The notes beneath the pieces were generated by a model, which was not told the DNA's origin, searched no databases, and saw only the letters and a list, made by a program, of their open reading frames with translations. A program made the position numbers and the translations under genes. From positions 2,347,001-2,411,000 of the forward strand of contig NZ_CP151951.1 of NCBI RefSeq assembly GCF_038592985.1: DNA of 64,000 nt. Reading direction: 5' to 3'. Shown here in pieces: positions 1-64,000 of this stretch. Source of the DNA: Paenibacillus sp. FSL R10-2782. GTDB lineage: Bacteria > Bacillota > Bacilli > Paenibacillales > Paenibacillaceae. How positions within the stretch are numbered: position 1 is the first letter of the stretch; each line of letters starts with the position of its first letter.

Positions 1-226
1 CGGGACCACTGCTGCCAGCGCACACTGCAATGCTGCCGGTAAGATCAGCATCAGCCCCGGCTGCAAAGGCTGCCACTTCTTCGTGCCGCACATGAATCCA
101 TTCAATTTGACCGTCGCTTCGAATGGAATCGACCATATTATTTAAGGAATCTCCAACGATACCATAAATTCGCTTGACCCCTGCATTGATTAAAACTTCT
201 ACAATAGTATCTGCGATTGTCTTCAT
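1..226 (-). CDS. Pyruvate oxidase-like ThDP enzyme, N-terminal part (truncated by window edge)
   Basis: Only the first 75 residues lie in the window; the gene runs off the left edge. They fit the N-terminal ThDP-binding (PYR) domain of pyruvate oxidase (PoxB/YdaP): [14 protein letters not shown] near residue 16, then [14 protein letters not shown], which carries the conserved catalytic glutamate, and CAGSSGP. Family members decarboxylate pyruvate to acetate or acetyl phosphate with ThDP and FAD. The ATG at 226 has a close GGAGG-type ribosome site in its leader. It is divergent from uxaB. Other ThDP enzymes such as acetolactate synthase share the fold but match this stretch less well. Confidence 0.85.
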
Positions 227-498
227 AGATGTTCCTCCTGCCTAGTAAGTAACGTTATCCTGCCCGTGCTATCTTGCATCTATTCTAATTAGCCTTAACC
301 GTCCTAGCTCAGGTGCGAAACAGCGGGAAGATAATCATGGATCCGCGAAAGGTTGCATAGTTTATATGTTAACGTGTTCGTATTATTGTCATTAATATTT
401 TAAAAAACCAAAAATGTTGAGAAAACTATTTTGTTAACGTGTGCATTGTGATAAAATGTTGTTGAAATCATTAAGGTAATAATGGGAGGTTACTCCGG
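227..498. promoter_or_regulatory. Divergent control region with repeated TGTTAACGTGT operator-like motif
   Basis: The gap between the pyruvate-oxidase-like gene and uxaB contains two exact copies of TGTTAACGTGT, at 367-377 and 432-442, 65 bp apart in the same orientation. A third, related palindromic core TAACGTTATC lies at 250-259. The motif resembles half of the TGnTAACGTTAnCA sites used by LacI-family sugar regulators, which include hexuronate regulators. The copy at 432 sits next to a weak promoter-like TTGTTA/TAAAAT pair. Seen: the repeats. Inferred: binding by a LacI-type hexuronate repressor, which is not encoded in this window. Confidence 0.45.
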
Positions 499-1992
499 AT
501 GAAACAAGTAGATGAACTAGACCAACTAAACAGAAAAAGCTTCATTGTATCCAGTCCTTTTCCTGAAAGGGTGCTGCAATTTGGGGAAGGCAATTTCCTG
601 CGTGCTTTTGTAGATTGGCAATTCGATAAAATGAATAAGCAGGCAGAGTGGAATACAGGTGTCGTTATTGTGCAGCCACAGGCAGGAGGCATGGTGGAGA
701 AGCTCAACGAGCAGGGTGGCCTGTATACGGTTATTCTCGAAGGGATGAAGGATGGGCAGGCCGTGAAGGAGCATACTGTTGTGGAATGCGTCACCCGAGG
801 GCTTAACCCGTACGGCCCAGATTGGTCAGAATATGAGGCACTGATCCAAAAACCGGAGCTGCGCTTTGTCGTATCGAACACGACAGAGGCAGGAATTGCT
901 TACGGACCGGAGGATCGGCTGGAAGATCGCCCGCAAAAGAGCTTTCCAGGTAAGCTGGCTGCTTTGCTCTATAAGCGCTTTCAATTTTTCAATGGAGATC
1001 CAAGCAAGGGCCTGGTAATCATTCCATGCGAGCTGATCGACCGCAATGGAGATGCGCTCAAGGAAATTGTATTGAAATATGTAGATCAGTGGAAGCTTGG
1101 AGCTGAGTTTACATCCTGGCTGGAGGAAGCGAATACGTTCTGCAACAGCCTCGTGGATCGGATTGTGCCGGGTTATCCCAAGGACCGGATCACAGAGATT
1201 CAAGCAGAGTTAGGGTATAAGGACAGCCTGATCGTTGTCGGTGAACAGTATCACCTGTGGGTCATCGAAGGACCACAATGGCTCAAGGAAGAATTACCTG
1301 CTCATCTGGCTGGACTGAACGTACTGATCGTCGACGATATGGCGCCATACCGTACACGCAAGGTGCGTATTTTGAACGGGGCACATACGGCGCTTACGCC
1401 TGTCGCTTATTTATATGGTTTGGATACGGTAGGGCAGGCGGTCGAGCATGATGTCGTGGGTGCTTTTATCCAGTCACTCATTCGAGAAGAAGTGATTCCA
1501 ACGCTGGATTCCCCAGCAGCGGAATTGAATGTATACGCCGATGATGTCATTGAACGGTTTCATAATCCGTATGTGAGTCATTATGTCATGAGCATTGCAC
1601 TGAATTCCATATCCAAGTTCAAGACACGTAATTTGCCTTCCTTGCTTCAATATGTGGAGCAACATAAGGAATTACCTGTAAAAACGGTATTTTCGCTGGC
1701 ATCCTTATTCGTATTTTACGGGGGAAAGAGAGACGGCGAACCGATTGCCTTGGCAGACGAAGCGGAAGTGTTGACCGCATTTGGCGAGCTGTGGAGCGGA
1801 TATAACGGAACACTTGCCGGAGCGAAGCAATTAACGGCACAGATACTGAGCAAGCATACCTGGTGGGGGCAAGACCTAAACCAGATTGCAGGATTGGCTG
1901 AACAGACGGCACAGCATGTGTATGAGATTACAAGCAGGGGAATGAAGGATACGCTGGATTCTCTAACCGGGAACAGCGTACCCAGAGCATAA
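499..1992 (+). CDS. uxaB: Tagaturonate reductase (altronate oxidoreductase) UxaB
   Basis: The 497-residue protein belongs to the mannitol-dehydrogenase-like long-chain dehydrogenases. It reduces D-tagaturonate to D-altronate with NADH in cytosolic galacturonate catabolism. The N-terminus has the dinucleotide-binding stretch LQFGEGNFLRAFVDWQ (residues 26-41), and the catalytic half has the family signature VRILNGAHTALTP near residue 290. The ATG has GGGAGG about 10 nt upstream. uxaA follows after 17 nt, so the two consecutive pathway enzymes are co-transcribed, the same order as the end of the B. subtilis exu operon. uxaC, exuT and exuR are not next to it. Confidence 0.95.
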   Translation: MKQVDELDQLNRKSFIVSSPFPERVLQFGEGNFLRAFVDWQFDKMNKQAEWNTGVVIVQPQAGGMVEKLNEQGGLYTVILEGMKDGQAVKEHTVVECVTRGLNPYGPDWSEYEALIQKPELRFVVSNTTEAGIAYGPEDRLEDRPQKSFPGKLAALLYKRFQFFNGDPSKGLVIIPCELIDRNGDALKEIVLKYVDQWKLGAEFTSWLEEANTFCNSLVDRIVPGYPKDRITEIQAELGYKDSLIVVGEQYHLWVIEGPQWLKEELPAHLAGLNVLIVDDMAPYRTRKVRILNGAHTALTPVAYLYGLDTVGQAVEHDVVGAFIQSLIREEVIPTLDSPAAELNVYADDVIERFHNPYVSHYVMSIALNSISKFKTRNLPSLLQYVEQHKELPVKTVFSLASLFVFYGGKRDGEPIALADEAEVLTAFGELWSGYNGTLAGAKQLTAQILSKHTWWGQDLNQIAGLAEQTAQHVYEITSRGMKDTLDSLTGNSVPRA

Positions 1993-2009
1993 GCAAGGAG
2001 GAGACTGGA

Positions 2010-3509
2010 ATGCTGGAATTCATTCAAATTCATGATCAAGATAACGTGGCTGTTGCTTTACGTGATTACAAGCAGGGCGAGACGCTGGCGTGGGGAACGC
2101 ATGGAGAACAGCGCGTGATGTTGGCTGAGGATGTGGCGCGTGGGCATAAAATTGCATTGCAGAACATTCCTGAAGGTGGAAATGTGCTGAAATACGGATA
2201 TCCGATCGGCCATGCCATTCAGCCCATTCAGGCAGGGCAGCATGTGCATACGCATAATACGAAGACGAATCTGACGGGCGTGGAGGAGTACTCTTACAAG
2301 CCTAAGCCAGCGCCTCATTTATATGAACAGGAGAGTCGTACGTTTCAGGGTTATCGCCGAAAGGACGGCCGCGTGGGGATTCGCAATGAGTTGTGGATTG
2401 TGCCAACGGTCGGTTGTGTGAACGGGATTGCCGAGCTTATTTTAAACCGTTTCAAGCAGGAAGCAGGCGATATTTCGCCTTTTGAAAATGCACTTGTGCT
2501 CAAGCATAACTACGGCTGTTCCCAGTTGGGAGACGATCATGCATATACGCGCACGATTTTGATTGATGCGGTGAAGCATTCCAATGCGGGTGGCGTGCTG
2601 GTTCTTGGCTTAGGTTGCGAGAACAATGAAATGAAGGAGTTTAAGGAAGCCATCGGGGAATATGACCCGGAACGGGTGAAGTTTTTACTTTCCCAGGAAG
2701 TATCGGATGAAGTGGAGGAAGGGGTACGGCTGCTTCATGAAATTTATGCGGCTGTGCAGGAAGATCGGCGAGAGCCTGTACCTTTAGCTGAGCTGAATAT
2801 CGGGCTAAAATGCGGCGGCTCTGACGGCCTGTCCGGTATTACCGCCAATCCGCTGCTCGGTCGGCTGTCGGATTATATGGCTGCGCAGGGCGGAACGACG
2901 GTACTGACTGAGGTACCGGAAATGTTCGGCGCGGAGACGATTCTTATGGAACGTGCGGCAGACGAGGAAGTATTCGGCAAAATCGTGCATCTGATTAACG
3001 ATTTCAAGCAATATTTTCTGGATTACAAGCAGCCGGTATACGAAAATCCGTCGCCGGGCAACAAAGCAGGAGGCATCACGACACTGGAAGATAAATCGTT
3101 GGGCTGTACGCAAAAGTCCGGCTCTTCTACGGTCACCGATGTCATTCAGTACGGGGAGCGTCTCAAAACCAAGGGACTCAACTTGCTCAGCGCACCGGGG
3201 AACGATCTGGTTGCTTCTTCGGCGCTTGCGGCAGCGGGCTGCCAGCTCGTTATTTTCACAACTGGACGCGGTACGCCTTTCGGTTCCTTCGTTCCGACGA
3301 TGAAGGTTTCGACCAACTCGCCGCTTTATAAGGCCAAACCCCATTGGATCGACTACAATGCAGGTTCACTGGTGGAGGATGTTAGTATGGAGGATGCGCT
3401 CCGCAGCTTTGTGGATTACATTGTCGATGTAGCCAGCGGAACCTGGGTGAACAACGAGAAGAACAATTTCAGAGAGCTGGCTATTTTTAAAAACGGTGTT
3501 ACGTTGTAA
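2010..3509 (+). CDS. uxaA: Altronate dehydratase UxaA
   Basis: This 499-residue metal-dependent dehydratase converts D-altronate to 2-keto-3-deoxygluconate, the step after UxaB. The N-terminal SAF domain spans roughly residues 8-95 (VARGHKIALQNIPEG). The C-terminal catalytic domain contains KHNYGCSQLGDD, GLKCGGSDGLSGITANP and LGCTQKSGSSTVTDV, which hold the conserved cysteines and glycines of the UxaA/GarD family. Length is normal for the family. The start ATG follows AAGGAGGAG. It is the last gene of the uxaBA operon. Confidence 0.95.
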   Translation: MLEFIQIHDQDNVAVALRDYKQGETLAWGTHGEQRVMLAEDVARGHKIALQNIPEGGNVLKYGYPIGHAIQPIQAGQHVHTHNTKTNLTGVEEYSYKPKPAPHLYEQESRTFQGYRRKDGRVGIRNELWIVPTVGCVNGIAELILNRFKQEAGDISPFENALVLKHNYGCSQLGDDHAYTRTILIDAVKHSNAGGVLVLGLGCENNEMKEFKEAIGEYDPERVKFLLSQEVSDEVEEGVRLLHEIYAAVQEDRREPVPLAELNIGLKCGGSDGLSGITANPLLGRLSDYMAAQGGTTVLTEVPEMFGAETILMERAADEEVFGKIVHLINDFKQYFLDYKQPVYENPSPGNKAGGITTLEDKSLGCTQKSGSSTVTDVIQYGERLKTKGLNLLSAPGNDLVASSALAAAGCQLVIFTTGRGTPFGSFVPTMKVSTNSPLYKAKPHWIDYNAGSLVEDVSMEDALRSFVDYIVDVASGTWVNNEKNNFRELAIFKNGVTL

Positions 3510-3525
3510 TCCTTTACAACGAATG

Positions 3526-3554
3526 GGGAGGCGGAAGAATTCTGTCTCCCTTTT
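3526..3554 (+). terminator. Possible terminator of uxaBA
   Basis: A short GGGAG/CTCCC stem encloses the palindrome AGAATTCT and is followed by TTTT. The stem is only 5 bp, so this is a weak candidate, placed correctly 16 nt after the uxaA stop. Confidence 0.35.
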
Positions 3555-3639
3555 GATGTTTGTTTGTCTCTTAATAAATATGTTAGACTTACTGGAAAAG
3601 TTAACTTAATGAAATTTTACGAGTACGGGGGGATATGAA

Positions 3640-4086
3640 GTGCAGAATGAAATTGTTGCTTATCGGGAAGAAAATCATGATCAGCTCGTAGATATTTGGC
3701 ATCGGGCTGTACGTCAGACTCACACATTTTTGACGGAAGAAGACATTCAATTTTACCATCATATCGTGCGAAATGGTGCACTAAGAGAAGTTGAGATTTG
3801 GATGGAGTGGAACGAAAACCAAGATCCAATAGGGTTTATCGGACTGGACGGGATTAAAATAGAGATGTTATTCGTTGACCCTAAGCGACACGGACAGGGC
3901 ACAGGCAGCCGCTTAATCCGGCATGCTGAAAAAATAAAAGGCAAACGTCTCAAAGTGGACGTTAATGAGCAAAACGAACATGCACATGCTTTCTACAAAC
4001 ATTATGGCTTTGTACAAACAGGGCGATCCGCACTGGACGGATCAGGGCGAGCATTCCCTTTACTTCATTTGGAGAAAAACAAATGA
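3640..4086 (+). CDS. GNAT N-acetyltransferase, YjaB-like
   Basis: This 148-residue single-domain GNAT protein transfers acetyl groups from acetyl-CoA. It starts with GTG, preceded by GGGGGG about 6 nt upstream; no in-frame ATG fits better. The acetyl-CoA pyrophosphate loop is RHGQGTGSRLI (about residues 87-97), followed by VDVNEQNEHAHAFYKHYGF and a C-terminal PLLHL, the pattern of E. coli YjaB. The substrate cannot be read from sequence; YjaB has been linked to protein lysine or small-molecule acetylation. It is a single gene closed by a strong terminator. Confidence 0.85.
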   Translation: MQNEIVAYREENHDQLVDIWHRAVRQTHTFLTEEDIQFYHHIVRNGALREVEIWMEWNENQDPIGFIGLDGIKIEMLFVDPKRHGQGTGSRLIRHAEKIKGKRLKVDVNEQNEHAHAFYKHYGFVQTGRSALDGSGRAFPLLHLEKNK

Positions 4087-4110
4087 ACGATTGAAGTTTA
4101 CCAAATCCCT

Positions 4111-4146
4111 AAATCCCGTTTACCTCTGCGTAAATGGGATTTTTTC
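4111..4146 (+). terminator. Rho-independent terminator after the GNAT gene
   Basis: AAATCCC and GGGATTT pair around an inner TTTAC/GTAAA stem, and the 3' arm runs directly into TTTTTT. It lies 24 nt after the stop codon. Confidence 0.9.
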
Positions 4147-4170
4147 TCATAAAAAGCTTGCGACATAGTT

Positions 4171-4229
4171 GATTTTATGATATAACTTAATTAAGTAATA
4201 ATTACGTAATTAAGTTATATCATAAAATC
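4171..4229. repeat. Perfect 23-bp inverted repeat upstream of the TPR receptor gene
   Basis: Left arm 4171-4193 and right arm 4207-4229 are exact reverse complements (GATTTTATGATATAACTTAA continuing to TTA), separated by 13 nt that themselves contain TAAT/ATTA. No T-tract follows, so it is not a standard terminator. A promoter-like TTGCGA-17-TATAAC (4158-4186) runs into the left arm, so the repeat would overlap the -10 and the start of the leader. It could be a two-site operator or a leader hairpin, or the scar of a lost upstream segment. Confidence 0.85.
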
Positions 4230-4324
4230 ATTAAATCATATCATGAACGGCATTCAGTTCATTCTTTGGTTTGGTGAACTTTCTATTTCGTGAATATGAT
4301 AAGTCGGACAAGGAGGTGGGGAGG

Positions 4325-5182
4325 GTGGATGAACTTGTTCACTCCGACATCACAGATTTAGATACACTTGTTAATATGATTAAGCTGTCATTTTCGTTTA
4401 AAGACGGAGCCAATATGATTGCATTATGTGATCATCTGTACGACCGTGCCAGCCAGAAGTATCAGGAGTTACAGTTCTACAAAGCACACAAGAAACCCGT
4501 ACAATCCATACATACCAGACGTCCACTAGTATATTACTATGGATACAGTCATCTGATGAAAGGAATGGCCTTCCAGAAACAGGGCAAATATGATGAAGCC
4601 CGAGATTGCATCGAAAAGTATGCCGAATTGGGCTGGTTCAATGGTCTTGATCCTCACGGGGAAGCGGAAGTCGAGTATTATCGCCATGCAGCTAAAGCCA
4701 ATCAGTATGCTCTTGATATTTTGTCAGGCTGTTTCGAAGTGTTGCAGGAATATGTTCAATTTCTTCAGGACAATCCAGAAGAACTGTTACCGGGGCTTCT
4801 TTCCATCGTGGAGGGGGCATCCAGGCACGACTATTCTTTAGAGACTGTGCTAGAGCCCTTTGTTGAACAAATTGACGATTTCAAATATCTCGAAGAGCCT
4901 GTGAATGTGTCTTATTATTTTCGCTTTTGCTATCAACTGTCTCTCTATTACATCAAGCAGCAGCAGTTCACGGTTGCGCTGGACTATATTTTGCAATCCC
5001 TCATGCTGTCAGATACCCTGGGTATGGAACATGAGCATGAGTTCAGGAAGTGTACCGCCATATTTGAGATTTTCAGATCCCAAGCTACGGCAACACAGCA
5101 AGACCAATATATAACTATTTTAAAAGGAGTGTTAAAGGATGAAAAAATTGATTTCACAGCCTCTGTCGCTCAGTCTGTTTAG
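4325..5182 (+). CDS. TPR-type peptide receptor (RRNPP-like) lacking its DNA-binding domain
   Basis: The 285-residue, mostly helical protein resembles the TPR part of Paenibacillus RRNPP regulators (Rap, PlcR, AimR-like). TPR-like helices include YSHLMKGMAFQKQGKYDEAR and YQLSLYYIKQQQFTVALDYI. I place the start at GTG 4325, because AAGGAGG at 4310-4316 is spaced ideally; a TTG at 4271 is also open in frame. Full-length relatives carry an N-terminal XRE helix-turn-helix of about 60-100 residues. Here the upstream DNA has stops, a terminator and a palindrome, so that domain is absent. The 3' end overlaps a Phr-like propeptide ORF by 44 nt, the classic receptor-peptide arrangement. Without an HTH it may act by protein contact, as Rap does, or be a remnant or decoy. 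Confidence 0.7.
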   Translation: MDELVHSDITDLDTLVNMIKLSFSFKDGANMIALCDHLYDRASQKYQELQFYKAHKKPVQSIHTRRPLVYYYGYSHLMKGMAFQKQGKYDEARDCIEKYAELGWFNGLDPHGEAEVEYYRHAAKANQYALDILSGCFEVLQEYVQFLQDNPEELLPGLLSIVEGASRHDYSLETVLEPFVEQIDDFKYLEEPVNVSYYFRFCYQLSLYYIKQQQFTVALDYILQSLMLSDTLGMEHEHEFRKCTAIFEIFRSQATATQQDQYITILKGVLKDEKIDFTASVAQSV

Positions 5183-5246
5183 CTTGTTGGTGTTTGTTAC
5201 AGGTCATGACCTCATTTCCGTGTTTTATCATGGAGCAAATCATTAA
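5139..5246 (+). CDS. Putative Phr-like signalling propeptide, 35 aa
   Basis: This ORF overlaps the last 44 nt of the TPR receptor gene in another frame. The ATG has AGGAG about 10 nt upstream. The product starts MKKLISQ, continues with a hydrophobic run (LSLSLFSLLVFVTG) and ends in a polar tail GHDLISVFYHGANH. A short basic start, hydrophobic core and C-terminal tail is the build of exported propeptides that are cleaved to 5-10-residue signals and re-imported by oligopeptide permease. P. polymyxa has been reported to carry many AimR-like receptor-peptide pairs of this design. Seen: overlap, ribosome site, composition. Inferred: export, maturation and binding to the neighbouring receptor. Confidence 0.65.
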   Translation: MKKLISQPLSLSLFSLLVFVTGHDLISVFYHGANH

Positions 5247-5306
5247 TTGGTCAGAAGTAAGTAGAAAAAAGTTCTCCAGCAAGTAGATATTTGATGTAAA
5301 AGTATG

Positions 5307-5354
5307 CCAAATAGCAAGTAAGCTCATTAGGAATCGGGCTTGCTTGCTATTTGG
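5307..5354. terminator. Bidirectional hairpin between convergent genes
   Basis: CCAAATAGCAAG (5307-5318) pairs perfectly with CTTGCTATTTGG (5343-5354), and an inner AAGC/GCTT extends the stem to about 17 bp. It lies between the propeptide ORF and the convergent PH-domain gene. T-tracts are poor on both strands, so it is called from stem strength and position. Confidence 0.7.
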
Positions 5355-5370
5355 CGTCGTTATATGAAAA

Positions 5371-6261
5371 CTAAGCAGTTGTAGGCTTACGCAAAGCACC
5401 CTGCTCTGATGGATGCAATGAAATTTTCAACTGCTGGTAGGCCGGGAATGTTTCTTCTAAAAGGTACGGTGCACTTTTGAATGCCGCATCCAATGCCCGT
5501 AGAAAAGAACCGACGAACTGCTCTGGAGAAAAGTAAATGCTTTGCCCGATCATGTGAATGTGAAGCTCATTATGATCCCGGTTGCTCACCGAAAGCAATA
5601 ATCCCTTGCCCTGAAAACCCGTTTCGATTGCACGTACTTTATTTATGCTTGAGAGCAGCATTTCTGTTTTCAACGCACGACCCTGTTCCTCTATAAACAC
5701 GGAAATCAGGCGTTTATTCGTCACGATCATAATTTGGTTCCCCCGAAACGTATGGGTAAGATGCACAAAATCTTTATACACGCCAATCGTCTGCTCATGG
5801 GGAGAGATGATCCCCAAACGTACAAACTCAGCCAAGTCGGCGGCATCAGGCTCCTGATGATTTTTAATCCGTTTCTTGATACTAAATTGAATAGTGAGGA
5901 TACACAAAATAGTTATGACAAAAGAAGTCAGTCGGGCATGAAACACGAAGAACATCAGGGCGATAGAGATGCCTACTACCCATTGTGCCCAGGTGAGATA
6001 AAGAAGCTTTTGTTGAACTGTAAGGCGATAGTACCAGTGGCCCTTTCCTGGCTGATATTCCGAAGTAAACCGGGTCATACCGCGTAACAGCCTTAAAGCA
6101 TAGGCGGATAAAGCTGTTATCCCCAGGGAAAGAAACGTTAAAAGCCATTCTTGAGCCGCAATGCCGACTAAAGTACACAGGCCAAACAAAATGATTCCCG
6201 CCCAGCAGGCTACCTTTTTAATCCGTATCTGTTTTTGAATCGAACGAACCAATTCTTCCAT
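5371..6261 (-). CDS. Membrane protein with C-terminal bacterial PH-like domain
   Basis: The protein has 296 residues from the ATG at 6261, which follows AGGAGG; the frame is open further upstream but without a ribosome site. Two pairs of membrane helices lie near residues 20-60 (VACWAGIILFGLCTLVGIAA and the next segment) and 105-140 (LTWAQWVVGISIALMFFVF and the next). The C-terminal 130 residues look like a YokE-type PH domain: IGVYKDFVHLTHTFRGN, then IMIVTNKRLISVF. Such proteins are membrane-anchored with a cytosolic PH-like fold; no specific role is known. It is convergent with the receptor-peptide pair and probably monocistronic. Confidence 0.65.
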   Translation of the reverse strand: MEELVRSIQKQIRIKKVACWAGIILFGLCTLVGIAAQEWLLTFLSLGITALSAYALRLLRGMTRFTSEYQPGKGHWYYRLTVQQKLLYLTWAQWVVGISIALMFFVFHARLTSFVITILCILTIQFSIKKRIKNHQEPDAADLAEFVRLGIISPHEQTIGVYKDFVHLTHTFRGNQIMIVTNKRLISVFIEEQGRALKTEMLLSSINKVRAIETGFQGKGLLLSVSNRDHNELHIHMIGQSIYFSPEQFVGSFLRALDAAFKSAPYLLEETFPAYQQLKISLHPSEQGALRKPTTA

Positions 6262-6520
6262 TCTTCTTAATCCTCCTGATCTAGATGTATAGGTAATGAT
6301 TGGAATAATATATAGGCTTATCGTACCATTGGATAGTCTTCTTCGTAAATTAATAGATTGTAAAAAATTCGCAACAGGCCAAAAATATTCTGCGACTCGG
6401 AATGCTGCTACCTGAACTTTAGACACCAAAATCAAAAAAATCGGTACTACTCATGAACAGCAGAAGCCTCTAAAATAAGAAATGTAAGTGCTTACATTAT
6501 AGAGAAGGGAGGTCTGTCGT
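6262..6520. promoter_or_regulatory. Divergent intergenic region with cre-like palindrome at 6481-6498
   Basis: AATGTAAGTGCTTACATT (6481-6498) is an inverted repeat ending 22 nt before the permease start. The core TGTAAGTGCTTACA differs from the CcpA cre consensus TGWAANCGNTNWCA only at the central C. It would suit catabolite control of the sugar importer, or a site for a related LacI protein. The rest of the gap is AT-rich with no ORF I can support. Confidence 0.5.
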
Positions 6521-7480
6521 ATGAGTACAGAATGGAGGCCGCGACAACAGCCGCCGAGCCAACCCGGAAAAGGGAGAGCACTGGCTCGTAAATGGGTGCA
6601 ACAAAGACATTTGCAGACCATGGCGCTGTTAGGTGTGGTATGGATGATTATTTTTCATTACATTCCGATGTACGGCATTCTGATTGCCTTCAAGCATTTT
6701 GACATCATTGGCACCATATCAAGCGCACCTTGGGCGGGATTGGAGCATTTTCGGGCCTTTCTGGAGGATGATAACTTTTGGTATGTTGTCAAAAATACGC
6801 TGGGCATCAGTCTGCTCAAGCTGGCAATCGGGTTCCCGTTGCCCATTTTATTTGCTTTGTTCCTGAACGAAATCCGGTCTACGCGGTTTAAAAAGTCCAT
6901 TCAGACAATTTCGTATCTTCCTCATTTTTTATCATGGGTTATTCTTGGCGGGATCTTAACGACGTGGCTGGCAGATACCGGGATGATCAATCATCTGTTG
7001 CTGGCTTGGGGCTGGATCGAACAGCCAATCAGTTATTTGGCGGAGCCGAGCTACTTTTGGGCCATTGTCGTCAGCTCGGATATCTGGAAGGAGCTTGGAT
7101 GGTCGGCCATTATTTATTTGGCAGCCATGGCGGGTGTATCGACGGATATGTATGAAGCGGCGACCATTGACGGAGCTGGACGGTTTCAGAAAATGTGGTA
7201 CGTCACGCTTCCTGCGATCAAGGGCACGATATCCATTTTGTTTATTTTGGCGGTCAGCGGGATATTGAACTCTAACTTTGACCAGATTCTCGTATTACGT
7301 AACTCACTGAATGAAAGCGCAAGTAATGTTGTGGATATTTATGTATATCAGGTGGGCATACAGCAGGGGCGCTTCTCATATTCGACCGCAGTGGGGTTGC
7401 TGAAATCGGTTCTTGCTCTTATTTTGCTGATGATCGCCAATTCGGTCACCAAGCGGATTAATAATACATCCCTATTCTGA
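6521..7480 (+). CDS. Sugar ABC transporter permease, LplB type
   Basis: A 319-residue inner-membrane permease with about six helices. It belongs to the LplB/YtcP-like branch of carbohydrate (CUT1) permeases that is very common in Paenibacillus. The cytoplasmic EAA loop is YEAATIDGAGRFQKMWYVTLP (about residues 211-231), which docks an MsmX-type shared ATPase; no ATPase gene is present here, as usual for this family. GGGAGG lies 8 nt before the ATG. It is the first of five co-oriented genes: permease, permease, lipoprotein, kinase, regulator. The substrate is probably an oligosaccharide, not determinable from sequence. Confidence 0.9.
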   Translation: MSTEWRPRQQPPSQPGKGRALARKWVQQRHLQTMALLGVVWMIIFHYIPMYGILIAFKHFDIIGTISSAPWAGLEHFRAFLEDDNFWYVVKNTLGISLLKLAIGFPLPILFALFLNEIRSTRFKKSIQTISYLPHFLSWVILGGILTTWLADTGMINHLLLAWGWIEQPISYLAEPSYFWAIVVSSDIWKELGWSAIIYLAAMAGVSTDMYEAATIDGAGRFQKMWYVTLPAIKGTISILFILAVSGILNSNFDQILVLRNSLNESASNVVDIYVYQVGIQQGRFSYSTAVGLLKSVLALILLMIANSVTKRINNTSLF

Positions 7481-7494
7481 AGGAGGACGACTGC

Positions 7495-8382
7495 ATGCAG
7501 CTATTGCAACGCAAAACGACAGGCGAAGCGATATTCGATGTCGTGAACAGCGTCTTCATGCTGATCATATGTTTTGTAACGTTGTATCCGGTGTGGTACG
7601 TGCTGGTGAACTCCTTTAACGAAGGAGCAGACGCCATGCGGGGTGGTATTTACTGGTGGCCGAGAGTATTTAGTCTGGGCAGCTATCAGGCCGTGTTTGC
7701 GAACAACGGTATTATGACCGCGATGGGGGTGACCATTACCAAGACGGTAATCGGCACGATTGTACATGTGTTTTTTACCGCCATGATTGCATATGCATAT
7801 TCCCGTAGGGAGCTGATTGGGCGCAAGCTGTATATGCTGATCGGTACGATAACCCTGTTTTTCGGCGGGGGATTGATTCCGACGTATTTGCTGATACGTG
7901 ATCTCGGGCTGTTGGACAGCTTTTGGGTGTATATTATTCCGGCGATGTTCAGCTTTTTTGATCTTATAATTTTTATGGCTTTTTTCCGGGAGCTGCCGGA
8001 TGCATTGGAGGAAGCGGCGAAAATAGACGGGGCGAACGATTTCAGTATCTTTTGCCGGATTGTGCTTCCCGTATCCATGCCCGTGGTAGCGACGATTGCG
8101 CTTTTTCATGGGGTGTACCAGTGGAACGATTATTTTACCGGAATGATCTATATCAATAATACGGACCTTCAGCCGATTCAGACGTATTTGTACCGTGTTG
8201 TTGCCCAATCCAGCTCTAATCAGATGATGTCTGCTGCACCGGGGATTGTTGCCCAGTCCGTCACTTCGCAGTCGATCAAGCTGGCGACGATGGTTGTGAC
8301 GACACTACCGATTGTACTGGTATATCCTTTTCTGCAAAAATATTTCGTCAAGGGTCTGATGATCGGCTCGATCAAAGGATAG
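7495..8382 (+). CDS. Sugar ABC transporter permease, LplC type
   Basis: The 295-residue partner permease pairs with the LplB-type subunit 14 nt upstream. It has about six membrane helices; the EAA loop reads LEEAAKIDGANDFSIFCRIV (about residues 180-199). The start CAVWYVLVNSFNEG-like periplasmic loop (YPVWYVLVNSFNEG, residues 26-39) and the C-terminal KYFVKGLMIGSIKG are hallmarks of LplC/YtcP proteins. AGGAGG precedes the ATG. It works as a heterodimer with an external MsmX-like ATPase. Confidence 0.9.
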   Translation: MQLLQRKTTGEAIFDVVNSVFMLIICFVTLYPVWYVLVNSFNEGADAMRGGIYWWPRVFSLGSYQAVFANNGIMTAMGVTITKTVIGTIVHVFFTAMIAYAYSRRELIGRKLYMLIGTITLFFGGGLIPTYLLIRDLGLLDSFWVYIIPAMFSFFDLIIFMAFFRELPDALEEAAKIDGANDFSIFCRIVLPVSMPVVATIALFHGVYQWNDYFTGMIYINNTDLQPIQTYLYRVVAQSSSNQMMSAAPGIVAQSVTSQSIKLATMVVTTLPIVLVYPFLQKYFVKGLMIGSIKG

Positions 8383-8405
8383 CACATCATCCAAGGGGGA
8401 GATTT

Positions 8406-10055
8406 ATGATGAACATTCGCAAATGGCAGAAGGGGCTGCTGGCTGCCGTTCTGCTGGCGGGTTCGCTCGCAGCATGTACGTCCGGAGGAGGCGGAGCTGT
8501 CACGGAATTGAAGGACGAGATGACAAAGGCTACGGCAGATGCGCCGGGATGGAAGGCGGATACGGAGCCGATTACGTTTGACTGGTATTTGAACTTTTCC
8601 TGGTTCCCGAACAAGTGGGGCACGGATGAGACCTCGAGGTATGTTACGCAGAAAACCGGGGTCAGCGTCAATTTTATCGTACCGGCAGGGAATGAAAATG
8701 AGAAGCTTAATACAATGCTGGCCTCGGGCAAGCTGCCTGATTTTGTGACGCTCGGTTGGGGAGAGGATGCAGTCAAAAAAATGATCGAGGGCAAAATGGT
8801 GCTTCCACTCAACAAGCTGGCTGAGAAATACGATCCGTATTTGATTAAAATGGCTGACCCGGCGAAAATGTCCTGGTATCAGCAACCGGACGGAAATGTA
8901 TACGGCTATCCCAACGCTTCCTCTTCACCGCAGGATTATCAAAAATACGGGCAAAATTTTGTTTCTAACCAGACGTTTATGGTGCGGAAGGACATGTATG
9001 AGGCGATTGGTAAGCCGGATATGAGAACACCGGAAGGATTTTTGAAAGCGCTTCAAAAAGCGAAAGAGAAATTTCCTGATGTGAACGGTCAGCCGCTGAT
9101 CCCGATCGGGTTTCACGAATTTACGGACAACGGGAATTACTCTTTTGAAGACTATTTACTCAATTTTCTAGCCATTCCTCATGAAAAGGACGGAAAGCTG
9201 TACGACCGCCGTTCAGACGAAGAATATATTCGGTGGCTCAAAACCTTCCGTCAAGCGAATGAGCAGGGGCTGATCGCCAAGGATGTATTTATCGACAAGC
9301 GTCCGCAAATGGAGGAAAAGGTAGCACAGGGCCGGTATTTTGCTATGCTGTATCAGCGCTCCGACTTTGCTGGACAACAGGCTACATTGTATGCGAAGGA
9401 CCCGAACTCCGTCTATATCGCGGTCGATGGGCCTTCGAACAGCAAGCTGGATCCGCCTGCGCTGGCTGGACCGGGTATTTCTGGCTGGACGGTAACGCTC
9501 ATTTCCAAGGATGTCAAAGACAAGGAGCGTGCTATTGAATTCCTGACCTACCTGATTAGCGAGGAAGGGAACCGTGACCTGTACCTCGGGGAGCAGGGGA
9601 AGCTGTGGGAGACGGTTAACGGTAAGCCAGCCTTCAAGCCGGAGGTGCTGGAGCAGATGAACAAGGACCGCGCTGCTTTTGATAAAAAATATGGTGCTGC
9701 CTTCACCTTCTGGATGCTGATGAACACGAATATGAATTTGCAGTGGGCGCCGCCCAGCGTGGATCCATACAAGCAGCCGGAGGATTGGACGAAGGGCAAG
9801 ACAAAAGGCTTCTCCCAATACGACAACATCAAACCGACCGGAACATCGGCAGAGGGCATTGCGTCAGGACGGATAGACCAAATCTGGGGCAAGGCATTGC
9901 CAAAGCTGCTGCTGGCTTCCTCGGATGAAGAATTCGACCAATTGTTTGCCCGCTTTTTGGAAGATCGCAGAAAAGCCGGATATGACAAGGTCATGGCTTA
10001 TCAGCAAAAGGCCTATGAAGAAAACCTCAAGAAAATAGAGCAGTTCACCAAATGA
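8406..10055 (+). CDS. Extracellular sugar-binding lipoprotein of the LplBC importer
   Basis: The 549-residue solute-binding protein has a lipoprotein signal peptide: basic start (MNIRKWQK), hydrophobic core and lipobox SLAAC with the lipidated cysteine at residue 24. Length and motifs (ITFDWYLNFSWFPNKWGTDE, then FVTLGWGED) fit the large LplA/YtcQ-type binding proteins paired with LplB/LplC permeases. It captures substrate outside the membrane. It is 23 nt after the permease gene and 31 nt before the sensor kinase, so expression is probably linked. The ligand is unknown; no glycosidase adjoins the operon to hint at it. Confidence 0.9.
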   Translation: MMNIRKWQKGLLAAVLLAGSLAACTSGGGGAVTELKDEMTKATADAPGWKADTEPITFDWYLNFSWFPNKWGTDETSRYVTQKTGVSVNFIVPAGNENEKLNTMLASGKLPDFVTLGWGEDAVKKMIEGKMVLPLNKLAEKYDPYLIKMADPAKMSWYQQPDGNVYGYPNASSSPQDYQKYGQNFVSNQTFMVRKDMYEAIGKPDMRTPEGFLKALQKAKEKFPDVNGQPLIPIGFHEFTDNGNYSFEDYLLNFLAIPHEKDGKLYDRRSDEEYIRWLKTFRQANEQGLIAKDVFIDKRPQMEEKVAQGRYFAMLYQRSDFAGQQATLYAKDPNSVYIAVDGPSNSKLDPPALAGPGISGWTVTLISKDVKDKERAIEFLTYLISEEGNRDLYLGEQGKLWETVNGKPAFKPEVLEQMNKDRAAFDKKYGAAFTFWMLMNTNMNLQWAPPSVDPYKQPEDWTKGKTKGFSQYDNIKPTGTSAEGIASGRIDQIWGKALPKLLLASSDEEFDQLFARFLEDRRKAGYDKVMAYQQKAYEENLKKIEQFTK

Positions 10056-10086
10056 TCTGATTTATTGAACCTAAGGATGTGATTTC

Positions 10087-12075
10087 ATGCCAAGCCGCAG
10101 ACTTCCACGAATAAAAAGACCGCTGCTCCGCGAAGTATGGCGGTGGCTGACGGATACGGCGGATCGGCTTGGTGGCTGCTCTCTTCAAGTCAAGCTCATT
10201 GTCGCATATATCGCCGTTATTTTAATCCCGGTTGTATTATTCTCGCTATATACCTTTCACCAGCTATACGAGAACACCATGCAAGAGATTACCGCCCAAA
10301 ATCAGTATGTGCTGGATACAGAGCTGGCCCATATTCACAGCAATATGGAAATTATGGAGCGAACCGCACAGCTTGCGATTTCAGATCGCAACGTACTCCG
10401 TTATTTGACTGAGGAACGTGAAATGAGCAGTGATGAGCTGGTGCAATTCAACATGAACGTGTTTCCGAATTTGCAGCATTTGCTGTACAGCAATCCCAAT
10501 GTGGCGAATATTCGGCTGTATACGAGCAATCCACACGTACGCGAAATATGGCCGATGATTTTCAACGAGTCACGATTACCTATGGTTTCCTGGCTGAAAA
10601 CGGCTCAACATCAGCAAGGAAAAATCTGGTGGGAAATGTATCAGGGACCGAAAAGCTTGCTTCGAGGGCAAGCACGACAGGAAAGCGAAACGGTGCAGTA
10701 TATGGCTTTGCTGCGTGAAATTCAGGCTGTAGGAAGTGCTGGAGAAAGACACGCGGGCTTGGTGGAGACGAACATGAGGCTGGAGTTATTTTCGCCCAGA
10801 GTATTTGATACTCGGCAAGATAACCGTGCATCGTCACAAATGCTCATATGGGGCGGCAGCGATTCCAGCCCATGGAACAGCGGCAAGCCCATGTCTTTTA
10901 ACGATATAGCAACAGCCTCCCCTCTATCCGATGCGCTTCCCATACCTGAGTCCAATTTGCGCCATCTGTTTCAGTCCCGCGTTCAGGGACCGGGTGGTGC
11001 TTTTGATTTTACTTATGAAAATAAGCCTTATCTCGGTCTGTACGGTTCTATAGAAGGGCTGGACGCTTATCTGCTAAACGTGGTAGCGCTGGACGGTTCG
11101 CTGGGTGATCTCCGTCAGAAGCGCAATGCTATGCTGCTTATTATTTGTGTACTGATTTTGTTGATGTCACTTATTTCCTACACCTTGCACGCTTTTATCC
11201 TCAAACAGCTTCATACACTGCGGGAATCCATGAAGAAGGTACAGCAAGACGGAGACTTTCAGCTTCGGATTCCCGTGTATGGACGTGGAGAGGTGGCGGA
11301 GCTGGCCCTGTATTTCCGCAGTCTGCTGAGTCAGATTAACGGGCTTATTGCTGAGGCAGTACACAAGCAGGCTGCTGCTCAGGAGGCTGAATTGCAAGCA
11401 CTCAAGCATCAAATTGATTCCCATTTTCTTTATAATACGCTGGAAAATTTAAAAATGATGGCAGAGCTGGAGCGTCAGTATCCGTTGTCGGATGCCTTGA
11501 CCTCTCTTGGCTCGATGATGCGTTACAATCTCCAATGGTCCGGTCCATATGTTGCGCTGCGGGACGAAATCCGCCATATTCAGCATTATGTGGCTATTAT
11601 GAACATTCGCCATGACAACCAAATTGGTCTGGAGGTTCATCTGCCGCCAGCGTATATGGAGCAGGAAGTGCTGAAAATGTCGCTACAGCCTGTGGTGGAA
11701 AATGCCATCAAGCACGGCTGGAGTGCATTACACAATGAAATGGATGGATGGGAACAGCCTGAACGGACATTCAGCATTACCATAGAAGCCTGCATGATGC
11801 AGGAACGATTTGAGCTGCGCATTCGGGATAATGGAGCAGGGATACTCGAGGAGAGAAGACAAGACATTATGTCAGGTCTGGGACAAAAAGATATGGATTC
11901 TCGTGAGTCGGGAGTGAATGGAGGGATCGGTTTGCGCAATGTGCATCGTCGCCTGAGTATGCATTATGGCGTCGGGTACGGCATCCGACTGGACAGTATC
12001 CTCGGACAATCGACGACAGTGACCCTGATTTTGCCCAGACGTCACATGATGAGAGGGGTGGACAATGGCGACTAG
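10087..12075 (+). CDS. Sensor histidine kinase, YesM family
   Basis: A 662-residue membrane kinase. One helix near residues 36-57 and one near 345-368 flank a roughly 290-residue extracellular sensor region; a HAMP linker follows. The phosphoacceptor is H446 in QIDSHFLYNTLENL, where the usual NPHFLYN of this family has become DSHFLYN. The ATP-binding domain shows VVENAIKHGW and RDNGAGI. In this family the kinase senses sugar or the loaded binding protein and phosphorylates a YesN-type regulator. The gene overlaps the response regulator by 11 nt, so translation is coupled. Confidence 0.92.
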   Translation: MPSRRLPRIKRPLLREVWRWLTDTADRLGGCSLQVKLIVAYIAVILIPVVLFSLYTFHQLYENTMQEITAQNQYVLDTELAHIHSNMEIMERTAQLAISDRNVLRYLTEEREMSSDELVQFNMNVFPNLQHLLYSNPNVANIRLYTSNPHVREIWPMIFNESRLPMVSWLKTAQHQQGKIWWEMYQGPKSLLRGQARQESETVQYMALLREIQAVGSAGERHAGLVETNMRLELFSPRVFDTRQDNRASSQMLIWGGSDSSPWNSGKPMSFNDIATASPLSDALPIPESNLRHLFQSRVQGPGGAFDFTYENKPYLGLYGSIEGLDAYLLNVVALDGSLGDLRQKRNAMLLIICVLILLMSLISYTLHAFILKQLHTLRESMKKVQQDGDFQLRIPVYGRGEVAELALYFRSLLSQINGLIAEAVHKQAAAQEAELQALKHQIDSHFLYNTLENLKMMAELERQYPLSDALTSLGSMMRYNLQWSGPYVALRDEIRHIQHYVAIMNIRHDNQIGLEVHLPPAYMEQEVLKMSLQPVVENAIKHGWSALHNEMDGWEQPERTFSITIEACMMQERFELRIRDNGAGILEERRQDIMSGLGQKDMDSRESGVNGGIGLRNVHRRLSMHYGVGYGIRLDSILGQSTTVTLILPRRHMMRGVDNGD

Positions 12076-12892
12076 ACTATTGATTGCGGATGACGAAAAG
12101 AACATTCGAATGGGCCTTCAGGCCATGATTGAACGGGAATTTTCCGGCTTATATGAATGTGCACTAGTCAAGGACGGAAGAGAGGCTTGGCAGCATGTAC
12201 AGCACTATTCACCTGAGCTGGTCATTACGGATATCCGTATGCCTGTCATGGATGGCATTATGCTGATGCAGCATATCCGCGAGCTGGAGCCGGGACGCAG
12301 GCCTATGGTGATCATTCTCAGTGGATATGACGAGTTCCAGTATGCAAGAGAAGCGATTCGCTGCGGAGCACGGGAGTATTTGCTCAAGCCGATTGTCAGG
12401 GAGGAGCTGTTCGGTGCGCTGGCAACCTTGAACGAGGAATTGGAGCAGCACGCAGGTCAGGACAGACTGGAACAGAGGTACCCTATCATAAACGATAATA
12501 TTGTCGGAGTGGAGAAGGATAGACGGGCCGGAAGTATGGATGGTGCTAGTGTCACCGCCGATAGAAGCGGTAGTATGACGCGAGCTATCCAATACATCCA
12601 TGCTCATTACAGCGAGGATTTGAATATGGCGGTAGTATCCAATTCGGTATCGTTGAATTACACGTATTTTAGTCAGGCGTTCAAAGCCTATACAGGCATG
12701 AGCTTTGTTCAATATGTAAAAAAATTGCGCATTGCAGAGGCTAAGAAACTGCTGGTGTGTCAAGGCGGCAAGATTTATGAAATTGCGGCTGCCGTAGGCT
12801 TTGACAATGCAAAGCATTTTAACAAGGTATTTCGTGAGCTGGAAGGGACGACGCCGCAGCAGTTTCGAGTGAGGAAGCTTACGGGTAATTAG
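12065..12892 (+). CDS. AraC-type response regulator, YesN family
   Basis: The 275-residue protein has an N-terminal receiver domain with phosphoacceptor D56 in VITDIRMPVMDG and the conserved lysine in LLKP near residue 113. The C-terminal AraC/XylS double HTH spans about residues 170-272 (LNYTYFSQAFKAYTGMSF, then VGFDNAKHFNKVF). It is shorter than typical YesN because the middle linker is only about 50 residues. It probably activates the importer operon 5' of it in response to the kinase. ATG overlaps the kinase gene's 3' end. Confidence 0.92.
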   Translation: MATRLLIADDEKNIRMGLQAMIEREFSGLYECALVKDGREAWQHVQHYSPELVITDIRMPVMDGIMLMQHIRELEPGRRPMVIILSGYDEFQYAREAIRCGAREYLLKPIVREELFGALATLNEELEQHAGQDRLEQRYPIINDNIVGVEKDRRAGSMDGASVTADRSGSMTRAIQYIHAHYSEDLNMAVVSNSVSLNYTYFSQAFKAYTGMSFVQYVKKLRIAEAKKLLVCQGGKIYEIAAAVGFDNAKHFNKVFRELEGTTPQQFRVRKLTGN

Positions 12893-13022
12893 AAGTAAGG
12901 ATGCGGAAAACTTCACTGCCTTTTTACCCTTATCCTGATATAATAAAAATAAGTATAACCATGCCTTCAAACAGAGTTTTTTACACGAATCAGATGAATC
13001 GCCGGACGGAAGGGGAGAGCAT

Positions 13023-13835
13023 ATGGTTATTTATGAAACGGACCAAGCTTATATGATGACGACGCAGCATGACCATGCCCATATTTCAGGGGAGCTGGCT
13101 TCACAGTGGGAAGAAAGTGCCTTTAAGAATCGTCGGCACAAGCAGGATTTTGTATATGCAGCTCGGGAGCATGACCGGGGGTGGATTGAGTTGGACGCCG
13201 CTCCTTTTTGGAATGATCAGATACCTGCACCCTATACATTTATTGATTTTCCACTCCATCCACGTTTTGTGTTCTATCGTCTAGGGATTGATGAAGTCGA
13301 GCAAGTGAATTCCTATGCCGCGCTGCTATGCAGCCTGATGTACAAGGAGCTAGTCGGACGGACTGAGCATAAGGATGCTCAGGACAAGCAAGTGGCGTGT
13401 GCTTATCTGGAGGCAGAGGAGCAGCGTCGGCACAGGCTCAAGCAGGAGATGTCATTTGGTGTAACCTTTGACCATCAAGTGCGGACGGATGTACGCAGAA
13501 TGTTGTTCTGCGACGAATTGAGTCTGTTTTTGTGTAGTCGGGAGCCGGGTACACCTACTGCGGATTATGAATGGTTCGCTGACGGCTTAACCTTTCCGGC
13601 GGTTTGCCATAAATGCGGGAGGGTCCGGGCTGAGTGGCTGTCGGATCAGGCTGTGGGCCTTTCCTATTTCCCTTTTACTGGAAAGGTGAGAATAACCCAT
13701 ACCTTCAAAAAGGTAGATAAAGAGCAAATTCGTACAACAGGACTTTTACAGGCCTATCGTTCCTCCAAATGGATGCATCGAACCTTTACCGTCGAACATA
13801 TTTTGGAAGTAGAAGAACATCAGGAGAATGTCTGA
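13023..13835 (+). CDS. DUF3891 family protein
   Basis: The 270-residue protein opens with MVIYETDQAYMMTTQHDHAH, the start typical of DUF3891, with conserved histidines (QHDHAHISG) and later AAREHDRGWIELD. The repeated His/Asp pattern suggests metal binding of HD-like type, but no function is established for the family. GGGGAG lies about 7 nt before the ATG. A TATAAT at 12939-12944 may be its promoter -10. It is a single gene ended by a strong terminator. Confidence 0.8.
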   Translation: MVIYETDQAYMMTTQHDHAHISGELASQWEESAFKNRRHKQDFVYAAREHDRGWIELDAAPFWNDQIPAPYTFIDFPLHPRFVFYRLGIDEVEQVNSYAALLCSLMYKELVGRTEHKDAQDKQVACAYLEAEEQRRHRLKQEMSFGVTFDHQVRTDVRRMLFCDELSLFLCSREPGTPTADYEWFADGLTFPAVCHKCGRVRAEWLSDQAVGLSYFPFTGKVRITHTFKKVDKEQIRTTGLLQAYRSSKWMHRTFTVEHILEVEEHQENV

Positions 13836-13895
13836 CCGTCTTCAAATACTGCTTCGAACGGGCATTGTGTTCGTGGATGCAGAGGAAGCCAGAGC

Positions 13896-13936
13896 AGAGC
13901 CCCCCTGAATGACTATTCAGAGAGGCTCTCTTTTTT
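13896..13936 (+). terminator. Rho-independent terminator after the DUF3891 gene
   Basis: AGAGCC/GGCTCT outer stem and CTGAAT/ATTCAG inner stem flank a 4-nt internal loop, followed by CTTTTTT. It sits between two convergent genes. Confidence 0.85.
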
Positions 13937-13950
13937 CTTGGATTAAAGCT

Positions 13951-14088
13951 TTACCATTTTGTAGATGTTCTCGCGCGGTTGATCAAGGTCTGTGCCTTGT
14001 TCAATACCTTATTGCGCGCCCCTTTATTTTTCATCAGATACGCAACACCTATTCCCAATGCCGCTATGACCCATTTTTTATTCTTCAT
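13951..14088 (-). CDS. Small hypothetical protein, 45 aa, single membrane helix
   Basis: The minus strand encodes a 45-residue protein starting MKNKKWVIAALGIGVAYLM and continuing with a basic tail rich in Lys, Arg and Asn (KNKGARNKVLNK) to a terminal STKW. The ATG at 14088 has AAGGAGG 8-9 nt upstream, strong support for translation. One hydrophobic segment (residues 6-19) followed by a positively charged amphipathic helix suggests a small cytoplasm-facing membrane protein. It is convergent with DUF3891 and divergent from glgC. No family recognised. Confidence 0.65.
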   Translation of the reverse strand: MKNKKWVIAALGIGVAYLMKNKGARNKVLNKAQTLINRARTSTKW

Positions 14089-14344
14089 GATTCATGCCTC
14101 CTTATGCTCATGTTGTCATACACAAACGATTTAAAATCATCCAAAATGTGAAATGATGAACGGGATTTCACGATTTAGTGCTTCATTACGCCCGTTCCGC
14201 ATAACTATGATTTTACCCTTTCCATCAAATCTTACCCGTTCCTTCGTCCATGAAACGATTACGACTGCCTATTCACGTTTAATGGATATTATCAAGTATC
14301 CTGCCGCAATTGCTTCAGATGCACATGACAGGGAGGTCTTTGTT
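14089..14344. promoter_or_regulatory. glgC leader region
   Basis: The reading frame of glgC stays open upstream to 14153 but has no ribosome site there, so this stretch is treated as non-coding. It contains an inverted repeat GTGAAAT/ATTTCAC (14148-14154 and 14165-14171) with a 10-nt spacer, a possible operator between the small divergent gene and the glycogen operon. I see no clear sigma-A promoter. Confidence 0.35.
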
Positions 14345-15490
14345 ATGAGAAAGAAGGAAGTAGTTGCCATGCTGCTCGCTGGCGGACAAGGCAAAAGACT
14401 CAAAGGACTGACCCGTACACTTGCCAAACCGGCTGTATTTTTTGGAGGAACCTACCGCATCATTGATTTTCCCCTCAGCAATTGCACTCATTCCGGCATT
14501 GATACCGTAGGCGTGCTAACCCAATATGAACCGCTGGTGCTTCATTCCTACATCGGCGTAGGCAGCGACTGGGATTTGGACCGCCTGGATGGGGGAGTTT
14601 TTGTTTTGCCTCCCCACGAGAAGGAGAATGGAAACAACTGGTATCGAGGTACGGCGGATGCTATTTATCGGAATCTGCATTTTTTGGATCAGTATGACCC
14701 GGAGCATGTACTCATTTTGTCAGGAGATCACATTTATAAAATGGATTACAGTCGCATGCTCGACTATCACAAGGAAAAGGGAGCAGATTGCACCATTTCC
14801 GTCATCGACGTCACGATTCAGGAAGCCAAAAGATTCGGGATTCTGAACGTCGATGATGATTTGAAAATTTACGACTTTGAGGAGAAGCCGGAGCAGCCGA
14901 AAAGCACGCTGGCCTCCATGGGCATTTATTTGTTCAAATGGGAGGTGTTGCGCCGATATCTGCTGGAGAGCGCGAGTGATTCTGAATCCTCGCATGATTT
15001 TGGCAAGGATATCATTCCGTTGCTGCTCCAGCATGGGCGGTCGCTGTATGCGTATCCGTTTGCTGGGTACTGGAAGGATGTAGGCACCATTCAGAGCTTG
15101 TGGGAGTCCAACATGGATCTGCTGGCTCAGGACCCGCCGCTGGATCTGAATGACTCTTTCTGGCGTATCTATACCCGTAGCCCTAATCAACCGGCTCAGT
15201 ATATCACCCAACGGGCGATTCTGAAAAACAGCATCGTGAATGAAGGCTGCGTGGTGGATGGGGAGGTCAGGCATTCTGTGCTATTTTATGGAGTTGAGGT
15301 AGGTAAGGGGAGTGTTATTACTGATTCTGTCATTATGCCGAACGTCAAAATTGGCCGCAATGTTCGTATTCACCGGGCCATTGTGAGCGAAAACATAATC
15401 ATTGAAGACAACACGGTCATCGGATCTGAGGGCAGCTCGGATGAAATTATTTTGTTCGATCAGGAAAGCCAGCTTCATGCACGAATATAA
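14345..15490 (+). CDS. glgC: Glucose-1-phosphate adenylyltransferase GlgC
   Basis: GlgC makes ADP-glucose from ATP and glucose-1-phosphate, the committing step of glycogen synthesis. I start it at ATG 14345 ([16 protein letters not shown]), which has AGGGAGG upstream, giving 381 residues, normal for the family. The nucleotide-binding loop is [14 protein letters not shown] (residues 9-22), followed by [15 protein letters not shown] and the ADP-glucose site motif GTADAIYRN. The C-terminal third is a left-handed beta helix ([20 protein letters not shown]). It heads the glgC-glgD-glgP operon. Confidence 0.95.
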
Positions 15491-15513
15491 CCCGGATAAG
15501 GACGGTGTCCGCT

Positions 15514-16617
15514 ATGAGCCGACTCATTGGAGTCATCAACCTGGATCACGAACTGGATCAGTTGAAGGAATTGACCTATTTCCGGTGCGGGGCCGCAGTA
15601 CCCTTTGCCAGTCGATATCGGCTCATTGATTTTACCTTATCCAACATGATGCATGCAGGGGTGCATGATATTGCACTGTTCATCCGTCGCAAATACCGTT
15701 CGCTGCTGGATCATCTGGGTGAAGGTCGGCCTTGGGATTTGGACCGCAGACGGGGCGGGCTGTTTATTTTGCCACCAGACTGGAATGATCCGACGGATGC
15801 ATCTCTTGGAGATTTGCAGCATGTACACAACAATCTGGATTTTTTTCATCGCTCATCAGGTCAGACGATTGTTCACGCCGGAACCCAGCATGTCAACAAG
15901 GTTGATATTGAGGATGTATACCGTTACCACCGGGAGAAGAACGCGGACGTCACTCTTGTGTACAAACAAATAGAACAGCTCGAATCTGAGCACGCTCCCT
16001 GTGTTCGGCTGGAGATTGATGAGGACGGACGGGTGACGGGCATTCATCAGGAGCAGGATCATCATAATATTTATCTGGAAATTTTCGTCATGGACAAAAG
16101 CCTGTATCTTGATCAGGTGAAGCATTGCATTGCTCATCAGGATAACCATTTTTTTCGGGATGCCATTCAGAAAAATCCAAGCGGTCTGCGCATTTATGCA
16201 TATCCCTATGAAGGCTATCATGCCGTGATTAATTCCATTGAGAGTTACTATAAAAACAGCATGAAGCTGCTGGATCAGCAGCAGTATCAAGCACTGTTCC
16301 AGAATCAGCCGGTGCATACGAAAATCAAATATGAAGCTCCGACCCGATACACAGACACTGCTGAGGTGGATCATTCGCTTATTGCCAATGGCTGCACGAT
16401 TGGGGGCAAGGTGGAAAACAGCATCCTTTTTCGCGGGGTGCGGGTGGAGGAAGGTGCACGTGTAAGCAACTCGATCATTATGCAAAAATGTGTCATCCGT
16501 AAAGGCGCAGTGGTGGAAAATGTGATTTTGGATAAGGATGTGCAGCTTTCACCGGATCGTACCTTGATTGGAGACGCCAGAGTTCCCTATGTCATTGCCA
16601 AAAATAGCGTGATTTAA
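15514..16617 (+). CDS. glgD: Glycogen biosynthesis protein GlgD
   Basis: The 367-residue GlgC paralogue lacks the canonical nucleotide-binding GGxGxRL loop: the same position reads VINLDHELDQ. The nucleotidyltransferase fold (AVPFASRYRLIDFTLSNMMHAG, WDLDRRRGGLFILPP) and beta-helix C-terminus remain. In Bacillus GlgD pairs with GlgC and stimulates its activity. I prefer ATG 15514 because AAGGA is 11 nt away; a GTG at 15505 is too near it. glgC ends 23 nt upstream. Confidence 0.92.
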   Translation: MSRLIGVINLDHELDQLKELTYFRCGAAVPFASRYRLIDFTLSNMMHAGVHDIALFIRRKYRSLLDHLGEGRPWDLDRRRGGLFILPPDWNDPTDASLGDLQHVHNNLDFFHRSSGQTIVHAGTQHVNKVDIEDVYRYHREKNADVTLVYKQIEQLESEHAPCVRLEIDEDGRVTGIHQEQDHHNIYLEIFVMDKSLYLDQVKHCIAHQDNHFFRDAIQKNPSGLRIYAYPYEGYHAVINSIESYYKNSMKLLDQQQYQALFQNQPVHTKIKYEAPTRYTDTAEVDHSLIANGCTIGGKVENSILFRGVRVEEGARVSNSIIMQKCVIRKGAVVENVILDKDVQLSPDRTLIGDARVPYVIAKNSVI

Positions 16618-16663
16618 AAGTATGATTTAGCATTTAAAACGGAAATAACAGGAGGTCACACCT

Positions 16664-19117
16664 TTGTTCAGCAATAAAGAAGCATTTAAGCAGGCTTTTC
16701 GAGAGCAACTGGTCGGAAGGCTGGGCAAGCCGATGCAGGAAGCTCAGGCGGAAGACGTATACAAGGTTTTGGGCGGTATGATCCGCGAACAAGTCGGCAA
16801 AAATTGGGCGGAAACGAACCAAGCCTATAAAGAAGGACAAGAGAAGCAGGTCTATTACTTTTCACTGGAATTTTTGATAGGCCGTCTGCTGGGCAGCAAT
16901 TTGTTGAATTTGGGCGTGGTGGATATGGTCCGGCAGGCGCTAGGAGAGCTGGGCTGGGATCTGGAAGAGATTGAAGAACAGGAGGCAGACGCGGGGCTGG
17001 GCAATGGCGGTCTCGGCCGTCTGGCAGCTTGCTTCATGGATTCGCTGGCGTCCCTTGGCTATGCTGGACATGGCTGCGGCATCCGTTACAAGTATGGTCT
17101 GTTCGAGCAGCGTATTGTGGACGGAAACCAGGTGGAGCTGCCTGATTACTGGCTGCAAAAAGGAAATGTTTGGGAGGAACGCCGTCCTGACAAGAAGGTC
17201 GAGGTTCAGTTCTGGGGACATGTGGAAACTCGGGAGGAGGATGGTCGTCTTGTTTTCGAGACACAAGATGCCGAAACGGTCTGGGCCGTTCCGTACGATA
17301 TTCCACTGGTGGGCTACGGACATGCGCAGGTGAATACATTGCGGATCTGGAGCGCGGAATCAGCGCTCGATCCTGTTCGAGGGCCGATTCGAGGCGAGGG
17401 CGGTTACTATCGCTTTCTCGACTATAATCGCTCGGTGGAATCCATTTCGGCGTTCCTGTACCCGGATGATTCGAATTATGAGGGCAAGCTGCTTCGCTTG
17501 AAGCAGCAGTATTTCCTCTGCTCGGCAGGCTTGCAAAGTATTTTGCGGACGTTTGAGAAGCTTCGGTTGCCATACAGCCAGTTGCCTGACAAAATAGCGC
17601 TGCATATTAATGATACACATCCGACGCTCGTTATACCGGAGCTTATGCGTATTTTGATGGACGTGAAGGGCTTGGGCTGGGACGAAGCGTGGGATATTAC
17701 GACGCGGACGGTCTCGTATACGAATCACACGATATTGAGCGAGGCGCTGGAGCAATGGCCTGTCAACATGGTGCGGGAGCTGCTTCCGCGTGTTTCCCTG
17801 ATCATTGAAGAAATGAACAAGCGCTATTGTGCCATGCTGCTGGAGCGTTATCCGGGTCAGGACATTAAAATTGGCGAAATGGCAATTATTCATGGTGAAC
17901 AAATTCGTATGGCCCATTTGGCGATTGTTGGCAGCTACAGCGTCAACGGGGTGGCTGCGCTGCACACGCAAATTTTGAAGGAACGGGAAATGAAGCCGTT
18001 CCACGAGCTGTACCCCGGCCGTTTTAACAATAAAACGAACGGGATTGCCCATCGCCGCTGGCTCATGCACGCGAATCCCGAGCTGGCAAGCTTGTATGAT
18101 GAAACGATAGGCACACGCTGGAGAACTCGTCCACGCGAGTTGATCGACCTGCTTCGTTACAGCGGGGACGAGCCGTTCAAGGAACGGATACAGGCGATTA
18201 AGCGAAATAATAAAGTCAGGCTCGCGGAGCAGGTTTTTGCTAAACAGAGCGTGCGACTGGATACGTCCTCGATTTTTGATGTACAGGTCAAACGACTGCA
18301 TGGATATAAGCGGCAACTGCTTAATATTTTGCATGTGATGCACGTATACAATCAGCTCAAACATAATCCTTCCCTGGATGTGGTGCCACGTACGTTTATT
18401 TTTGGAGCTAAAGCTGCTCCCGGCTATTATCTTGCCAAGCTGACGATTAAGCTTATTAACAACGTAGCGGACACGATCAATCGGGATGTGGATGTCAGGG
18501 ACAAGCTGAAAGTCGTTTTTCTGGAAAATTACTCGGTTTCACTGGCCGAGCTGATTATTCCTGCGGCTGATGTCAGCGAGCAAATTTCCACGGCAGGCAA
18601 GGAAGCTTCAGGCACCGGAAATATGAAATTTATGATGAATGGTGCACTCACCCTGGGTACGCTGGACGGAGCCAATGTAGAAATGCATGAAATGGTGGGC
18701 GATGACAATATGTTCATTTTCGGACTGAAGGTGGATCAGATCGAGGCGTATTACCGGGACGGGCAGTATTCAGCGCGCAAAACAGCCAACAGCGACGAAC
18801 GGCTGCGTGAAGTGCTGGATCAACTGGTGAATGATGCTCCTTTTACGCGGCATGAACGGGAATTTGAGGCTATTTATCAATCCCTGATTGATCACAATGA
18901 CGAATACTTTGTGCTCAAGGATTTTGCGGCGTATGTAGATACTCAGGTGCATATCGAGCAGGTGTACCGAAATCCGTCTGAGTGGACGCGGCGTGCTATT
19001 GTAAACATGTCACATGCTGGCAAGTTTTCCAGTGATTGCACAATTCAGCAGTACGCGGCCGATATTTGGAACATTGTACCTCTCCAAAACGATGTCAACA
19101 AGCGAATCTTGTCCTAA
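16664..19117 (+). CDS. glgP: Glycogen phosphorylase GlgP
   Basis: The 817-residue enzyme releases glucose-1-phosphate from the non-reducing ends of alpha-1,4-glucan using PLP. Near the N-terminus are YYFSLEFLIGRLL and DAGLGNGGLGRLAACF. The PLP lysine lies in GTGNMKFMMNGALTLGTLDG, near residue 655. It starts with TTG, with AGGAGG 8 nt upstream and no ATG in frame nearby. The glycogen synthase (glgA) and branching enzyme (glgB) genes usual in bacilli are not in this cluster. Confidence 0.95.
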   Translation: MFSNKEAFKQAFREQLVGRLGKPMQEAQAEDVYKVLGGMIREQVGKNWAETNQAYKEGQEKQVYYFSLEFLIGRLLGSNLLNLGVVDMVRQALGELGWDLEEIEEQEADAGLGNGGLGRLAACFMDSLASLGYAGHGCGIRYKYGLFEQRIVDGNQVELPDYWLQKGNVWEERRPDKKVEVQFWGHVETREEDGRLVFETQDAETVWAVPYDIPLVGYGHAQVNTLRIWSAESALDPVRGPIRGEGGYYRFLDYNRSVESISAFLYPDDSNYEGKLLRLKQQYFLCSAGLQSILRTFEKLRLPYSQLPDKIALHINDTHPTLVIPELMRILMDVKGLGWDEAWDITTRTVSYTNHTILSEALEQWPVNMVRELLPRVSLIIEEMNKRYCAMLLERYPGQDIKIGEMAIIHGEQIRMAHLAIVGSYSVNGVAALHTQILKEREMKPFHELYPGRFNNKTNGIAHRRWLMHANPELASLYDETIGTRWRTRPRELIDLLRYSGDEPFKERIQAIKRNNKVRLAEQVFAKQSVRLDTSSIFDVQVKRLHGYKRQLLNILHVMHVYNQLKHNPSLDVVPRTFIFGAKAAPGYYLAKLTIKLINNVADTINRDVDVRDKLKVVFLENYSVSLAELIIPAADVSEQISTAGKEASGTGNMKFMMNGALTLGTLDGANVEMHEMVGDDNMFIFGLKVDQIEAYYRDGQYSARKTANSDERLREVLDQLVNDAPFTRHEREFEAIYQSLIDHNDEYFVLKDFAAYVDTQVHIEQVYRNPSEWTRRAIVNMSHAGKFSSDCTIQQYAADIWNIVPLQNDVNKRILS

Positions 19118-19308
19118 TACGGCGAAACAGGCGGAATGACATTGCTTTTCGAACGCTGAGGGTTATAATGACAGTATAGACATAAGTAAGGATGGGTAGC
19201 TGTATAACCTCATTCCTGAACTTGAATTGTACTGCTGAAGGAGTCCTCCTATTGATAAAGCTCAATCCGAACAGGCTCAAACCTAACCAATCAAAGAAGA
19301 AATATAAT

Positions 19309-19860
19309 ATGTTTCAAAATATATGGCGGGCGATTCGTCTGAATTTCATCAAGCTACTGCGTGCGCCGGGTGGAGTGAAGAAAATCTCTCTGGGCTTTGC
19401 CATTGGCTTCGCTTTGGAGATGATTGTTATCTCCACGGCTTCGCTGGTATATCTCGTGTTTTACCCGGTTGTCCGGCTGTCTGGTGGCTCGTTGCCTGCG
19501 GCAATTGTGGGCAACGTTGTAGGTAAGCTGACCTTTTTGCCGATTGTGCTGATGCCGTTCGCCAAGCAATTGGGAGCTTGGATTTATCCGTCCCATTACC
19601 CGGTACATGTACGGGGAGGCAGGCTCCATGAACATTCCTTTATGGAACTGTTTCATGGTAATTGGGCTGTATTTAGAGACTTGCTGCATGGAGGACTGCA
19701 CATTCTGATTGGCATGTCGATTTTCGGTGTGGTGCTAGGGGTTATCTCGTATTTTGTCATTCAAGTTCTGTATAACCGTTCGCTGCACAAACGGCTGGAA
19801 AAGCGGAAATTGCGTCATGGCGCAGCCTTTTCAGCGGCCAGACTGCTGAAGAATGGATAA
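19309..19860 (+). CDS. DUF2062 domain membrane protein
   Basis: The 183-residue protein matches DUF2062: FIKLLRAPGGVKKISLGFAIGFALEM near the N-terminus, then helices STASLVYLVFYPVVRL and a C-terminal segment GMSIFGVVLGVISYFVIQVL. About three or four membrane helices; role unknown. The ATG at 19309 has only a weak AAGAAGA ahead. A TTG at 19252 in the same frame has AAGGAG 8 nt upstream and could add 19 residues; the choice is open. A -10-like TATAAT at 19164-19169 suggests its own promoter after glgP. Confidence 0.8.
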   Translation: MFQNIWRAIRLNFIKLLRAPGGVKKISLGFAIGFALEMIVISTASLVYLVFYPVVRLSGGSLPAAIVGNVVGKLTFLPIVLMPFAKQLGAWIYPSHYPVHVRGGRLHEHSFMELFHGNWAVFRDLLHGGLHILIGMSIFGVVLGVISYFVIQVLYNRSLHKRLEKRKLRHGAAFSAARLLKNG

Positions 19861-19871
19861 CGAAGTGAATA

Positions 19872-19915
19872 AGAAGCTCCTTAAGCCTATGAACTAGGTC
19901 TGAGGGGCTTCTTTT
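19872..19915 (+). terminator. Rho-independent terminator after the DUF2062 gene
   Basis: AGAAGC/GCTTCT stem with inner CCT/AGG pairs, running into CTTTTGGTTTG, 12 nt after the stop codon. Confidence 0.75.
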
Positions 19916-20032
19916 GGTTTGTTAGTGATGGGAGAGGGAATGACATGAACGTGTTTGCCAGGATCACGGCCAATGAACGAGGAGTGGTAAGGCTAAAAAG
20001 GGTTGATTTATTTTTTATGTTTTTGTTTACAA

Positions 20033-20072
20033 AAAACTCGCCTTGTTCTTTCTAAAGAACAAGGCGAGTTTT
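20033..20072 (-). terminator. Strong terminator of the Rpn-family gene
   Basis: Two perfect 19-nt arms (20033-20051 and 20054-20072; core CTCGCCTTGTTCTTT) form a long hairpin. Read on the minus strand it ends in TTTTTT, 29 nt after the stop codon of the Rpn gene; a shorter T-run also occurs on the plus strand, so it may work both ways. Confidence 0.9.
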
Positions 20073-20100
20073 CAGGGTTAAACGCTTTGCTAAAAATAAA

Positions 20101-21009
20101 TTATTGAATCGGTTTCAATGATTGAACCTCGGATTCAGATAATCCGCTCGCTTTGGCAATAACTTCAATTTCAATATCTAAAGATAGCATGTTCCTTGCG
20201 ATTTCAACAGCTTTTTGACGCTCGCCTTTAGTCAGTCCTTCTTCCAAACCTTTAGCCAAACCTTTAGCCAAACCTTCTTCTAGCCCCTTTTTCAGACCTT
20301 TTTCCGTGGCCCACTCAATCATGGAAGCTTCGTCATGAAGGTATTTTTGACGTTCCTCGTACAAACGCCGCGCTTCCCGATCCTGACTTAGGAACTCGAG
20401 TGTATCCATCGCTTTTTTTAGAGTTGGTTCATTCACGGTAAGCACCTCCCAGTTGGATTTGTCAGCCCCTTTCAGAAAGAGAAGCCAATTAATTAAGCCA
20501 CCTTCCACTGGAACGGACGTGTCATTTACCTTCGATAATTCCATAAAATGTACCTCAAAGTCATCACTAAGCTCAATTCCCGTATGATCCTCCCGTAAAT
20601 GAAACACATTATGATATCGATCATTCGGCAGAAAGGAATAGTTTAGAATATTGATAGTGACACATTTTTTGAGTTCTTTATAGGTTTGACGCTCTTGTAA
20701 CTGACCCGAATATCTTTTACTCCAATAAAACAGAGTTCGTTTTTCAATATCATATTTATTAAATAGCTGCATTTCCACGTTAATATGTTTACCTGTTGCC
20801 GTTTTGGCCCAAATGTCAAAAATGGATTGCTTATCAAGTGGAGCATCTTTATCCGTATAAGGATTTAGCAAAATGATTTCAGTTAACGGCGACTCGCCTG
20901 ACTCCGCGAAAGTACGATTGAGAAAAGCCAAGAGTACATCTTTATTGTCTTCACTGCCAAAAATACGTTTAAACACAAAGTCATTTCGTGGGTCCAGTAG
21001 CTCGCTCAT
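20101..21009 (-). CDS. Rpn-family recombination-promoting nuclease / PD-(D/E)XK transposase-like protein
   Basis: The 302-residue protein opens LDPRNDFVFKRIFGSEDNKD, the signature start of the Rpn/PDDEXK transposase family. The nuclease core has D65 in SIFDIWAKT, then E79 and Q81 in INVEMQ, the D...ExQ pattern of these enzymes. The C-terminus (about residues 237-262) is a run of KGLxEG/AKG repeats, the variable tail typical of this family. RpnA of E. coli is a DNA endonuclease that stimulates RecA-independent recombination; recent work also links the family to phage defence. No terminal inverted repeats flank it, so it is not an intact insertion sequence. Confidence 0.85.
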   Translation of the reverse strand: MSELLDPRNDFVFKRIFGSEDNKDVLLAFLNRTFAESGESPLTEIILLNPYTDKDAPLDKQSIFDIWAKTATGKHINVEMQLFNKYDIEKRTLFYWSKRYSGQLQERQTYKELKKCVTINILNYSFLPNDRYHNVFHLREDHTGIELSDDFEVHFMELSKVNDTSVPVEGGLINWLLFLKGADKSNWEVLTVNEPTLKKAMDTLEFLSQDREARRLYEERQKYLHDEASMIEWATEKGLKKGLEEGLAKGLAKGLEEGLTKGERQKAVEIARNMLSLDIEIEVIAKASGLSESEVQSLKPIQ

Positions 21010-21076
21010 TCAAGATCATCTCCATTCCCATTTATTATATCATGTACCCCGCATATTATTGAAGGAGAGCTTGTGA

Positions 21077-21133
21077 GTATGCACACAATAATTGGCTTCA
21101 TTCGCTCGAATCGTTTACAATACGTGTGCATAC
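21077..21133 (+). promoter_or_regulatory. yhgE-like gene promoter flanked by a 10-bp inverted repeat
   Basis: GTATGCACAC (21077-21086) and GTGTGCATAC (21124-21133) are exact reverse complements. Between them is a promoter-like TTGGCT-18-TACAAT (21092-21121). The arms therefore lie just upstream of the -35 and just after the -10, a natural place for a repressor dimer or a looped pair. The regulator is not known. Confidence 0.5.
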
Positions 21134-21176
21134 AACACTGGACTACAGGTTAATGTACATACAAGGAGTGGTGAAG

Positions 21177-23852
21177 TTGCGGAAGATATGGCAAATCTAC
21201 TTAACAGACTGGAAAAATGTATTTAAAGTATCAACCGGGACTTTATTGGTCATTGGTATTATTCTTTTGCCTTCCGTCTATGCATGGGTGAATTTGAAAG
21301 CAATGTGGGATCCTTATGCAAATACATCAGGTATTAAAATTGCAGTAACGAGTCAGGATCAGGGTGCTGAGGTGAACGGGAAGAAGATTAATATCGGTGA
21401 CGAGGTTTTGCATAACCTTCAAAATAACAAAAAACTGGGCTGGACCTTTGTCAACGAAGCAGAAGCGAGAAAAGGTGTGCTGAACGGAGATTATTACGCG
21501 AGTTTGCTCATTCCAAAGGATTTTTCCAAAAAAATTACGAGCGTACTCACAGAAAATCCGCAAAAGCCAGAGATTGATTACGCCGTCAATGAAAAAATTA
21601 ATGCGGTCGCACCGAAAATTACATCTTCGGGGGCAACCGCTCTGACGAATCAGATTAGCCAAAACTTTATTGAAACCGCCAGTCAGGCCGTGCTAACCAA
21701 GTTAAAGGAAGCCGGGGTGAAGCTGGAGGAGGAGCTACCAACCATTCGCAACATTGAGAACCGGGTGTTGGAGCTGAACAACCGACTGCCGGATATCGAC
21801 AGATTAGGCAAGCAAGCAATCGAGTTGGAGCAGAATTTGCCGAAAATTAAGGCACAGGGACAAAAGATCATCGCATTGAAGGAGAAAATCCCTGAAATTA
21901 ACCGTGCTGGCGATCTGGTGCTCAAAATTGAAAAAAACTTGCCCGAGCTGGACAAGGTGGCGGCGACTATTTTAGATATACAAAAAAGGCTGCCGGATAT
22001 TCAAAAGGCCGGAGATCGGATCGTGGAGCTGGATCAAAATTTTGGTAAGGTAGAAAGCGCATTGGCTACGGCATTGGAGGACACGCAAACGGCGCTTAAG
22101 GTCATTAATGCCGCACAAAAAGCGTTGCCGGAAGTACAACAAATTGCGAATGCGGGCAAGGATTTTACAAACGGATTACTTGACTTTCTGGATAAAAATG
22201 ATGGTGCGCTTGATTCCATCGGAACGGTGGTCAAAGAGGATTTACAGTTGGTACAGCAAATGGCAAATGAAGTTTCGGAGATCACAGGGATCATCCGGGG
22301 TGTTGATTTTGATCCTAAAGTAGCACAGGCTGCGGTGAAGCGGGTTAGCGGAAGACTGACCACTGCTGTGGGAGTGCTGGATCGTATTTCTCAGTTGCTG
22401 TCCCGTGTTAACGGATATTTGCCTAGTCAGCCGCTGGATTCGCTCATTTCCCGTGTGAGCGGTGTAGAGGACCGTTTCCGTCGCTTGAATAGCACGGTTA
22501 CAAGCATCGGGGATGCCATTCAGCGCGGCGAGAAGCCTGCACAAAATCTACTGGATAACGCTGACCGCCTTGCTGGAGAAATCAGCAGCGGGATTGACAG
22601 CATTTTGGGCAACTATGATACGGAATACGCACCAGCCATTCAAAAAGCGTTGGATCAAATGAAGACCGTTGCCCGCAATTCCGCGAATGTGCTGAATACG
22701 GCTCAAGAGCAGCTACCGAATATTGAAAAAATATTAAACGACGCTCAGGCTGCCGCACAATTCGGTCAGGAAGAACTGACCCGTCTCCAGCAGGACCTGC
22801 CGCAATACCGACAAAAGCTGCATGAAGCGGCTACGACGATTCAGGGACGCATGGGCGAATTTAAGAATGCTGTAAACAAGGCAGCGGACTTCGTGAATAA
22901 CGATTTGCCAGCAGTGAAAAGTAAAATTCATCAGGCGGCGGATTTTGTGCGCAACGATTTGCCGAAGGCGGAGCAGCAGTTTGTCAAAATGGCTGACCTG
23001 ATTGAGAACAAGTTTCCCGAGGCAGAACATGCGGTGCACCAGGTAGCCAACTTTGTCAGAACGGATCTTCCTGCTGCTGAGGATTCCATACGTCAGGCCG
23101 CAGACACGATTCGCAAGCTCAAAGGTGAAAATGCCCTTGGACGGGCCATTGCGTTGCTCAAGGGGGATGTGAAAAAGGAGAGCGATTTTCTCGGCAGTCC
23201 GGTTTTGTTGAAACAGGAGCGGATTTATCCGATTCCGAACTATGGTTCTGCGATGTCGCCTTTTTATACCACATTGTCCATTTGGGTAGGTGCGATGCTG
23301 CTGGTGTCGATGTTCAGGGTAGATGTAGAAGACCCGGAAGGTAAATACAAAAGCTACCAAGTGTACTTCGGGCGGCTTATGACGTTCTCCACTATCGGTA
23401 TATTTCAGGCGCTTAGCGTGTCGCTCGGTGACTTGTTCCTGCTCGGGGCATATGTGGATGCCAAAGTGTCATTTGTACTTTCCTCCATACTGATTAGTCT
23501 CGTATTCACAGCTATGACCTATACACTGGTTTCGGTGTTTGGCAATATCGGTAAGGGGCTGGCGGTTATCTTGCTGGTGCTTCAGTTCTCTAGCTCAGGG
23601 GGCACATTCCCGATTGCGACGAGCACGCCGTTTTTTCAAGCGCTGAATCCGTTCGTTCCTTTCACCTATGCGGTTAGTCTGTTACGGGAAACGGTAGGGG
23701 GGATGCTGCCTTCGACGGTAACACGGGATGTGGTGATGCTGCTTGTATTTATCGGGGTTTGTTTCCTGTTTGGATTGGTGCTTAAGAAGCCGCTCAGCAA
23801 GTATACGAAGAAGATGGCTGAGCGAGCGAAAGAGACGAAATTGATTCCTTGA
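21177..23852 (+). CDS. YhgE/Pip-family membrane protein
   Basis: I start at TTG 21177 (MRKIWQIYLTDWKNVFK), because AAGGAG at 21163-21168 is 8 nt away; this gives 891 residues. The N-terminus has one membrane helix (STGTLLVIGIILLPSVYAWV), then a very long extracellular helical region of about 650 residues and five or six C-terminal helices. This is the build of YhgE and the Lactococcus phage infection protein Pip, an ABC-2-like family including the phage receptor and type VII secretion component YueB. The middle region holds six 17-residue repeats (residues 186-287) and four 18-residue repeats (569-640). The biological role of YhgE itself is not settled. Confidence 0.88.
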   Translation: MRKIWQIYLTDWKNVFKVSTGTLLVIGIILLPSVYAWVNLKAMWDPYANTSGIKIAVTSQDQGAEVNGKKINIGDEVLHNLQNNKKLGWTFVNEAEARKGVLNGDYYASLLIPKDFSKKITSVLTENPQKPEIDYAVNEKINAVAPKITSSGATALTNQISQNFIETASQAVLTKLKEAGVKLEEELPTIRNIENRVLELNNRLPDIDRLGKQAIELEQNLPKIKAQGQKIIALKEKIPEINRAGDLVLKIEKNLPELDKVAATILDIQKRLPDIQKAGDRIVELDQNFGKVESALATALEDTQTALKVINAAQKALPEVQQIANAGKDFTNGLLDFLDKNDGALDSIGTVVKEDLQLVQQMANEVSEITGIIRGVDFDPKVAQAAVKRVSGRLTTAVGVLDRISQLLSRVNGYLPSQPLDSLISRVSGVEDRFRRLNSTVTSIGDAIQRGEKPAQNLLDNADRLAGEISSGIDSILGNYDTEYAPAIQKALDQMKTVARNSANVLNTAQEQLPNIEKILNDAQAAAQFGQEELTRLQQDLPQYRQKLHEAATTIQGRMGEFKNAVNKAADFVNNDLPAVKSKIHQAADFVRNDLPKAEQQFVKMADLIENKFPEAEHAVHQVANFVRTDLPAAEDSIRQAADTIRKLKGENALGRAIALLKGDVKKESDFLGSPVLLKQERIYPIPNYGSAMSPFYTTLSIWVGAMLLVSMFRVDVEDPEGKYKSYQVYFGRLMTFSTIGIFQALSVSLGDLFLLGAYVDAKVSFVLSSILISLVFTAMTYTLVSVFGNIGKGLAVILLVLQFSSSGGTFPIATSTPFFQALNPFVPFTYAVSLLRETVGGMLPSTVTRDVVMLLVFIGVCFLFGLVLKKPLSKYTKKMAERAKETKLIP

Positions 23853-23896
23853 TTGTTAAAAAGAGTGGGAGTTACGGTGGTTGGATTGAGCGCTCC

Positions 23897-24063
23897 GCGT
23901 AGGATTTGATCTTACGATCGCTGTTGCCACGGGATTCTTTGGATTGGATAGGACATGAAAAGGTAAGAATCCCGTGGCAGCTTATGCTTACGATGCGAGC
24001 TTTCCAATGGAAAGCTTTCAGGCGAACGCTGGCGCTTCTTCAGATTCAAATCCTCCGCTACGC
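23897..24063 (+). repeat. Structured interspersed repeat, copy A (167 bp)
   Basis: The element begins GCGTAGGATTTGATCT and ends AGATTCAAATCCTCCGCTACGC-like (final CTACGC), so its ends pair with a 5-nt bulge. Inside is a perfect 15-bp stem, TGCCACGGGATTCTT with AAGAATCCCGTGGCA (23925-23978 region). A second copy lies inverted at 61374-61500. Copy A has about 40 extra nt (around 23981-24020) forming another hairpin, AGCTTTCC/GGAAAGCT. There is no coding capacity. It looks like a MITE or REP-type element, or a family of structured RNAs. Confidence 0.8.
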
Positions 24064-24124
24064 TGGGGCTACCACCGTAAAGTCACTTTCCTTTTAACGG
24101 TGGGTGGTAGTATGAGGGGAGATG

Positions 24125-24164
24125 GCCTCGCGTCTGCTGCTTCGGCAGGGTGCGGGGCTTTTTT
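24125..24164 (+). terminator. Rho-independent terminator
   Basis: GCCTCGC pairs with GCGGGGC (one G-U), with an inner CTGC/GCAG stem, followed by TTTTTT. It is downstream of the YhgE gene and repeat A. Confidence 0.85.
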
Positions 24165-24300
24165 GCGTGCGCTGCCAAACCTTAAAATGCATTTCGGGGT
24201 GTTTCAAGGCGGTGCTTTCTGGTTAATGAAATGAGTATGGTCTTTTTTGGCATGGGATTTTTACGGTATTTAAAACTCTTAGGCAAAGGCGGGAGGCAAT

Positions 24301-25275
24301 ATGGAGTATTCATACTTGGGAAAGTCAGGCTTAAAGGTTAGTCGGTTGTGTCTGGGCACGATGAATTTTGGGCCGGAAACCGAAGAAAAGGAAGCGTTTA
24401 AAATTATGGATGCTGCGCTGGATGCGGGCATTAATTTCTTTGATACAGCCAATGTATATGGTCATGACCGCAAAGGGTGGACGGAGGAAATTATCGGACG
24501 CTGGTTCCAGCAGGGTGGCGGTAGACGTGAGAAGGTCGTGCTTGCGACGAAGGTATACGGGGATATGAAAAATGAGAACGACGGGCCGAACGCAGGATCA
24601 GGCTTGTCAGCTTACAAAATCCGCCGTCATTTGGATGCTTCTCTGAAACGTTTGCAGACCGATCATATCGAGCTGTATCAGATGCATCATATTGACCGAA
24701 ACGTGTCATGGGATGAGCTGTGGGGCGTATTCGAGTCGGTTGTGGATCGGGGACAAGTCGATTATATCGGTTCCAGTAACTTTGCGGGCTGGCATATTGC
24801 TGTGGCGCAGGCCGAAGCGAAGGCACGCCGTTTTTTGGGGCTGGTATCCGAGCAGCATTTGTATAACCTGAATGAGCGTTCCGCCGAGCTAGAGGTATTA
24901 CCTGCGGCTCAGGAGCTGGGACTCGGTGTTATTCCATGGAGCCCGCTGGCTGGCGGATTGCTGGGACGTAATGCATTGGCAGGCACAGGCTCACGTAGCG
25001 CACGTTCCAAGGAAAAGATTGAACAAAATCGTGGGAAGCTGGAGCAATTTGCAGCGTTGTCCCGCGAGTTGGGCGAAAAGGAAGACGTGATTGCGCTGGC
25101 TTGGGTATTGTCTCATCCGGCCGTAACGGCTCCGATTATCGGCCCACGGACATTGGATCAGTTGGAGGATGCTCTGCGTGTGCCTGAGGTCAAATTGAGC
25201 GCGGATGTGCTTACCAAGCTGAATGAGATTTTCCCTGGCCCCGGCAAACCTGCGCCGGAAGCCTACGCATGGTAA
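24301..25275 (+). CDS. Aldo/keto reductase
   Basis: A 324-residue NADPH-dependent oxidoreductase of the AKR superfamily (TIM barrel). The catalytic tetrad is visible as D48 and Y53 (FFDTANVYG), K84 (LATKVYG) and H129 (LYQMHHID). The cofactor end has APIIGPRTLDQLEDAL. It resembles the YhdN/Tas-like potassium-channel-beta branch. Substrate unknown. GGGAGG is 4-5 nt before the ATG. It stands alone between two terminators. Confidence 0.9.
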   Translation: MEYSYLGKSGLKVSRLCLGTMNFGPETEEKEAFKIMDAALDAGINFFDTANVYGHDRKGWTEEIIGRWFQQGGGRREKVVLATKVYGDMKNENDGPNAGSGLSAYKIRRHLDASLKRLQTDHIELYQMHHIDRNVSWDELWGVFESVVDRGQVDYIGSSNFAGWHIAVAQAEAKARRFLGLVSEQHLYNLNERSAELEVLPAAQELGLGVIPWSPLAGGLLGRNALAGTGSRSARSKEKIEQNRGKLEQFAALSRELGEKEDVIALAWVLSHPAVTAPIIGPRTLDQLEDALRVPEVKLSADVLTKLNEIFPGPGKPAPEAYAW

Positions 25276-25312
25276 TTTAGCATCTTCCTATCGAAGACAA
25301 GAAGAGAATCAC

Positions 25313-25359
25313 AAAAAAGCAGCAGATCAGGAGTAGTCTCCTGAGTCTGCTGCTTTTTT
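25313..25359 (+). terminator. Strong terminator after the aldo/keto reductase gene
   Basis: AAAAAAGCAGCAGA (25313-25326) pairs with TCTGCTGCTTTTTT (25346-25359), with an inner CAGGAG/CTCCTG stem. A-tract and T-tract on both sides make it bidirectional, also serving the convergent exporter gene. Confidence 0.92.
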
Positions 25360-25417
25360 ACTAGATTGCCCTGTCAGAACCTGAACGATAAGCGATCATG
25401 AACAGAATAATCCTGCG

Positions 25418-26407
25418 CTAAACGTGATCTGTCTTTTTAGGCATCATCCGAGGGAGGATTTTTTTATCATGTGTACTATAACTGTGCAGAATCATGCCGA
25501 GGATCACGATGAACATACCGATCCATGATAAAAGGGAAGGAATCTGCATAGATAAAAAGATCAGTTCTCCCATTAATGCGAAAAGCACTTCCAGAGATTG
25601 TGTCGCTTCAACCGTTGCTAACTTTTGCATATTTCCACGAACCTGATCTGTGGCTTTAAAAAACAGGACTGTGGCGATCACCCCTGAAAACACGGCCACC
25701 AAAGCAGATTGTATCGTTTGCTCCTGACTCGGCATTCCCACGCTAAAAACCCCATATAACGAAAGTAGTAGCCAAAACGGCAAACTGGCTAAAGTCATCC
25801 CGAGTACACGTTGATAGGCATCTAACCGTCCTGCACAAACTTCCATCATTTTACGATTACCTAGTGGATAGGCAAATGAAGCGAGTACGACAGGCAGGAT
25901 ACCGAATAAAAAATCTTGAGCAGAAATGGATTGCGACTGTTCGATTTGCATGAGAATAATGCCTAGTAAAATAACCAAAGACATCATAAGTCCATGAATG
26001 GGGATTTTCCCTCGTACTTTTAAAGGACCGTTCTCCGTTTGCACAATTTCAGAAAATAACGGGACAAGCAAAGAACCGGAAACAATGGTAATTTGCCACG
26101 TTCCAGCGATCAGCCAGCCTGGTGAATAAGCTGATGCGAAGCATAATGGAGCATAAAACAATCCAAACCCGACGAAGCTCCATAGAGCCCAGGTCCACGC
26201 TTGTTCTCTCATGACGTTCCAAAGAGGTTTAAGCTTGTGTTGGGTCAAGACGATGACGAATAAAATGGGGAGCATAAACAGATATCGCAAAGAAGCACTC
26301 CATACCCAGCTCCCCCCTGATAGCTCCATTGACCGATTGAGAACAAAAGTAAAAGCAAAAAAGAAAGCAGCCAATACGCCTAGCCAGATTGATTGCAAAA
26401 CATTCAC
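25418..26407 (-). CDS. Multidrug resistance efflux transporter family protein (EmrE/DMT type)
   Basis: The 329-residue integral membrane protein has about ten hydrophobic helices in two halves, as in drug/metabolite transporters. Recognisable segments are AAFFFAFTFVLNRSMELSGGSWVWSA at the N-terminus (residues 13 onward) and TVEATQSLEVLFALMGELIFL in the second half. The pattern matches the Pfam EmrE-like 'multidrug resistance efflux transporter' family; actual substrates are unknown. Monocistronic; the start region faces the Zur-controlled GTPase gene. Confidence 0.8.
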   Translation of the reverse strand: MNVLQSIWLGVLAAFFFAFTFVLNRSMELSGGSWVWSASLRYLFMLPILFVIVLTQHKLKPLWNVMREQAWTWALWSFVGFGLFYAPLCFASAYSPGWLIAGTWQITIVSGSLLVPLFSEIVQTENGPLKVRGKIPIHGLMMSLVILLGIILMQIEQSQSISAQDFLFGILPVVLASFAYPLGNRKMMEVCAGRLDAYQRVLGMTLASLPFWLLLSLYGVFSVGMPSQEQTIQSALVAVFSGVIATVLFFKATDQVRGNMQKLATVEATQSLEVLFALMGELIFLSMQIPSLLSWIGMFIVILGMILHSYSTHDKKILPRMMPKKTDHV

Positions 26408-26479
26408 CTTATTCTTTAAGTATCGTTATTATCATATATTAATAACTTTTTATGATTCATTTCAAGAGTTTCTCCGCAG

Positions 26480-26544
26480 TTGACAAGGCGAAAGGGATCA
26501 TGTATATTACTGAATGCCTGTATTAATAGTAATTATTACGATTT
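26480..26544 (+). promoter_or_regulatory. Promoter and Zur box of the COG0523 GTPase gene
   Basis: A near-consensus promoter TTGACA-17-TATATT (26480-26508) is followed at 26526-26544 by ATAGTAATTATTACGATTT. This matches the Bacillus Zur box core TCGTAATNATTACGA except for one half-site base pair (AGTAAT instead of CGTAAT). Placement just after the start site fits repression when zinc is sufficient. A second box of the same kind controls rpsN at 51712. Confidence 0.8.
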
Positions 26545-26592
26545 AAAAAAGTATAATGAAGATGAGTTTATATTAAAGGGAGCGTACCACCA

Positions 26593-27804
26593 ATGAATAA
26601 GAAAGTAATCCCGGTAACGGTGCTGAGTGGATATTTGGGGGCAGGGAAAACAACGATTTTGAATCATGTGTTAAGCAATCGAGATGGAATGAAAGTGGCC
26701 GTGATCGTCAATGACATGAGCGAAGTGAACATTGACGTCGAACTGGTAAAAAAAGAAGGTGGCTTGTCCAGAACAGAAGAGAAACTGGTTGAGCTGTCCA
26801 ACGGCTGTATTTGCTGCACATTGCGCGAAGACCTGTTACTGGAAGTCAAGAAGCTGGCCGAACAAGGCGAGTTTGATTATATTTTAATCGAATCCACAGG
26901 GATCAGTGAACCTGTGCCTATCGCTCAAACCTTTACGTACGCCGACGAAGGGACAGGCATTGATTTGACTTCCTTAGCAAAGCTTGATTGCATGGTGACG
27001 GTGGTCGATGCGAACCGTTTCTGGCATGATTTTGAATCGGGAGAAACACTGCTGGATCGCAGGCAGGCTACGGGAGAAGACGACACGCGTGATATTTCGG
27101 ACTTGCTGATTGATCAGATTGAAACCTGTGATGTACTGATTCTGAATAAATGCGATTTGGTTCAGCCTCCGCAGTTGGACAAACTTGAGGGCGTGCTGCG
27201 CAGATTGCAGCCTGAAGCCAGAATCATTCGCGCTTCCAAGGGACAGGTTGCTCCTTCGGACATTTTGAACACGGGATTGTTTAACTTTGATAAGGCCAGC
27301 CAATCCGCCGGATGGATTCGTGAGCTGGAGCTAGAGAGCCATACACCGGAAACGGACGAATATGGAATCAATTCCTTTGTATATCGCCGCAGAAGACCGT
27401 TTCATCCTGCCAGATTGGCTGAGTTTATGAGCTACTGGCCGGAGGAGGTCGTTCGCGCCAAAGGTTTGGCCTGGATTGCGACCCCTCAGGATTGGGCGGC
27501 CAGTATCAGCCAGGCAGGGTCCTCCATTCAGTTTGGTCCTGCTGGAAGTTGGCTTGCGGCGTTATCCGAGGAAGAACGTCAGGAGATCGTCGCGGCTGAT
27601 CCTGAGGTTCTAGATAATTGGGATGAGCAATGGGGCGATCGTATGAACGAAATCGTCATGATTGGTATCGGAATGAATCAACCGGAACTGGAAGAAGAGT
27701 TGGATGAATGTCTGCTGAATGATAGCGAAATGGACATGGACTGGTCAGGCTTTGAAAATCCATTGCCATGGCCAACACCGGATGAATCGTCGTCTATAGA
27801 TTAA
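26593..27804 (+). CDS. CobW/COG0523 GTP-binding zinc metallochaperone (YciC/ZagA-like)
   Basis: The 403-residue G3E GTPase has a Walker [10 protein letters not shown] (residues 13-21), the metal-binding CxCC motif as C72-C74-C75 in [11 protein letters not shown], the ESTGISEP switch and an NKCD specificity motif. The C-terminal CobW_C domain has [14 protein letters not shown]. Zinc-starvation members deliver zinc to essential enzymes at the expense of GTP. The Zur box in its promoter places it in that subgroup. The acidic C-terminus ([18 protein letters not shown]) could add metal ligands. Single gene. Confidence 0.92.
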
Positions 27805-27834
27805 AAGGTGAATCCAATTTACAGAAATAGGATG

Positions 27835-28692
27835 TCATATGGACTTAGTGATCCACTCAGCAATGAAGTTCATACACTTTTTGGCGGCTGGAGCCATGTT
27901 CTTCAAAGAAGTAGTAGCGATACCAATAGTGCGGGAATGTTTTCCCTCCAAAGGCCGAATACAAAGTTCATAAGGATTTTGAACTAAAATCATTTCCGGA
28001 AGAATACTTACGCCCAGTCCGTTTTGCACCATAGCCATAATGGCATGATCATCTTCTAATTCATATTTGATTTTCGGAGCAAGCTTGTGCTGGGAAAAAA
28101 TTCTCCGTACATCGGTGTCGCAGCCAGAAGCAGGCATAATGAAGGACTCATCAAGGAGTTGATCCACACGTATGGTTGTTTGCTCCCGAAGCATGTGATT
28201 AGATGGCAGTACGCACAGCATTCTTTCTTTTTTTAGCGGCAGTACTTCCAGTACATCTAAAGCAGGCAGATTAACGAAGCCAAAATCAGCTTCTCCGCTG
28301 GCTATCCAATGCTCAATCTCATGGTAGTTACCGTCGAGCAGTTTCAGTTCAATAAGTGGAAACTGCTCGTTAAATTTATGGATAATACCGGGCAACCACT
28401 GGATGGATACACTTGAGAATGTACCTATTTTGACAGTTCCGGTTTCCAGTCCTTTAATTAGAGCGACCTCTTGATAGAGCCTTTCGTCCATTTGCACGAT
28501 CTCTCTGAAATGTTTCATCAGACGTTCTCCATTGCTGGTCAATTTGATGCCTGAACGTCCTCTAATCAGAAGAGTCAAGCCCAATTCATGTTCCAAACCG
28601 GAAACAGCATGGCTAATGGCGGATTGTGTAAGATTAAGAAGTTCTCCTGCTTCTACTACGCTAAGAAAGACCTTATATTTAAACAAATTCAT
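27835..28692 (-). CDS. LysR-family transcriptional regulator
   Basis: The protein has 285 residues from ATG 28692, which follows AGGAGG; the longer open frame upstream lacks a ribosome site and crosses the promoter region. The N-terminal winged HTH reads AGELLNLTQSAISHAVSGLEHELG, and the effector domain occupies residues 90-285. It is divergent from an antibiotic-biosynthesis-monooxygenase-like gene 155 nt away, the usual layout of a LysR protein controlling its neighbour. The AT-rich gap contains overlapping ATGAATATAT-type inverted repeats. Confidence 0.9.
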   Translation of the reverse strand: MNLFKYKVFLSVVEAGELLNLTQSAISHAVSGLEHELGLTLLIRGRSGIKLTSNGERLMKHFREIVQMDERLYQEVALIKGLETGTVKIGTFSSVSIQWLPGIIHKFNEQFPLIELKLLDGNYHEIEHWIASGEADFGFVNLPALDVLEVLPLKKERMLCVLPSNHMLREQTTIRVDQLLDESFIMPASGCDTDVRRIFSQHKLAPKIKYELEDDHAIMAMVQNGLGVSILPEMILVQNPYELCIRPLEGKHSRTIGIATTSLKNMAPAAKKCMNFIAEWITKSI

Positions 28693-28847
28693 GTGTCCTC
28701 CTACATTGCATGAAATATATTCATATATAGTATCATATATATTCATTTTTTTTATCTTAGTATTGTGGTTATAATCGAACTTGAGGATTTTGCAAAATCC
28801 AGACTTAAGAAAAAAGCTGATAACCATTTCATTTCTGGGAGGTACCT

Positions 28848-29177
28848 ATGAATTCAATTGCAAAAACGCCACAGCCTCCTTATTATGCTGCTATCTTTAC
28901 TTCTGAACGTACTGAAGGAGATGGCGGATATGGAAAGATGGGAGACAAAATGGAGGAACTGGCTGCTAAACAGCCTGGTTTTCTGGGCATGGAAAGTGTT
29001 CGTGACCAAAACGGAGTAGGCATCACGGTTTCTTATTGGGAATCCTTAGACGCTATAAAAAATTGGAAACATAACGAAATGCACAAGGTAGCACAGGAGA
29101 AAGGGAAAGCCGAATGGTATAAAACATTTGGTTTAAGAGTGAGCAAGGTAGAACGAGATTATTTTTTTACAATATAA
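28848..29177 (+). CDS. Antibiotic biosynthesis monooxygenase (ABM) domain protein
   Basis: The 109-residue dimeric alpha/beta-barrel (ABM) protein is of the YqjZ type: YAAIFTSER at the start, KMEELAAKQPGFLGMESVRD, and ISYWESL-like ITVSYWESLDAIKNWKHNEMH. Relatives act as cofactor-free oxygenases, haem-degrading enzymes or quinone-modifying proteins; the substrate here is unknown. GGGAGG lies 6 nt before the ATG. Probably controlled by the divergent LysR gene. Confidence 0.85.
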   Translation: MNSIAKTPQPPYYAAIFTSERTEGDGGYGKMGDKMEELAAKQPGFLGMESVRDQNGVGITVSYWESLDAIKNWKHNEMHKVAQEKGKAEWYKTFGLRVSKVERDYFFTI

Positions 29178-29197
29178 AATAGATGAAATGATTAAAG

Positions 29198-29248
29198 CCA
29201 AAGGGAGCGCCTTTTCAGCCATTTATGGCCTTGAAGACGCTCCTTTGG
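29198..29248. terminator. Bidirectional hairpin between convergent genes
   Basis: CCAAAGGGAGCG pairs with CGCTCCTTTGG (one bulged G) around an inner GCC/GGC stem. It lies between the ABM gene and the convergent YetF gene. No long T-run, so called from stem and position. Confidence 0.65.
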
Positions 29249-29286
29249 GTTACCAGCTCGTATGCTTATGTCATGGACATGTATAC

Positions 29287-30156
29287 TCAGGGTTCAGTTG
29301 GATTTATCGGCTTCATTTCCTGAATCGCTTGCTTTAAGCTTTGTGAGCATTGCTCAAAAAGCTGCTTGCTTTGCTGCTCACTGGAGCCCGTTGCCAGCTT
29401 TTGTAATTCAGTCGTGCATTGTTCCAACAGCGTCAGCACGGCTTGATTAGAGTCCTGTACCTTGGACATCTGTACATTATCGCTGTAAGGATCAATGAAT
29501 AGCTCCCCTTGCGGGTCCACCTGCGCGAAAAATACGTCCTTGACCGTCAGGCTCTTTTCCTTCAGCTTGGCATCGAGCCATTGGTGAGTAATTCCCATGT
29601 ATGCCATTTGCTGCTCCATGAGTTGTCCATCCATAATAATGGCTGTTGGTTCCTTCTCCGGTAGTTGCCGCATATTCAGATCCTTAGGCGTTAAGGGCTG
29701 TTTTTCTTTGGTTAATAGCACATTGACTTCACCACTGGTCTCCATAATGGCAAATTCCACGTCAGACACCTTGAATACATTCTTGCTCCGCAACTGCTCC
29801 ATGAGTTCATCCAGCGTAAGTCGTTCCTTTCGCAGATTATCCTCTAAAATTTTGCCGTCTTTGATCAGGGTTCTGGTTTTTCCATCGGCAAAATCCCTGA
29901 CCTTCTTGCTTTTAATTTGCAATATTTCAATGACAAATGTTGTTAGGACCCATACTGCCAAAGCTATAAAGCCCAAGTACCAAGTTGATTCTCGCTCCAT
30001 AGGAATGGTAGCGGCCAGGTTACCCATCGTTATTCCGGTGATATATTCGAACAAGGAGAGCTGGGAAACCTGACGTTTTCCAAGTATTTTGGTAATTAAA
30101 AATAATACAGCGACAGCCATTAATGTGCGTAAAGCAACCTCGGCCCAATCCTGCAT
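29287..30156 (-). CDS. YetF-family (DUF421) membrane protein
   Basis: The 289-residue protein has three N-terminal membrane helices (LMAVAVLFLITKILGKR, LFEYITGITMGNLAATI, YLGFIALAVWVLTTFVIEIL), then a cytosolic region with the DUF421 motifs LIKDGKILEDNLRKERLTLDE and FAIMETSGEVNVL. In spore-formers such proteins associate with spores or germination; YetF of B. subtilis is spore-linked. The long C-terminal extension includes a Gln/Ser-rich helix. Monocistronic. Confidence 0.88.
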   Translation of the reverse strand: MQDWAEVALRTLMAVAVLFLITKILGKRQVSQLSLFEYITGITMGNLAATIPMERESTWYLGFIALAVWVLTTFVIEILQIKSKKVRDFADGKTRTLIKDGKILEDNLRKERLTLDELMEQLRSKNVFKVSDVEFAIMETSGEVNVLLTKEKQPLTPKDLNMRQLPEKEPTAIIMDGQLMEQQMAYMGITHQWLDAKLKEKSLTVKDVFFAQVDPQGELFIDPYSDNVQMSKVQDSNQAVLTLLEQCTTELQKLATGSSEQQSKQLFEQCSQSLKQAIQEMKPINPTEP

Positions 30157-30493
30157 ATATTCAACCTCATTTCATTTCATTCTGCTGCAAATGCGCTGAT
30201 ATTCCAAGCATGTCCGCACCAAGGTTCGTTTAAACTCCAATCCCTCTTATTTTAATTAACTCATCTGCCTTTAAACGATTTAAATAAGCATATTGCAACA
30301 ATCCCAAGAGCAATTTCAAATCAGCAATCTTGCCAGTATACAAAGAAACTACCGCATTAAAATTTTCTATCGTTGCATTATCAATGTCTATTACACAGGC
30401 GATTGACGGAAAAGCGCAGGCAGGATACATTATAGCTATAATTCTTATTTAGTTCATCGGGATTATAAACATTAATTTCACGGAGGTATGTAT
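30157..30493. promoter_or_regulatory. Gene-poor region with promoter of the glutaredoxin gene
   Basis: Promoter TTGACG-17-TACATT lies at 30403-30431 and would start RNA about 55 nt before the glutaredoxin ATG; an overlapping TATAAT occurs at 30437. A 66-codon minus-strand frame (30230-30430) has no ribosome site and begins inside this promoter, so I do not call it. Nothing else is recognisable. Confidence 0.5.
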
Positions 30494-30763
30494 ATGTCAT
30501 CCAAACCTAAAGTTATATTGTGGAGTAAAACAGGTTGTCACTTTTGTGGAGAGATCAAATCGTATCTGGAATCCCAAAATCAGCCTTATGAAAATATTCA
30601 GGTGGACGGAAATGATGCCCTGCGTGACGTACTGGAGACTAAATATGGTGTTCGTTTTGTCCCTGTTGTTGAGGTAGGTGGGGATAACAAATATGAGGCA
30701 CTACTCAACCCGGATCTGGAAGAGCTGGGTAAAGTGCTGGAAAGTTACAATCAGGCGGTATAA
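30494..30763 (+). CDS. Glutaredoxin-like protein (YtnI/CmoI type)
   Basis: The 89-residue thioredoxin-fold protein has the redox pair C15/C18 in SKTGCHFCGE and a cis-proline region RFVPVVEVGG. I prefer ATG 30494, 7 nt after GGAGG; ATG 30488 is too close to it. In B. subtilis the glutaredoxin-like YtnI (CmoI) is encoded in the ytm operon beside monooxygenases that salvage S-alkyl-cysteines. The gene here stands just ahead of such a monooxygenase, which supports the same role. Confidence 0.85.
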   Translation: MSSKPKVILWSKTGCHFCGEIKSYLESQNQPYENIQVDGNDALRDVLETKYGVRFVPVVEVGGDNKYEALLNPDLEELGKVLESYNQAV

Positions 30764-30820
30764 GGGGAGAAGGCTGCGCTGCTTATCCAACATAGGCAGT
30801 GTAGACTGCGCTGCAAAAGA

Positions 30821-30881
30821 GTAAACTTCCTAAAAGAATCCAGGCATAGCTGCTTGCATAAGTGTAACTTCCTAAAAAGAT
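30821..30881 (+). repeat. Short direct repeat upstream of the monooxygenase gene
   Basis: GTAAACTTCCTAAAAGA (30821-30837) recurs as GTAACTTCCTAAAAAGA (30864-30880), about 42 bp apart, in a gap rich in CTGC/GCAG. Function unknown; could be a regulator site or a decayed small repeat. Confidence 0.45.
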
Positions 30882-30958
30882 TTAGCAGCTAAGCTGCCTT
30901 GAAAACAAATGATTTGCCGGTGGGTAACAATTATTTTCAAGAGAGGTGTGAACATTTC

Positions 30959-32299
30959 ATGGCTAAAGATAGACAAATCAAATTTGGTGCCATTATTCAC
31001 GGTGTTGGAGGAAGCATGACGACTTGGCGTCACCCTGAAGTGCCTGTGGACGCGAGTGTTAATTTTGAATTTTATAAAACACAGGCGCAGAAGGCGGAGG
31101 AAGGCAAGTTTGACCTTGTTTTTATCGCAGACGGTTTGTTCATTAACGAGAAATCCATTCCCCACTTTCTCAACCGTTTTGAGCCGATTACGATTTTATC
31201 CGCTTTGGCCGGGGTAACGAAGCATATCGGGCTGGTTGGCACGCTGTCGACTTCCTACAGCGAACCGTTTACAGTAGCACGTCAGTTTTCTTCCATTGAC
31301 CATATCAGTGGAGGACGTGCAGGCTGGAATGTGGTGACTTCCCCGCTGGAAGGCTCCGCCCTTAACTTTAACAAAGGTGAGCATCCTTCACATCCAGAGC
31401 GCTACAAAATTGCGGAGGAATATTTGCAGGTAACCAAAGGACTGTGGGATTCGTGGGAAGAGGATGCGTTCGTTCGTGATAAGGAATCCGGCGTGTTCTT
31501 TGACCCTGAAAAGCTGCATACCCTGAACCATAAAGGCGAGTTTTTCTCTGTACAGGGTCCGTTGAACATTGGACGATCCAAGCAGGGACAGCCGGTTATT
31601 TTCCAGGCAGGTTCCTCGGAGGATGGCAAAAATCTGGCTGCCAAGGAAGCGGATGCTGTATTTACGGGACATGAAACGCTGGAGGAAGCGCAGCAGTTTT
31701 ACCGTGATGTGAAGGAACGAGCGGTACGTTATGGCAGATCCGAAGAGGATATTGTCATCTTACCGGGCATTTCACCGATTATTGGCAGCACGACGGAAGA
31801 AGCAGAGCGTAAGTATGAGGAGATTACCAATCTGGTTACGATTGAGGCTGCTTTAAAATATTTGGGCCGTTACTTCGATCATCATGATTTCTCACAATAT
31901 CCGCTGGATGAGCCATTCCCAGAGCTAGATGGTATCGGCAGCAATTCCTTCCGCAGCGGCACAGATAAAATCAAACGGACAGCCAAAGAGCAAAATCTGA
32001 CACTACGCGAGGTGGCATTGCGTTCGGCAACACCTAGAACCGCGTTTATCGGTACAGCTGAGCAGGTGGCGGATCGGGTGCAGGAATGGTTTGAAAGAAG
32101 AGGAGCGGACGGGTTCATTATCGGTTCTGATGTACCGTCGGGTCTGCATGATTTCGTAAACCTGGTGGTGCCTATTTTGCAGGAGCGCGGCATTTACCGT
32201 CAGGATTATGAATTTAGCACATTGCGTGAAAACCTGGGTGTACCGATTCCTGAGAACCGCTACACAGCTGCTAAATCTAAAGTGAAGATAGACGCATAA
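30959..32299 (+). CDS. Flavin-dependent monooxygenase, NtaA/SnaA/DszA family (CmoJ/YtnJ-like)
   Basis: The protein has 446 residues from ATG 30959 (AGAGAGG upstream); the 20-codon open extension has no ribosome site. It is a luciferase-like FMNH2-dependent monooxygenase: [18 protein letters not shown] at the start, [15 protein letters not shown] (flavin/substrate loop, about residues 112-126) and [23 protein letters not shown]. This is the pattern of B. subtilis CmoJ (YtnJ), which oxidatively cleaves N-acetyl-S-alkylcysteines to release sulfur. It is followed 17 nt later by its presumed FMN reductase. Confidence 0.9.
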
Positions 32300-32316
32300 C
32301 AGAAGGAGGGAAAAGC

Positions 32317-32847
32317 ATGTCCAAGGTTGTCATCCTGTCAGGCAGTCCGTCGACACAATCCCGTCTATACGGCTTGATTAACTATACGACCGAGCAATTG
32401 CAGCAGGCTGGAGCGGAGGTCACATTGCTGAATGTGGTCGACTTGCCAGCCGAGGATCTGGTGAGGGCTAACTTTAACAGTCCCGATATTACAGCAGCAC
32501 TTGCGTTGATTGCAGCAGCAGACGCCGTTATCGTGGCTTCTCCCGTGTACAAAGCTGCCTATTCCGGCTTGTTAAAGATATTTTTGGATTTGGTGCCGCA
32601 GGAGGGGCTGCGAGGTAAGCCCGTACTTCCTTTATTTATCGGAGGCACGCTGGCTCACCTGCTGGTCATTGGTTACGCTTTGAAGCCAGTGGTTAACGCG
32701 TTGGGAGGAAGACATATTCTCGGCGGTGTGTATGCGGTAGATCAGTGGATTGAACGGTTGCCGGATGGAGCATATGGGCTGTCGGAGGAACTGGTTTCAC
32801 GGCTGGATCGCTCTGTAAAAGAGCTGACGGAGCTATTGAAGTCATAA
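32317..32847 (+). CDS. NADPH-dependent FMN reductase, SsuE-like
   Basis: The 176-residue flavodoxin-fold reductase has the phosphate loop LSGSPSTQSRLYG (residues 6-18), then ASPVYKAAYSGLLKIFLDLV, the SsuE/MsuE signature. It supplies FMNH2 to luciferase-like monooxygenases. AGAAGGAGG precedes the ATG. B. subtilis ytm lacks this gene and instead has ribR for flavin supply, so the pairing is a variation on the same pathway. Confidence 0.9.
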   Translation: MSKVVILSGSPSTQSRLYGLINYTTEQLQQAGAEVTLLNVVDLPAEDLVRANFNSPDITAALALIAAADAVIVASPVYKAAYSGLLKIFLDLVPQEGLRGKPVLPLFIGGTLAHLLVIGYALKPVVNALGGRHILGGVYAVDQWIERLPDGAYGLSEELVSRLDRSVKELTELLKS

Positions 32848-32865
32848 ATATTTTCAATTTTTACA

Positions 32866-32894
32866 TTGACAGGGCGTTCAGTGAGTTTTATGAT
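32866..32894 (+). promoter_or_regulatory. Sigma-A promoter of the LysR gene
   Basis: TTGACA, a 17-nt spacer and TATGAT, about 60 nt upstream of the lysR ATG. It suggests that the regulator is transcribed independently of the preceding genes. Confidence 0.75.
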
Positions 32895-32955
32895 ACAAAA
32901 AACCAAGTTAGCGCATTGGATAAAATGTATTTTAAACTCACTGGGGGACTTGTGT

Positions 32956-33843
32956 ATGAATATCGAGAATATGGAAGCCTTTGTATACGTGAATCATTAT
33001 GGCAGTTTTAACAAGGCGGCAGAAGCGTTGTTCTTGTCACAGCCCTCTGTCACAGCACGGATCCAGACGCTGGAGCGCGAGCTGGAATGTAAGCTGTTCG
33101 ACCGCCAAAGCAAGCAAACCATTTTGACGGAGGATGGACGAAAGTTTCTTCCTTATGCCGAGCAAATGCTTCAAGTGCTGCAAAAAGGGAAGCAAAAGCT
33201 TCAACAGCGCAAAAAAACTCCTCAGCAAATTCGAATCGGCTGCACGATATCGGTGTCGAACTATATCATTCCTGAGATATTAAAGCAGCTCCGCGCTCGT
33301 TATCCGGAGATTAACTACAAAATTGTGACGGCTACGACGGATCAACTGGTACATAAGCTGTTGAACCGTGAGGTAGACATTAGTTTTGTCCGTAAAGTGA
33401 TGCATCCGGCCATTCGTACGCTTGCTTTTTATGAAGATCCCATTTCCCTATATGTATACGACGGTCATCCGTTTATGAAGACTGGAAAGGCCAGCATACA
33501 GGATATTCAGCATGAAACGCTGGTGTTTTTTGAATGCGGATCATTGGACTGGATGAGGATTCATCGGTCTTTTGAATCACTGGAGCAACCGCCGAATATT
33601 GCCTTTCAGGTAGATAATGTGGTTACAGCCAAGAAGCTGGTGCTGGAAGCAGCGGGGATTGCCTTTTTGCCGGACGTTTGTGTGAACCGTGAGGTGAAGG
33701 ATAAAAAACTGTTCCGTATTCATGTACCAGAGGTAGCCGGGATGTCCATGCAGATTAGCATTGTGGCGACCAAGGAAGATTGTGCGGTGAACTCGGATTT
33801 TGCAGATGCACTGACAGAAGGATTTCGGGGCGCTATTTTGTAA
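32956..33843 (+). CDS. LysR-family regulator of the sulfur-salvage locus (YtlI-like role)
   Basis: It has 295 residues from ATG 32956 (GGGGGA 7 nt upstream). The HTH reads YGSFNKAAEALFLSQPSVTARIQTLERE, and the effector-binding domain follows from about residue 90 (IRIGCTISVSNYIIPEIL). In B. subtilis the LysR protein YtlI activates the ytm operon. Position between the monooxygenase unit and the transporter operon, and the T-N11-A palindrome before the latter, argue for the same job. Alternatives are CysL- or CcpC-like regulators. Confidence 0.88.
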   Translation: MNIENMEAFVYVNHYGSFNKAAEALFLSQPSVTARIQTLERELECKLFDRQSKQTILTEDGRKFLPYAEQMLQVLQKGKQKLQQRKKTPQQIRIGCTISVSNYIIPEILKQLRARYPEINYKIVTATTDQLVHKLLNREVDISFVRKVMHPAIRTLAFYEDPISLYVYDGHPFMKTGKASIQDIQHETLVFFECGSLDWMRIHRSFESLEQPPNIAFQVDNVVTAKKLVLEAAGIAFLPDVCVNREVKDKKLFRIHVPEVAGMSMQISIVATKEDCAVNSDFADALTEGFRGAIL

Positions 33844-34105
33844 ACCGTTTTTTTGCAAATGTGAGGAGTTTGCAAAATCCTGATTGTATGTAATGGATGA
33901 AATGTTCTTTTCAAATATGCTTTTGATTTTTCAATGGTGTTATAGAAATGTTCTATTGCCTGGTGGATTGACGTAAATGAGAGCAGGTGTTAAATTAGTC
34001 ACATCCTAAAACCGATTAAACTCATAGGAATTATTAATTTATTAATGTGGCAGCTACCATGTATGTCGCAAACTGCTGATATACAAAGAGACGAGGGGGA
34101 TTCAT
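33844..34105 (+). promoter_or_regulatory. Control region of the transporter/salvage operon
   Basis: A LysR-type T-N11-A palindrome ATAGAAATGTTCTAT lies at 33943-33957; its half AAATGTTCT also occurs at 33901-33909. A promoter TTGACG-17-TAAATT follows at 33968-33996, so the palindrome is centred near -53, right for an activator. The leader (about 34003-34105) contains ATAGGAATTATTAAT, faintly like a CymR cysteine-repressor half site. An inverted TTGCAAA/TTTGCAA pair just after lysR may end that gene. Confidence 0.6.
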
Positions 34106-34966
34106 ATGAAAAAGTGGTTTGCAATGTTATCCGTTATGGCGATTATTCTGGTGTTGGCAGGCTGCGGCTCCTCTGATAATGCGTCTAACGCGTCTGGCGC
34201 GTCCGGTTCCAACGGAGACGTGAAAAAAATTATTGTAGGTACAGGCACTCAATTTAAAAATGTATGCTTTATTGATGAAAACGGAAATTTAACAGGCTTT
34301 GATGTTGAGCTGATTAAGGAGTTGGACAAACGCCTGCCTCAATACGAATTTGAATTCAAAACGATGGACTTCGGCAATCTGTTGCTGAGTCTGGATGCCG
34401 GTAAAATCGATCTGGTATCGCATCAAATGGAAAAAAACCCGGAGCGTGAAGTGAAGTATCTGTTCAACAAAAATCCGTACAGCATTTTCCTGAACAGAGT
34501 CGCAGTAGCAAAGGATAACAATACCATTCACTCGATTGATGATCTGAAAGGCAAAAAGGTACTCACCAGCCCGACGAGTAATGCGGCGTATGTGTTGAAG
34601 GAATACAACAAGACGCATGGAGATGCCCTGAACATTGTCTATACAAGTGGTGCTGCCAATGATACGGTGCAACAGATTACGAGCGGCCGTATAGACGCTA
34701 CCATTACGACAGACTTTGCGAACCGCTTTAACACCGATGAAAAAGGAGAAGTAGCTCTGAAAACCGTCGGTGATCCTTTGACTCAATCGGATGTATTGTA
34801 TGTACTGAACAAAAATGAGCAAGGATTGGCAGATGATCTGGATAAAGCTATTCAGGAAGTGAAGGACGACGGTACATTGTCGAAGCTGAGCATTAAATGG
34901 CTTGGAGAAGATTTCACGAAGTCTCTGGAAGATGTGAAAAAAGAAGGAACAAGCAGCAAGAAATAG
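34106..34966 (+). CDS. Amino-acid ABC transporter substrate-binding lipoprotein (TcyJ/TcyK-like)
   Basis: The 286-residue family-3 binding protein has a lipoprotein signal with lipobox LAGC (C20) and a Ser/Asn-rich linker, then the SBP core GNLTGFDVELIKELDKRLPQ and FGNLLLSLDAGKIDLV. In the homologous B. subtilis system TcyJ and TcyK bind cystine and sulfur-containing amino-acid derivatives; only one such gene is present here. AGACGAGGGGG precedes the ATG. It heads the operon with permeases, ATPase, monooxygenase and deacylase. Confidence 0.88.
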   Translation: MKKWFAMLSVMAIILVLAGCGSSDNASNASGASGSNGDVKKIIVGTGTQFKNVCFIDENGNLTGFDVELIKELDKRLPQYEFEFKTMDFGNLLLSLDAGKIDLVSHQMEKNPEREVKYLFNKNPYSIFLNRVAVAKDNNTIHSIDDLKGKKVLTSPTSNAAYVLKEYNKTHGDALNIVYTSGAANDTVQQITSGRIDATITTDFANRFNTDEKGEVALKTVGDPLTQSDVLYVLNKNEQGLADDLDKAIQEVKDDGTLSKLSIKWLGEDFTKSLEDVKKEGTSSKK

Positions 34967-34983
34967 CGATAAGCTTGAATATT

Positions 34984-35020
34984 TCAGCGGTCAGGGTACC
35001 CCGTGTATTCTGGCCGCTGA
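34984..35020 (+). other. Intercistronic hairpin after the binding-protein gene
   Basis: TCAGCGG pairs with CCGCTGA, with an inner CAG/CTG. No T-run follows. Such stems after binding-protein genes usually protect the upstream mRNA so that more binding protein than permease is made. Confidence 0.65.
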
Positions 35021-35043
35021 TGTATAGGAAAGGAGGCAGGCAT

Positions 35044-35820
35044 ATGAGCAGAGAGTTTAATATTGATTATGTTTTTAGCTTTATCCCGAAAATGCTGTCT
35101 TATTTACACATCACATTGTTTATTGTGGCTAGCTCGCTTTTGTTAGGACTAATCATCGGTTTGCTGGTTGCTCTGCCTCGTATGTATAATATTCCTTTTC
35201 TCAAACGTGTCTCACAGGTGTATGTTTCATTTTTTCGTGGAACACCTATTCTGATCCAGCTCTTTCTGGTGTATTACGGCTTGCCTGAGCTGCTGAAGCT
35301 GGTGGATATCAATTCCTCCAGATGGGATGTGTTGTGGTTTGCCGTAGCGACCTATGCGCTAAACAGCGGGGCCTTTATTTCCGAGATTATTCGATCGGGT
35401 GTAGAGGCGGTAGATCGGGGACAAATCGAGGCAGCACAGTCGGTCGGCATGTCAGGCTATCAGACTTTTACACGTATCATATTGCCGCAAGCGCTGGCTG
35501 TTGTGGTTCCGGTATTTTCCAATCTGGTCATCGGAAATCTGAAGGATACTTCGCTGGCGTTTACCATTGGAGCTATGGAGATGACGGGGAAATCACAGAC
35601 ACTGGGCGTGGCTACCCAGCATTTTGTTGAAACCTATATTGCGTTGTCTCTTATTTATCTGGTCGTCAGTCTGATTTTGCAAAAACTGTTCAAGGTACTG
35701 GAAAATACGCTTCTCAAGCATGAGCATCGGGACACAGTCCAAAGTGAGCCTAAGAAACGAAAAAGTTTTGTGGTTCGTTATCTGAACCCCCGTTTGAGTA
35801 AAGGAGGCAAGAGCATATGA
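35044..35820 (+). CDS. tcyL: Amino-acid ABC transporter permease (TcyL-like)
   Basis: The protein has 258 residues from ATG 35044, which follows AAAGGAGG; the longer frame overlaps the binding-protein gene and lacks a ribosome site. It is a HisM-type permease with about five helices (LHITLFIVASSLLLGLIIGL) and the ATPase-docking motif EAAQSVGMSGYQTFTRIILPQA (from residue 126). It forms a heterodimer with the next gene's product, whose start overlaps its stop by 4 nt. The C-terminal basic tail (EPKKRKSF) is cytosolic. Confidence 0.9.
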   Translation: MSREFNIDYVFSFIPKMLSYLHITLFIVASSLLLGLIIGLLVALPRMYNIPFLKRVSQVYVSFFRGTPILIQLFLVYYGLPELLKLVDINSSRWDVLWFAVATYALNSGAFISEIIRSGVEAVDRGQIEAAQSVGMSGYQTFTRIILPQALAVVVPVFSNLVIGNLKDTSLAFTIGAMEMTGKSQTLGVATQHFVETYIALSLIYLVVSLILQKLFKVLENTLLKHEHRDTVQSEPKKRKSFVVRYLNPRLSKGGKSI

Positions 35821-36527
35821 GTCTGGATTTTGGATTTATATATACGGCCTTTCTGGGATTGTTCTCGGCGTTGCCCAACACGTTAATCATTACGGTGGTT
35901 TCCGTACTGGCGGGACTGGTCATCGGCATTATAACGGCTCTGGTCCGAATTTATAAGGTGCCTGTGTTGTCCCAGATTTCCCATGGCTACGTCACCTTTA
36001 TTCGGGGTACGCCGATGCTAATGCATTTGCTGCTTATTTATTTCAGTTTACCTTTGTTCATTGATGCGGGAGCCAAGCATTTTGGCTGGTCGTTTCATTC
36101 CAAAGATGTTCCCTATATGGTATTCGCACTCATTTCGTTCTCGATTACAAGTGGCGCGTACATGTCCGAGGTGGTCCGTTCCGGGATTCAATCGGTGAAC
36201 CGGGGGCAAATCGAGGCGGCTTATGCGGTTGGCATGACGACGTGGCAAGTGCTGCGGCGTATCGTGTTTCCGCAGGCGTTCGTAGTCAGTCTGCCGAACC
36301 TGACAAATTCCATTATTGGGATGCTTCATGGCTCTACGTTGGCCTTTACCGTTTCGGTCACGGAAATCCAGGCTCAGGCTGAAATTTTAGCATCTTCAAA
36401 CTGGAAGTACCTGGAGGTTTATATCGCGGCAGCACTGATTTTCTGGGGTTTAACGGTGCTGATTGAACGAATTTCCGGCTTGGTGGAGAAAAAAATCAAT
36501 GTGTTTAATGGGGGTAGAGCATCATGA
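35817..36527 (+). CDS. tcyM: Amino-acid ABC transporter permease (TcyM-like)
   Basis: The 236-residue second HisM-type permease has helices such as [20 protein letters not shown] and the EAA loop [22 protein letters not shown] (from about residue 132). ATGA overlaps join it to both neighbours, so translation is coupled through the whole transporter. In B. subtilis TcyL and TcyM form the channel of the TcyJKLMN cystine/S-compound importer. Confidence 0.9.
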
Positions 36528-37276
36528 TCCGTCTGCAAAATATAACGAAATCGTTCGGCAAGCATGAGGTGCTCAAAGGCATTGATTTAACTGTGAATAA
36601 GGGAGAGGTCGTTGTCATTCTCGGACCGAGTGGCTCGGGGAAAACGACGTTGCTGCGCTGCATCAATTATCTGGAAAAGCCGAATGACGGGGAGGTCAGC
36701 ATTGGCAATTTTACAGTAAACTGCAAGCGGCCTGCGAAGAAGGATGTTTTGGCTCTGCGCCAAAAAACGGCCATGGTATTCCAGCAATACAATCTGTTCA
36801 AGCATAAAACGGCGCTGGAAAACGTGATGGAAGGGCTTGTCGTCGTCCGCAAGGTGAAGCAGGAGGAAGCGAAGAAGATCAGTATCGAAGTGCTCGAAAA
36901 GGTCGGTCTGGGCGAAAAGCTGAATCATTATCCGAGTCAGCTATCCGGTGGACAGCAGCAGCGTGTCGGTATTGCGCGCGCTTTGGCACTGAACCCGGAA
37001 GTGATTTTGTTCGATGAGCCGACATCGGCGCTAGATCCTGAACTGGTCGGTGAGGTGCTGTCGGTTATTCGCAAGATTGCAAAGGAAGGAATTACGATGA
37101 TTGTCGTCACGCATGAGATGGGCTTTGCGCGGGATGTTTCCAATCACGTGGTATTTATGGATGGCGGTCACATTATCGAAGAAGGCAGTCCGGACGACAT
37201 TTTCAATCGTCCCCAAGAGGAACGCACGAAGCAATTCCTGAAACGGATTACACCGGAATATAACTATTCAATTTAG
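36524..37276 (+). CDS. tcyN: Amino-acid ABC transporter ATP-binding protein (TcyN-like)
   Basis: The 250-residue ATPase has Walker [10 protein letters not shown] (about residues 34-42), Q-loop VFQQYNLF, signature [15 protein letters not shown], Walker [15 protein letters not shown] and the switch histidine in VVTHEMGFA. It belongs to the polar amino acid subfamily. It energises the two permeases encoded immediately upstream, with a 4-nt overlap. Confidence 0.93.
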
Positions 37277-37291
37277 ACGGGAGAGGGAGAC

Positions 37292-38308
37292 ATGAGTATA
37301 AAAATCGGAGTATTGGATCAAAGCCCTATACACGAGGGGGAAACGGCGGCACAGGCGCTTCGAAACACGATTAAGCTGGCGCAGCGTGTAGAGGAGTTGG
37401 GATTTTCACGCTTTTGGGTATCGGAGCACCATGATTCCGAGCAGGTTGCAGGCTCTTCGCCAGAGGTACTCATTTCCCATCTGCTGGCACGCACCGAGCA
37501 TATTAAAATCGGTTCTGGCGGAGTGATGCTTCAGCATTATAGTCCTTATAAAGTGGCCGAAAATTTCAATGTACTGGCGTCTCTTGCACCGGGTCGCGTA
37601 GATTTGGGCATTGGACGTGCGCCGGGGGGGCTACCGAAATCCACACAGGCGTTACAGCGCGACGTGCATGATGCGCCTTCTCTCGAAGAAAAGATTGATG
37701 AAGTGAGCCGTTATATTCATAATATTCCGTCTGAAGAAGGACCGCTAGCAGGGCTACAGGCTAATCCAATTCCGGAAACACCAGCGGATATTTATGTTTT
37801 GGGCACGAGTGCAGACAGTGCAGGAATTGCTGCACGTTTGGGGTTGCCTTATGTTTTCTCGCAGTTTATCAATAGTAGCGAGCAGGTCGCATTGGATGCA
37901 TTCCTCACGTATCGGGAGTCATTCGATTATAGTCTTGGTCGTGAGCCGAAGGCTCTTTTTGCACTATCCGTCATTGTAGCTGATACTTCCGAGGAAGCTG
38001 CGGAGTTGGCAGGTGAGCACAAACTGTACAAAATTCATCTGGCCAGCGGTAAAACGGCTACGGTGGGCACGCTGGAAAGTGCAGAGGAGTTCGCTAAGCA
38101 ATCGGGTGAAGAATATACAATTGAAGTTACACAGGCGCAAATCAACAAAGGAAATAAAGAGGAAATCTATGCTACTTTGACGGAAATTCAAGCAAAATAT
38201 CAGGCTGATGAGCTGATCGTAACGACGGGAATACGGGATATTGGAAAGCGCGTGCGTTCATTTGAACTGTTGCATGAAGCTTTTGCTAGTCTGCCTGTGC
38301 AGTCCTAG
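37292..38308 (+). CDS. Luciferase-like monooxygenase, MsnO8 type (CmoO/YtmO-like)
   Basis: The 338-residue LLM-class flavin oxidoreductase has LGFSRFWVSEHHDSEQVAGSSPE (from residue 33), GSGGVMLQHYSPYKVAENF and GRVDLGIGRAPGG. B. subtilis encodes the matching YtmO (CmoO) after tcyN in the ytm operon, as here. It is thought to oxidise S-substituted cysteines or later intermediates with FMNH2. GGGAGAGGGAG precedes the ATG; the gap from tcyN is 15 nt. Confidence 0.88.
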   Translation: MSIKIGVLDQSPIHEGETAAQALRNTIKLAQRVEELGFSRFWVSEHHDSEQVAGSSPEVLISHLLARTEHIKIGSGGVMLQHYSPYKVAENFNVLASLAPGRVDLGIGRAPGGLPKSTQALQRDVHDAPSLEEKIDEVSRYIHNIPSEEGPLAGLQANPIPETPADIYVLGTSADSAGIAARLGLPYVFSQFINSSEQVALDAFLTYRESFDYSLGREPKALFALSVIVADTSEEAAELAGEHKLYKIHLASGKTATVGTLESAEEFAKQSGEEYTIEVTQAQINKGNKEEIYATLTEIQAKYQADELIVTTGIRDIGKRVRSFELLHEAFASLPVQS

Positions 38309-38364
38309 ATGTTGTTGGCTTGAGAAAGTTGTAACCATTTTGGATTCACAAAGGAGGAAAAGGG

Positions 38365-39522
38365 ATGAGCGGACCAACCGGGACGAAGGAACAGGTTTTG
38401 GAGCAGAGGCTGGTGAACATTCGTCGCCATCTTCACCAAAATCCCGAGCTGTCTAACGAGGAGGTTGAAACTACCGCCTATATCCGCCGTCTGCTGGAAG
38501 AACAGAACATAACCATCCTGGAAGTGCCGCTGCGCACCGGGGTGGTAGCGGAAATCGGCGGGCAGCAGGAAGGGCCGATTGTAGCACTTCGCGCGGACAT
38601 TGATGCATTGCCGATTCAGGAGGAGACGGGCTTGCCTTATGCTTCGCTGCATCCGGGCAAAATGCATGCCTGCGGACATGATTTTCATACGGCGTCCCTC
38701 TTTGGAGCTGCCGTATTGTTAAAAGAACGGGAGCAGGAGCTGAAAGGCACGGTTCGCCTGGTGTTTCAGCCAGCGGAGGAAAAGGCCAAGGGCGCAGCCC
38801 AGGTGCTGGACAGTGGAGCGCTGGCAGGGGTGCAGGCCATATTCGGTCTGCATAACAAGCCGGACCTGCCTGTAGGGACGGTCGGCATTAAGGAGGGTCC
38901 GCTGATGGCGGCGGCAGACGGCTTTTACATCGAGGTAGAGGGTCTGAGCACGCATGCGGCGGTGCCGCATGCAGGGATTGACCCGATCGTCGTGTCGTCG
39001 CACATCATCACGTCGCTGCAATCCATCGTAAGTCGGAGCGTCAACCCGCTGGACAGCGCGGTGATTAGCGTGACGAAGCTGCACAGCGGCAACGCCTGGA
39101 ACATCATTCCGGACCGTGCCCATCTGGAAGGCACGATCCGGACGTTCGACGAGAACGTGCGCGCACAGGTGGCTGAGCGCTTCGAGCAGGTGGTAAAGGG
39201 CGTGGCCGATGCTTTTGGCACAAAAGCGAATATCCGCTGGATCGAAGGACCGCCACCTGTACTGAATGACGGCAAGCTGGCCGTCATCGCGGAGCAGGCG
39301 GCCCAAGCGGCTGGTCTGGAGGTTGTTCGCCCCGTGCCTTCCTCGGCGAGTGAGGATTTCGGGCTTTACCAGAAAAGCATCCCCGGTGTGTTCGTCTTTG
39401 TCGGCACTTCGGGGAGTCAGGAATGGCATCATCCAGCCTTCGATCTGGACGAACGCGCGTTGCCGGGAACAGCGAAGCTGCTGGCTTCACTGGCAGAATC
39501 GGCATTAGTATCCATAGAGTAA
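38365..39522 (+). CDS. M20-family amidohydrolase / N-deacylase (SndB/YtnL-like)
   Basis: The 385-residue metallo-amidohydrolase has the di-metal motif MHACGHDFHT (C103, H105), RADIDALPIQEET, the FQPAEEKAKGA glutamates and LHNKPDLPVGTV. Family members hydrolyse N-acyl amino acids. YtnL (SndB) removes the acetyl group from N-acetyl-S-alkylcysteine derivatives in the B. subtilis salvage route, so this is probably the final step of the operon. AAAGGAGG precedes the ATG. The matching N-acetyltransferase (YtmI/SnaA) is not in the cluster. Confidence 0.88.
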   Translation: MSGPTGTKEQVLEQRLVNIRRHLHQNPELSNEEVETTAYIRRLLEEQNITILEVPLRTGVVAEIGGQQEGPIVALRADIDALPIQEETGLPYASLHPGKMHACGHDFHTASLFGAAVLLKEREQELKGTVRLVFQPAEEKAKGAAQVLDSGALAGVQAIFGLHNKPDLPVGTVGIKEGPLMAAADGFYIEVEGLSTHAAVPHAGIDPIVVSSHIITSLQSIVSRSVNPLDSAVISVTKLHSGNAWNIIPDRAHLEGTIRTFDENVRAQVAERFEQVVKGVADAFGTKANIRWIEGPPPVLNDGKLAVIAEQAAQAAGLEVVRPVPSSASEDFGLYQKSIPGVFVFVGTSGSQEWHHPAFDLDERALPGTAKLLASLAESALVSIE

Positions 39523-39555
39523 GGCAGGACGTGAGTCTACTCTTTCAATGCTAGG

Positions 39556-39583
39556 CCCCTTCTTGTATAGAGAAGGGGTTTTT
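39556..39583 (+). terminator. Terminator of the sulfur-salvage operon
   Basis: CCCCTTCT pairs with AGAAGGGG and is followed by TTTTTG, 34 nt after the deacylase stop. Confidence 0.85.
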
Positions 39584-39636
39584 GATTTGTTAAACGATCA
39601 AAAGAATAACCTTTTTCTAAAGCATAAAGGAAAATA

Positions 39637-39665
39637 TTGACGTTATAATATCCTAATGATAATAT
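39637..39665 (+). promoter_or_regulatory. Promoter of the first secreted HExxH gene
   Basis: TTGACG-17-TAATAT, preceded by AAGGAAAATA. The same block recurs upstream of the paralogue at 40899-40927, so the promoter was duplicated with the gene. The leader is about 100 nt. Confidence 0.7.
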
Positions 39666-39770
39666 AAAATTGTATTTTTTTTCAAATCAAAAGAAAGGGG
39701 AGAGATAAGAGATTCCGATTGCTATTTAATGAATACAACAATCAAATAAAATGATATGGAGGTTAAAGAA

Positions 39771-40706
39771 ATGCCGAAGAAAAAAGGAATGATGATGGGT
39801 TCTTTTTCATTGGTAGTGGCTGCTTCTTTACTGGTTGGCGGGGCTAATGTTGGTGCAGTAGCTTCTAATTTGGAAAGCACTTCTGAAATAGAGTCCACGA
39901 GTGTTAGCTTGGCTGCTACGGACATACCTGCAAAATTTAAGCCATCCGTAGAATGGGTTTGGAAGAATAGAATCGTCAAAGAAGGCTCGACCAACCGTAA
40001 AAATTTGATTTTTGATCAAATATATGCGGGAAAAGGGACGCTAAATTATGTAGTGCGCTGGCAATCTCCCAAAAACCTTACGCTTCAGCAACGCAAGGAT
40101 ATGGCTTCCATGCTGAGTCGCCAAGTCAATAATTGGAATAAGCAGTTGAAAGGGTATGATGGCTGGCCTTATGACAATATTACAGTAAAAATAGTAGGCT
40201 GGGCCGTTGCAAATCCGTCTCAGATTCTTAACAAACAATCAAATGAAATCGTTTACACTGACACAATTACAGATGATTTAAGCAAATCGAACCCAAGTAT
40301 CCCTGCTAAGCTCCCGGTTGCGCCTGACGCACTGTCCAGATTTGAACATTTTTCGGATCCCAACTATGCATATCCCGGCGGATTGGACAAGCGGTTTGAT
40401 ATGTATCTGTGGGGAACAGCTAATTTCGGCGGTGGGGCCGGTGGTGACTGGGGACAACGTATGTCTGATGATTATATCCTGAGCACCCTGAACTCTGATG
40501 AAGTCCATATTACAGAGCATGAGATGGGGCATGGATTTGGCTTGCCAGACTTTTATGAAGAGAGTGATCGTCCACCTGGTGGGTTTCCTACGCCAACCAT
40601 TATGTGGGCCGGAAATTCTTCCAAGATAACAGAGTGGGATACCTGGATGTTGCGTTATACCTGGAGCCAGGTCAAGAAGGATCCCTCTCGTTTTCCTGCC
40701 CGATAA
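39771..40706 (+). CDS. Secreted HExxH metalloprotease-like protein, paralogue 1
   Basis: It has 311 residues from ATG 39771, 8 nt after GGAGG; ATG 39756 overlaps that site and is less likely. The N-terminus is a Sec signal peptide (basic KKKG, then hydrophobic SFSLVVAASLLVGGA). The mature protein holds the zinc motif HEMGHGFGLPD (residues 250-260), an HExxHxxGxxD pattern of metzincin type, followed by a distal methionine turn IMWAGN. Upstream are conserved FEHFSDPNY and GGDWGQRMSDDY blocks. Not a peptidase family I can name; substrate unknown. It lacks the C-terminal domain of paralogue 2. Confidence 0.75.
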   Translation: MPKKKGMMMGSFSLVVAASLLVGGANVGAVASNLESTSEIESTSVSLAATDIPAKFKPSVEWVWKNRIVKEGSTNRKNLIFDQIYAGKGTLNYVVRWQSPKNLTLQQRKDMASMLSRQVNNWNKQLKGYDGWPYDNITVKIVGWAVANPSQILNKQSNEIVYTDTITDDLSKSNPSIPAKLPVAPDALSRFEHFSDPNYAYPGGLDKRFDMYLWGTANFGGGAGGDWGQRMSDDYILSTLNSDEVHITEHEMGHGFGLPDFYEESDRPPGGFPTPTIMWAGNSSKITEWDTWMLRYTWSQVKKDPSRFPAR

Positions 40707-40743
40707 AAGAGACGTAGAGTAGTGTTAAAAAGCTGATGAATAG

Positions 40744-40806
40744 GACCGTTTCTTCCAAAATCAAATTCTGTGATGGAATTGATTTTAGTGGAGAAGCGGT
40801 TTTTTC
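40744..40806 (+). terminator. Long terminator hairpin after paralogue 1
   Basis: Arms starting ACCG and ending CGGT pair over about 25 positions with small bulges (AATCAA/TTGATT inside), followed by TTTTTTC. Confidence 0.88.
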
Positions 40807-40898
40807 ATTTCACAAAATACCAGTTTTTTGCACATGTAGGGACGACTTCATTCCAATATGATCTCGTAATACCTAATTTAATTCATTAAGGAAAATAT

Positions 40899-40927
40899 TG
40901 ACGATGCAATAATCCAGTGATAATATG
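40899..40927 (+). promoter_or_regulatory. Promoter of the second secreted HExxH gene
   Basis: TTGACG-17-TAATAT, again preceded by AAGGAAAATA, nearly the same as at 39637-39665. Confidence 0.7.
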
Positions 40928-41076
40928 ATTTGTGATTATTTACAAAAAACGACAAGGAGGATTGATAGATTATCGTTGATCTTATAGATCATTACATAAA
41001 CACGAAAAAGAGGTGATGGAGTTAATTATTTCAGGAAAACTACTGTGATCATATAAAAAGTTATGGAGGTATATGT

Positions 41077-42486
41077 ATGCTGAATAGAAAAGGTATGATG
41101 ATGGCTTCCTTTTCAGCGGTGATCGCTAGTTCATTGCTGATGGGAAATGCTACGATCATGTCTGCGGCTTCTTCAGAAAATGGAAGTGTAGCGGTTGCAG
41201 CAATAGGTGATTCGACACTGGCTGATATGCCATCCTATCTCAAATCATCGGTGGAGTGGGTTTGGAAGAATAGAATGCTGACCGAAGGCTCGACTAACCG
41301 CAAAAATTTGATTTTTGATCAAATTTTTGCGGGAAAAGGAACTCTAAATTATGTAGTGCGTTGGCAATCTTCTAAGCCAGTTACGCTTAAGCAGCGTCAA
41401 GATATAGCTAGAATGCTAGATCGTCAGATGAACCATTGGACGGAGCATCTCCAGGGATATGATGGATGGCCCTATAAGAATGTTAAAGTGAAAGTGGTAG
41501 GCTGGGCTGTTGCCGATCCTTCACTGTTGCTGGACAAGCAGCCTGATGAGGTTGTTTATACGGATACAATTGCAGATGGATTAGCTTCCGAACAACCGGA
41601 AATTCCTGCTGCACTTCCCATTGCGCCTGATGAAATATCCAGATTTGAGCATTTTTCAAACCCCAACTATTCGTATCCGGGTGGATTGGATAAACGCTTT
41701 GATATGTATCTTTGGGCTACAGAAAATTTTGGTGGGGGAGCCGGCGGCGACTGGGGACAGCGTATGAGTGATGAATACATTCTGAGTACGGTGAACGCTG
41801 ATGAGATTGAGATTACTGAACATGAGATTGGGCATGGATTTGGATTAAACGATTTCTATGAAGAACACGAGCGTCCACCGGGTGGCTTCCCCACCAACAC
41901 CATTATGTGGGCCGGGAATTCGAATCATATCACCGACTGGGATGTTTGGATGCTGCGTTATACCTGGAGTCAAATCAAAAAGGATACGGCTCGTTTCCCA
42001 ACCACGACTAAAGACGACGAGGGTCCAATTGAAACAGATCCTAATGAAATCGTGAACATTGCGTCTGCGGCAACAGCTAGCAGCTCTTATACTTCATCCT
42101 GGGAAAATGTGAGTGCACTCAATGATGGCTTTGATCCAACTAGTTCTGATGACAGAAGTCATGCCGTGTATGGCAACTGGCCTGAGGTGGGAACACAATG
42201 GGTTCAATACGATTTTGATCAAGAACATACGGTATCTCAAACGGATATCTATTGGTTCAAGGATGGCGCTGGCATTGATGTTCCCAAGTCTTACAAGATT
42301 AAGTATTGGAATGGTCAAGGCTGGTCTAATGTCAAGCAGGCCAAAGGATTGGGCACTGCGGCAGATCAATATAATACGACCACTTTTACGCCTGTGAAAA
42401 CAACGAAATTAAGAATTGAAATGGTATCCAAGGGTTCCGCATCTACCGGAATTCTGGAGTGGAAAGTAGCAGCTATTAATAAATAA
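41077..42486 (+). CDS. Secreted HExxH metalloprotease-like protein with C-terminal discoidin-like domain, paralogue 2
   Basis: The 469-residue protein starts with a signal peptide (MLNRKGMMMASFSAVIASSL). Residues 40-310 align throughout with paralogue 1 (EWVWKNR, LIFDQI, GTLNYVVRWQS, GWPYKN), and the zinc motif is HEIGHGFGLND at 249-259. After an acidic linker (TTKDDEGPIETDPNE) comes a roughly 145-residue beta domain (NIASAATASSSYTSSWEN, then WVQYDFDQEHTVSQTDIYWF) of F5/8C (discoidin) type, which often binds carbohydrate. It probably acts outside the cell on a glycan-linked target. Peptidase activity is inferred from the motif only. Confidence 0.75.
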   Translation: MLNRKGMMMASFSAVIASSLLMGNATIMSAASSENGSVAVAAIGDSTLADMPSYLKSSVEWVWKNRMLTEGSTNRKNLIFDQIFAGKGTLNYVVRWQSSKPVTLKQRQDIARMLDRQMNHWTEHLQGYDGWPYKNVKVKVVGWAVADPSLLLDKQPDEVVYTDTIADGLASEQPEIPAALPIAPDEISRFEHFSNPNYSYPGGLDKRFDMYLWATENFGGGAGGDWGQRMSDEYILSTVNADEIEITEHEIGHGFGLNDFYEEHERPPGGFPTNTIMWAGNSNHITDWDVWMLRYTWSQIKKDTARFPTTTKDDEGPIETDPNEIVNIASAATASSSYTSSWENVSALNDGFDPTSSDDRSHAVYGNWPEVGTQWVQYDFDQEHTVSQTDIYWFKDGAGIDVPKSYKIKYWNGQGWSNVKQAKGLGTAADQYNTTTFTPVKTTKLRIEMVSKGSASTGILEWKVAAINK

Positions 42487-42510
42487 CTCTATAAAGCTCA
42501 GCTTATGCTA

Positions 42511-42555
42511 AACAAGGTTGTCTCTTGCGATATTGCGGGAGACAGCCTTGTTTAA
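42511..42555 (+). terminator. Terminator after paralogue 2
   Basis: AACAAGG-TGTCTC pairs with GAGACA-CCTTGTT across one mismatch, followed by TTAATTC. Strong stem, modest T-run. Confidence 0.8.
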
Positions 42556-42624
42556 TTCATAGCTGGAACAACTGGAGTCTGATCCTATCAGGCTTTTTTT
42601 GTATCTTGATTACGGCGCTTGTTT

Positions 42625-42689
42625 CGTTCATATTTGTATGCAAGGATTACTGGAAATGAACGGACGTACAATAATATGTATAATGAACG
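42625..42689 (+). promoter_or_regulatory. Promoter region of the ArsR-type gene with ATGAACG repeats
   Basis: CGTTCAT (42625-42631) and ATGAACG (42656-42662, again 42683-42689) form an inverted and a direct repeat; the third copy overlaps a TATAAT at 42679-42684. This layout suggests autoregulation. Confidence 0.4.
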
Positions 42690-42720
42690 TCAGACATGAA
42701 AGAAAAGAGGACAGATAACG

Positions 42721-43656
42721 ATGAGTTACGACGTGAATACTCCTTATGGTGTAGATGTAGCTTATGGACCAGTGTTTGAGCTGCTCAGCAGTTTGCATAC
42801 CTTTATTTGCCGCAAGGCTTACAAGAAGACAGATTTATCATCCGATTGGGCGGAGCAAGTGCGTGATACGCTGTCTCCAAGTTTGTCCCGATTGCTGGCA
42901 TCTATGGAAATCAATGCAGACTGGAAGGTCATCTACGGACTCGTCTGCATGCTTACAGATCAAGTAGGCATTGCGGAGGTTGTAGATCGTCTGGAGAGCC
43001 GGACAACGCTGGAACTGAATGAACAGGCACTAGCCTACGGTATTCCGCTGCCTGACGATATGGAAAAGCTCCGCAGGCTTGCTTTGCAGCTGTTATCCGG
43101 CTGGTATGAGGAGTATTTTCGGCATGTGGATTCGAGTATTCTAAGCGGGCTGGAGCAGGAAGCTGAACAGAGAAACAAAGAGAAGGATGTCTATAGCACT
43201 GTGGAATGGGTGGATCGTACAACCAATGGCTTCCGGTTTGAGCCTTCCGAGGGTCTAGCGCGGGTGTTGCTGGTGCCGCAATACCATTTTCAACCGATTA
43301 ATATCATTTACCGGTTTGGATCACTCCTGCTGTGCCATTATTCGGCAGGAATTTATGTTCAGGAAGACGACTTCTTATCCCCACAGGAATACCGGATGAT
43401 TCGAAGCTTGGGGGAGAAGAGCAGGCTCAAGATTTTAAAATATTTGTACCAAAGCCAGAACCCGCGTACCTTTATTGAAATTGTCCGTCATCTCAAGCTG
43501 TCCAAGGGAATCACGCACGACCATATTTTTAAGCTTCGTGCCTCTGGTTTCATCCATGCTCATTTTGATGGCGAAACATTGCTCGGCTACAGTGCACGGC
43601 TTTCGGCTGTGAATGAAATGCATAGCAGCATCCTCGGCTATATGGAGCGTAATTAA
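42721..43656 (+). CDS. ArsR/winged-helix transcriptional regulator
   Basis: The 311-residue protein has a long N-terminal region (about 220 residues, no family recognised) and a C-terminal winged helix: LGEKSRLKILKYLYQ, then FIEIVRHLKLSKGITHDHIFKLRASGFI, the ArsR pattern. AAGAGG precedes the ATG. Many Paenibacillus genomes have such large ArsR-like proteins next to transporters. It is 212 nt upstream of the peptide importer, separated by a terminator, so a regulatory link is only possible. Confidence 0.8.
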   Translation: MSYDVNTPYGVDVAYGPVFELLSSLHTFICRKAYKKTDLSSDWAEQVRDTLSPSLSRLLASMEINADWKVIYGLVCMLTDQVGIAEVVDRLESRTTLELNEQALAYGIPLPDDMEKLRRLALQLLSGWYEEYFRHVDSSILSGLEQEAEQRNKEKDVYSTVEWVDRTTNGFRFEPSEGLARVLLVPQYHFQPINIIYRFGSLLLCHYSAGIYVQEDDFLSPQEYRMIRSLGEKSRLKILKYLYQSQNPRTFIEIVRHLKLSKGITHDHIFKLRASGFIHAHFDGETLLGYSARLSAVNEMHSSILGYMERN

Positions 43657-43697
43657 GCTGCGTCAACTGGCAGGACTTTAATACTTTAAATGAATAG

Positions 43698-43744
43698 ACG
43701 CAGGTCACCTGGAGATGGAATCCAGATGATCCGGCGTTTTTTTG
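43698..43744 (+). terminator. Terminator after the ArsR-type gene
   Basis: ACGC/GCGT outer stem and CTGG/CCAG inner stem, followed by TTTTTTT. Confidence 0.82.
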
Positions 43745-43773
43745 TTTTTATGTAAAAAAAGTTGAGTTCTCCC

Positions 43774-43802
43774 TTTACAGAACCGCATTAGATTCCTATA
43801 AT
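43774..43802 (+). promoter_or_regulatory. Promoter of the peptide-type ABC importer
   Basis: TTTACA-17-TATAAT, about 65 nt upstream of the TTG start. Confidence 0.7.
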
Positions 43803-43868
43803 GGGATTTATCTTACTAATTACAACTTGTTTGATCGGAATTTAACTAATTAACGCGGGGGGATTATT

Positions 43869-45590
43869 TTGAAAAAAGGAATCATTCTACTAAGCAGTTT
43901 ACTACTAGTAAGCTCAACCTTATTAGCAGCTTGCTCTAGCGGTGGATCGGACAGTGCTAACAGCACCACTCCGCAGGGTAATGAGGCTGCACAGACGGCT
44001 GCTACTGCGCAGCCTTTGACAAGTCTGGTGCAAGCATCGGATTTGACCAAGCTGCCGGATGTGTCCAAGAAGAGAAACGACACGATTATTGTCGGTCTGA
44101 CCGACCCGGCAGGGGTGTTCACTCCGTATTTCAACCAAAGCGGCTATGATGGCAATGTGATTTCGCAGTTGTGGACTCCGCTGGTCACGGTAGATGAGAA
44201 GGGACTTCCGCTGCCGAATTTGGCTAAGAGCTGGGATATCTCCAAGGATAATCTGACGTACACATTTCATCTGGTTCCAGATACGAAATTCAGCGACGGT
44301 TCGCCTCTAACGGCAGAGGATGTCTCTTTTACCTGGACGCTGATTTATGACAAAGCCTATGCTGGAGACAGCCCAATCCGCAAATTGAACATTAAAGGCG
44401 GCAATGCCTATACCGAGGGCAAAGCGAAACTAATTGACGGGATCAAGGTCATTGATCCGCAAACGATCTCGGTAACGCTGGAGAAGCCGAACGCCCTGGC
44501 GTTGACAACTCTGGGCTCCGATGTCTTGTCCAAAGCCTACTACGGCAAGGATTACAAGTTTGGACAACTGGATTACTTTAAAAACCTGCATGGTAGTCCT
44601 TTGGGTAACGGCGCTTACAAGCTAGAGAAGTTCATTCCGGGGCAAGAGGTTCGTTTGGAAGCGAATGAAAACTTCTTCAAAGGCAAACCGAAAACACAGC
44701 ATTTCATCTACAAAACAGCGGAAGGCGATGCCTGGCAGTTTATTGAAACAGGTGATACCGATTTCGCTTCCTTCACCGCAACTCAGGAAAACATCGACAA
44801 GCTGAAAGGACTTGGCTTTTTGAACATTTTGCCTTACACCCCGAGCACTTATGGATATTTGCAAGTCAATCTGGAAAATGAAAAGCTGAAAGATAAAAAG
44901 GTTCGTCAGGCGCTAACTTATGGTCTGGATCGCAAAACCATTTATGTAGATGCAGCCCAGGGAGCAGGAGCGGTGGCTAACATTCCAGCTTCTCCTATAT
45001 CTTGGTCTTATACGACAGACGGAATCAACCCATACAACTACGACCCGGAAAAAGCAAAAAAGCTGCTGGATGAAGCGGGTTGGGTAGAAGGAAGTGACGG
45101 TATCCGTGAGAGAAACGGCCAGAAGCTGACCATTCACTTGCTGACCTCCAAGCGTCCAGAGACAGATGCTTTTATTGCGCTTGCGGCAGAGAACTACAAA
45201 GCGATTGGCGTTGATCTGCAACCGGAAATCTTTGCAGACTTTAATGCCATGGTCGCCAAAGTAGAAGGCAAGGATTATGATTTGGCTGCCTTCTCGACGG
45301 GCATGCTGACGGATCCATCTGATGGAATCGAGCAATTCGTCAATGGAGAAGTCAAAGGGTATAACAATAAAAAGGTCAAAGAGTTATATGAAAAAGGCTT
45401 GTCTACGACGAATATTGAAGAACGCAAGCAAGTATATAAAGAATTATATGTGCTATTAAATGATGAATTGCCCGTTATTTTCACCAATTACAAGAAGACG
45501 GTGTATGCCTACAATGGCCGTATGGAACATGTAAAGGTCAGTCCGTTCATTGGCTTGTCCGGCAATCTGTTTGAATGGTCCCTTAAATAA
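43869..45590 (+). CDS. ABC transporter substrate-binding lipoprotein, family 5 (peptide/nickel type)
   Basis: The 573-residue OppA/AppA-like binding protein has lipobox LAAC with C22 and a Ser/Gln/Ala linker. The family-5 signature is YTFHLVPDTKFSDGSPLTAEDV, and the C-terminal half has KVRQALTYGLDRKTI. It starts with TTG, preceded by GGGGGG 6 nt away. Ligands are usually oligopeptides; nickel, haem or sugars are possible. First gene of a five-gene importer. Confidence 0.9.
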   Translation: MKKGIILLSSLLLVSSTLLAACSSGGSDSANSTTPQGNEAAQTAATAQPLTSLVQASDLTKLPDVSKKRNDTIIVGLTDPAGVFTPYFNQSGYDGNVISQLWTPLVTVDEKGLPLPNLAKSWDISKDNLTYTFHLVPDTKFSDGSPLTAEDVSFTWTLIYDKAYAGDSPIRKLNIKGGNAYTEGKAKLIDGIKVIDPQTISVTLEKPNALALTTLGSDVLSKAYYGKDYKFGQLDYFKNLHGSPLGNGAYKLEKFIPGQEVRLEANENFFKGKPKTQHFIYKTAEGDAWQFIETGDTDFASFTATQENIDKLKGLGFLNILPYTPSTYGYLQVNLENEKLKDKKVRQALTYGLDRKTIYVDAAQGAGAVANIPASPISWSYTTDGINPYNYDPEKAKKLLDEAGWVEGSDGIRERNGQKLTIHLLTSKRPETDAFIALAAENYKAIGVDLQPEIFADFNAMVAKVEGKDYDLAAFSTGMLTDPSDGIEQFVNGEVKGYNNKKVKELYEKGLSTTNIEERKQVYKELYVLLNDELPVIFTNYKKTVYAYNGRMEHVKVSPFIGLSGNLFEWSLK

Positions 45591-45604
45591 AGCCATGCTT
45601 GCGA

Positions 45605-45642
45605 GCCCCTTGTGAAAAATCGTCAGGTTCGGATCAAGGGGC
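45605..45642 (+). other. Intercistronic hairpin after the binding-protein gene
   Basis: GCCCCTTG pairs perfectly with CAAGGGGC; no T-run. It lies between the binding protein and first permease and would stabilise the upstream transcript, as at 34984-35020. Confidence 0.7.
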
Positions 45643-45674
45643 CTCCCAAATGGGGGAAATGAAAGGAGTCTGTC

Positions 45675-46628
45675 ATGAGCTCGTTTTTAACGAAAAGACT
45701 GACGTACATGATGATTATTTTGTTGGCAGCTTCGATGATGATTTTTTTCCTGTACGCCATGACACCGGGGGATTTCATCAGCGGCAATCTGAAGCTGTCG
45801 CCAGAGAGAAAGGCAGAGCTGAGGGAAATCTACGGACTGAACAAGCCCATTCTGGAACGCTACGGAAGCTGGCTGTGGAATGCGCTGCATGGCAATTTTG
45901 GTTATTCACTTGCCCAGCAAAAGCCAGTGCTGACCTTGTTTAATGAATATATCTGGAACTCGTTTTTACTGGCCATTGTATCGACCTTCCTGACGTGGGT
46001 AATTGCCGTCATTATTGGTGTGGTTGCTGCTTATAAGCAGTATTCGTGGTTCGATACCCTCGTCATGGTGGTGATTTTTGCCGCGATGTCTGTTCCATCT
46101 TTTTTTATCGGGCTGTATCTGATCAAAGTTGCAGCGGTCGATCTCAAATGGCTGCCGCCGGGCGGTATGCTCAATACAGGCAGTAATGCTACAGGCATGG
46201 AGTATGTGAAGGAGGTCCTTCAGCATATGATCCTGCCGGTGACCGTCATGACGCTGCTGGGACTGGGTTCACTGACCCGTTACTTCCGCAGCAATATGAT
46301 CGACGTGATCCAGCAGGATTATATCCGTACGGCCCGCGCGAAGGGCTTAAAAGAAAGAAAGGTACTCTTTACCCACGCATTGAGAAATGCGTTGCTGCCT
46401 GCAATTACGCTGATTGGCTTCGAATTGCCTGCATTGTTTGGCGGATCGCTTATTATTGAGAAGATTTTCAACTGGCCGGGAATTGGTCAGCTGTACATGC
46501 AATCCTTTTCGCTTCGGGATTACCCTCTGCTCATGGGCTTTACGATGCTGATTGCCATCTTGAGCGTCATTGGGACGCTGCTATCCGATATCCTGTATCG
46601 TATCGCGGACCCGCGTGTGAAGGTGTAA
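45675..46628 (+). CDS. Peptide-type ABC transporter permease, DppB/AppB type
   Basis: A 317-residue permease with six helices. It has the DppB-type N-terminus (SSFLTKRLTYMMIILLAASM), YGLNKPILERYGSWL, and the EAA-like loop YIRTARAKGLKERKVLFTHALRNALLP (from residue 217). The conserved FELPALFGGSLIIEKIFNWPGIG follows. AAAGGAG precedes the ATG. It pairs with the AppC-type permease 15 nt downstream. Confidence 0.92.
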   Translation: MSSFLTKRLTYMMIILLAASMMIFFLYAMTPGDFISGNLKLSPERKAELREIYGLNKPILERYGSWLWNALHGNFGYSLAQQKPVLTLFNEYIWNSFLLAIVSTFLTWVIAVIIGVVAAYKQYSWFDTLVMVVIFAAMSVPSFFIGLYLIKVAAVDLKWLPPGGMLNTGSNATGMEYVKEVLQHMILPVTVMTLLGLGSLTRYFRSNMIDVIQQDYIRTARAKGLKERKVLFTHALRNALLPAITLIGFELPALFGGSLIIEKIFNWPGIGQLYMQSFSLRDYPLLMGFTMLIAILSVIGTLLSDILYRIADPRVKV

Positions 46629-46643
46629 GGAGGGGGCTATGGA

Positions 46644-47570
46644 ATGTCATCCGTTAGCAGTAATTTGAGCAAAAGCAGCGGCAAGCTTCGAATAGCTGCA
46701 AAATCTTCAATGTGGCGGCAGGCGCTACGCCTGCTGTTTAGAAACAAGCTGGCTATGATCGGGCTGCTCGTCGTTGTATTTATGTTTTTGCTCTGTTTTA
46801 TCGGTCCGTTATTTTCTCCCTATGCTGATAACAAAACGAATATATTGATGATGAACAGGGCGCCGAGCATCCATCACTGGCTGGGAACAGACAAGCTGGG
46901 ACGGGATGTGCTGACACGAGTGATGCAGGCAGGTCAAATTTCCCTTACCGTGGGACTGGCATCTATGGTGTTGTCTGTCTTTTTGGGAGCTACGCTGGGC
47001 GTCATATCGGCGTATTTTCGCGGGATTGCGGATCAGATCATTATGCGGATCGCTGATTTGCTGCTGACCATTCCGAGCTTGCCGCTGCTGTTCATTATGG
47101 GCGCGCTACTGTCCGACTGGAAGGCTCCCCCGGATCAACGTATGTATATCGTTATGCTGATGCTCAGTCTGGTCAATTGGCCGGGGATCGCGCGGATGGT
47201 GAGAGGTCAGATGCTTAGTTTGCGGGAGCGTGAATTTATGCAGGCTGCAACAGTGCTGGGACTGTCGAATCGACGCAAGCTGTTCAAGCATCTATTTCCT
47301 AATATTATGCCGTTGCTGATTGTTATCGCCACCTTGAACATTGGCGGAGCTATCCTGAGTGAATCTGTACTTAGCTTCTTCGGCCTTGGCGTGCTGCCCA
47401 CGACGCCAACCTGGGGCAACATGATTGATGCCGCCAACAATGTGCTGGATTTTCAGCAGCGTCCGTGGCTGTGGATACCGCCCGGTCTTTCCATTTTTGC
47501 TACGGTCATCGCCATCAATATTTTTGGTGACGGACTGCGGGACGTACTTGACCCGAAACATAAGAGGTAG
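46644..47570 (+). CDS. Peptide-type ABC transporter permease, DppC/AppC type
   Basis: The 308-residue permease has the N-terminal OppC helix (KLAMIGLLVVVFMFLLCFIG), the HHWLGTDKLGRDVLTRVM motif and the docking loop FMQAATVLGLSNRRKLFKHLFPN. Its partner is the preceding permease. AGGAGG precedes the ATG. Confidence 0.92.
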   Translation: MSSVSSNLSKSSGKLRIAAKSSMWRQALRLLFRNKLAMIGLLVVVFMFLLCFIGPLFSPYADNKTNILMMNRAPSIHHWLGTDKLGRDVLTRVMQAGQISLTVGLASMVLSVFLGATLGVISAYFRGIADQIIMRIADLLLTIPSLPLLFIMGALLSDWKAPPDQRMYIVMLMLSLVNWPGIARMVRGQMLSLREREFMQAATVLGLSNRRKLFKHLFPNIMPLLIVIATLNIGGAILSESVLSFFGLGVLPTTPTWGNMIDAANNVLDFQQRPWLWIPPGLSIFATVIAINIFGDGLRDVLDPKHKR

Positions 47571-47583
47571 GTGATCATACACC

Positions 47584-48567
47584 ATGAACAATGTACTTTC
47601 GATTGAGCATTTAAGTACTTATTTTTATACCGAAGAAGGCACGGTCAAGGCGGTGGATGATGTCAGCTTCCGTGTGAAGTCGGGGGAGACGGTATGTATT
47701 GTCGGCGAATCAGGCTGTGGCAAAAGCATCACTGCGATGTCAATCATGGGCCTGATCCAGAGCCCCAGCGGTAAAGTGGCAGGCGGAAGCATCCGTTTTG
47801 AGGATACCGATCTGCTGGGGCTCAGCAGAAATGAGATGCGCACGATTCGCGGTCATGAGATATCCATGATTTTTCAGGAGCCGATGTCATCGCTGAATCC
47901 GGTCATGACCATTGGGGAACAGTTATCCGAACCGCTGATGGAGCATCTGAAAATGGACCGCAAGGAAGCGCACAAGCGGGCGCTGGAGCTAATCGAACAG
48001 GTAGGTATTTCCCGATCCGAGCAGATTATGAAAAGCTATCCGCATGAGCTGAGCGGTGGAATGCTACAGCGCATTATGATTGCCATTGCCGTTTCCTGCG
48101 GACCCAAGCTGCTCATTGCGGATGAGCCGACTACAGCACTGGACGTGACGATACAGGCGCAAATTCTCGACATGCTGCGTGAATTCAAGGCCCAATCCAA
48201 TATGTCGCTGATGCTGATCACCCATGATCTGGGCGTTGTTGCGGAAATGGCAGATTACGTCATTGTGATGTACGCAGGCAAGATTGTCGAGGAAGGCGAA
48301 GTGGTAAAGCTATTTAATCATCCCAAGCATCCTTACACGCAAGGGTTGCTGAAATCCAAGCCCGTGCTGAATCAGCGTCAAAAGGAACTGTACTCCATCC
48401 CTGGACAAGTGCCTAATCCACTGGAGCTGACAACATCCTGCTATTTTCATGACCGCTGCGGGCATTGTATGGACATCTGCCAAGTGAAGGAGCCTGTATT
48501 AAAAGAAGTTTCAGCACAGCAAAAGGCATCCTGCTGGTTATATGAGGAGGCGGTTGTTCATGGCTGA
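47584..48567 (+). CDS. Peptide-type ABC transporter ATP-binding protein, DppD/OppD type
   Basis: The 327-residue ATPase has Walker A GESGCGKS, Q-loop IFQEPMSSLNPV, signature LSGGMLQRIMIA and Walker B LLIADEPTTALDVT. The C-terminal oligopeptide extension has a cysteine cluster (CYFHDRCGHCMDIC) typical of OppD/DppD, where it can bind an iron-sulfur cluster. It overlaps the next ATPase gene by 8 nt. Confidence 0.92.
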   Translation: MNNVLSIEHLSTYFYTEEGTVKAVDDVSFRVKSGETVCIVGESGCGKSITAMSIMGLIQSPSGKVAGGSIRFEDTDLLGLSRNEMRTIRGHEISMIFQEPMSSLNPVMTIGEQLSEPLMEHLKMDRKEAHKRALELIEQVGISRSEQIMKSYPHELSGGMLQRIMIAIAVSCGPKLLIADEPTTALDVTIQAQILDMLREFKAQSNMSLMLITHDLGVVAEMADYVIVMYAGKIVEEGEVVKLFNHPKHPYTQGLLKSKPVLNQRQKELYSIPGQVPNPLELTTSCYFHDRCGHCMDICQVKEPVLKEVSAQQKASCWLYEEAVVHG

Positions 48568-49528
48568 GCCATTGCTGGAAATCGACCGCTTAAAAACGTA
48601 TTTTCCGGTCAAGTCCGGGTTTATGAATCGTACCACGGGGCATGTGCGGGCAGTGGACGATATCAGCTTTACGATCCGGCAGGGGGAAACCTTCGGTTTG
48701 GTGGGCGAATCGGGAAGCGGCAAAAGCACGGTAGGCCGCACGATTGTCAGATTGACGGACAAGACGGACGGCACCATTAAATACAAAGGAGTGGACTTGC
48801 ACAGCCTGTCCGCCAAAGGGATGCAGGAGCTACGTCCTAAAATCCAGCTGATCTTTCAGGACCCGTACAGCTCACTGAACCCACGTGTGCGCATCGGAGA
48901 TGCCATTGGGGAGGCGCTGCTGGATCACGGTATAGCGACGAAAGACCAGGTCCGGCAGATTGTATTGGACGTGCTCAAGCTGTGCGGATTGTCGGAGTAT
49001 CATATCGATCGTTTTTCGCACGAATTTTCGGGAGGGCAGCGCCAACGGATCGGCATTGCCCGCGCGCTGGCGCTCCAGCCGGATCTGATCATTGCAGATG
49101 AGCCGGTATCGGCGCTGGACGTGTCTATTCAGGCGCAGATTATCAACCTGTTCTCCAAGCTACAGGCCGAGCGGGGGCTGACGTATTTGTTCATCTCGCA
49201 TGATTTGAGCGTGGTGGAGCATCTGTGCTCCCGCATAGGAGTGATGTATCTAGGCTCCATGGTCGAAACGGCTTCGCGTGACGAGCTGTTCGGGAATCCA
49301 CTGCATCCATATACGAAGGCGCTGCTGTCGGCTGTACCCATCCCGGTGCCGAAGCTGAAAAGAGAGCGGATTTTGCTCAAAGGAGACATCCCAAGTCCGG
49401 TGAATCCACCTTCCGGCTGCAAGTTCCATACCCGCTGCCCCTTTGCGATTGACCGCTGCTCCAGGGAAGTACCTCTCTATCGTGAGGCTCGTCCAGGTCA
49501 CTGGGTGGCTTGCCATTTGGCTGAATGA
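48560..49528 (+). CDS. Peptide-type ABC transporter ATP-binding protein, DppF/OppF type
   Basis: It has 322 residues from ATG 48560 (AGGAGG 10 nt upstream). It has Walker [10 protein letters not shown], signature [15 protein letters not shown], Walker [15 protein letters not shown], and the C-terminal Cys motif [14 protein letters not shown]. It forms the ATPase heterodimer with the DppD-type protein. Last gene of the importer. Confidence 0.92.
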
Positions 49529-49600
49529 ACAGAGCTAAGCCCGTACATTTTGAAGCCAAAGGGCTCATTTGAGGAAAACAAACAGGAGCTTATTTAATAA

Positions 49601-49714
49601 TTAGGTGATGTATTAGGTAACCTAATTGTGATAGCCAATAAATATGACATTCCTTTAGAAGAAGTATTTCACTCCCATAAAATGAAACTTTCAGAACGGT
49701 ATTTTAAAATTTAA
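49601..49714 (+). pseudogene. C-terminal remnant of a MazG-like nucleotide pyrophosphohydrolase
   Basis: The frame reads LGDVLGNLIVIANKYDIPLE followed by EVFHSHKMKLSERYF and a stop. This is the last helix pair of MazG-like pyrophosphohydrolases (ELGDVL...ANxxxIxLEEVxxxKMxKxxxRY). There is no start codon: in-frame stops lie immediately upstream at 49595-49600, and the catalytic ExxE-12-ExxD segment is gone. A decayed gene end. Confidence 0.6.
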
Positions 49715-49725
49715 ATTCTTTAGTG

Positions 49726-49761
49726 AGGCTCCTGTGGCTCAAAGCTGCGGGAGCTTTTCTT
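49726..49761 (+). terminator. Terminator downstream of the remnant
   Basis: GCTCC pairs with GGAGC around a GC-containing loop, followed by TTTTCTTG. It may originally have ended the lost MazG-like gene. Confidence 0.65.
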
Positions 49762-49771
49762 GTAACTCCAT

Positions 49772-49818
49772 TTGACAGTTTAATGCATAGCATGCTATAT
49801 TTTTGGATAGTATGCTAT
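49772..49818 (+). promoter_or_regulatory. Promoter with twin palindromic operators (MarR-type)
   Basis: Promoter TTGACA-18-TATATT (49772-49801). The perfect palindrome ATAGCATGCTAT (49787-49798) covers the spacer/-10, and a near copy ATAGTATGCTAT (49807-49818) covers the start site; centres are 20 bp apart, two helical turns. The downstream operon encodes a MarR protein, the obvious binder. Confidence 0.7.
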
Positions 49819-49853
49819 GTATTATTTATGATCTCTTGAGGAGGAGAATGGTT

Positions 49854-51035
49854 ATGAGTATTTTCTTTGAAGACCAAGCTTTTGAGTTTGAAACTATCCG
49901 CACTTTGAACTATTATAATTATCAAGGTGCAGAGCTGGGAGAAGTACAAGGTGTTGCCAATCGCATTACAGAAGGAGATTTCGGTAGCTGGTATAAAGAA
50001 TGGTATGACATGGCAGAGAAGGTAAGCGAATTGGCTAACAAGTCATTACAAGGCAAGCATACAGTCAGTGCCAAAGAAGCTTTTCTGCGTGCAAGCAATT
50101 ACTACCGCACAGCCGAGTTTTTCTTGAAAAATGACGAGCCGATCCGAATGGAGTGCTACAAAAAAAGCGTAGACACATTCAGACAAGCCCTGCAGCTCAT
50201 GGATGAACATGGTGAGCCAATTAATATTCCTTTTGAAGACGGATATTTGAGCAGCTATTTATTTACCGTTGGCAAAGACGCACCAACCCTGATTTTCGTT
50301 GGCGGATATGACTCTACAGTGGAAGAACTGTACTTCGCTGGTGGTGCGGCTGCCCTGAAGAGAGGTTTCAATGTTTTGATTTTTGATGGTCCTGGTCAAG
50401 GAGAAGCCATTCGCATTCAAAAAACTGTAGCCCGATATGATTTTGAAAAGCCGATAAGTGCTGCTCTTGATTATTTGCAAGACCATACCGTAATAGATAC
50501 GAACCAATTTGTAGCTTTATTGGGCATGAGCTTGGGCGGTTATTATGCGGCAAGAGCTGCTGCCTTTGAGAAAAGAATAAATGCTTGTATCTTGTTTGAT
50601 GTATTTACTGATGTGTGGGAATCAATTAGTCAAAAAAATCCAATGATGGAAAAACTCGCATCCAGCCCGGGCACCATCACATTGGACAGCTCCAGGCTGG
50701 ATGCGAATACGCGTTGGCTGATTCAAAATGGATTTTGGGTGTTCGGTTGCAAGAAAATGTCGGAATTGCCGGCTAAAATCAAACCATTCACCGTGAAAGG
50801 GATTGCAAACCTGATTGAATGCCCGACGTTATTGTTGGTCGGAACACACGATCATTTTGTTACAGAGGATCAATTGACTTATTTGAAGGATCATCTGGGA
50901 GGGCCTTATGATGTTCATATTTTTGATACTACATTCGGCGCTCAAGAGCATTGCCAGGAAGGCAATCATTCCTATGCTCATCAAGTCATGTTTGATTGGA
51001 CAGAGGAACAACTACTTAAATATAAGGATGCATAA
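49854..51035 (+). CDS. Alpha/beta hydrolase (FrsA/dihydropseudooxynicotine-hydrolase-like)
   Basis: It has 393 residues from ATG 49854, 8 nt after GGAGG. A helical N-terminal domain of about 130 residues precedes the alpha/beta hydrolase core, with VGGYDSTVEELYF oxyanion region, nucleophile S226 in GMSLGGYY, VGTHDHFV with the likely acid, and a histidine in AQEHC near the C-terminus. This layout fits the C-C or ester hydrolases related to FrsA and 2,6-dihydropseudooxynicotine hydrolase. It sits in an operon with marR, so the substrate may be a toxic aromatic or lipid ligand of that regulator (inference). Confidence 0.85.
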   Translation: MSIFFEDQAFEFETIRTLNYYNYQGAELGEVQGVANRITEGDFGSWYKEWYDMAEKVSELANKSLQGKHTVSAKEAFLRASNYYRTAEFFLKNDEPIRMECYKKSVDTFRQALQLMDEHGEPINIPFEDGYLSSYLFTVGKDAPTLIFVGGYDSTVEELYFAGGAAALKRGFNVLIFDGPGQGEAIRIQKTVARYDFEKPISAALDYLQDHTVIDTNQFVALLGMSLGGYYAARAAAFEKRINACILFDVFTDVWESISQKNPMMEKLASSPGTITLDSSRLDANTRWLIQNGFWVFGCKKMSELPAKIKPFTVKGIANLIECPTLLLVGTHDHFVTEDQLTYLKDHLGGPYDVHIFDTTFGAQEHCQEGNHSYAHQVMFDWTEEQLLKYKDA

Positions 51036-51038
51036 TGG

Positions 51039-51470
51039 ATGAATTTATTTAGAAGCCATGGTTTTTTGCTGAATAGACTCGCACATATTGGGTCTAATCA
51101 ACTGGAAAGAGAGCTATTGTTCCAATTTGATATTACATTGAGCCAGTGGGCGGTCTTATCGATCGTATGGGAAGAAGAAGGTATTGCGTTATCTAGGATT
51201 CAGGAGGTATTGGATGTGAAGGTCTCAACAGCCTCCGGGGTCATCAAACGGATGGAGAAAAAAGGGCTGCTCCTTCGCAAACAAAATGAACATGACAAAC
51301 GAGAAATTCAACTATTTCCCACCGATCAGTCAAGAAAATTGGAGCAGGATGTTATACAAACGGTTAAAGACTTCAATAACAAGCTTTTGGGTGGTTTTAC
51401 CCCTGAGGAAAAAGCAATGTTTACAAGTTTTATTCAGCGCGGCTTCAACAACTTGAAGCAACATGAGTAG
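51039..51470 (+). CDS. MarR-family regulator
   Basis: The 143-residue winged-helix protein has LSQWAVLSIVWEEEGIALSRIQEVLDV (HTH from about residue 33), STASGVIKRMEKKGLLLRK (recognition helix) and the wing EHDKREIQLFPTDQ. It follows the hydrolase by 3 nt and probably represses the operon through the twin palindromes upstream, released by a small-molecule ligand. Confidence 0.9.
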   Translation: MNLFRSHGFLLNRLAHIGSNQLERELLFQFDITLSQWAVLSIVWEEEGIALSRIQEVLDVKVSTASGVIKRMEKKGLLLRKQNEHDKREIQLFPTDQSRKLEQDVIQTVKDFNNKLLGGFTPEEKAMFTSFIQRGFNNLKQHE

Positions 51471-51529
51471 CAATATGAGTCATAAGGAGGAACCTTTCTT
51501 CATTGGAAAGGTTATCTCCGTGTGAACTG

Positions 51530-51561
51530 GGTCTGCCAGCTTTTGCTGGTTGGCCTTTTTT
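51530..51561 (+). terminator. Terminator after marR
   Basis: GGTCTGCCAGC and GCTGGTTGGCC pair with one mismatch and two G-U pairs around TTTT, followed by TTTTTT. Confidence 0.8.
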
Positions 51562-51672
51562 GCTGTACTGAATTACAGAATGAGAGCTTGCGAGGGTTTC
51601 TGATAATTACGAATGAGCAGTGTTGCCAATATGATTCCGCAATAGCAGCGGTAGTATGGAATTCTGATTGGG

Positions 51673-51726
51673 TTGACAACTCACCTGAAACAACGTTATA
51701 TTAAATAGTAATCGTAATTATTACTA
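51673..51726 (+). promoter_or_regulatory. Promoter and Zur box of the zinc-independent rpsN
   Basis: Promoter TTGACA-18-TATATT (51673-51702). TCGTAATTATTACTA at 51712-51726 matches the Zur box TCGTAATNATTACGA with one change. A larger palindrome AAATAGTAAT/ATTACTATTT surrounds it. The box lies at about +3 to +17, as in the COG0523 gene. Confidence 0.85.
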
Positions 51727-51785
51727 TTTAAATGAAGATCATGTTTATGTCCATGATTGGCATATATCACAAGGAGGAGCTTTAC

Positions 51786-52055
51786 ATGGCCAAGAAGTCG
51801 AAAGTAGTTAAAGAGAAGAAACGTCAGGAGATTGTAGCTAAATATACAGACCTGAGACGTGAACTGAAAGCAAAAGGGGACTACGAAGCATTACAGAAGC
51901 TTCCGCGTGATTCTTCCCTGACTCGACTGAAAAGTCGTTGTGAACTGACAGGCAGACCGAGAGGATACCTGAGCAGGTTCAAGCTGTCCCGTATCGCGTT
52001 CCGCGAGCTGGCTCTTAAAGGCCAAATCCCAGGCGTTACGAAAGCCAGCTGGTAA
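51786..52055 (+). CDS. rpsN: 30S ribosomal protein S14, zinc-independent paralogue (C- form)
   Basis: The 89-residue protein starts at ATG 51786, with AAGGAGG upstream; the in-frame extension to 51732 crosses the leader. The S14 core is visible ([26 protein letters not shown]). Zinc-binding S14 has two CxxC motifs; this one has a single cysteine, so it cannot bind zinc the same way. In B. subtilis the equivalent (YhzA, RpsNB) is induced under zinc starvation by relief of Zur repression and replaces the zinc form; the Zur box here shows the same control. Confidence 0.95.
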
Positions 52056-52110
52056 TAAGGTTATCCGTGCTCTTAGCCTGATGCAATGTATCGTAGAGGA
52101 GTAGACAGGA

Positions 52111-52151
52111 AATGCTTCGCGTCACAAGATGACGTGGAGCATTCTTTTTTT
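52111..52151 (+). terminator. Terminator after rpsN
   Basis: AATGCT and AGCATT pair, with an inner CGTCA/TGACG stem, followed by CTTTTTTT. Confidence 0.88.
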
Positions 52152-52289
52152 ATGGCATTTAAATCGCTGTTTGTATTGCTTCTCCCCGAATGGTTAGGTA
52201 AAATATGGACGGGCTAAAAATAATACATAACAAAAGATTACATAATGTGGCGATATCAGATTATGTATACCTCAGGAGGAAGCTACAGG

Positions 52290-53282
52290 ATGGATGAGCA
52301 GCAAAATAAGGATTCATTTTGGAGTCTGGTGAAAAAGGGGAACAAGTCCTCAGGCTCGGCGGCACTGGGTAATACCGGTATTGCGATAATTAAGGGGATT
52401 GCTTTTGCCTTGACAGGCAGCGGTTCCATGTTTGCCACCATGATGCATTCGATTGCAGATGCGGTGAACCAGATGTTTGTATTCGCGGGCAGTGTGCTGG
52501 CAGAGAAAAAGCCGACAAAACGCTTTCCTACCGGTTTTGGACGGGTAATTAACCTGTTTTGTATGGTCGCGGTTATTGTCGTGACGATCATGGCCTATGA
52601 AACCGCATTAGAAGGCATCCATTTGTTGCAGCATCCGGCTGAATCCACACATGGATTTTGGATTAATGTGGTGGTCCTGATTTTGTCGCTGGTGGTTGAC
52701 GGGTTTGTATGGAGTAAAGCGATGAAGGAAGTGCTGCATGAATCCAGAGTGGAGGCGAAGGGGTTTGGTATTTTTACCTCTGCGTTTCGCCATGTGGGAC
52801 GTGCTGCGCCGCCAACTCGTCTGGTGTTTTATGAGGATTTGGTAGCAACAACGGGTGGTGTGCTTGCTTTGCTGGCGGTTGTGGTTACCTCGCTGACAGA
52901 TTTTAAGCTGCTGGACGGGATATCGAGTATTCTCATCGGTTGTCTTATGGTAGGCGTTGCGTTTCGGGTTGGCTACGACAATATGGTGGGCTTGATTGGG
53001 GTATCTGCTCCCCCTGATATCGAAGAACGTGTGGCTTCCATTATTCTTGCAGATACGCATGTGACGGATATTTATCAAATGCGTATTTTGCAGGAGGGGC
53101 GCTATTATCACGTAGAAGGGCTGATCGAGCTTACACCGGGCATGACACTGGCAGATGCAGACGATATCAAATTCAGAGTCGAGGATGCTCTGTTACGTGA
53201 TCCTAATATCTCAGATGCAGCACTTGGTATTCTGGAGGATGACGGGATTAAAAACTGGAAGCCAGAAAAGCCAAAGGTCTAG
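52290..53282 (+). CDS. Cation diffusion facilitator (CDF) family transporter
   Basis: It has 330 residues from ATG 52290 (AGGAGG upstream). About five or six helices; first pair GNTGIAIIKGIAFALTGSG and MMHSIADAVNQMFVFAGSVL contain the HxxxD metal site (HSIAD). The second site region reads FYEDLVATTGGVLALLAVV (ExLxxxxG variant), and the C-terminal cytosolic domain ends in a ferredoxin-like fold. CDF proteins export zinc, iron or manganese in exchange for protons. It lies next to zinc-starvation rpsN, but has its own transcript with no visible Zur box. Confidence 0.85.
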   Translation: MDEQQNKDSFWSLVKKGNKSSGSAALGNTGIAIIKGIAFALTGSGSMFATMMHSIADAVNQMFVFAGSVLAEKKPTKRFPTGFGRVINLFCMVAVIVVTIMAYETALEGIHLLQHPAESTHGFWINVVVLILSLVVDGFVWSKAMKEVLHESRVEAKGFGIFTSAFRHVGRAAPPTRLVFYEDLVATTGGVLALLAVVVTSLTDFKLLDGISSILIGCLMVGVAFRVGYDNMVGLIGVSAPPDIEERVASIILADTHVTDIYQMRILQEGRYYHVEGLIELTPGMTLADADDIKFRVEDALLRDPNISDAALGILEDDGIKNWKPEKPKV

Positions 53283-53331
53283 AACGATAAGTCCAGGCGA
53301 ATCTGGACGAAGCTTGGCAATAGCGTAAAAC

Positions 53332-53375
53332 AAGAACTTCCATGACCATAGCAACGTGGCATGGAGGTTCTTTTA
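53332..53375 (+). terminator. Terminator after the CDF gene
   Basis: AAGAACTTCCATG pairs with CATGGAGGTTCTT (one mismatch), followed by TTTAC. A smaller perfect hairpin GTCCAG/CTGGAC lies just upstream at 53291-53308. Confidence 0.82.
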
Positions 53376-53488
53376 CATTTTGCGATATTGTTTGCTACCC
53401 CTTTGAATTTAGGCTGATTGTTAGATACAATGAAAGCGTTAACAAAAAAGAAGGCGAAACGAATGTGTCTCATGGGGAGGAAATACAA

Positions 53489-55408
53489 ATGAGTCTTTTG
53501 AAGGAGGCTTGGCCTGCTTCGCGGCTCGTCACGGTGCTGGCTGGCGGCGCGTCAGATGCAGCAAGGCAGCGGTTAAGGCATGAGTGGACGAAAAGACTGC
53601 GGATGACTGTTTCTGAGCCGATATACGCCGGGCTTTGGAAGGATATTGAGCGTGTCTGTGAGAATAACCGGGAAACGCCATGGCCGACGCTTTCGTTGTC
53701 TCTGTTCCGGCAGTTTGCATATACAGGGGAGCGCAAGCCGTATGAGGATGTGTACTTTGAACGGCGTGGACGTCTGGTTGCTTTAGTGCTGGCAGCCACT
53801 GCCGAGCCGGAGTCTTGGCGGATCAAAGAGGTGGAAAACGGTCTGCTGGACATCTGTGGGGAGTATACATGGGCACTTCCTGCACATGTCAGGGAAGAGG
53901 ACACGGTGATGCTGCCCTGGCAGCAGGTGGATTTATTCGCTTCCGAAACCGCGCAAACGCTGGCTGAAATCATATTGTTGCTTGGTGAGCAACTGGATAG
54001 CCATGTGGTTGCTCAGGTGCGTGGTGAGGTAGAACGACGTGTTTTAGAACCTGTATTCTGGGAGCCGCGTCATTTTCAGTGGGAAACGGCGGATCACAAC
54101 TGGGCGGCTGTATGTGCTTCCGGTTGTGGAATCGCTGCATTGCTGCTGGCAGAAGACGATCCACGCAAAGCTACGGCCATCGAGAAAATGCTCGGTTCAC
54201 TGGACTGCTTCCTGGCAGGCTACAGGGAGGACGGTGGTTGTCCCGAAGGAGTCGGTTATTGGGTGTATGGCTTCGGCTATTTTATCTATTTTGCCGATAT
54301 GCTGGGAGAGCTTACCGAGGGGGCTGTGGATGTCCTCAGCTCGGAAAAGATTAGGCAAATAGCAGCCTTTGCGGAGCGGGTTCATCTGTCGGATGGTATT
54401 TTTGCCAATTATTCGGACAGCAGTGAAACCGAACGTCTTCCTTCTGGACTCATCTCTCGTTTAAATGCTTTGCAAGGACGACCGTCCACACTGCCTTTCC
54501 GTGTACCAGGTCTGGTGGAGGACCCTTGCCGTCGTTGGGCGCATGTATTGCGCAATTTGGTCTGGACGGATCCGTTGGACTTTGGGAACAGTGAGGCTGT
54601 AGTCGATTATTTGCCACAACTCGGGTGGTTGCTGTGCCGCAGTCACAGCCCCAATCACGGCATATCTGGAACTCCAACAGTTGAACAGACCGCTATATTT
54701 GCCTTTTCAGCTAAGGGGGGGCATAACGACGAACCGCACAATCATAATGATCTGGGACATTTTATCCTTCATGGCGGTGGTGAAAATCTGCTGTGTGATC
54801 TGGGAGCCGGCTTATATACGAAAGCCTATTTCTCACCGGGGCGAGAGTCGATCATCAACATTTCCTCTGGTGGTCATTCTGTGCCTGTTATTAACGGGAC
54901 CATGCAGCAATCAGGCGCGGAGGCACAGGCAGCTGTGCTGGATATTGCCATGGGAGAGCGAGGGGCGGCACAGGCGGACACAAGGTTTAAGCTGGATTTG
55001 ACATCTGCGTATCCCATAGAAGAATTGGCGCTGTTCACCCGCTCATTTGCATGGCATGTGTTGGAGGGGAATGAGGAGGCGAAGCTTACCGTCACAGATC
55101 ATTTTGAGTTTGAGACGTCTTTTGACGGGAGCAGGAAAACGTGGGATGTGGAAGAGCGCTTGATCAGCCGTATTCAGCCTTACACGGGCGCGGGCTTCGT
55201 GGAATGGAAGGGAGCGAGTGCGGTGGTCAGGCTGGATTATGATGCCAGCGTGCTGAGTCTGGAGGTGGAGGCTGTGCAGCATATGGATCATGACGGGGTA
55301 CCGTTTGTGCTGTACAAAACATCGTTAGGGCTGGACTCGGATCGCTGTGGCGGCGCTGCAAGCGTGGATTGCAAGCTGTTTTTTACCATAAATCATTCTT
55401 CATTTTGA
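53489..55408 (+). CDS. Heparinase II/III-family polysaccharide lyase-like protein
   Basis: It has 639 residues from ATG 53489, 8 nt after GGGGAGG; earlier in-frame ATGs lie in the preceding terminator. The N-terminal two thirds are helical, (alpha/alpha)-toroid-like (WETADHNWAAVCASGCGIAALL, YREDGGCPEGVGYWVYGFGYF). The heparinase II/III motif is GGHNDEPHNHNDLGHFIL (H412, H417, H419), followed by a beta-rich C-terminus. Enzymes of this fold cleave uronate-containing glycans by beta-elimination, leaving unsaturated uronate. There is no signal peptide, so it probably acts on imported oligosaccharides. First gene of a three-gene cassette ending in GH88. Confidence 0.85.
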   Translation: MSLLKEAWPASRLVTVLAGGASDAARQRLRHEWTKRLRMTVSEPIYAGLWKDIERVCENNRETPWPTLSLSLFRQFAYTGERKPYEDVYFERRGRLVALVLAATAEPESWRIKEVENGLLDICGEYTWALPAHVREEDTVMLPWQQVDLFASETAQTLAEIILLLGEQLDSHVVAQVRGEVERRVLEPVFWEPRHFQWETADHNWAAVCASGCGIAALLLAEDDPRKATAIEKMLGSLDCFLAGYREDGGCPEGVGYWVYGFGYFIYFADMLGELTEGAVDVLSSEKIRQIAAFAERVHLSDGIFANYSDSSETERLPSGLISRLNALQGRPSTLPFRVPGLVEDPCRRWAHVLRNLVWTDPLDFGNSEAVVDYLPQLGWLLCRSHSPNHGISGTPTVEQTAIFAFSAKGGHNDEPHNHNDLGHFILHGGGENLLCDLGAGLYTKAYFSPGRESIINISSGGHSVPVINGTMQQSGAEAQAAVLDIAMGERGAAQADTRFKLDLTSAYPIEELALFTRSFAWHVLEGNEEAKLTVTDHFEFETSFDGSRKTWDVEERLISRIQPYTGAGFVEWKGASAVVRLDYDASVLSLEVEAVQHMDHDGVPFVLYKTSLGLDSDRCGGAASVDCKLFFTINHSSF

Positions 55409-55424
55409 ATGGGAGGCTGACAGA

Positions 55425-57335
55425 ATGAATAAACTGCACACAGGCAGCGTGTATCCCTGGCAGACGGAGCTGGAGGAATTTATCGAACAGCTGGAAAATG
55501 GGCTGAATCAAGTGGAGGACGGCTGGACTCACCAACGTAAGCTTGCTGTGCTGGAAAAGCTGGTTCGTGCTTATACCCCGCATCAGGATGAAAATGGGGC
55601 CATCATCGACCCGCATTCTGATAGTGAACGGTATTACTCGACTCCATCCTACGCTTTGGCGGCGGCCGTACTGGTCCAAGAAGGTCGGCATGACCTGCTC
55701 GAATCCGCTGCGGCGGCCTTAACGCATAGCATAGCGTGTGTGGTGGAGGAGAGGGCCCCGGATCACCACCCGGACTTTTTTCCGATCATGATGATGGGGG
55801 CATATCGACTGCTCAAAAACCTGCTGCCAGAGCAGGCTACAGCATGGAAGCAGCAGTTGAGCCAGATTCAGCCGGAAGCTACCTATATTTTTACGATGAG
55901 CAAAATGAAAAATCCGAACCGTATGATCAACTGGAACGCGATTATGATTTCCGGTGAGTTTATGCGTGCAGCGGAAGGAATTGCCACAGATTCGGAATGG
56001 ATGGAGACGTATATCCGTAGCTATCATTTGCCTCGCTTTACCGGATTGGGATTGTATCAGGATGGTCCGCTGGACCGGCCCAATAGCCCGTTTGCCTATG
56101 ATATCGTCACACGCTTTCATCTGGGCGTGATGCTAGAGGCTGGATATGATGGCGGGTGTGCCCCTGAACTGCGCGATCATCTTCACAGAGGGGCGCTCAG
56201 CTCGCTGCTGGCGTTATCCCCGCACGGGGAAATTCCACCGCGTGGAAGAAGCGCGCAGCATCAGTGGAACGAAGCGGCGGCGGCCTTCGTTTTCACGACA
56301 CATGCGCAGCAGGCTTTTGCAGCGGGCGAGCACGAGCTGGCAGGAGCATTCCGGCGGGCAGCGGACCTGTGCTGGCAGGCGATTGGTCGCTGGCAGACCG
56401 ACGAAGGCAAGCTGCATATCGTTCGCAACCATTATTCGTCCGAGGCACGGCATGGCTTCGAGGTGTACTCGAACCATACCTGCTACAGCCTGTGGACGGC
56501 TGCTGCACTGGCTTATACACTCCTGCACGGAGCCGATTTGGAGCGCATTTCCCCAGCCTCTATTCCGGCGGAAATAGGCAGCCAAGTGCTGGAAACGGAC
56601 GGCTGGTTCCAGACCGTCATTGCCACCGCCAATGGGCAGCAAATGCTTGTGCAGACATCAGTGAATGACCCGTACAATATCTCCGGCATTGTGCGTATTC
56701 AGCGTTCCGCGTTGCCACCGCTAATCGGTCCGTCCTCAGCAGGGCATGCAGACCGCGGGTTTACGGGCTTTGCGGAAGGGGATATTTTCCCGCTTAGCTA
56801 TACCCCCGCTTGGCAAACGGAGGATGGGAAATGGCACTGCCTGTCGGAAGGCATTCCCGGCACGCTGGAGTTTGACCGGGATGGAGGTATTGATCCGTTA
56901 GACGGTGGGGGATCGGTACAGATGGAGCAAAGCTCCGCATCTGACGGAGCGACTGATTTTACGTTGTTGTGGAAGGGTCCGTTTCCGGGCGTGTGGGAAA
57001 TTCGAACGCATTATCGGCAGGTGCCCGGCAAAATTGAGGTGACATATGAGCTTCAAGGCAATATTCAGGCTGTGGGGGCACTTATTCCTTTAATGGCGTA
57101 TGACGGCCGGGAACGCAGTGTCATTCACCATGTGATGTCCGCAGGTGAAGAAAAGGAAAGCATTCGGGTGGAGTATGCAGGTGCGAGTCTGGAGGTTATT
57201 CCAGCAACGGAAGGGACGAATGTTGTGTGGCCGGAAGAACTGGCTTCTGTCGCCTGTCGGAATGGTTTGCTCAAGGGGGCACGTTTGGAATGCGAGGGCA
57301 GTCGTATTTCCTTTATCATTCATTTGCCGGCATAG
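55425..57335 (+). CDS. Unrecognised cytosolic protein, toroid plus beta-sandwich layout (DUF2264-like?)
   Basis: I cannot assign this 636-residue protein with certainty. The first 380 residues are helical with repeated Trp/Asp/His-rich turns (ERYYSTPSYALAAAVL, NRMINWNAIMISGEFMRAAEG, HQWNEAAAAFVF), like an (alpha/alpha)6 toroid; the rest looks beta-rich (WEIRTHYRQVPGKIEVTYEL), like a lyase or hydrolase C-terminal sandwich. No signal peptide. It lies 16 nt after the heparinase-like gene and 56 nt before GH88, so it probably acts on the same uronate-rich oligosaccharide, as a second lyase or a hydrolase. DUF2264 is an alternative. Confidence 0.7.
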   Translation: MNKLHTGSVYPWQTELEEFIEQLENGLNQVEDGWTHQRKLAVLEKLVRAYTPHQDENGAIIDPHSDSERYYSTPSYALAAAVLVQEGRHDLLESAAAALTHSIACVVEERAPDHHPDFFPIMMMGAYRLLKNLLPEQATAWKQQLSQIQPEATYIFTMSKMKNPNRMINWNAIMISGEFMRAAEGIATDSEWMETYIRSYHLPRFTGLGLYQDGPLDRPNSPFAYDIVTRFHLGVMLEAGYDGGCAPELRDHLHRGALSSLLALSPHGEIPPRGRSAQHQWNEAAAAFVFTTHAQQAFAAGEHELAGAFRRAADLCWQAIGRWQTDEGKLHIVRNHYSSEARHGFEVYSNHTCYSLWTAAALAYTLLHGADLERISPASIPAEIGSQVLETDGWFQTVIATANGQQMLVQTSVNDPYNISGIVRIQRSALPPLIGPSSAGHADRGFTGFAEGDIFPLSYTPAWQTEDGKWHCLSEGIPGTLEFDRDGGIDPLDGGGSVQMEQSSASDGATDFTLLWKGPFPGVWEIRTHYRQVPGKIEVTYELQGNIQAVGALIPLMAYDGRERSVIHHVMSAGEEKESIRVEYAGASLEVIPATEGTNVVWPEELASVACRNGLLKGARLECEGSRISFIIHLPA

Positions 57336-57391
57336 ATTAGGGCAGGACCCATATATTTTTTGAACATGTGGAAAAGGGAGAGTGAAGAGCA

Positions 57392-58513
57392 ATGACTGAA
57401 ACAGCAGCATGGCTGGAACAATCGTGGGAGCTGGCTATGGACAAAACGCTTGCCTTGGCGGCAAGACTGGGAAACGCCTTTCCACATGTTGCAGAAGGTG
57501 GACGTTATGATCATCGTGAGGAAGAATGGTGGACGGCAGGCTTTTATCCAGGTTTGCTGTGGCTGGTAAATCGGTCACGTCCTGACAGCGGAGCTGCCAG
57601 AATTGCACAGCAATGCGAAGAACGTCTGGAAAAGGTGCTCTACAATAGTGAGGCCGTAGACCATGATCTTGGCTTTAATTGGCTGCTCAGCGGTGTGGCA
57701 GCCCATCGGTTGACTGGAGATCCAGAATCCAGAAGACGTGGGCTGTTAGCCGCTAATCTGCTGGCTGCGCGTTTTAACGTGAATGGCCGTTTTATTCGTG
57801 CGTGGAATTTCCACGCCAAGGACATGGATACGCGGGGCGTAGCGATTATAGACAGTATGATGAATCTGCCCTTACTCTATTGGGCCTCGGAGGAAAGCGG
57901 CGACCCGCGTTTTGCCGCTCTGGCTGTGCAGCATGCCGATACCGTAGCACGTGAGTTTGTCCGTGCTGACGGTTCGATTGCGCATGTGGTCGAGTTCGAC
58001 CCGGAGATTGGAAAAAAACGCGCCGAGCACGGTGGACAGGGATTTGCACCCGGCTCTGCCTGGGCACGTGGCACGTCATGGGCTTTGTACGGTTTTACGC
58101 TTTCGTACGGGTACACACGCGATTCGCGTTATTTGAAGGTAGCCGAGAGCACGGCAGACTTTTTCCTGTCCCAACTGGGCGATGCTTGCCTGCCTGTGTG
58201 GGATTTTAGAGCGGAGGAGGGGCACCGTGAAGCTTGGGATTCGTCTGCTGCGGCGATTGCGGCGAGCGGTCTGCTGGAGCTGGCAAAATATTCGACGCAT
58301 GCGGAGCATTTTACGACGGCAGCAGCATCCATTCTCAAGGGCTTGCATGAGACATGTACAGCATGGGAGCAGGATCATGAGGGACTGCTCATGAATGGAA
58401 CTGTACATTATCCTGAGCAAAAATACATTAACGTTCCCATCATCTACGGCGATTATTTCTTTGTCGAGGCACTGGCAAAGCTGCGTGGAGAAGAAGGCTT
58501 GTTTAGTGTGTAA
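57392..58513 (+). CDS. Glycoside hydrolase family 88, unsaturated glucuronyl hydrolase
   Basis: The 373-residue (alpha/alpha)6-barrel protein matches UGL of Bacillus sp. GL1. The catalytic aspartates fit D92 in VDHDLGFNW and D154 in IDSMMNLPLLYWA, with GFAPGSAWARGTSWALYGF further on. GH88 removes the 4,5-unsaturated uronic acid left by a lyase from the non-reducing end, so it is the logical partner of the heparinase-like gene. No signal peptide: cytosolic. GGGAG precedes the ATG. Confidence 0.92.
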   Translation: MTETAAWLEQSWELAMDKTLALAARLGNAFPHVAEGGRYDHREEEWWTAGFYPGLLWLVNRSRPDSGAARIAQQCEERLEKVLYNSEAVDHDLGFNWLLSGVAAHRLTGDPESRRRGLLAANLLAARFNVNGRFIRAWNFHAKDMDTRGVAIIDSMMNLPLLYWASEESGDPRFAALAVQHADTVAREFVRADGSIAHVVEFDPEIGKKRAEHGGQGFAPGSAWARGTSWALYGFTLSYGYTRDSRYLKVAESTADFFLSQLGDACLPVWDFRAEEGHREAWDSSAAAIAASGLLELAKYSTHAEHFTTAAASILKGLHETCTAWEQDHEGLLMNGTVHYPEQKYINVPIIYGDYFFVEALAKLRGEEGLFSV

Positions 58514-58716
58514 TGTAAAAATTTGTTCAATTCATGGTTGAGTAATAGGACATTAGGAATTAAAGTTTGATATAAGGTTCACACATTTCCTTGAATAAAA
58601 ATAATGTGCTATTCAAATGCGATGTGTGCAAAGAACCACAACCGGAGGAAACATCCAGGTAGGTGGTTCTTTTTTTATACCTCACTCTGTGACATGATAG
58701 CTCTGGGGGCGATGTT
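58514..58716 (+). promoter_or_regulatory. Intergenic region with nested inverted repeats before the MocR gene
   Basis: CACACAT/ATGTGTG (58580-58586 and 58622-58628) encloses TTGAATA/TATTCAA (58591-58597 and 58610-58616). The first terminator-like stem follows at 58631-58676. A nested palindrome next to a MocR gene may be its operator, since these regulators bind repeats upstream of their own operon. Confidence 0.4.
58631..58676 (+). terminator. Terminator after the GH88 gene
   Basis: AAGAACCAC pairs with GTGGTTCTT with inner CC/GG pairs, followed by TTTTTTTA. Confidence 0.85.
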
Positions 58717-60165
58717 GTGTTTCGTGATTTTGAACCTATAGGTGACCGTCCGGTCTATATTCAATTGAAAGATTACATGAAACTTATAATTATAAAAGGT
58801 GCCTTACAGCCTCATCAGAAGTTGCCATCTACCCGTGAGCTGGGTGTACAGATGAAGCTTAGCCGCAATACGGTGATTTCGGCATATGCTGAACTGGAAG
58901 AAGATGGATTTATCTATGCTGTTCGGGGCAAAGGAAACTATGTGGCTACTGTATCAGGTGGAACAGCGACTCAAGCTTGCCAGATCGATTGGCTGGATCG
59001 GATTAATGATCATGCTCGACTGGCTGAGCAGCTCGACCTGATGAAGCACGGTATTCGTGCACAGAAGGGGACGATTTCTTTTACCAGTATTGCGCCAGAC
59101 GAGACGTTGTTTGATATAGGTAATGTAAAGCGGGCGTTCATAGATCGGATGTCTGTGGAGGGTGATGTACTGCTCAACTACGGATATGCCAAGGGCTATA
59201 AGCCGCTGATGGACTTTTTATTGCGCTATATGCAGCATAAGGGAGTCGATCTGAAGGGCAAGGATATTTTGATTACTAATGGGTTCACAGAGGGCTTAGA
59301 TATTGTGTTGTCGGCACTTGGAAAAAGGAGTGGCAGGGTGCTGTGTGAAAATCCGACCCATCATACAGCCATTAAGAATTTTAAGTTGCATGGATTTCAA
59401 ATTACAGGCATCCCAATGGAGGATGATGGTATTAGCTTAACAGAGCTTGAGCGGGCGTTGTCTGAACAACCTTACGATTGTGCTTATTTTGTACCTTCCT
59501 ATCATAATCCTACTGGGATTGTAATGTCCCCGAAGAAACGACAAGAACTGATGAGCCTAATGAACCAGTACGGGATTCCTGTCATTGAGGATGGCTTTAA
59601 TGAGGAGCTACGCTACACCGGATCGCATGTATCTCCATTAATGGCAGGGGCAGGCAACGGCAATAGTGTGATTTATTTAGGAAGCTTTTCTAAGGTGCTA
59701 TTTCCCGGTATCCGAGTGGGCTGGATATTGGCGGACGCTGAGCTGATTGACTATTTGGAGAGCATTAAGCGAGCGCGTACGATTCATACGTCAACATTGG
59801 ACCAATCGGTTCTTTATCAATATTTGCACAATGGAAATCTGGAGAAGTACTTAAAGAAAGCACGTACCGAATATAAGCGCAAATATGAGTTGACCATGCA
59901 GTGCTGCAAGGAGCATATCCCGTATGCTCAGCTTTCCGGTCATGGGGGGCTGCATCTGTTTGTCACTTTTGATATAGGATTTGATACACGGGAGTTGTTG
60001 GAGCTATGTTCAGAACTGGGGGTGATTTTTACGCCGGGAGATATCTTCTTCACGGATAATCGTGGTAGTAATACGATGCGGTTGGGTTTCTCTCGTGTCA
60101 CCGATGAGGATATTATCAGGGGAATTAAGATGATTGGTGATACTGCCAGACAGTTAATGGAATGA
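58717..60165 (+). CDS. MocR/GabR-type PLP-dependent regulator (DdlR-like)
   Basis: The 482-residue protein fuses a GntR winged helix (residues 10-75: YIQLKDYMKLIIIKGALQPH, LPSTRELGVQMKLSRNTVISAY) to a fold-type I aminotransferase domain. The PLP lysine is K326 in YLGSFSKVLFPGIRVGW. It starts with GTG, with GGGGG 7 nt upstream. The next gene, ddl, follows with translation coupled. In Brevibacillus brevis the MocR protein DdlR activates D-Ala-D-Ala ligase expression, so this is probably a PLP/D-alanine sensor of the same kind. Confidence 0.9.
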   Translation: MFRDFEPIGDRPVYIQLKDYMKLIIIKGALQPHQKLPSTRELGVQMKLSRNTVISAYAELEEDGFIYAVRGKGNYVATVSGGTATQACQIDWLDRINDHARLAEQLDLMKHGIRAQKGTISFTSIAPDETLFDIGNVKRAFIDRMSVEGDVLLNYGYAKGYKPLMDFLLRYMQHKGVDLKGKDILITNGFTEGLDIVLSALGKRSGRVLCENPTHHTAIKNFKLHGFQITGIPMEDDGISLTELERALSEQPYDCAYFVPSYHNPTGIVMSPKKRQELMSLMNQYGIPVIEDGFNEELRYTGSHVSPLMAGAGNGNSVIYLGSFSKVLFPGIRVGWILADAELIDYLESIKRARTIHTSTLDQSVLYQYLHNGNLEKYLKKARTEYKRKYELTMQCCKEHIPYAQLSGHGGLHLFVTFDIGFDTRELLELCSELGVIFTPGDIFFTDNRGSNTMRLGFSRVTDEDIIRGIKMIGDTARQLME

Positions 60166-60176
60166 GAGGTGCAGAG

Positions 60177-61139
60177 ATGAAGTTAGGCGTTATTATGGGA
60201 GGATTATCATCAGAGCGTGAGGTTTCGCTTCAGTCGGGTAAGGAAATCATCGCGCATCTCGACCAGAATCGATATGAAGTTTATCCGGTCGAAATAACAA
60301 GGCTTGATGAACTGGCTGACAAAGTGAAAGGTCTTGATATGGCTTTGCTGGCTCTGCATGGCTCCTATGGTGAAGATGGTACGATTCAAGGTATGTTGGA
60401 AACATTGGGTATTGCGTATACCGGAAGCGGCGTATTATCCAGCAGCCTGTGCATGAACAAGGATGTTTCAAAAAAGTTGCTCCGCTACGAAGGTCTTTTT
60501 ACTCCAGATTGGCTGTGCTGGGGCAGTATAGGCGACTATTCAGCAGAGGCCGTAGAGAAGCTGGGTTATCCGATAGTTGTTAAGCCGAACTCAGGCGGAT
60601 CAAGCATCGGAATACAGATTGTAAAGAGCAGCCAAGATTTGAGGGCGGCGGTAGAGGAAGCATTCCGGTGGGATGTAGAAGTGCTTATTGAGCAATATAT
60701 CAAAGGGGAAGAATTGACTTGTTCCATTGTAGATGGGAAACTGCTGCCGATCATTGGCATCCAGAGCAAGGGCTCGGAGTGGTTTGATTACCATGCCAAG
60801 TATGAGGATGGCGGCGCAGAGGAGCAAGTAGTTCATCTGACGCCTGAGGTGGATGAGCGGGTGCGGTCCGCAGCATTGGTGAGTTACTGGACTTTGAAAT
60901 GCAATGTGTATGCCCGCGTAGATATGCTGCTGAGGGATGGTATTCCCTATGTGCTGGAGATGAACACCTTGCCAGGCATGACAAGAAATAGCCTACTTCC
61001 CAAAAGCGCACAGGCAGCGGGGATGACATACAGCCAATTACTGGATGTGATCATATCTCTATCCCTTGAGAAATCTGGTGGAGAGATAGAGACAGAGAAG
61101 AAATCGACTAAGAAATCGGAGATGGGGACCAGACTGTAA
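60177..61139 (+). CDS. ddl: D-alanine--D-alanine ligase
   Basis: The 320-residue ATP-grasp ligase joins two D-alanines with ATP for peptidoglycan. Motifs: GVIMGGLSSEREVSLQSG at the N-terminus, LHGSYGEDGTIQGMLE, PIVVKPNSGGSSIGI (ATP-grasp lysine loop), and LEMNTLPGMTRNSLLPKSAQAAG. I use ATG 60177 because GAGAGG is upstream; ATG 60162 overlaps the regulator's stop but has no ribosome site. The C-terminus adds a Lys/Glu-rich tail. The usual ddl of bacilli sits with murF, so this may be a second, regulated ligase. Confidence 0.93.
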   Translation: MKLGVIMGGLSSEREVSLQSGKEIIAHLDQNRYEVYPVEITRLDELADKVKGLDMALLALHGSYGEDGTIQGMLETLGIAYTGSGVLSSSLCMNKDVSKKLLRYEGLFTPDWLCWGSIGDYSAEAVEKLGYPIVVKPNSGGSSIGIQIVKSSQDLRAAVEEAFRWDVEVLIEQYIKGEELTCSIVDGKLLPIIGIQSKGSEWFDYHAKYEDGGAEEQVVHLTPEVDERVRSAALVSYWTLKCNVYARVDMLLRDGIPYVLEMNTLPGMTRNSLLPKSAQAAGMTYSQLLDVIISLSLEKSGGEIETEKKSTKKSEMGTRL

Positions 61140-61661
61140 CAATGAATTGAAATCAGGGAGCGCTGAGTTATGGGTAAGGAGTGAATTTCTCCATTAAATT
61201 ACCTCATGCGTGAACTTAAAAGTTACCTATCGTGCCACTGCGCAGGCAGCACCATTCCACCTACTCCGTTTTACATGTACATTTTTAGTTCAGCTTATAT
61301 AAATAAAACTTCGCTTGTTTCCTATCTCTTTATTAGCTCTCTCCACAAAATTCTAATATTTTGGCTGTTTGCAGCGTAGCGGAGGATTTGAATCTGGAGA
61401 AGCGTAGCGCTCGCCTTTGCCGTGGGATTCTAACCTTGAAAAGGTTTATTATAATCCAAGAATCCCAGGGCAACAGTGATCGTAAGATCAAATCCTACGC
61501 AGCACCCTCACACAAACGAACCCCGATGTCCTTTCTTTTATAGAATTTCATAGCGAAATAAAAAAATGTGAGCTGTTCGTACAGTTTCCATGTTCTTTTT
61601 AGGTTGTTTTGCGTTATAATGAAAGGATGCACATTATGAACGAATTGGAGGCACAGCCCGA
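61140..61661. other. Gene-free stretch with interspersed repeat B
   Basis: The 522-nt gap after ddl contains repeat copy B (61374-61500). Before it I see only AT-rich sequence without a clear terminator or promoter. A 60-codon plus-strand frame at 61361-61543 lies within the repeat and has no ribosome site, so it is not called. GGAGG at 61646-61650 belongs to the helicase gene. Confidence 0.75.
61374..61500 (-). repeat. Structured interspersed repeat, copy B (127 bp, inverted)
   Basis: Read on the minus strand it begins GCGTAGGATTTGATCT and ends in CTACGC like copy A, and its inner stem is TTGCCCTGGGATTCT against AGAATCCCACGGCAA (one mismatch). It is shorter because it lacks the roughly 40-nt extra hairpin of copy A. 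The shared outer ends, including the 5-nt bulge CTCCG, are conserved while the loop differs, so the structure looks maintained. Confidence 0.8.
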
Positions 61662-63629
61662 TTGACTACTTATCCTTTTGCCTTTGATCCGTCCAAGCCG
61701 TTTATTGAGCAGGCAAGTGACTGGATTGCGGATGTATTTTATGAAGTTTTGCCTGAAGTCGGCTTTGAGGTTCGGGATGAACAAATTTATATGGCATTCC
61801 AGTTGGAGCGTGCCTATAAGGAAAAGAAAACGATTTTCGCGGAGGCAGGTGTGGGCACAGGCAAAACGCTGGTGTACCTCCTGTACGCTATTGCATATGC
61901 CCGGTACATGAGAAAGCCCGCGATTATCGCCTGTGCGGACGAGTCGTTGATTGAACAACTGGTGAAGCCGGAGGGAGATATCGCCAAGCTGGCCCGGCAT
62001 TTGAGTCTGACGATTGATGCCCGACTGGGTAAGTCGCCGGATCAGTATATTTGTCTGAACAAGCTGGATAACGTACGAAGCGGATTGGATGATGACGCGG
62101 ATGTGTTCCGTGATATCTATCAGGACCTGCCGGATTTTGTCCATTTTCCGGATACGCTACAGTCCTTTACACCTTACGGGAACCGCAAAGAGTATCCCGA
62201 GCTAACGGATGGACAGTGGAGCAGACTGGGCTGGGATGTGTTTCAAGACTGCCTCGTTTGCCATCAGCGGCATCGTTGTGGACAGACGTTGTCCCGCGAT
62301 CATTATCGCAAAGCGGCAGATCTGGTGATCTGCTCTCATGACTTTTATATGGAGCATGTATGGACCTATGAGGCGAGAAAGCGTGAGGGCCAGCTGCCGT
62401 TACTGCCGGAGCACAGTTCTGTCGTCTTTGACGAAGGGCATCTGCTGGAGACAGCGGCGCAGAATGCACTCACTTATAAGCTGAAGCACGCTCAATTTGA
62501 GGCCATTATTACCCGTCTGCTGGAGGGGGAAGTGCGAGAGTCCTTGGCAATGACGATTGAAGATGCGATATCCCAAAGTGAAGCCTTGTTCGCTGTGCTC
62601 GATAAGAACAGTCAGCCGGTACAGGGGTCTAATCGCAAGGAGTTTACCTTGAATGAGTCGCTGATTCGAGAGGTAAACCGCTTTGGTGAACTGATCGGTA
62701 CGATTGAGGAAGAGCTTGTATTTGAAAGCGGGTTATTCTCTCTGGATGAGTACCAGGTCAAAATCGTGGAAGAGCATCTGGAAATGATTCAAACGGCGCT
62801 GGCCTTGTTTAAGCGTCCGGAACTCCTGATTTCATGGGTGATGGAGGATCAGGATGGATTAACGCTTGTGGTTATGCCCAAGATGGTAAAGGAGATTCTC
62901 AAAGAACGAGTATTTGCGCAGCATATACCGATTGTATTCTCATCAGCTACACTTTCCGTGGAGAGCTCCTTTGATTATATGGCGCAAAGCCTCGGTATTG
63001 AAAATCCGCTCACGTTTTCCGTTGCTTCACCGTATGATTACAACGATCAGATGCAGGCGGCATTATATCCGTTGCAGACGGGGCATGATCCAATCCAGAG
63101 AGCGTTGGCTCTGCTGGAGAAATCGCAGGGTAGAGCGCTTATTCTGTTTCCTTCACAGGAGGAACTGGATGCGTTCAGAACGGGTCTCGCGGCTTACTAT
63201 GAAGCGTCTGCTTTTCGTTTTCTGTATGAAGGATCGGCTGAAATCAGCCATCTGATCTCATCTTTCCAGAATGATGAGGAAAGCGTCTTGTGTGCTGTAA
63301 CGTTATGGGAAGGACTGGATATTCCAGGCCCGTCCCTGTCCCACGTCATCATCTGGTCGCTGCCTTTTCCTCCGAATGATCCGGTTTTTACGGCACTGCG
63401 CAAGGATGCGACAGATCCGTTTATGGAGATAGATATGCCTCACATGGCACTCAGGCTCAGACAAGGCATCGGGCGATTAATTCGCTCGCGTAATGATCGG
63501 GGCTGGATCTCCGTTATGGGCCAGGATCTGAACCGCGAAGAAGTACGTACACAGGTTTTACAACTACTGCCTGCAGGCGTAGAATGCACTGTAATCGAAG
63601 GAAATCCGGAGGGAATGAAGACATGTTAA
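61662..63629 (+). CDS. DinG/XPD-like ATP-dependent DNA helicase
   Basis: The 655-residue SF2 helicase has Walker A AGVGTGKTLVY (residues 62-72, K68), the DEAH-type box DEGH at 257-260, an Arg-finger region LRQGIGRLIRSRNDRGWIS and four cysteines for an iron-sulfur cluster (C in YICLNK, C/C in DCLVCHQRHRCGQ). It starts with TTG, GGAGG 11 nt upstream. Related DinG/YoaA proteins unwind DNA 5'-3' during replication stress and repair. A small DUF6509-like gene overlaps its 3' end. Confidence 0.9.
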   Translation: MTTYPFAFDPSKPFIEQASDWIADVFYEVLPEVGFEVRDEQIYMAFQLERAYKEKKTIFAEAGVGTGKTLVYLLYAIAYARYMRKPAIIACADESLIEQLVKPEGDIAKLARHLSLTIDARLGKSPDQYICLNKLDNVRSGLDDDADVFRDIYQDLPDFVHFPDTLQSFTPYGNRKEYPELTDGQWSRLGWDVFQDCLVCHQRHRCGQTLSRDHYRKAADLVICSHDFYMEHVWTYEARKREGQLPLLPEHSSVVFDEGHLLETAAQNALTYKLKHAQFEAIITRLLEGEVRESLAMTIEDAISQSEALFAVLDKNSQPVQGSNRKEFTLNESLIREVNRFGELIGTIEEELVFESGLFSLDEYQVKIVEEHLEMIQTALALFKRPELLISWVMEDQDGLTLVVMPKMVKEILKERVFAQHIPIVFSSATLSVESSFDYMAQSLGIENPLTFSVASPYDYNDQMQAALYPLQTGHDPIQRALALLEKSQGRALILFPSQEELDAFRTGLAAYYEASAFRFLYEGSAEISHLISSFQNDEESVLCAVTLWEGLDIPGPSLSHVIIWSLPFPPNDPVFTALRKDATDPFMEIDMPHMALRLRQGIGRLIRSRNDRGWISVMGQDLNREEVRTQVLQLLPAGVECTVIEGNPEGMKTC

Positions 63630-63922
63630 ATTTCACATCGTACACGGTAGATCAGATTAAAGACGCTTTTGGTATTTTGAGCGGGCAGCGTTATGAATTT
63701 ATAATTGATGTAGAGGTTGAAGAGGACGACGAGCTCTACACTGAAAACGGGCTGTATATCCGTACGCTTTATTTAGTAGACGAAGAGAAAACAGGAATAT
63801 TGAAGTATGAGCTGATTGAAAAAGTAACGAACCGTTACATCGAGCTTGAACTGGAAGAGGATGAGTTGCAGGCTGTGGAGAGCTTCTGCAAAGAGCATGT
63901 GCAGGACGGAGCCGTAAAGTAA
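63623..63922 (+). CDS. DUF6509-like small acidic protein
   Basis: It has 99 residues from ATG 63623 (GGAGGG 9 nt upstream), overlapping the helicase stop by 7 nt. The sequence (MLNFTSYTVDQIKDAFGILSG, YEFIIDVEVEEDDELYTENG) resembles a small family seen in Paenibacillus and Bacillus as DUF6509. It is rich in Glu/Asp and lacks cysteines; no function is known. Coupled translation suggests linkage to the helicase. Confidence 0.65.
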   Translation: MLNFTSYTVDQIKDAFGILSGQRYEFIIDVEVEEDDELYTENGLYIRTLYLVDEEKTGILKYELIEKVTNRYIELELEEDELQAVESFCKEHVQDGAVK

Positions 63923-63986
63923 CGTAATAGAACGCTTGGCTGTGATTGCCACCGTATAACGAAGTATGTAAAGGAGTTCTGATGTA

Positions 63987-64000
63987 GTGGATCAGGCTCC
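63987..64000 (+). CDS. Start of an unidentified gene (cut by window edge)
   Basis: GTG at 63987 is preceded by AAGGAG at 63971-63976 with a 10-nt gap. Only four codons (MDQA) are visible, so nothing more can be said. Confidence 0.3.

Follow-up and report, generated by a model that had tools for sequence, protein, structure and literature searches.

A predicted Alo-family peptide-signalling cassette of Paenibacillus whose receptor lacks a DNA-binding domain

The receptor gene and its overlapping propeptide ORF

The window, that is the whole 64,000-nucleotide stretch analysed here, corresponds to positions 2347001-2411000 of a 5.60 Mb single-contig Paenibacillus genome. With sugar-acid, ABC-transport and histidine-kinase genes as near neighbours, it carries an Alo-type TPR receptor gene, a small propeptide ORF overlapping the 3′ end of this gene, and a probable promoter with a palindrome ahead of both:

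4111..4142, + strand: terminator-like hairpin past the upstream GNAT gene, ahead of the receptor gene (weak, one found against 0.7 expected from shuffles)
4158..4186, + strand: probable promoter read by eye, -35 TTGCGA (4158-4163), 17 nt, -10 TATAAC (4181-4186)
4170..4230, no strand assigned: palindrome with 30-nt arms, 97% complementary in the window, probable operator, half-sites invariant in 12/12
4310..4316, + strand: receptor Shine-Dalgarno AAGGAGG, invariant in 12/12 sequences
4325..5182, + strand: HTH-less Alo-type TPR receptor gene, 285 aa, GTG start, stop 5180-5182
5124..5129, + strand: propeptide Shine-Dalgarno AAGGAG, with AGGAG ahead of the ATG in 12/12
5139..5246, + strand: propeptide ORF, 35 aa, MKKLISQPLSLSLFSLLVFVTGHDLISVFYHGANH, ATG 5139, stop 5244-5246, overlapping the last 44 nt of the receptor gene
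5223..5243, + strand: codons of the tail FYHGANH, with the predicted mature pheromone inside (inferred cleavage site), invariant in 12/12

An earlier, sequence-only reading of this DNA had placed the receptor start at GTG 4325 behind AAGGAGG, and this start held: the motif, eight bases ahead of the codon, and the GTG itself are invariant in all 12 aligned upstream regions (the window and 11 orthologs), and a competing GTG at 4316 is gone in two of the 12 (L026 and L027). In the orthologs L025, L027, L029 and L030 an in-frame stop ends the frame just 8 codons upstream of the GTG, so an upstream start cannot restore an HTH, consistent with the earlier claim that the upstream DNA cannot encode one. 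A start further upstream was also sought and none was usable, being ruled out by these nearby in-frame stops together with the invariant GTG 4325 and AAGGAGG. As that reading had proposed, the receptor is without a DNA-binding domain, a profile of the HTHs of the full-length AloR-type receptors of the same genome finding none in window positions 1-12000 at E≤10; the same search ruled out an HTH in another frame or on the opposite strand nearby. What had been overlooked is that the first three helical hairpins (~105 residues) of the full-length AloR solenoid are gone too: in the alignment to full-length AloR-type paralogs from the same genome, the receptor starts at the hairpin that comes after their HTH and another three hairpins.

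The remaining TPR region is homologous to AloR-type receptors (as compared with the full-length relatives in its own genome), with 22-38% identity to these paralogs and a shared C-terminal half that is alignable throughout. Its TPR match falls slightly below the Pfam cut-off (26.5 vs 27 bits), and the AlphaFold2 model is a confident all-helical solenoid (pLDDT 89.0, pTM 0.83) with 11 residues before the first long hairpin. The model aligns with Rap from Rap residue ~94 onward, and RapH_N gave no match in the receptor protein at E≤1. Neither the window protein nor the profile of A1 matched a solved RRNPP structure by sequence at E≤1; NCBIfam and PHROGs yielded nothing useful, and AimR is absent among the matches listed in the VIA list for the receptor model, an absence that excludes nothing.

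The 35-codon propeptide ORF, which the same reading had described as intact with its own ribosome site and leader, has been kept in all 12 loci and in two further genomes (L092 and L093, where the tail FYHGANH is intact as well), and the search for frameshifts in related strains revealed none in these 14 genomes. Of the 12 loci, 11 have it at offset -41, the exception being L024 with -1. In the overlap of L024 (G035) a 1-nt insertion, either a sequencing error or real, alters and shortens the C-end of the receptor and leaves the propeptide whole. The length of 35 aa fits the published AloP range (32-50 aa), and a hydropathy window revealed a hydrophobic N-terminal leader. The proposed conservation check was carried out as pooled dN/dS (Nei-Gojobori, own script), which gave 0.118 for the receptor (11 sequences) and 0.083 for the whole propeptide (12 sequences), with 0.053 over codons 16-35, outside the receptor overlap, and 0.035 over the last 14 codons, indicating strong purifying selection on the tail region. 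Identity without gaps is 89% in codons 16-35 vs 44% in the 40 nt past the propeptide stop. Because it is intact at a shared offset, has a low dN/dS and is followed by a drop in identity past its stop, the ORF is not a product of chance, and the propeptide is real; we infer its secretion, trimming, import and binding to the receptor. Of the 60 genomes, 12 encode FYHGANH, each a single time and at this locus, and the other 48 do not, which does not favour the earlier suggestion that the receptor titrates peptides of sister systems.

The promoter TTGCGA/TATAAC was not listed by a consensus promoter scan. Its -10 TATAAC, invariant in 12/12, runs into the palindrome, whose half-sites ATAACTTAATTA (4182-4193) and ACGTAATTAAGT (4204-4215) are invariant in the same number. 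The palindrome was found once in its own genome and was not found ahead of other HTH-less receptors, 15 of which are preceded by different, mostly shorter inverted repeats. A conserved operator-like site before a receptor without an HTH therefore calls for a separate DNA-binding protein. An operator common to other genes of the genome was ruled out, since neither a 31-nt pattern (≤3 mismatches) nor one of gapped half-sites matches anywhere else in it. Downstream of the pair, a minus-strand ORF at window 5371-6435 has a relative in 11 of the 12 ortholog loci; the part scanned (5374-6258) gave no Pfam match at E≤0.01.

HTH-less receptors in the genus and family

Receptor-related sequences occur at 21 places in the genome: 14 full-length genes (one of which, L012, has just part of an HTH in its open frame), 4 short ones and 3 fragments. 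These AloR-type fragments (L019, L020 and L021) are probable pseudogenes. Across the genus, 48 of 60 genomes match the receptor at E≤1e-30, with an open frame of 250-390 aa in 47 and of 217 aa in the other (G010), the HTH test covering the fetched loci. Three further genera of the family contributed 14 fetched short receptors, all without an HTH match. HTH-fused homologues, which the sequence-only reading had asked for, were sought among the 54 homologous proteins at E≤1e-40; these are 172-301 aa long and none exceeds that length, proteins of up to ~499 aa having been eligible. In the public records (P0001-P0054), 30 of 54 are named 'DNA-binding protein' and 41 have any name. The 'DNA-binding protein' names were apparently carried over from full-length relatives and would mislead those working on HTH-less receptors.

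AloR relatives were taken from several genera of one family, and in their tree the 68 HTH-less and the 22 HTH-bearing receptors are separated by a single branch (support 100/99; present in 100% of 200 bootstrap trees), which indicates that the HTH-less receptors have a single origin within the Alo family. Other RRNPP receptors have an HTH, so the direction was presumably loss rather than gain. The HTH-less rows derive from 85 distinct proteins in the fetched loci, picked from the best matches rather than as a random sample, with the copies L091-L099 outside the count; 17 of the 85, picked as near copies, were left out of the final tree. Also dropped were L064b, an HTH-bearing receptor truncated C-terminally that the first tree (87 rows, 15 HTH-bearing) had labelled short, and two partial rows, from L007 and L120, that ran off the end of their loci and with which a second tree showed three changes. 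By the tree, the missing HTH is no oddity or loss of this locus; the receptor is a member of an old HTH-less clade. That an HTH-less, propeptide-paired clade of Alo receptors exists is almost certain.

A leader-bearing propeptide ORF lies at the 3′ end of 58 of the 85 HTH-less receptors, and every one of these 58 propeptides has HG in its tail, a feature that the ORF search did not require; typical tails of the clade are NHGVNG, NHGMNH, LHGAEH and DHGSEYTGR. Among HTH-bearing receptors, 15/22 have a leader-bearing ORF, with HG in 9 of the 15. The propeptides of L063, L065 and L066 contain two copies of the pheromone motif (NNHGANSFQPNNHGANY and kin).

Relation to known peptide-receptor systems

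The pair had been likened to AimR systems; its actual relatives are the AloR receptors of Paenibacillus, not phage AimR. AimR-AimP (arbitrium) shares with the window locus the gene order, receptor first and small propeptide next, but has an HTH and a phage context, and the locus has neither. The likeness to AloR-AloP lies in the homologous C-terminal TPR region, the propeptide ORF at or overlapping the receptor 3′ end and the hydrophobic leader. According to the available text of Voichek et al. 2020 (PMC7425212), however, all Alo receptors contain an N-terminal HTH, whereas the window receptor is without the HTH and three more hairpins. The same text reports that receptors <250 aa were discarded by a length filter and that P. 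terrae NRRL B-30644 is one of the strains (PMC7425212). Since this filter admits short receptors and NRRL B-30644 carries the window locus intact, with a 284-aa receptor, the pair may already be listed as an Alo system by Voichek et al.

In the text available of a 2022 analysis, Rap are the sole HTH-less RRNPPA members, and a 2023 survey gives AloR as one cluster, no remark on HTH-less members being found in its accessible part (PMC10075063). The literature searched, mostly open papers without supplements, yielded no description of HTH-less Alo receptors as a class, and the string YHGANH was not found in it. The class would be a second HTH-less RRNPPA lineage beside Rap, one without Rap's three-helix bundle. 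Rap-Phr of Bacillus subtilis likewise has no HTH, and its receptor and propeptide genes adjoin or overlap, as here. It differs from the window pair, whose receptor is without the bundle and whose HTH-less state has a separate origin within the Alo family. This N-terminal three-helix bundle is common to Rap and NprR and, in the available text, is implicated in protein-protein interaction (PMC9765709). PlcR-PapR and NprR-NprX resemble the receptor in the TPR-domain fold suggested by its model, but both receptors have an HTH (PMC9765709, available text) and the window receptor does not. In the wide sense, the locus fits the RRNPPA superfamily, having a TPR receptor and a leader-bearing propeptide for which export is predicted.

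Stand-alone Xre genes and the possible mode of action

Stand-alone Xre/HTH_3 genes lie divergently upstream, on the opposite strand and within 900 nt, of 25 of the 85 HTH-less receptors (including L046), and one Xre gene adjoins 2 of the 22 HTH-bearing receptors; a Pfam check of two neighbour proteins gave HTH_3 for both. The HTH-less receptors so adjoined fall in three lineages. The lineage of the window is not among them, and no Xre neighbour was found at the window locus or its 11 orthologs. In its own genome, 2 of the 4 HTH-less receptors have an Xre neighbour (~0.001 by a rough post hoc binomial). A single clade spanning two genera, in which the criteria used found no propeptides, accounts for 22 of the 25 (21 in the first tree; 12, with L111, at 100/100 in the final tree), and the remaining three (L005, L059 and L065) carry propeptides. 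L004 and L007 are of the full-length AloR type and lie in the same genome; L004, the full-length receptor most like that of the window, has a divergent stand-alone Xre gene that adjoins L007 too.

Without an HTH, any action of the receptor must run via protein contact. Our preferred reading, to which we give a probability of a little under one half (about 0.48), is a predicted Alo-family peptide-signalling cassette in which a receptor without a DNA-binding domain serves as a pheromone-controlled protein-contact switch, working via a separate DNA-binding regulator. The propeptide tail, ending in FYHGANH, would be secreted and trimmed, and the resulting peptide would re-enter the cell and bind the TPR groove, whereupon the receptor would grip or release the regulator. 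The partner would most likely be a stand-alone Xre/HTH_3 transcription factor, as in RappLS20-RcopLS20, given the divergent Xre neighbours found in three lineages of HTH-less receptors; RcopLS20 is itself of the Xre type. Such a switch would be anti-repressor-like, on the model of the pLS20 Rap; the regulator that would serve the window locus is not adjacent to it. In the available text on pLS20 (PMC7430634), the TPR receptor RappLS20 complexes with the repressor RcopLS20 until the peptide intervenes, and RappLS20-Phr* thus combines an HTH-less TPR receptor, a separate repressor and peptide control, which is the mode proposed here. It differs in that Rap has an N-terminal effector domain and the window locus no adjoining repressor gene.

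A narrower, Rap-like action, in which the receptor would sequester or dephosphorylate a response regulator, for example of the sporulation relay, until relieved by its own peptide, we consider unlikely. The receptor has no HTH, the niche of Rap could be vacant because RapH_N was not found in its own genome or in 11 others of the genus, and the full-length system Alo13 acts on a spo0E-like gene (PMC7425212, available text), but the three-helix bundle is absent, as judged from the alignment starting at Rap residue ~94 and the missing RapH_N match. Of the term 'Rap-like' in the sequence-only reading, action without DNA stands and the resemblance to Rap's own effector bundle does not. It is distinctly unlikely that the short receptor is a dominant-negative form, silencing full-length AloRs of the same cell in mixed dimers under the control of its own peptide: 14 full-length AloR-like genes lie beside 4 short ones in the genome and both types have the alignable C-terminal half in common, but identity to the full-length paralogs reaches just 22-38%, and a tail private to the locus suggests an output of its own.

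Quite improbable is a mere peptide sink, soaking up the receptor's own peptide or those from sister systems; a solenoid without a recognisable effector part would suit such a role, but the genome has no second copy of the exact tail, and the conserved operator-like palindrome at the probable promoter suggests regulated output. AloR-type fragments such as L019-L021 do exist in the genome, yet a decaying, functionless remnant of a full-length AloR locus is barely credible here, given that both genes are under purifying selection (dN/dS 0.118 in the receptor, 0.053 in the propeptide codons outside the overlap), that the ribosome site is invariant and that one architecture recurs throughout the clade.

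Extending the protein-contact switch from this locus to the clade, we tentatively suggest, as a possibility in some doubt, that in Paenibacillus and its sister genera a second RRNPP lineage independently gave up DNA binding and consists of 'split Alo' receptors, bare TPR solenoids switching stand-alone Xre repressors. Each would have its own HG-pheromone or, without one, act as an eavesdropper. If this is true, dozens of private signals per genus would feed separate DNA-binding proteins. Alo systems have so far been read as transcription factors that bind DNA directly. The existence of a large HTH-less branch, equipped with pheromones of its own, implies that much Paenibacillus peptide signalling runs via protein partners and that DNA binding was lost more than once in the superfamily. 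The divergent Xre genes offer a testable candidate partner.

The propeptide-less clade (L002, L035-L050, L069, L070, L072, L075 and L111), with an Xre gene divergently upstream at 22/22 loci, is possibly an eavesdropper beside a type VII secretion substrate. A related downstream gene is present at 14 of these loci, at ~190 nt in 12 and ~1180 nt in 2, and the one checked matches WXG100.
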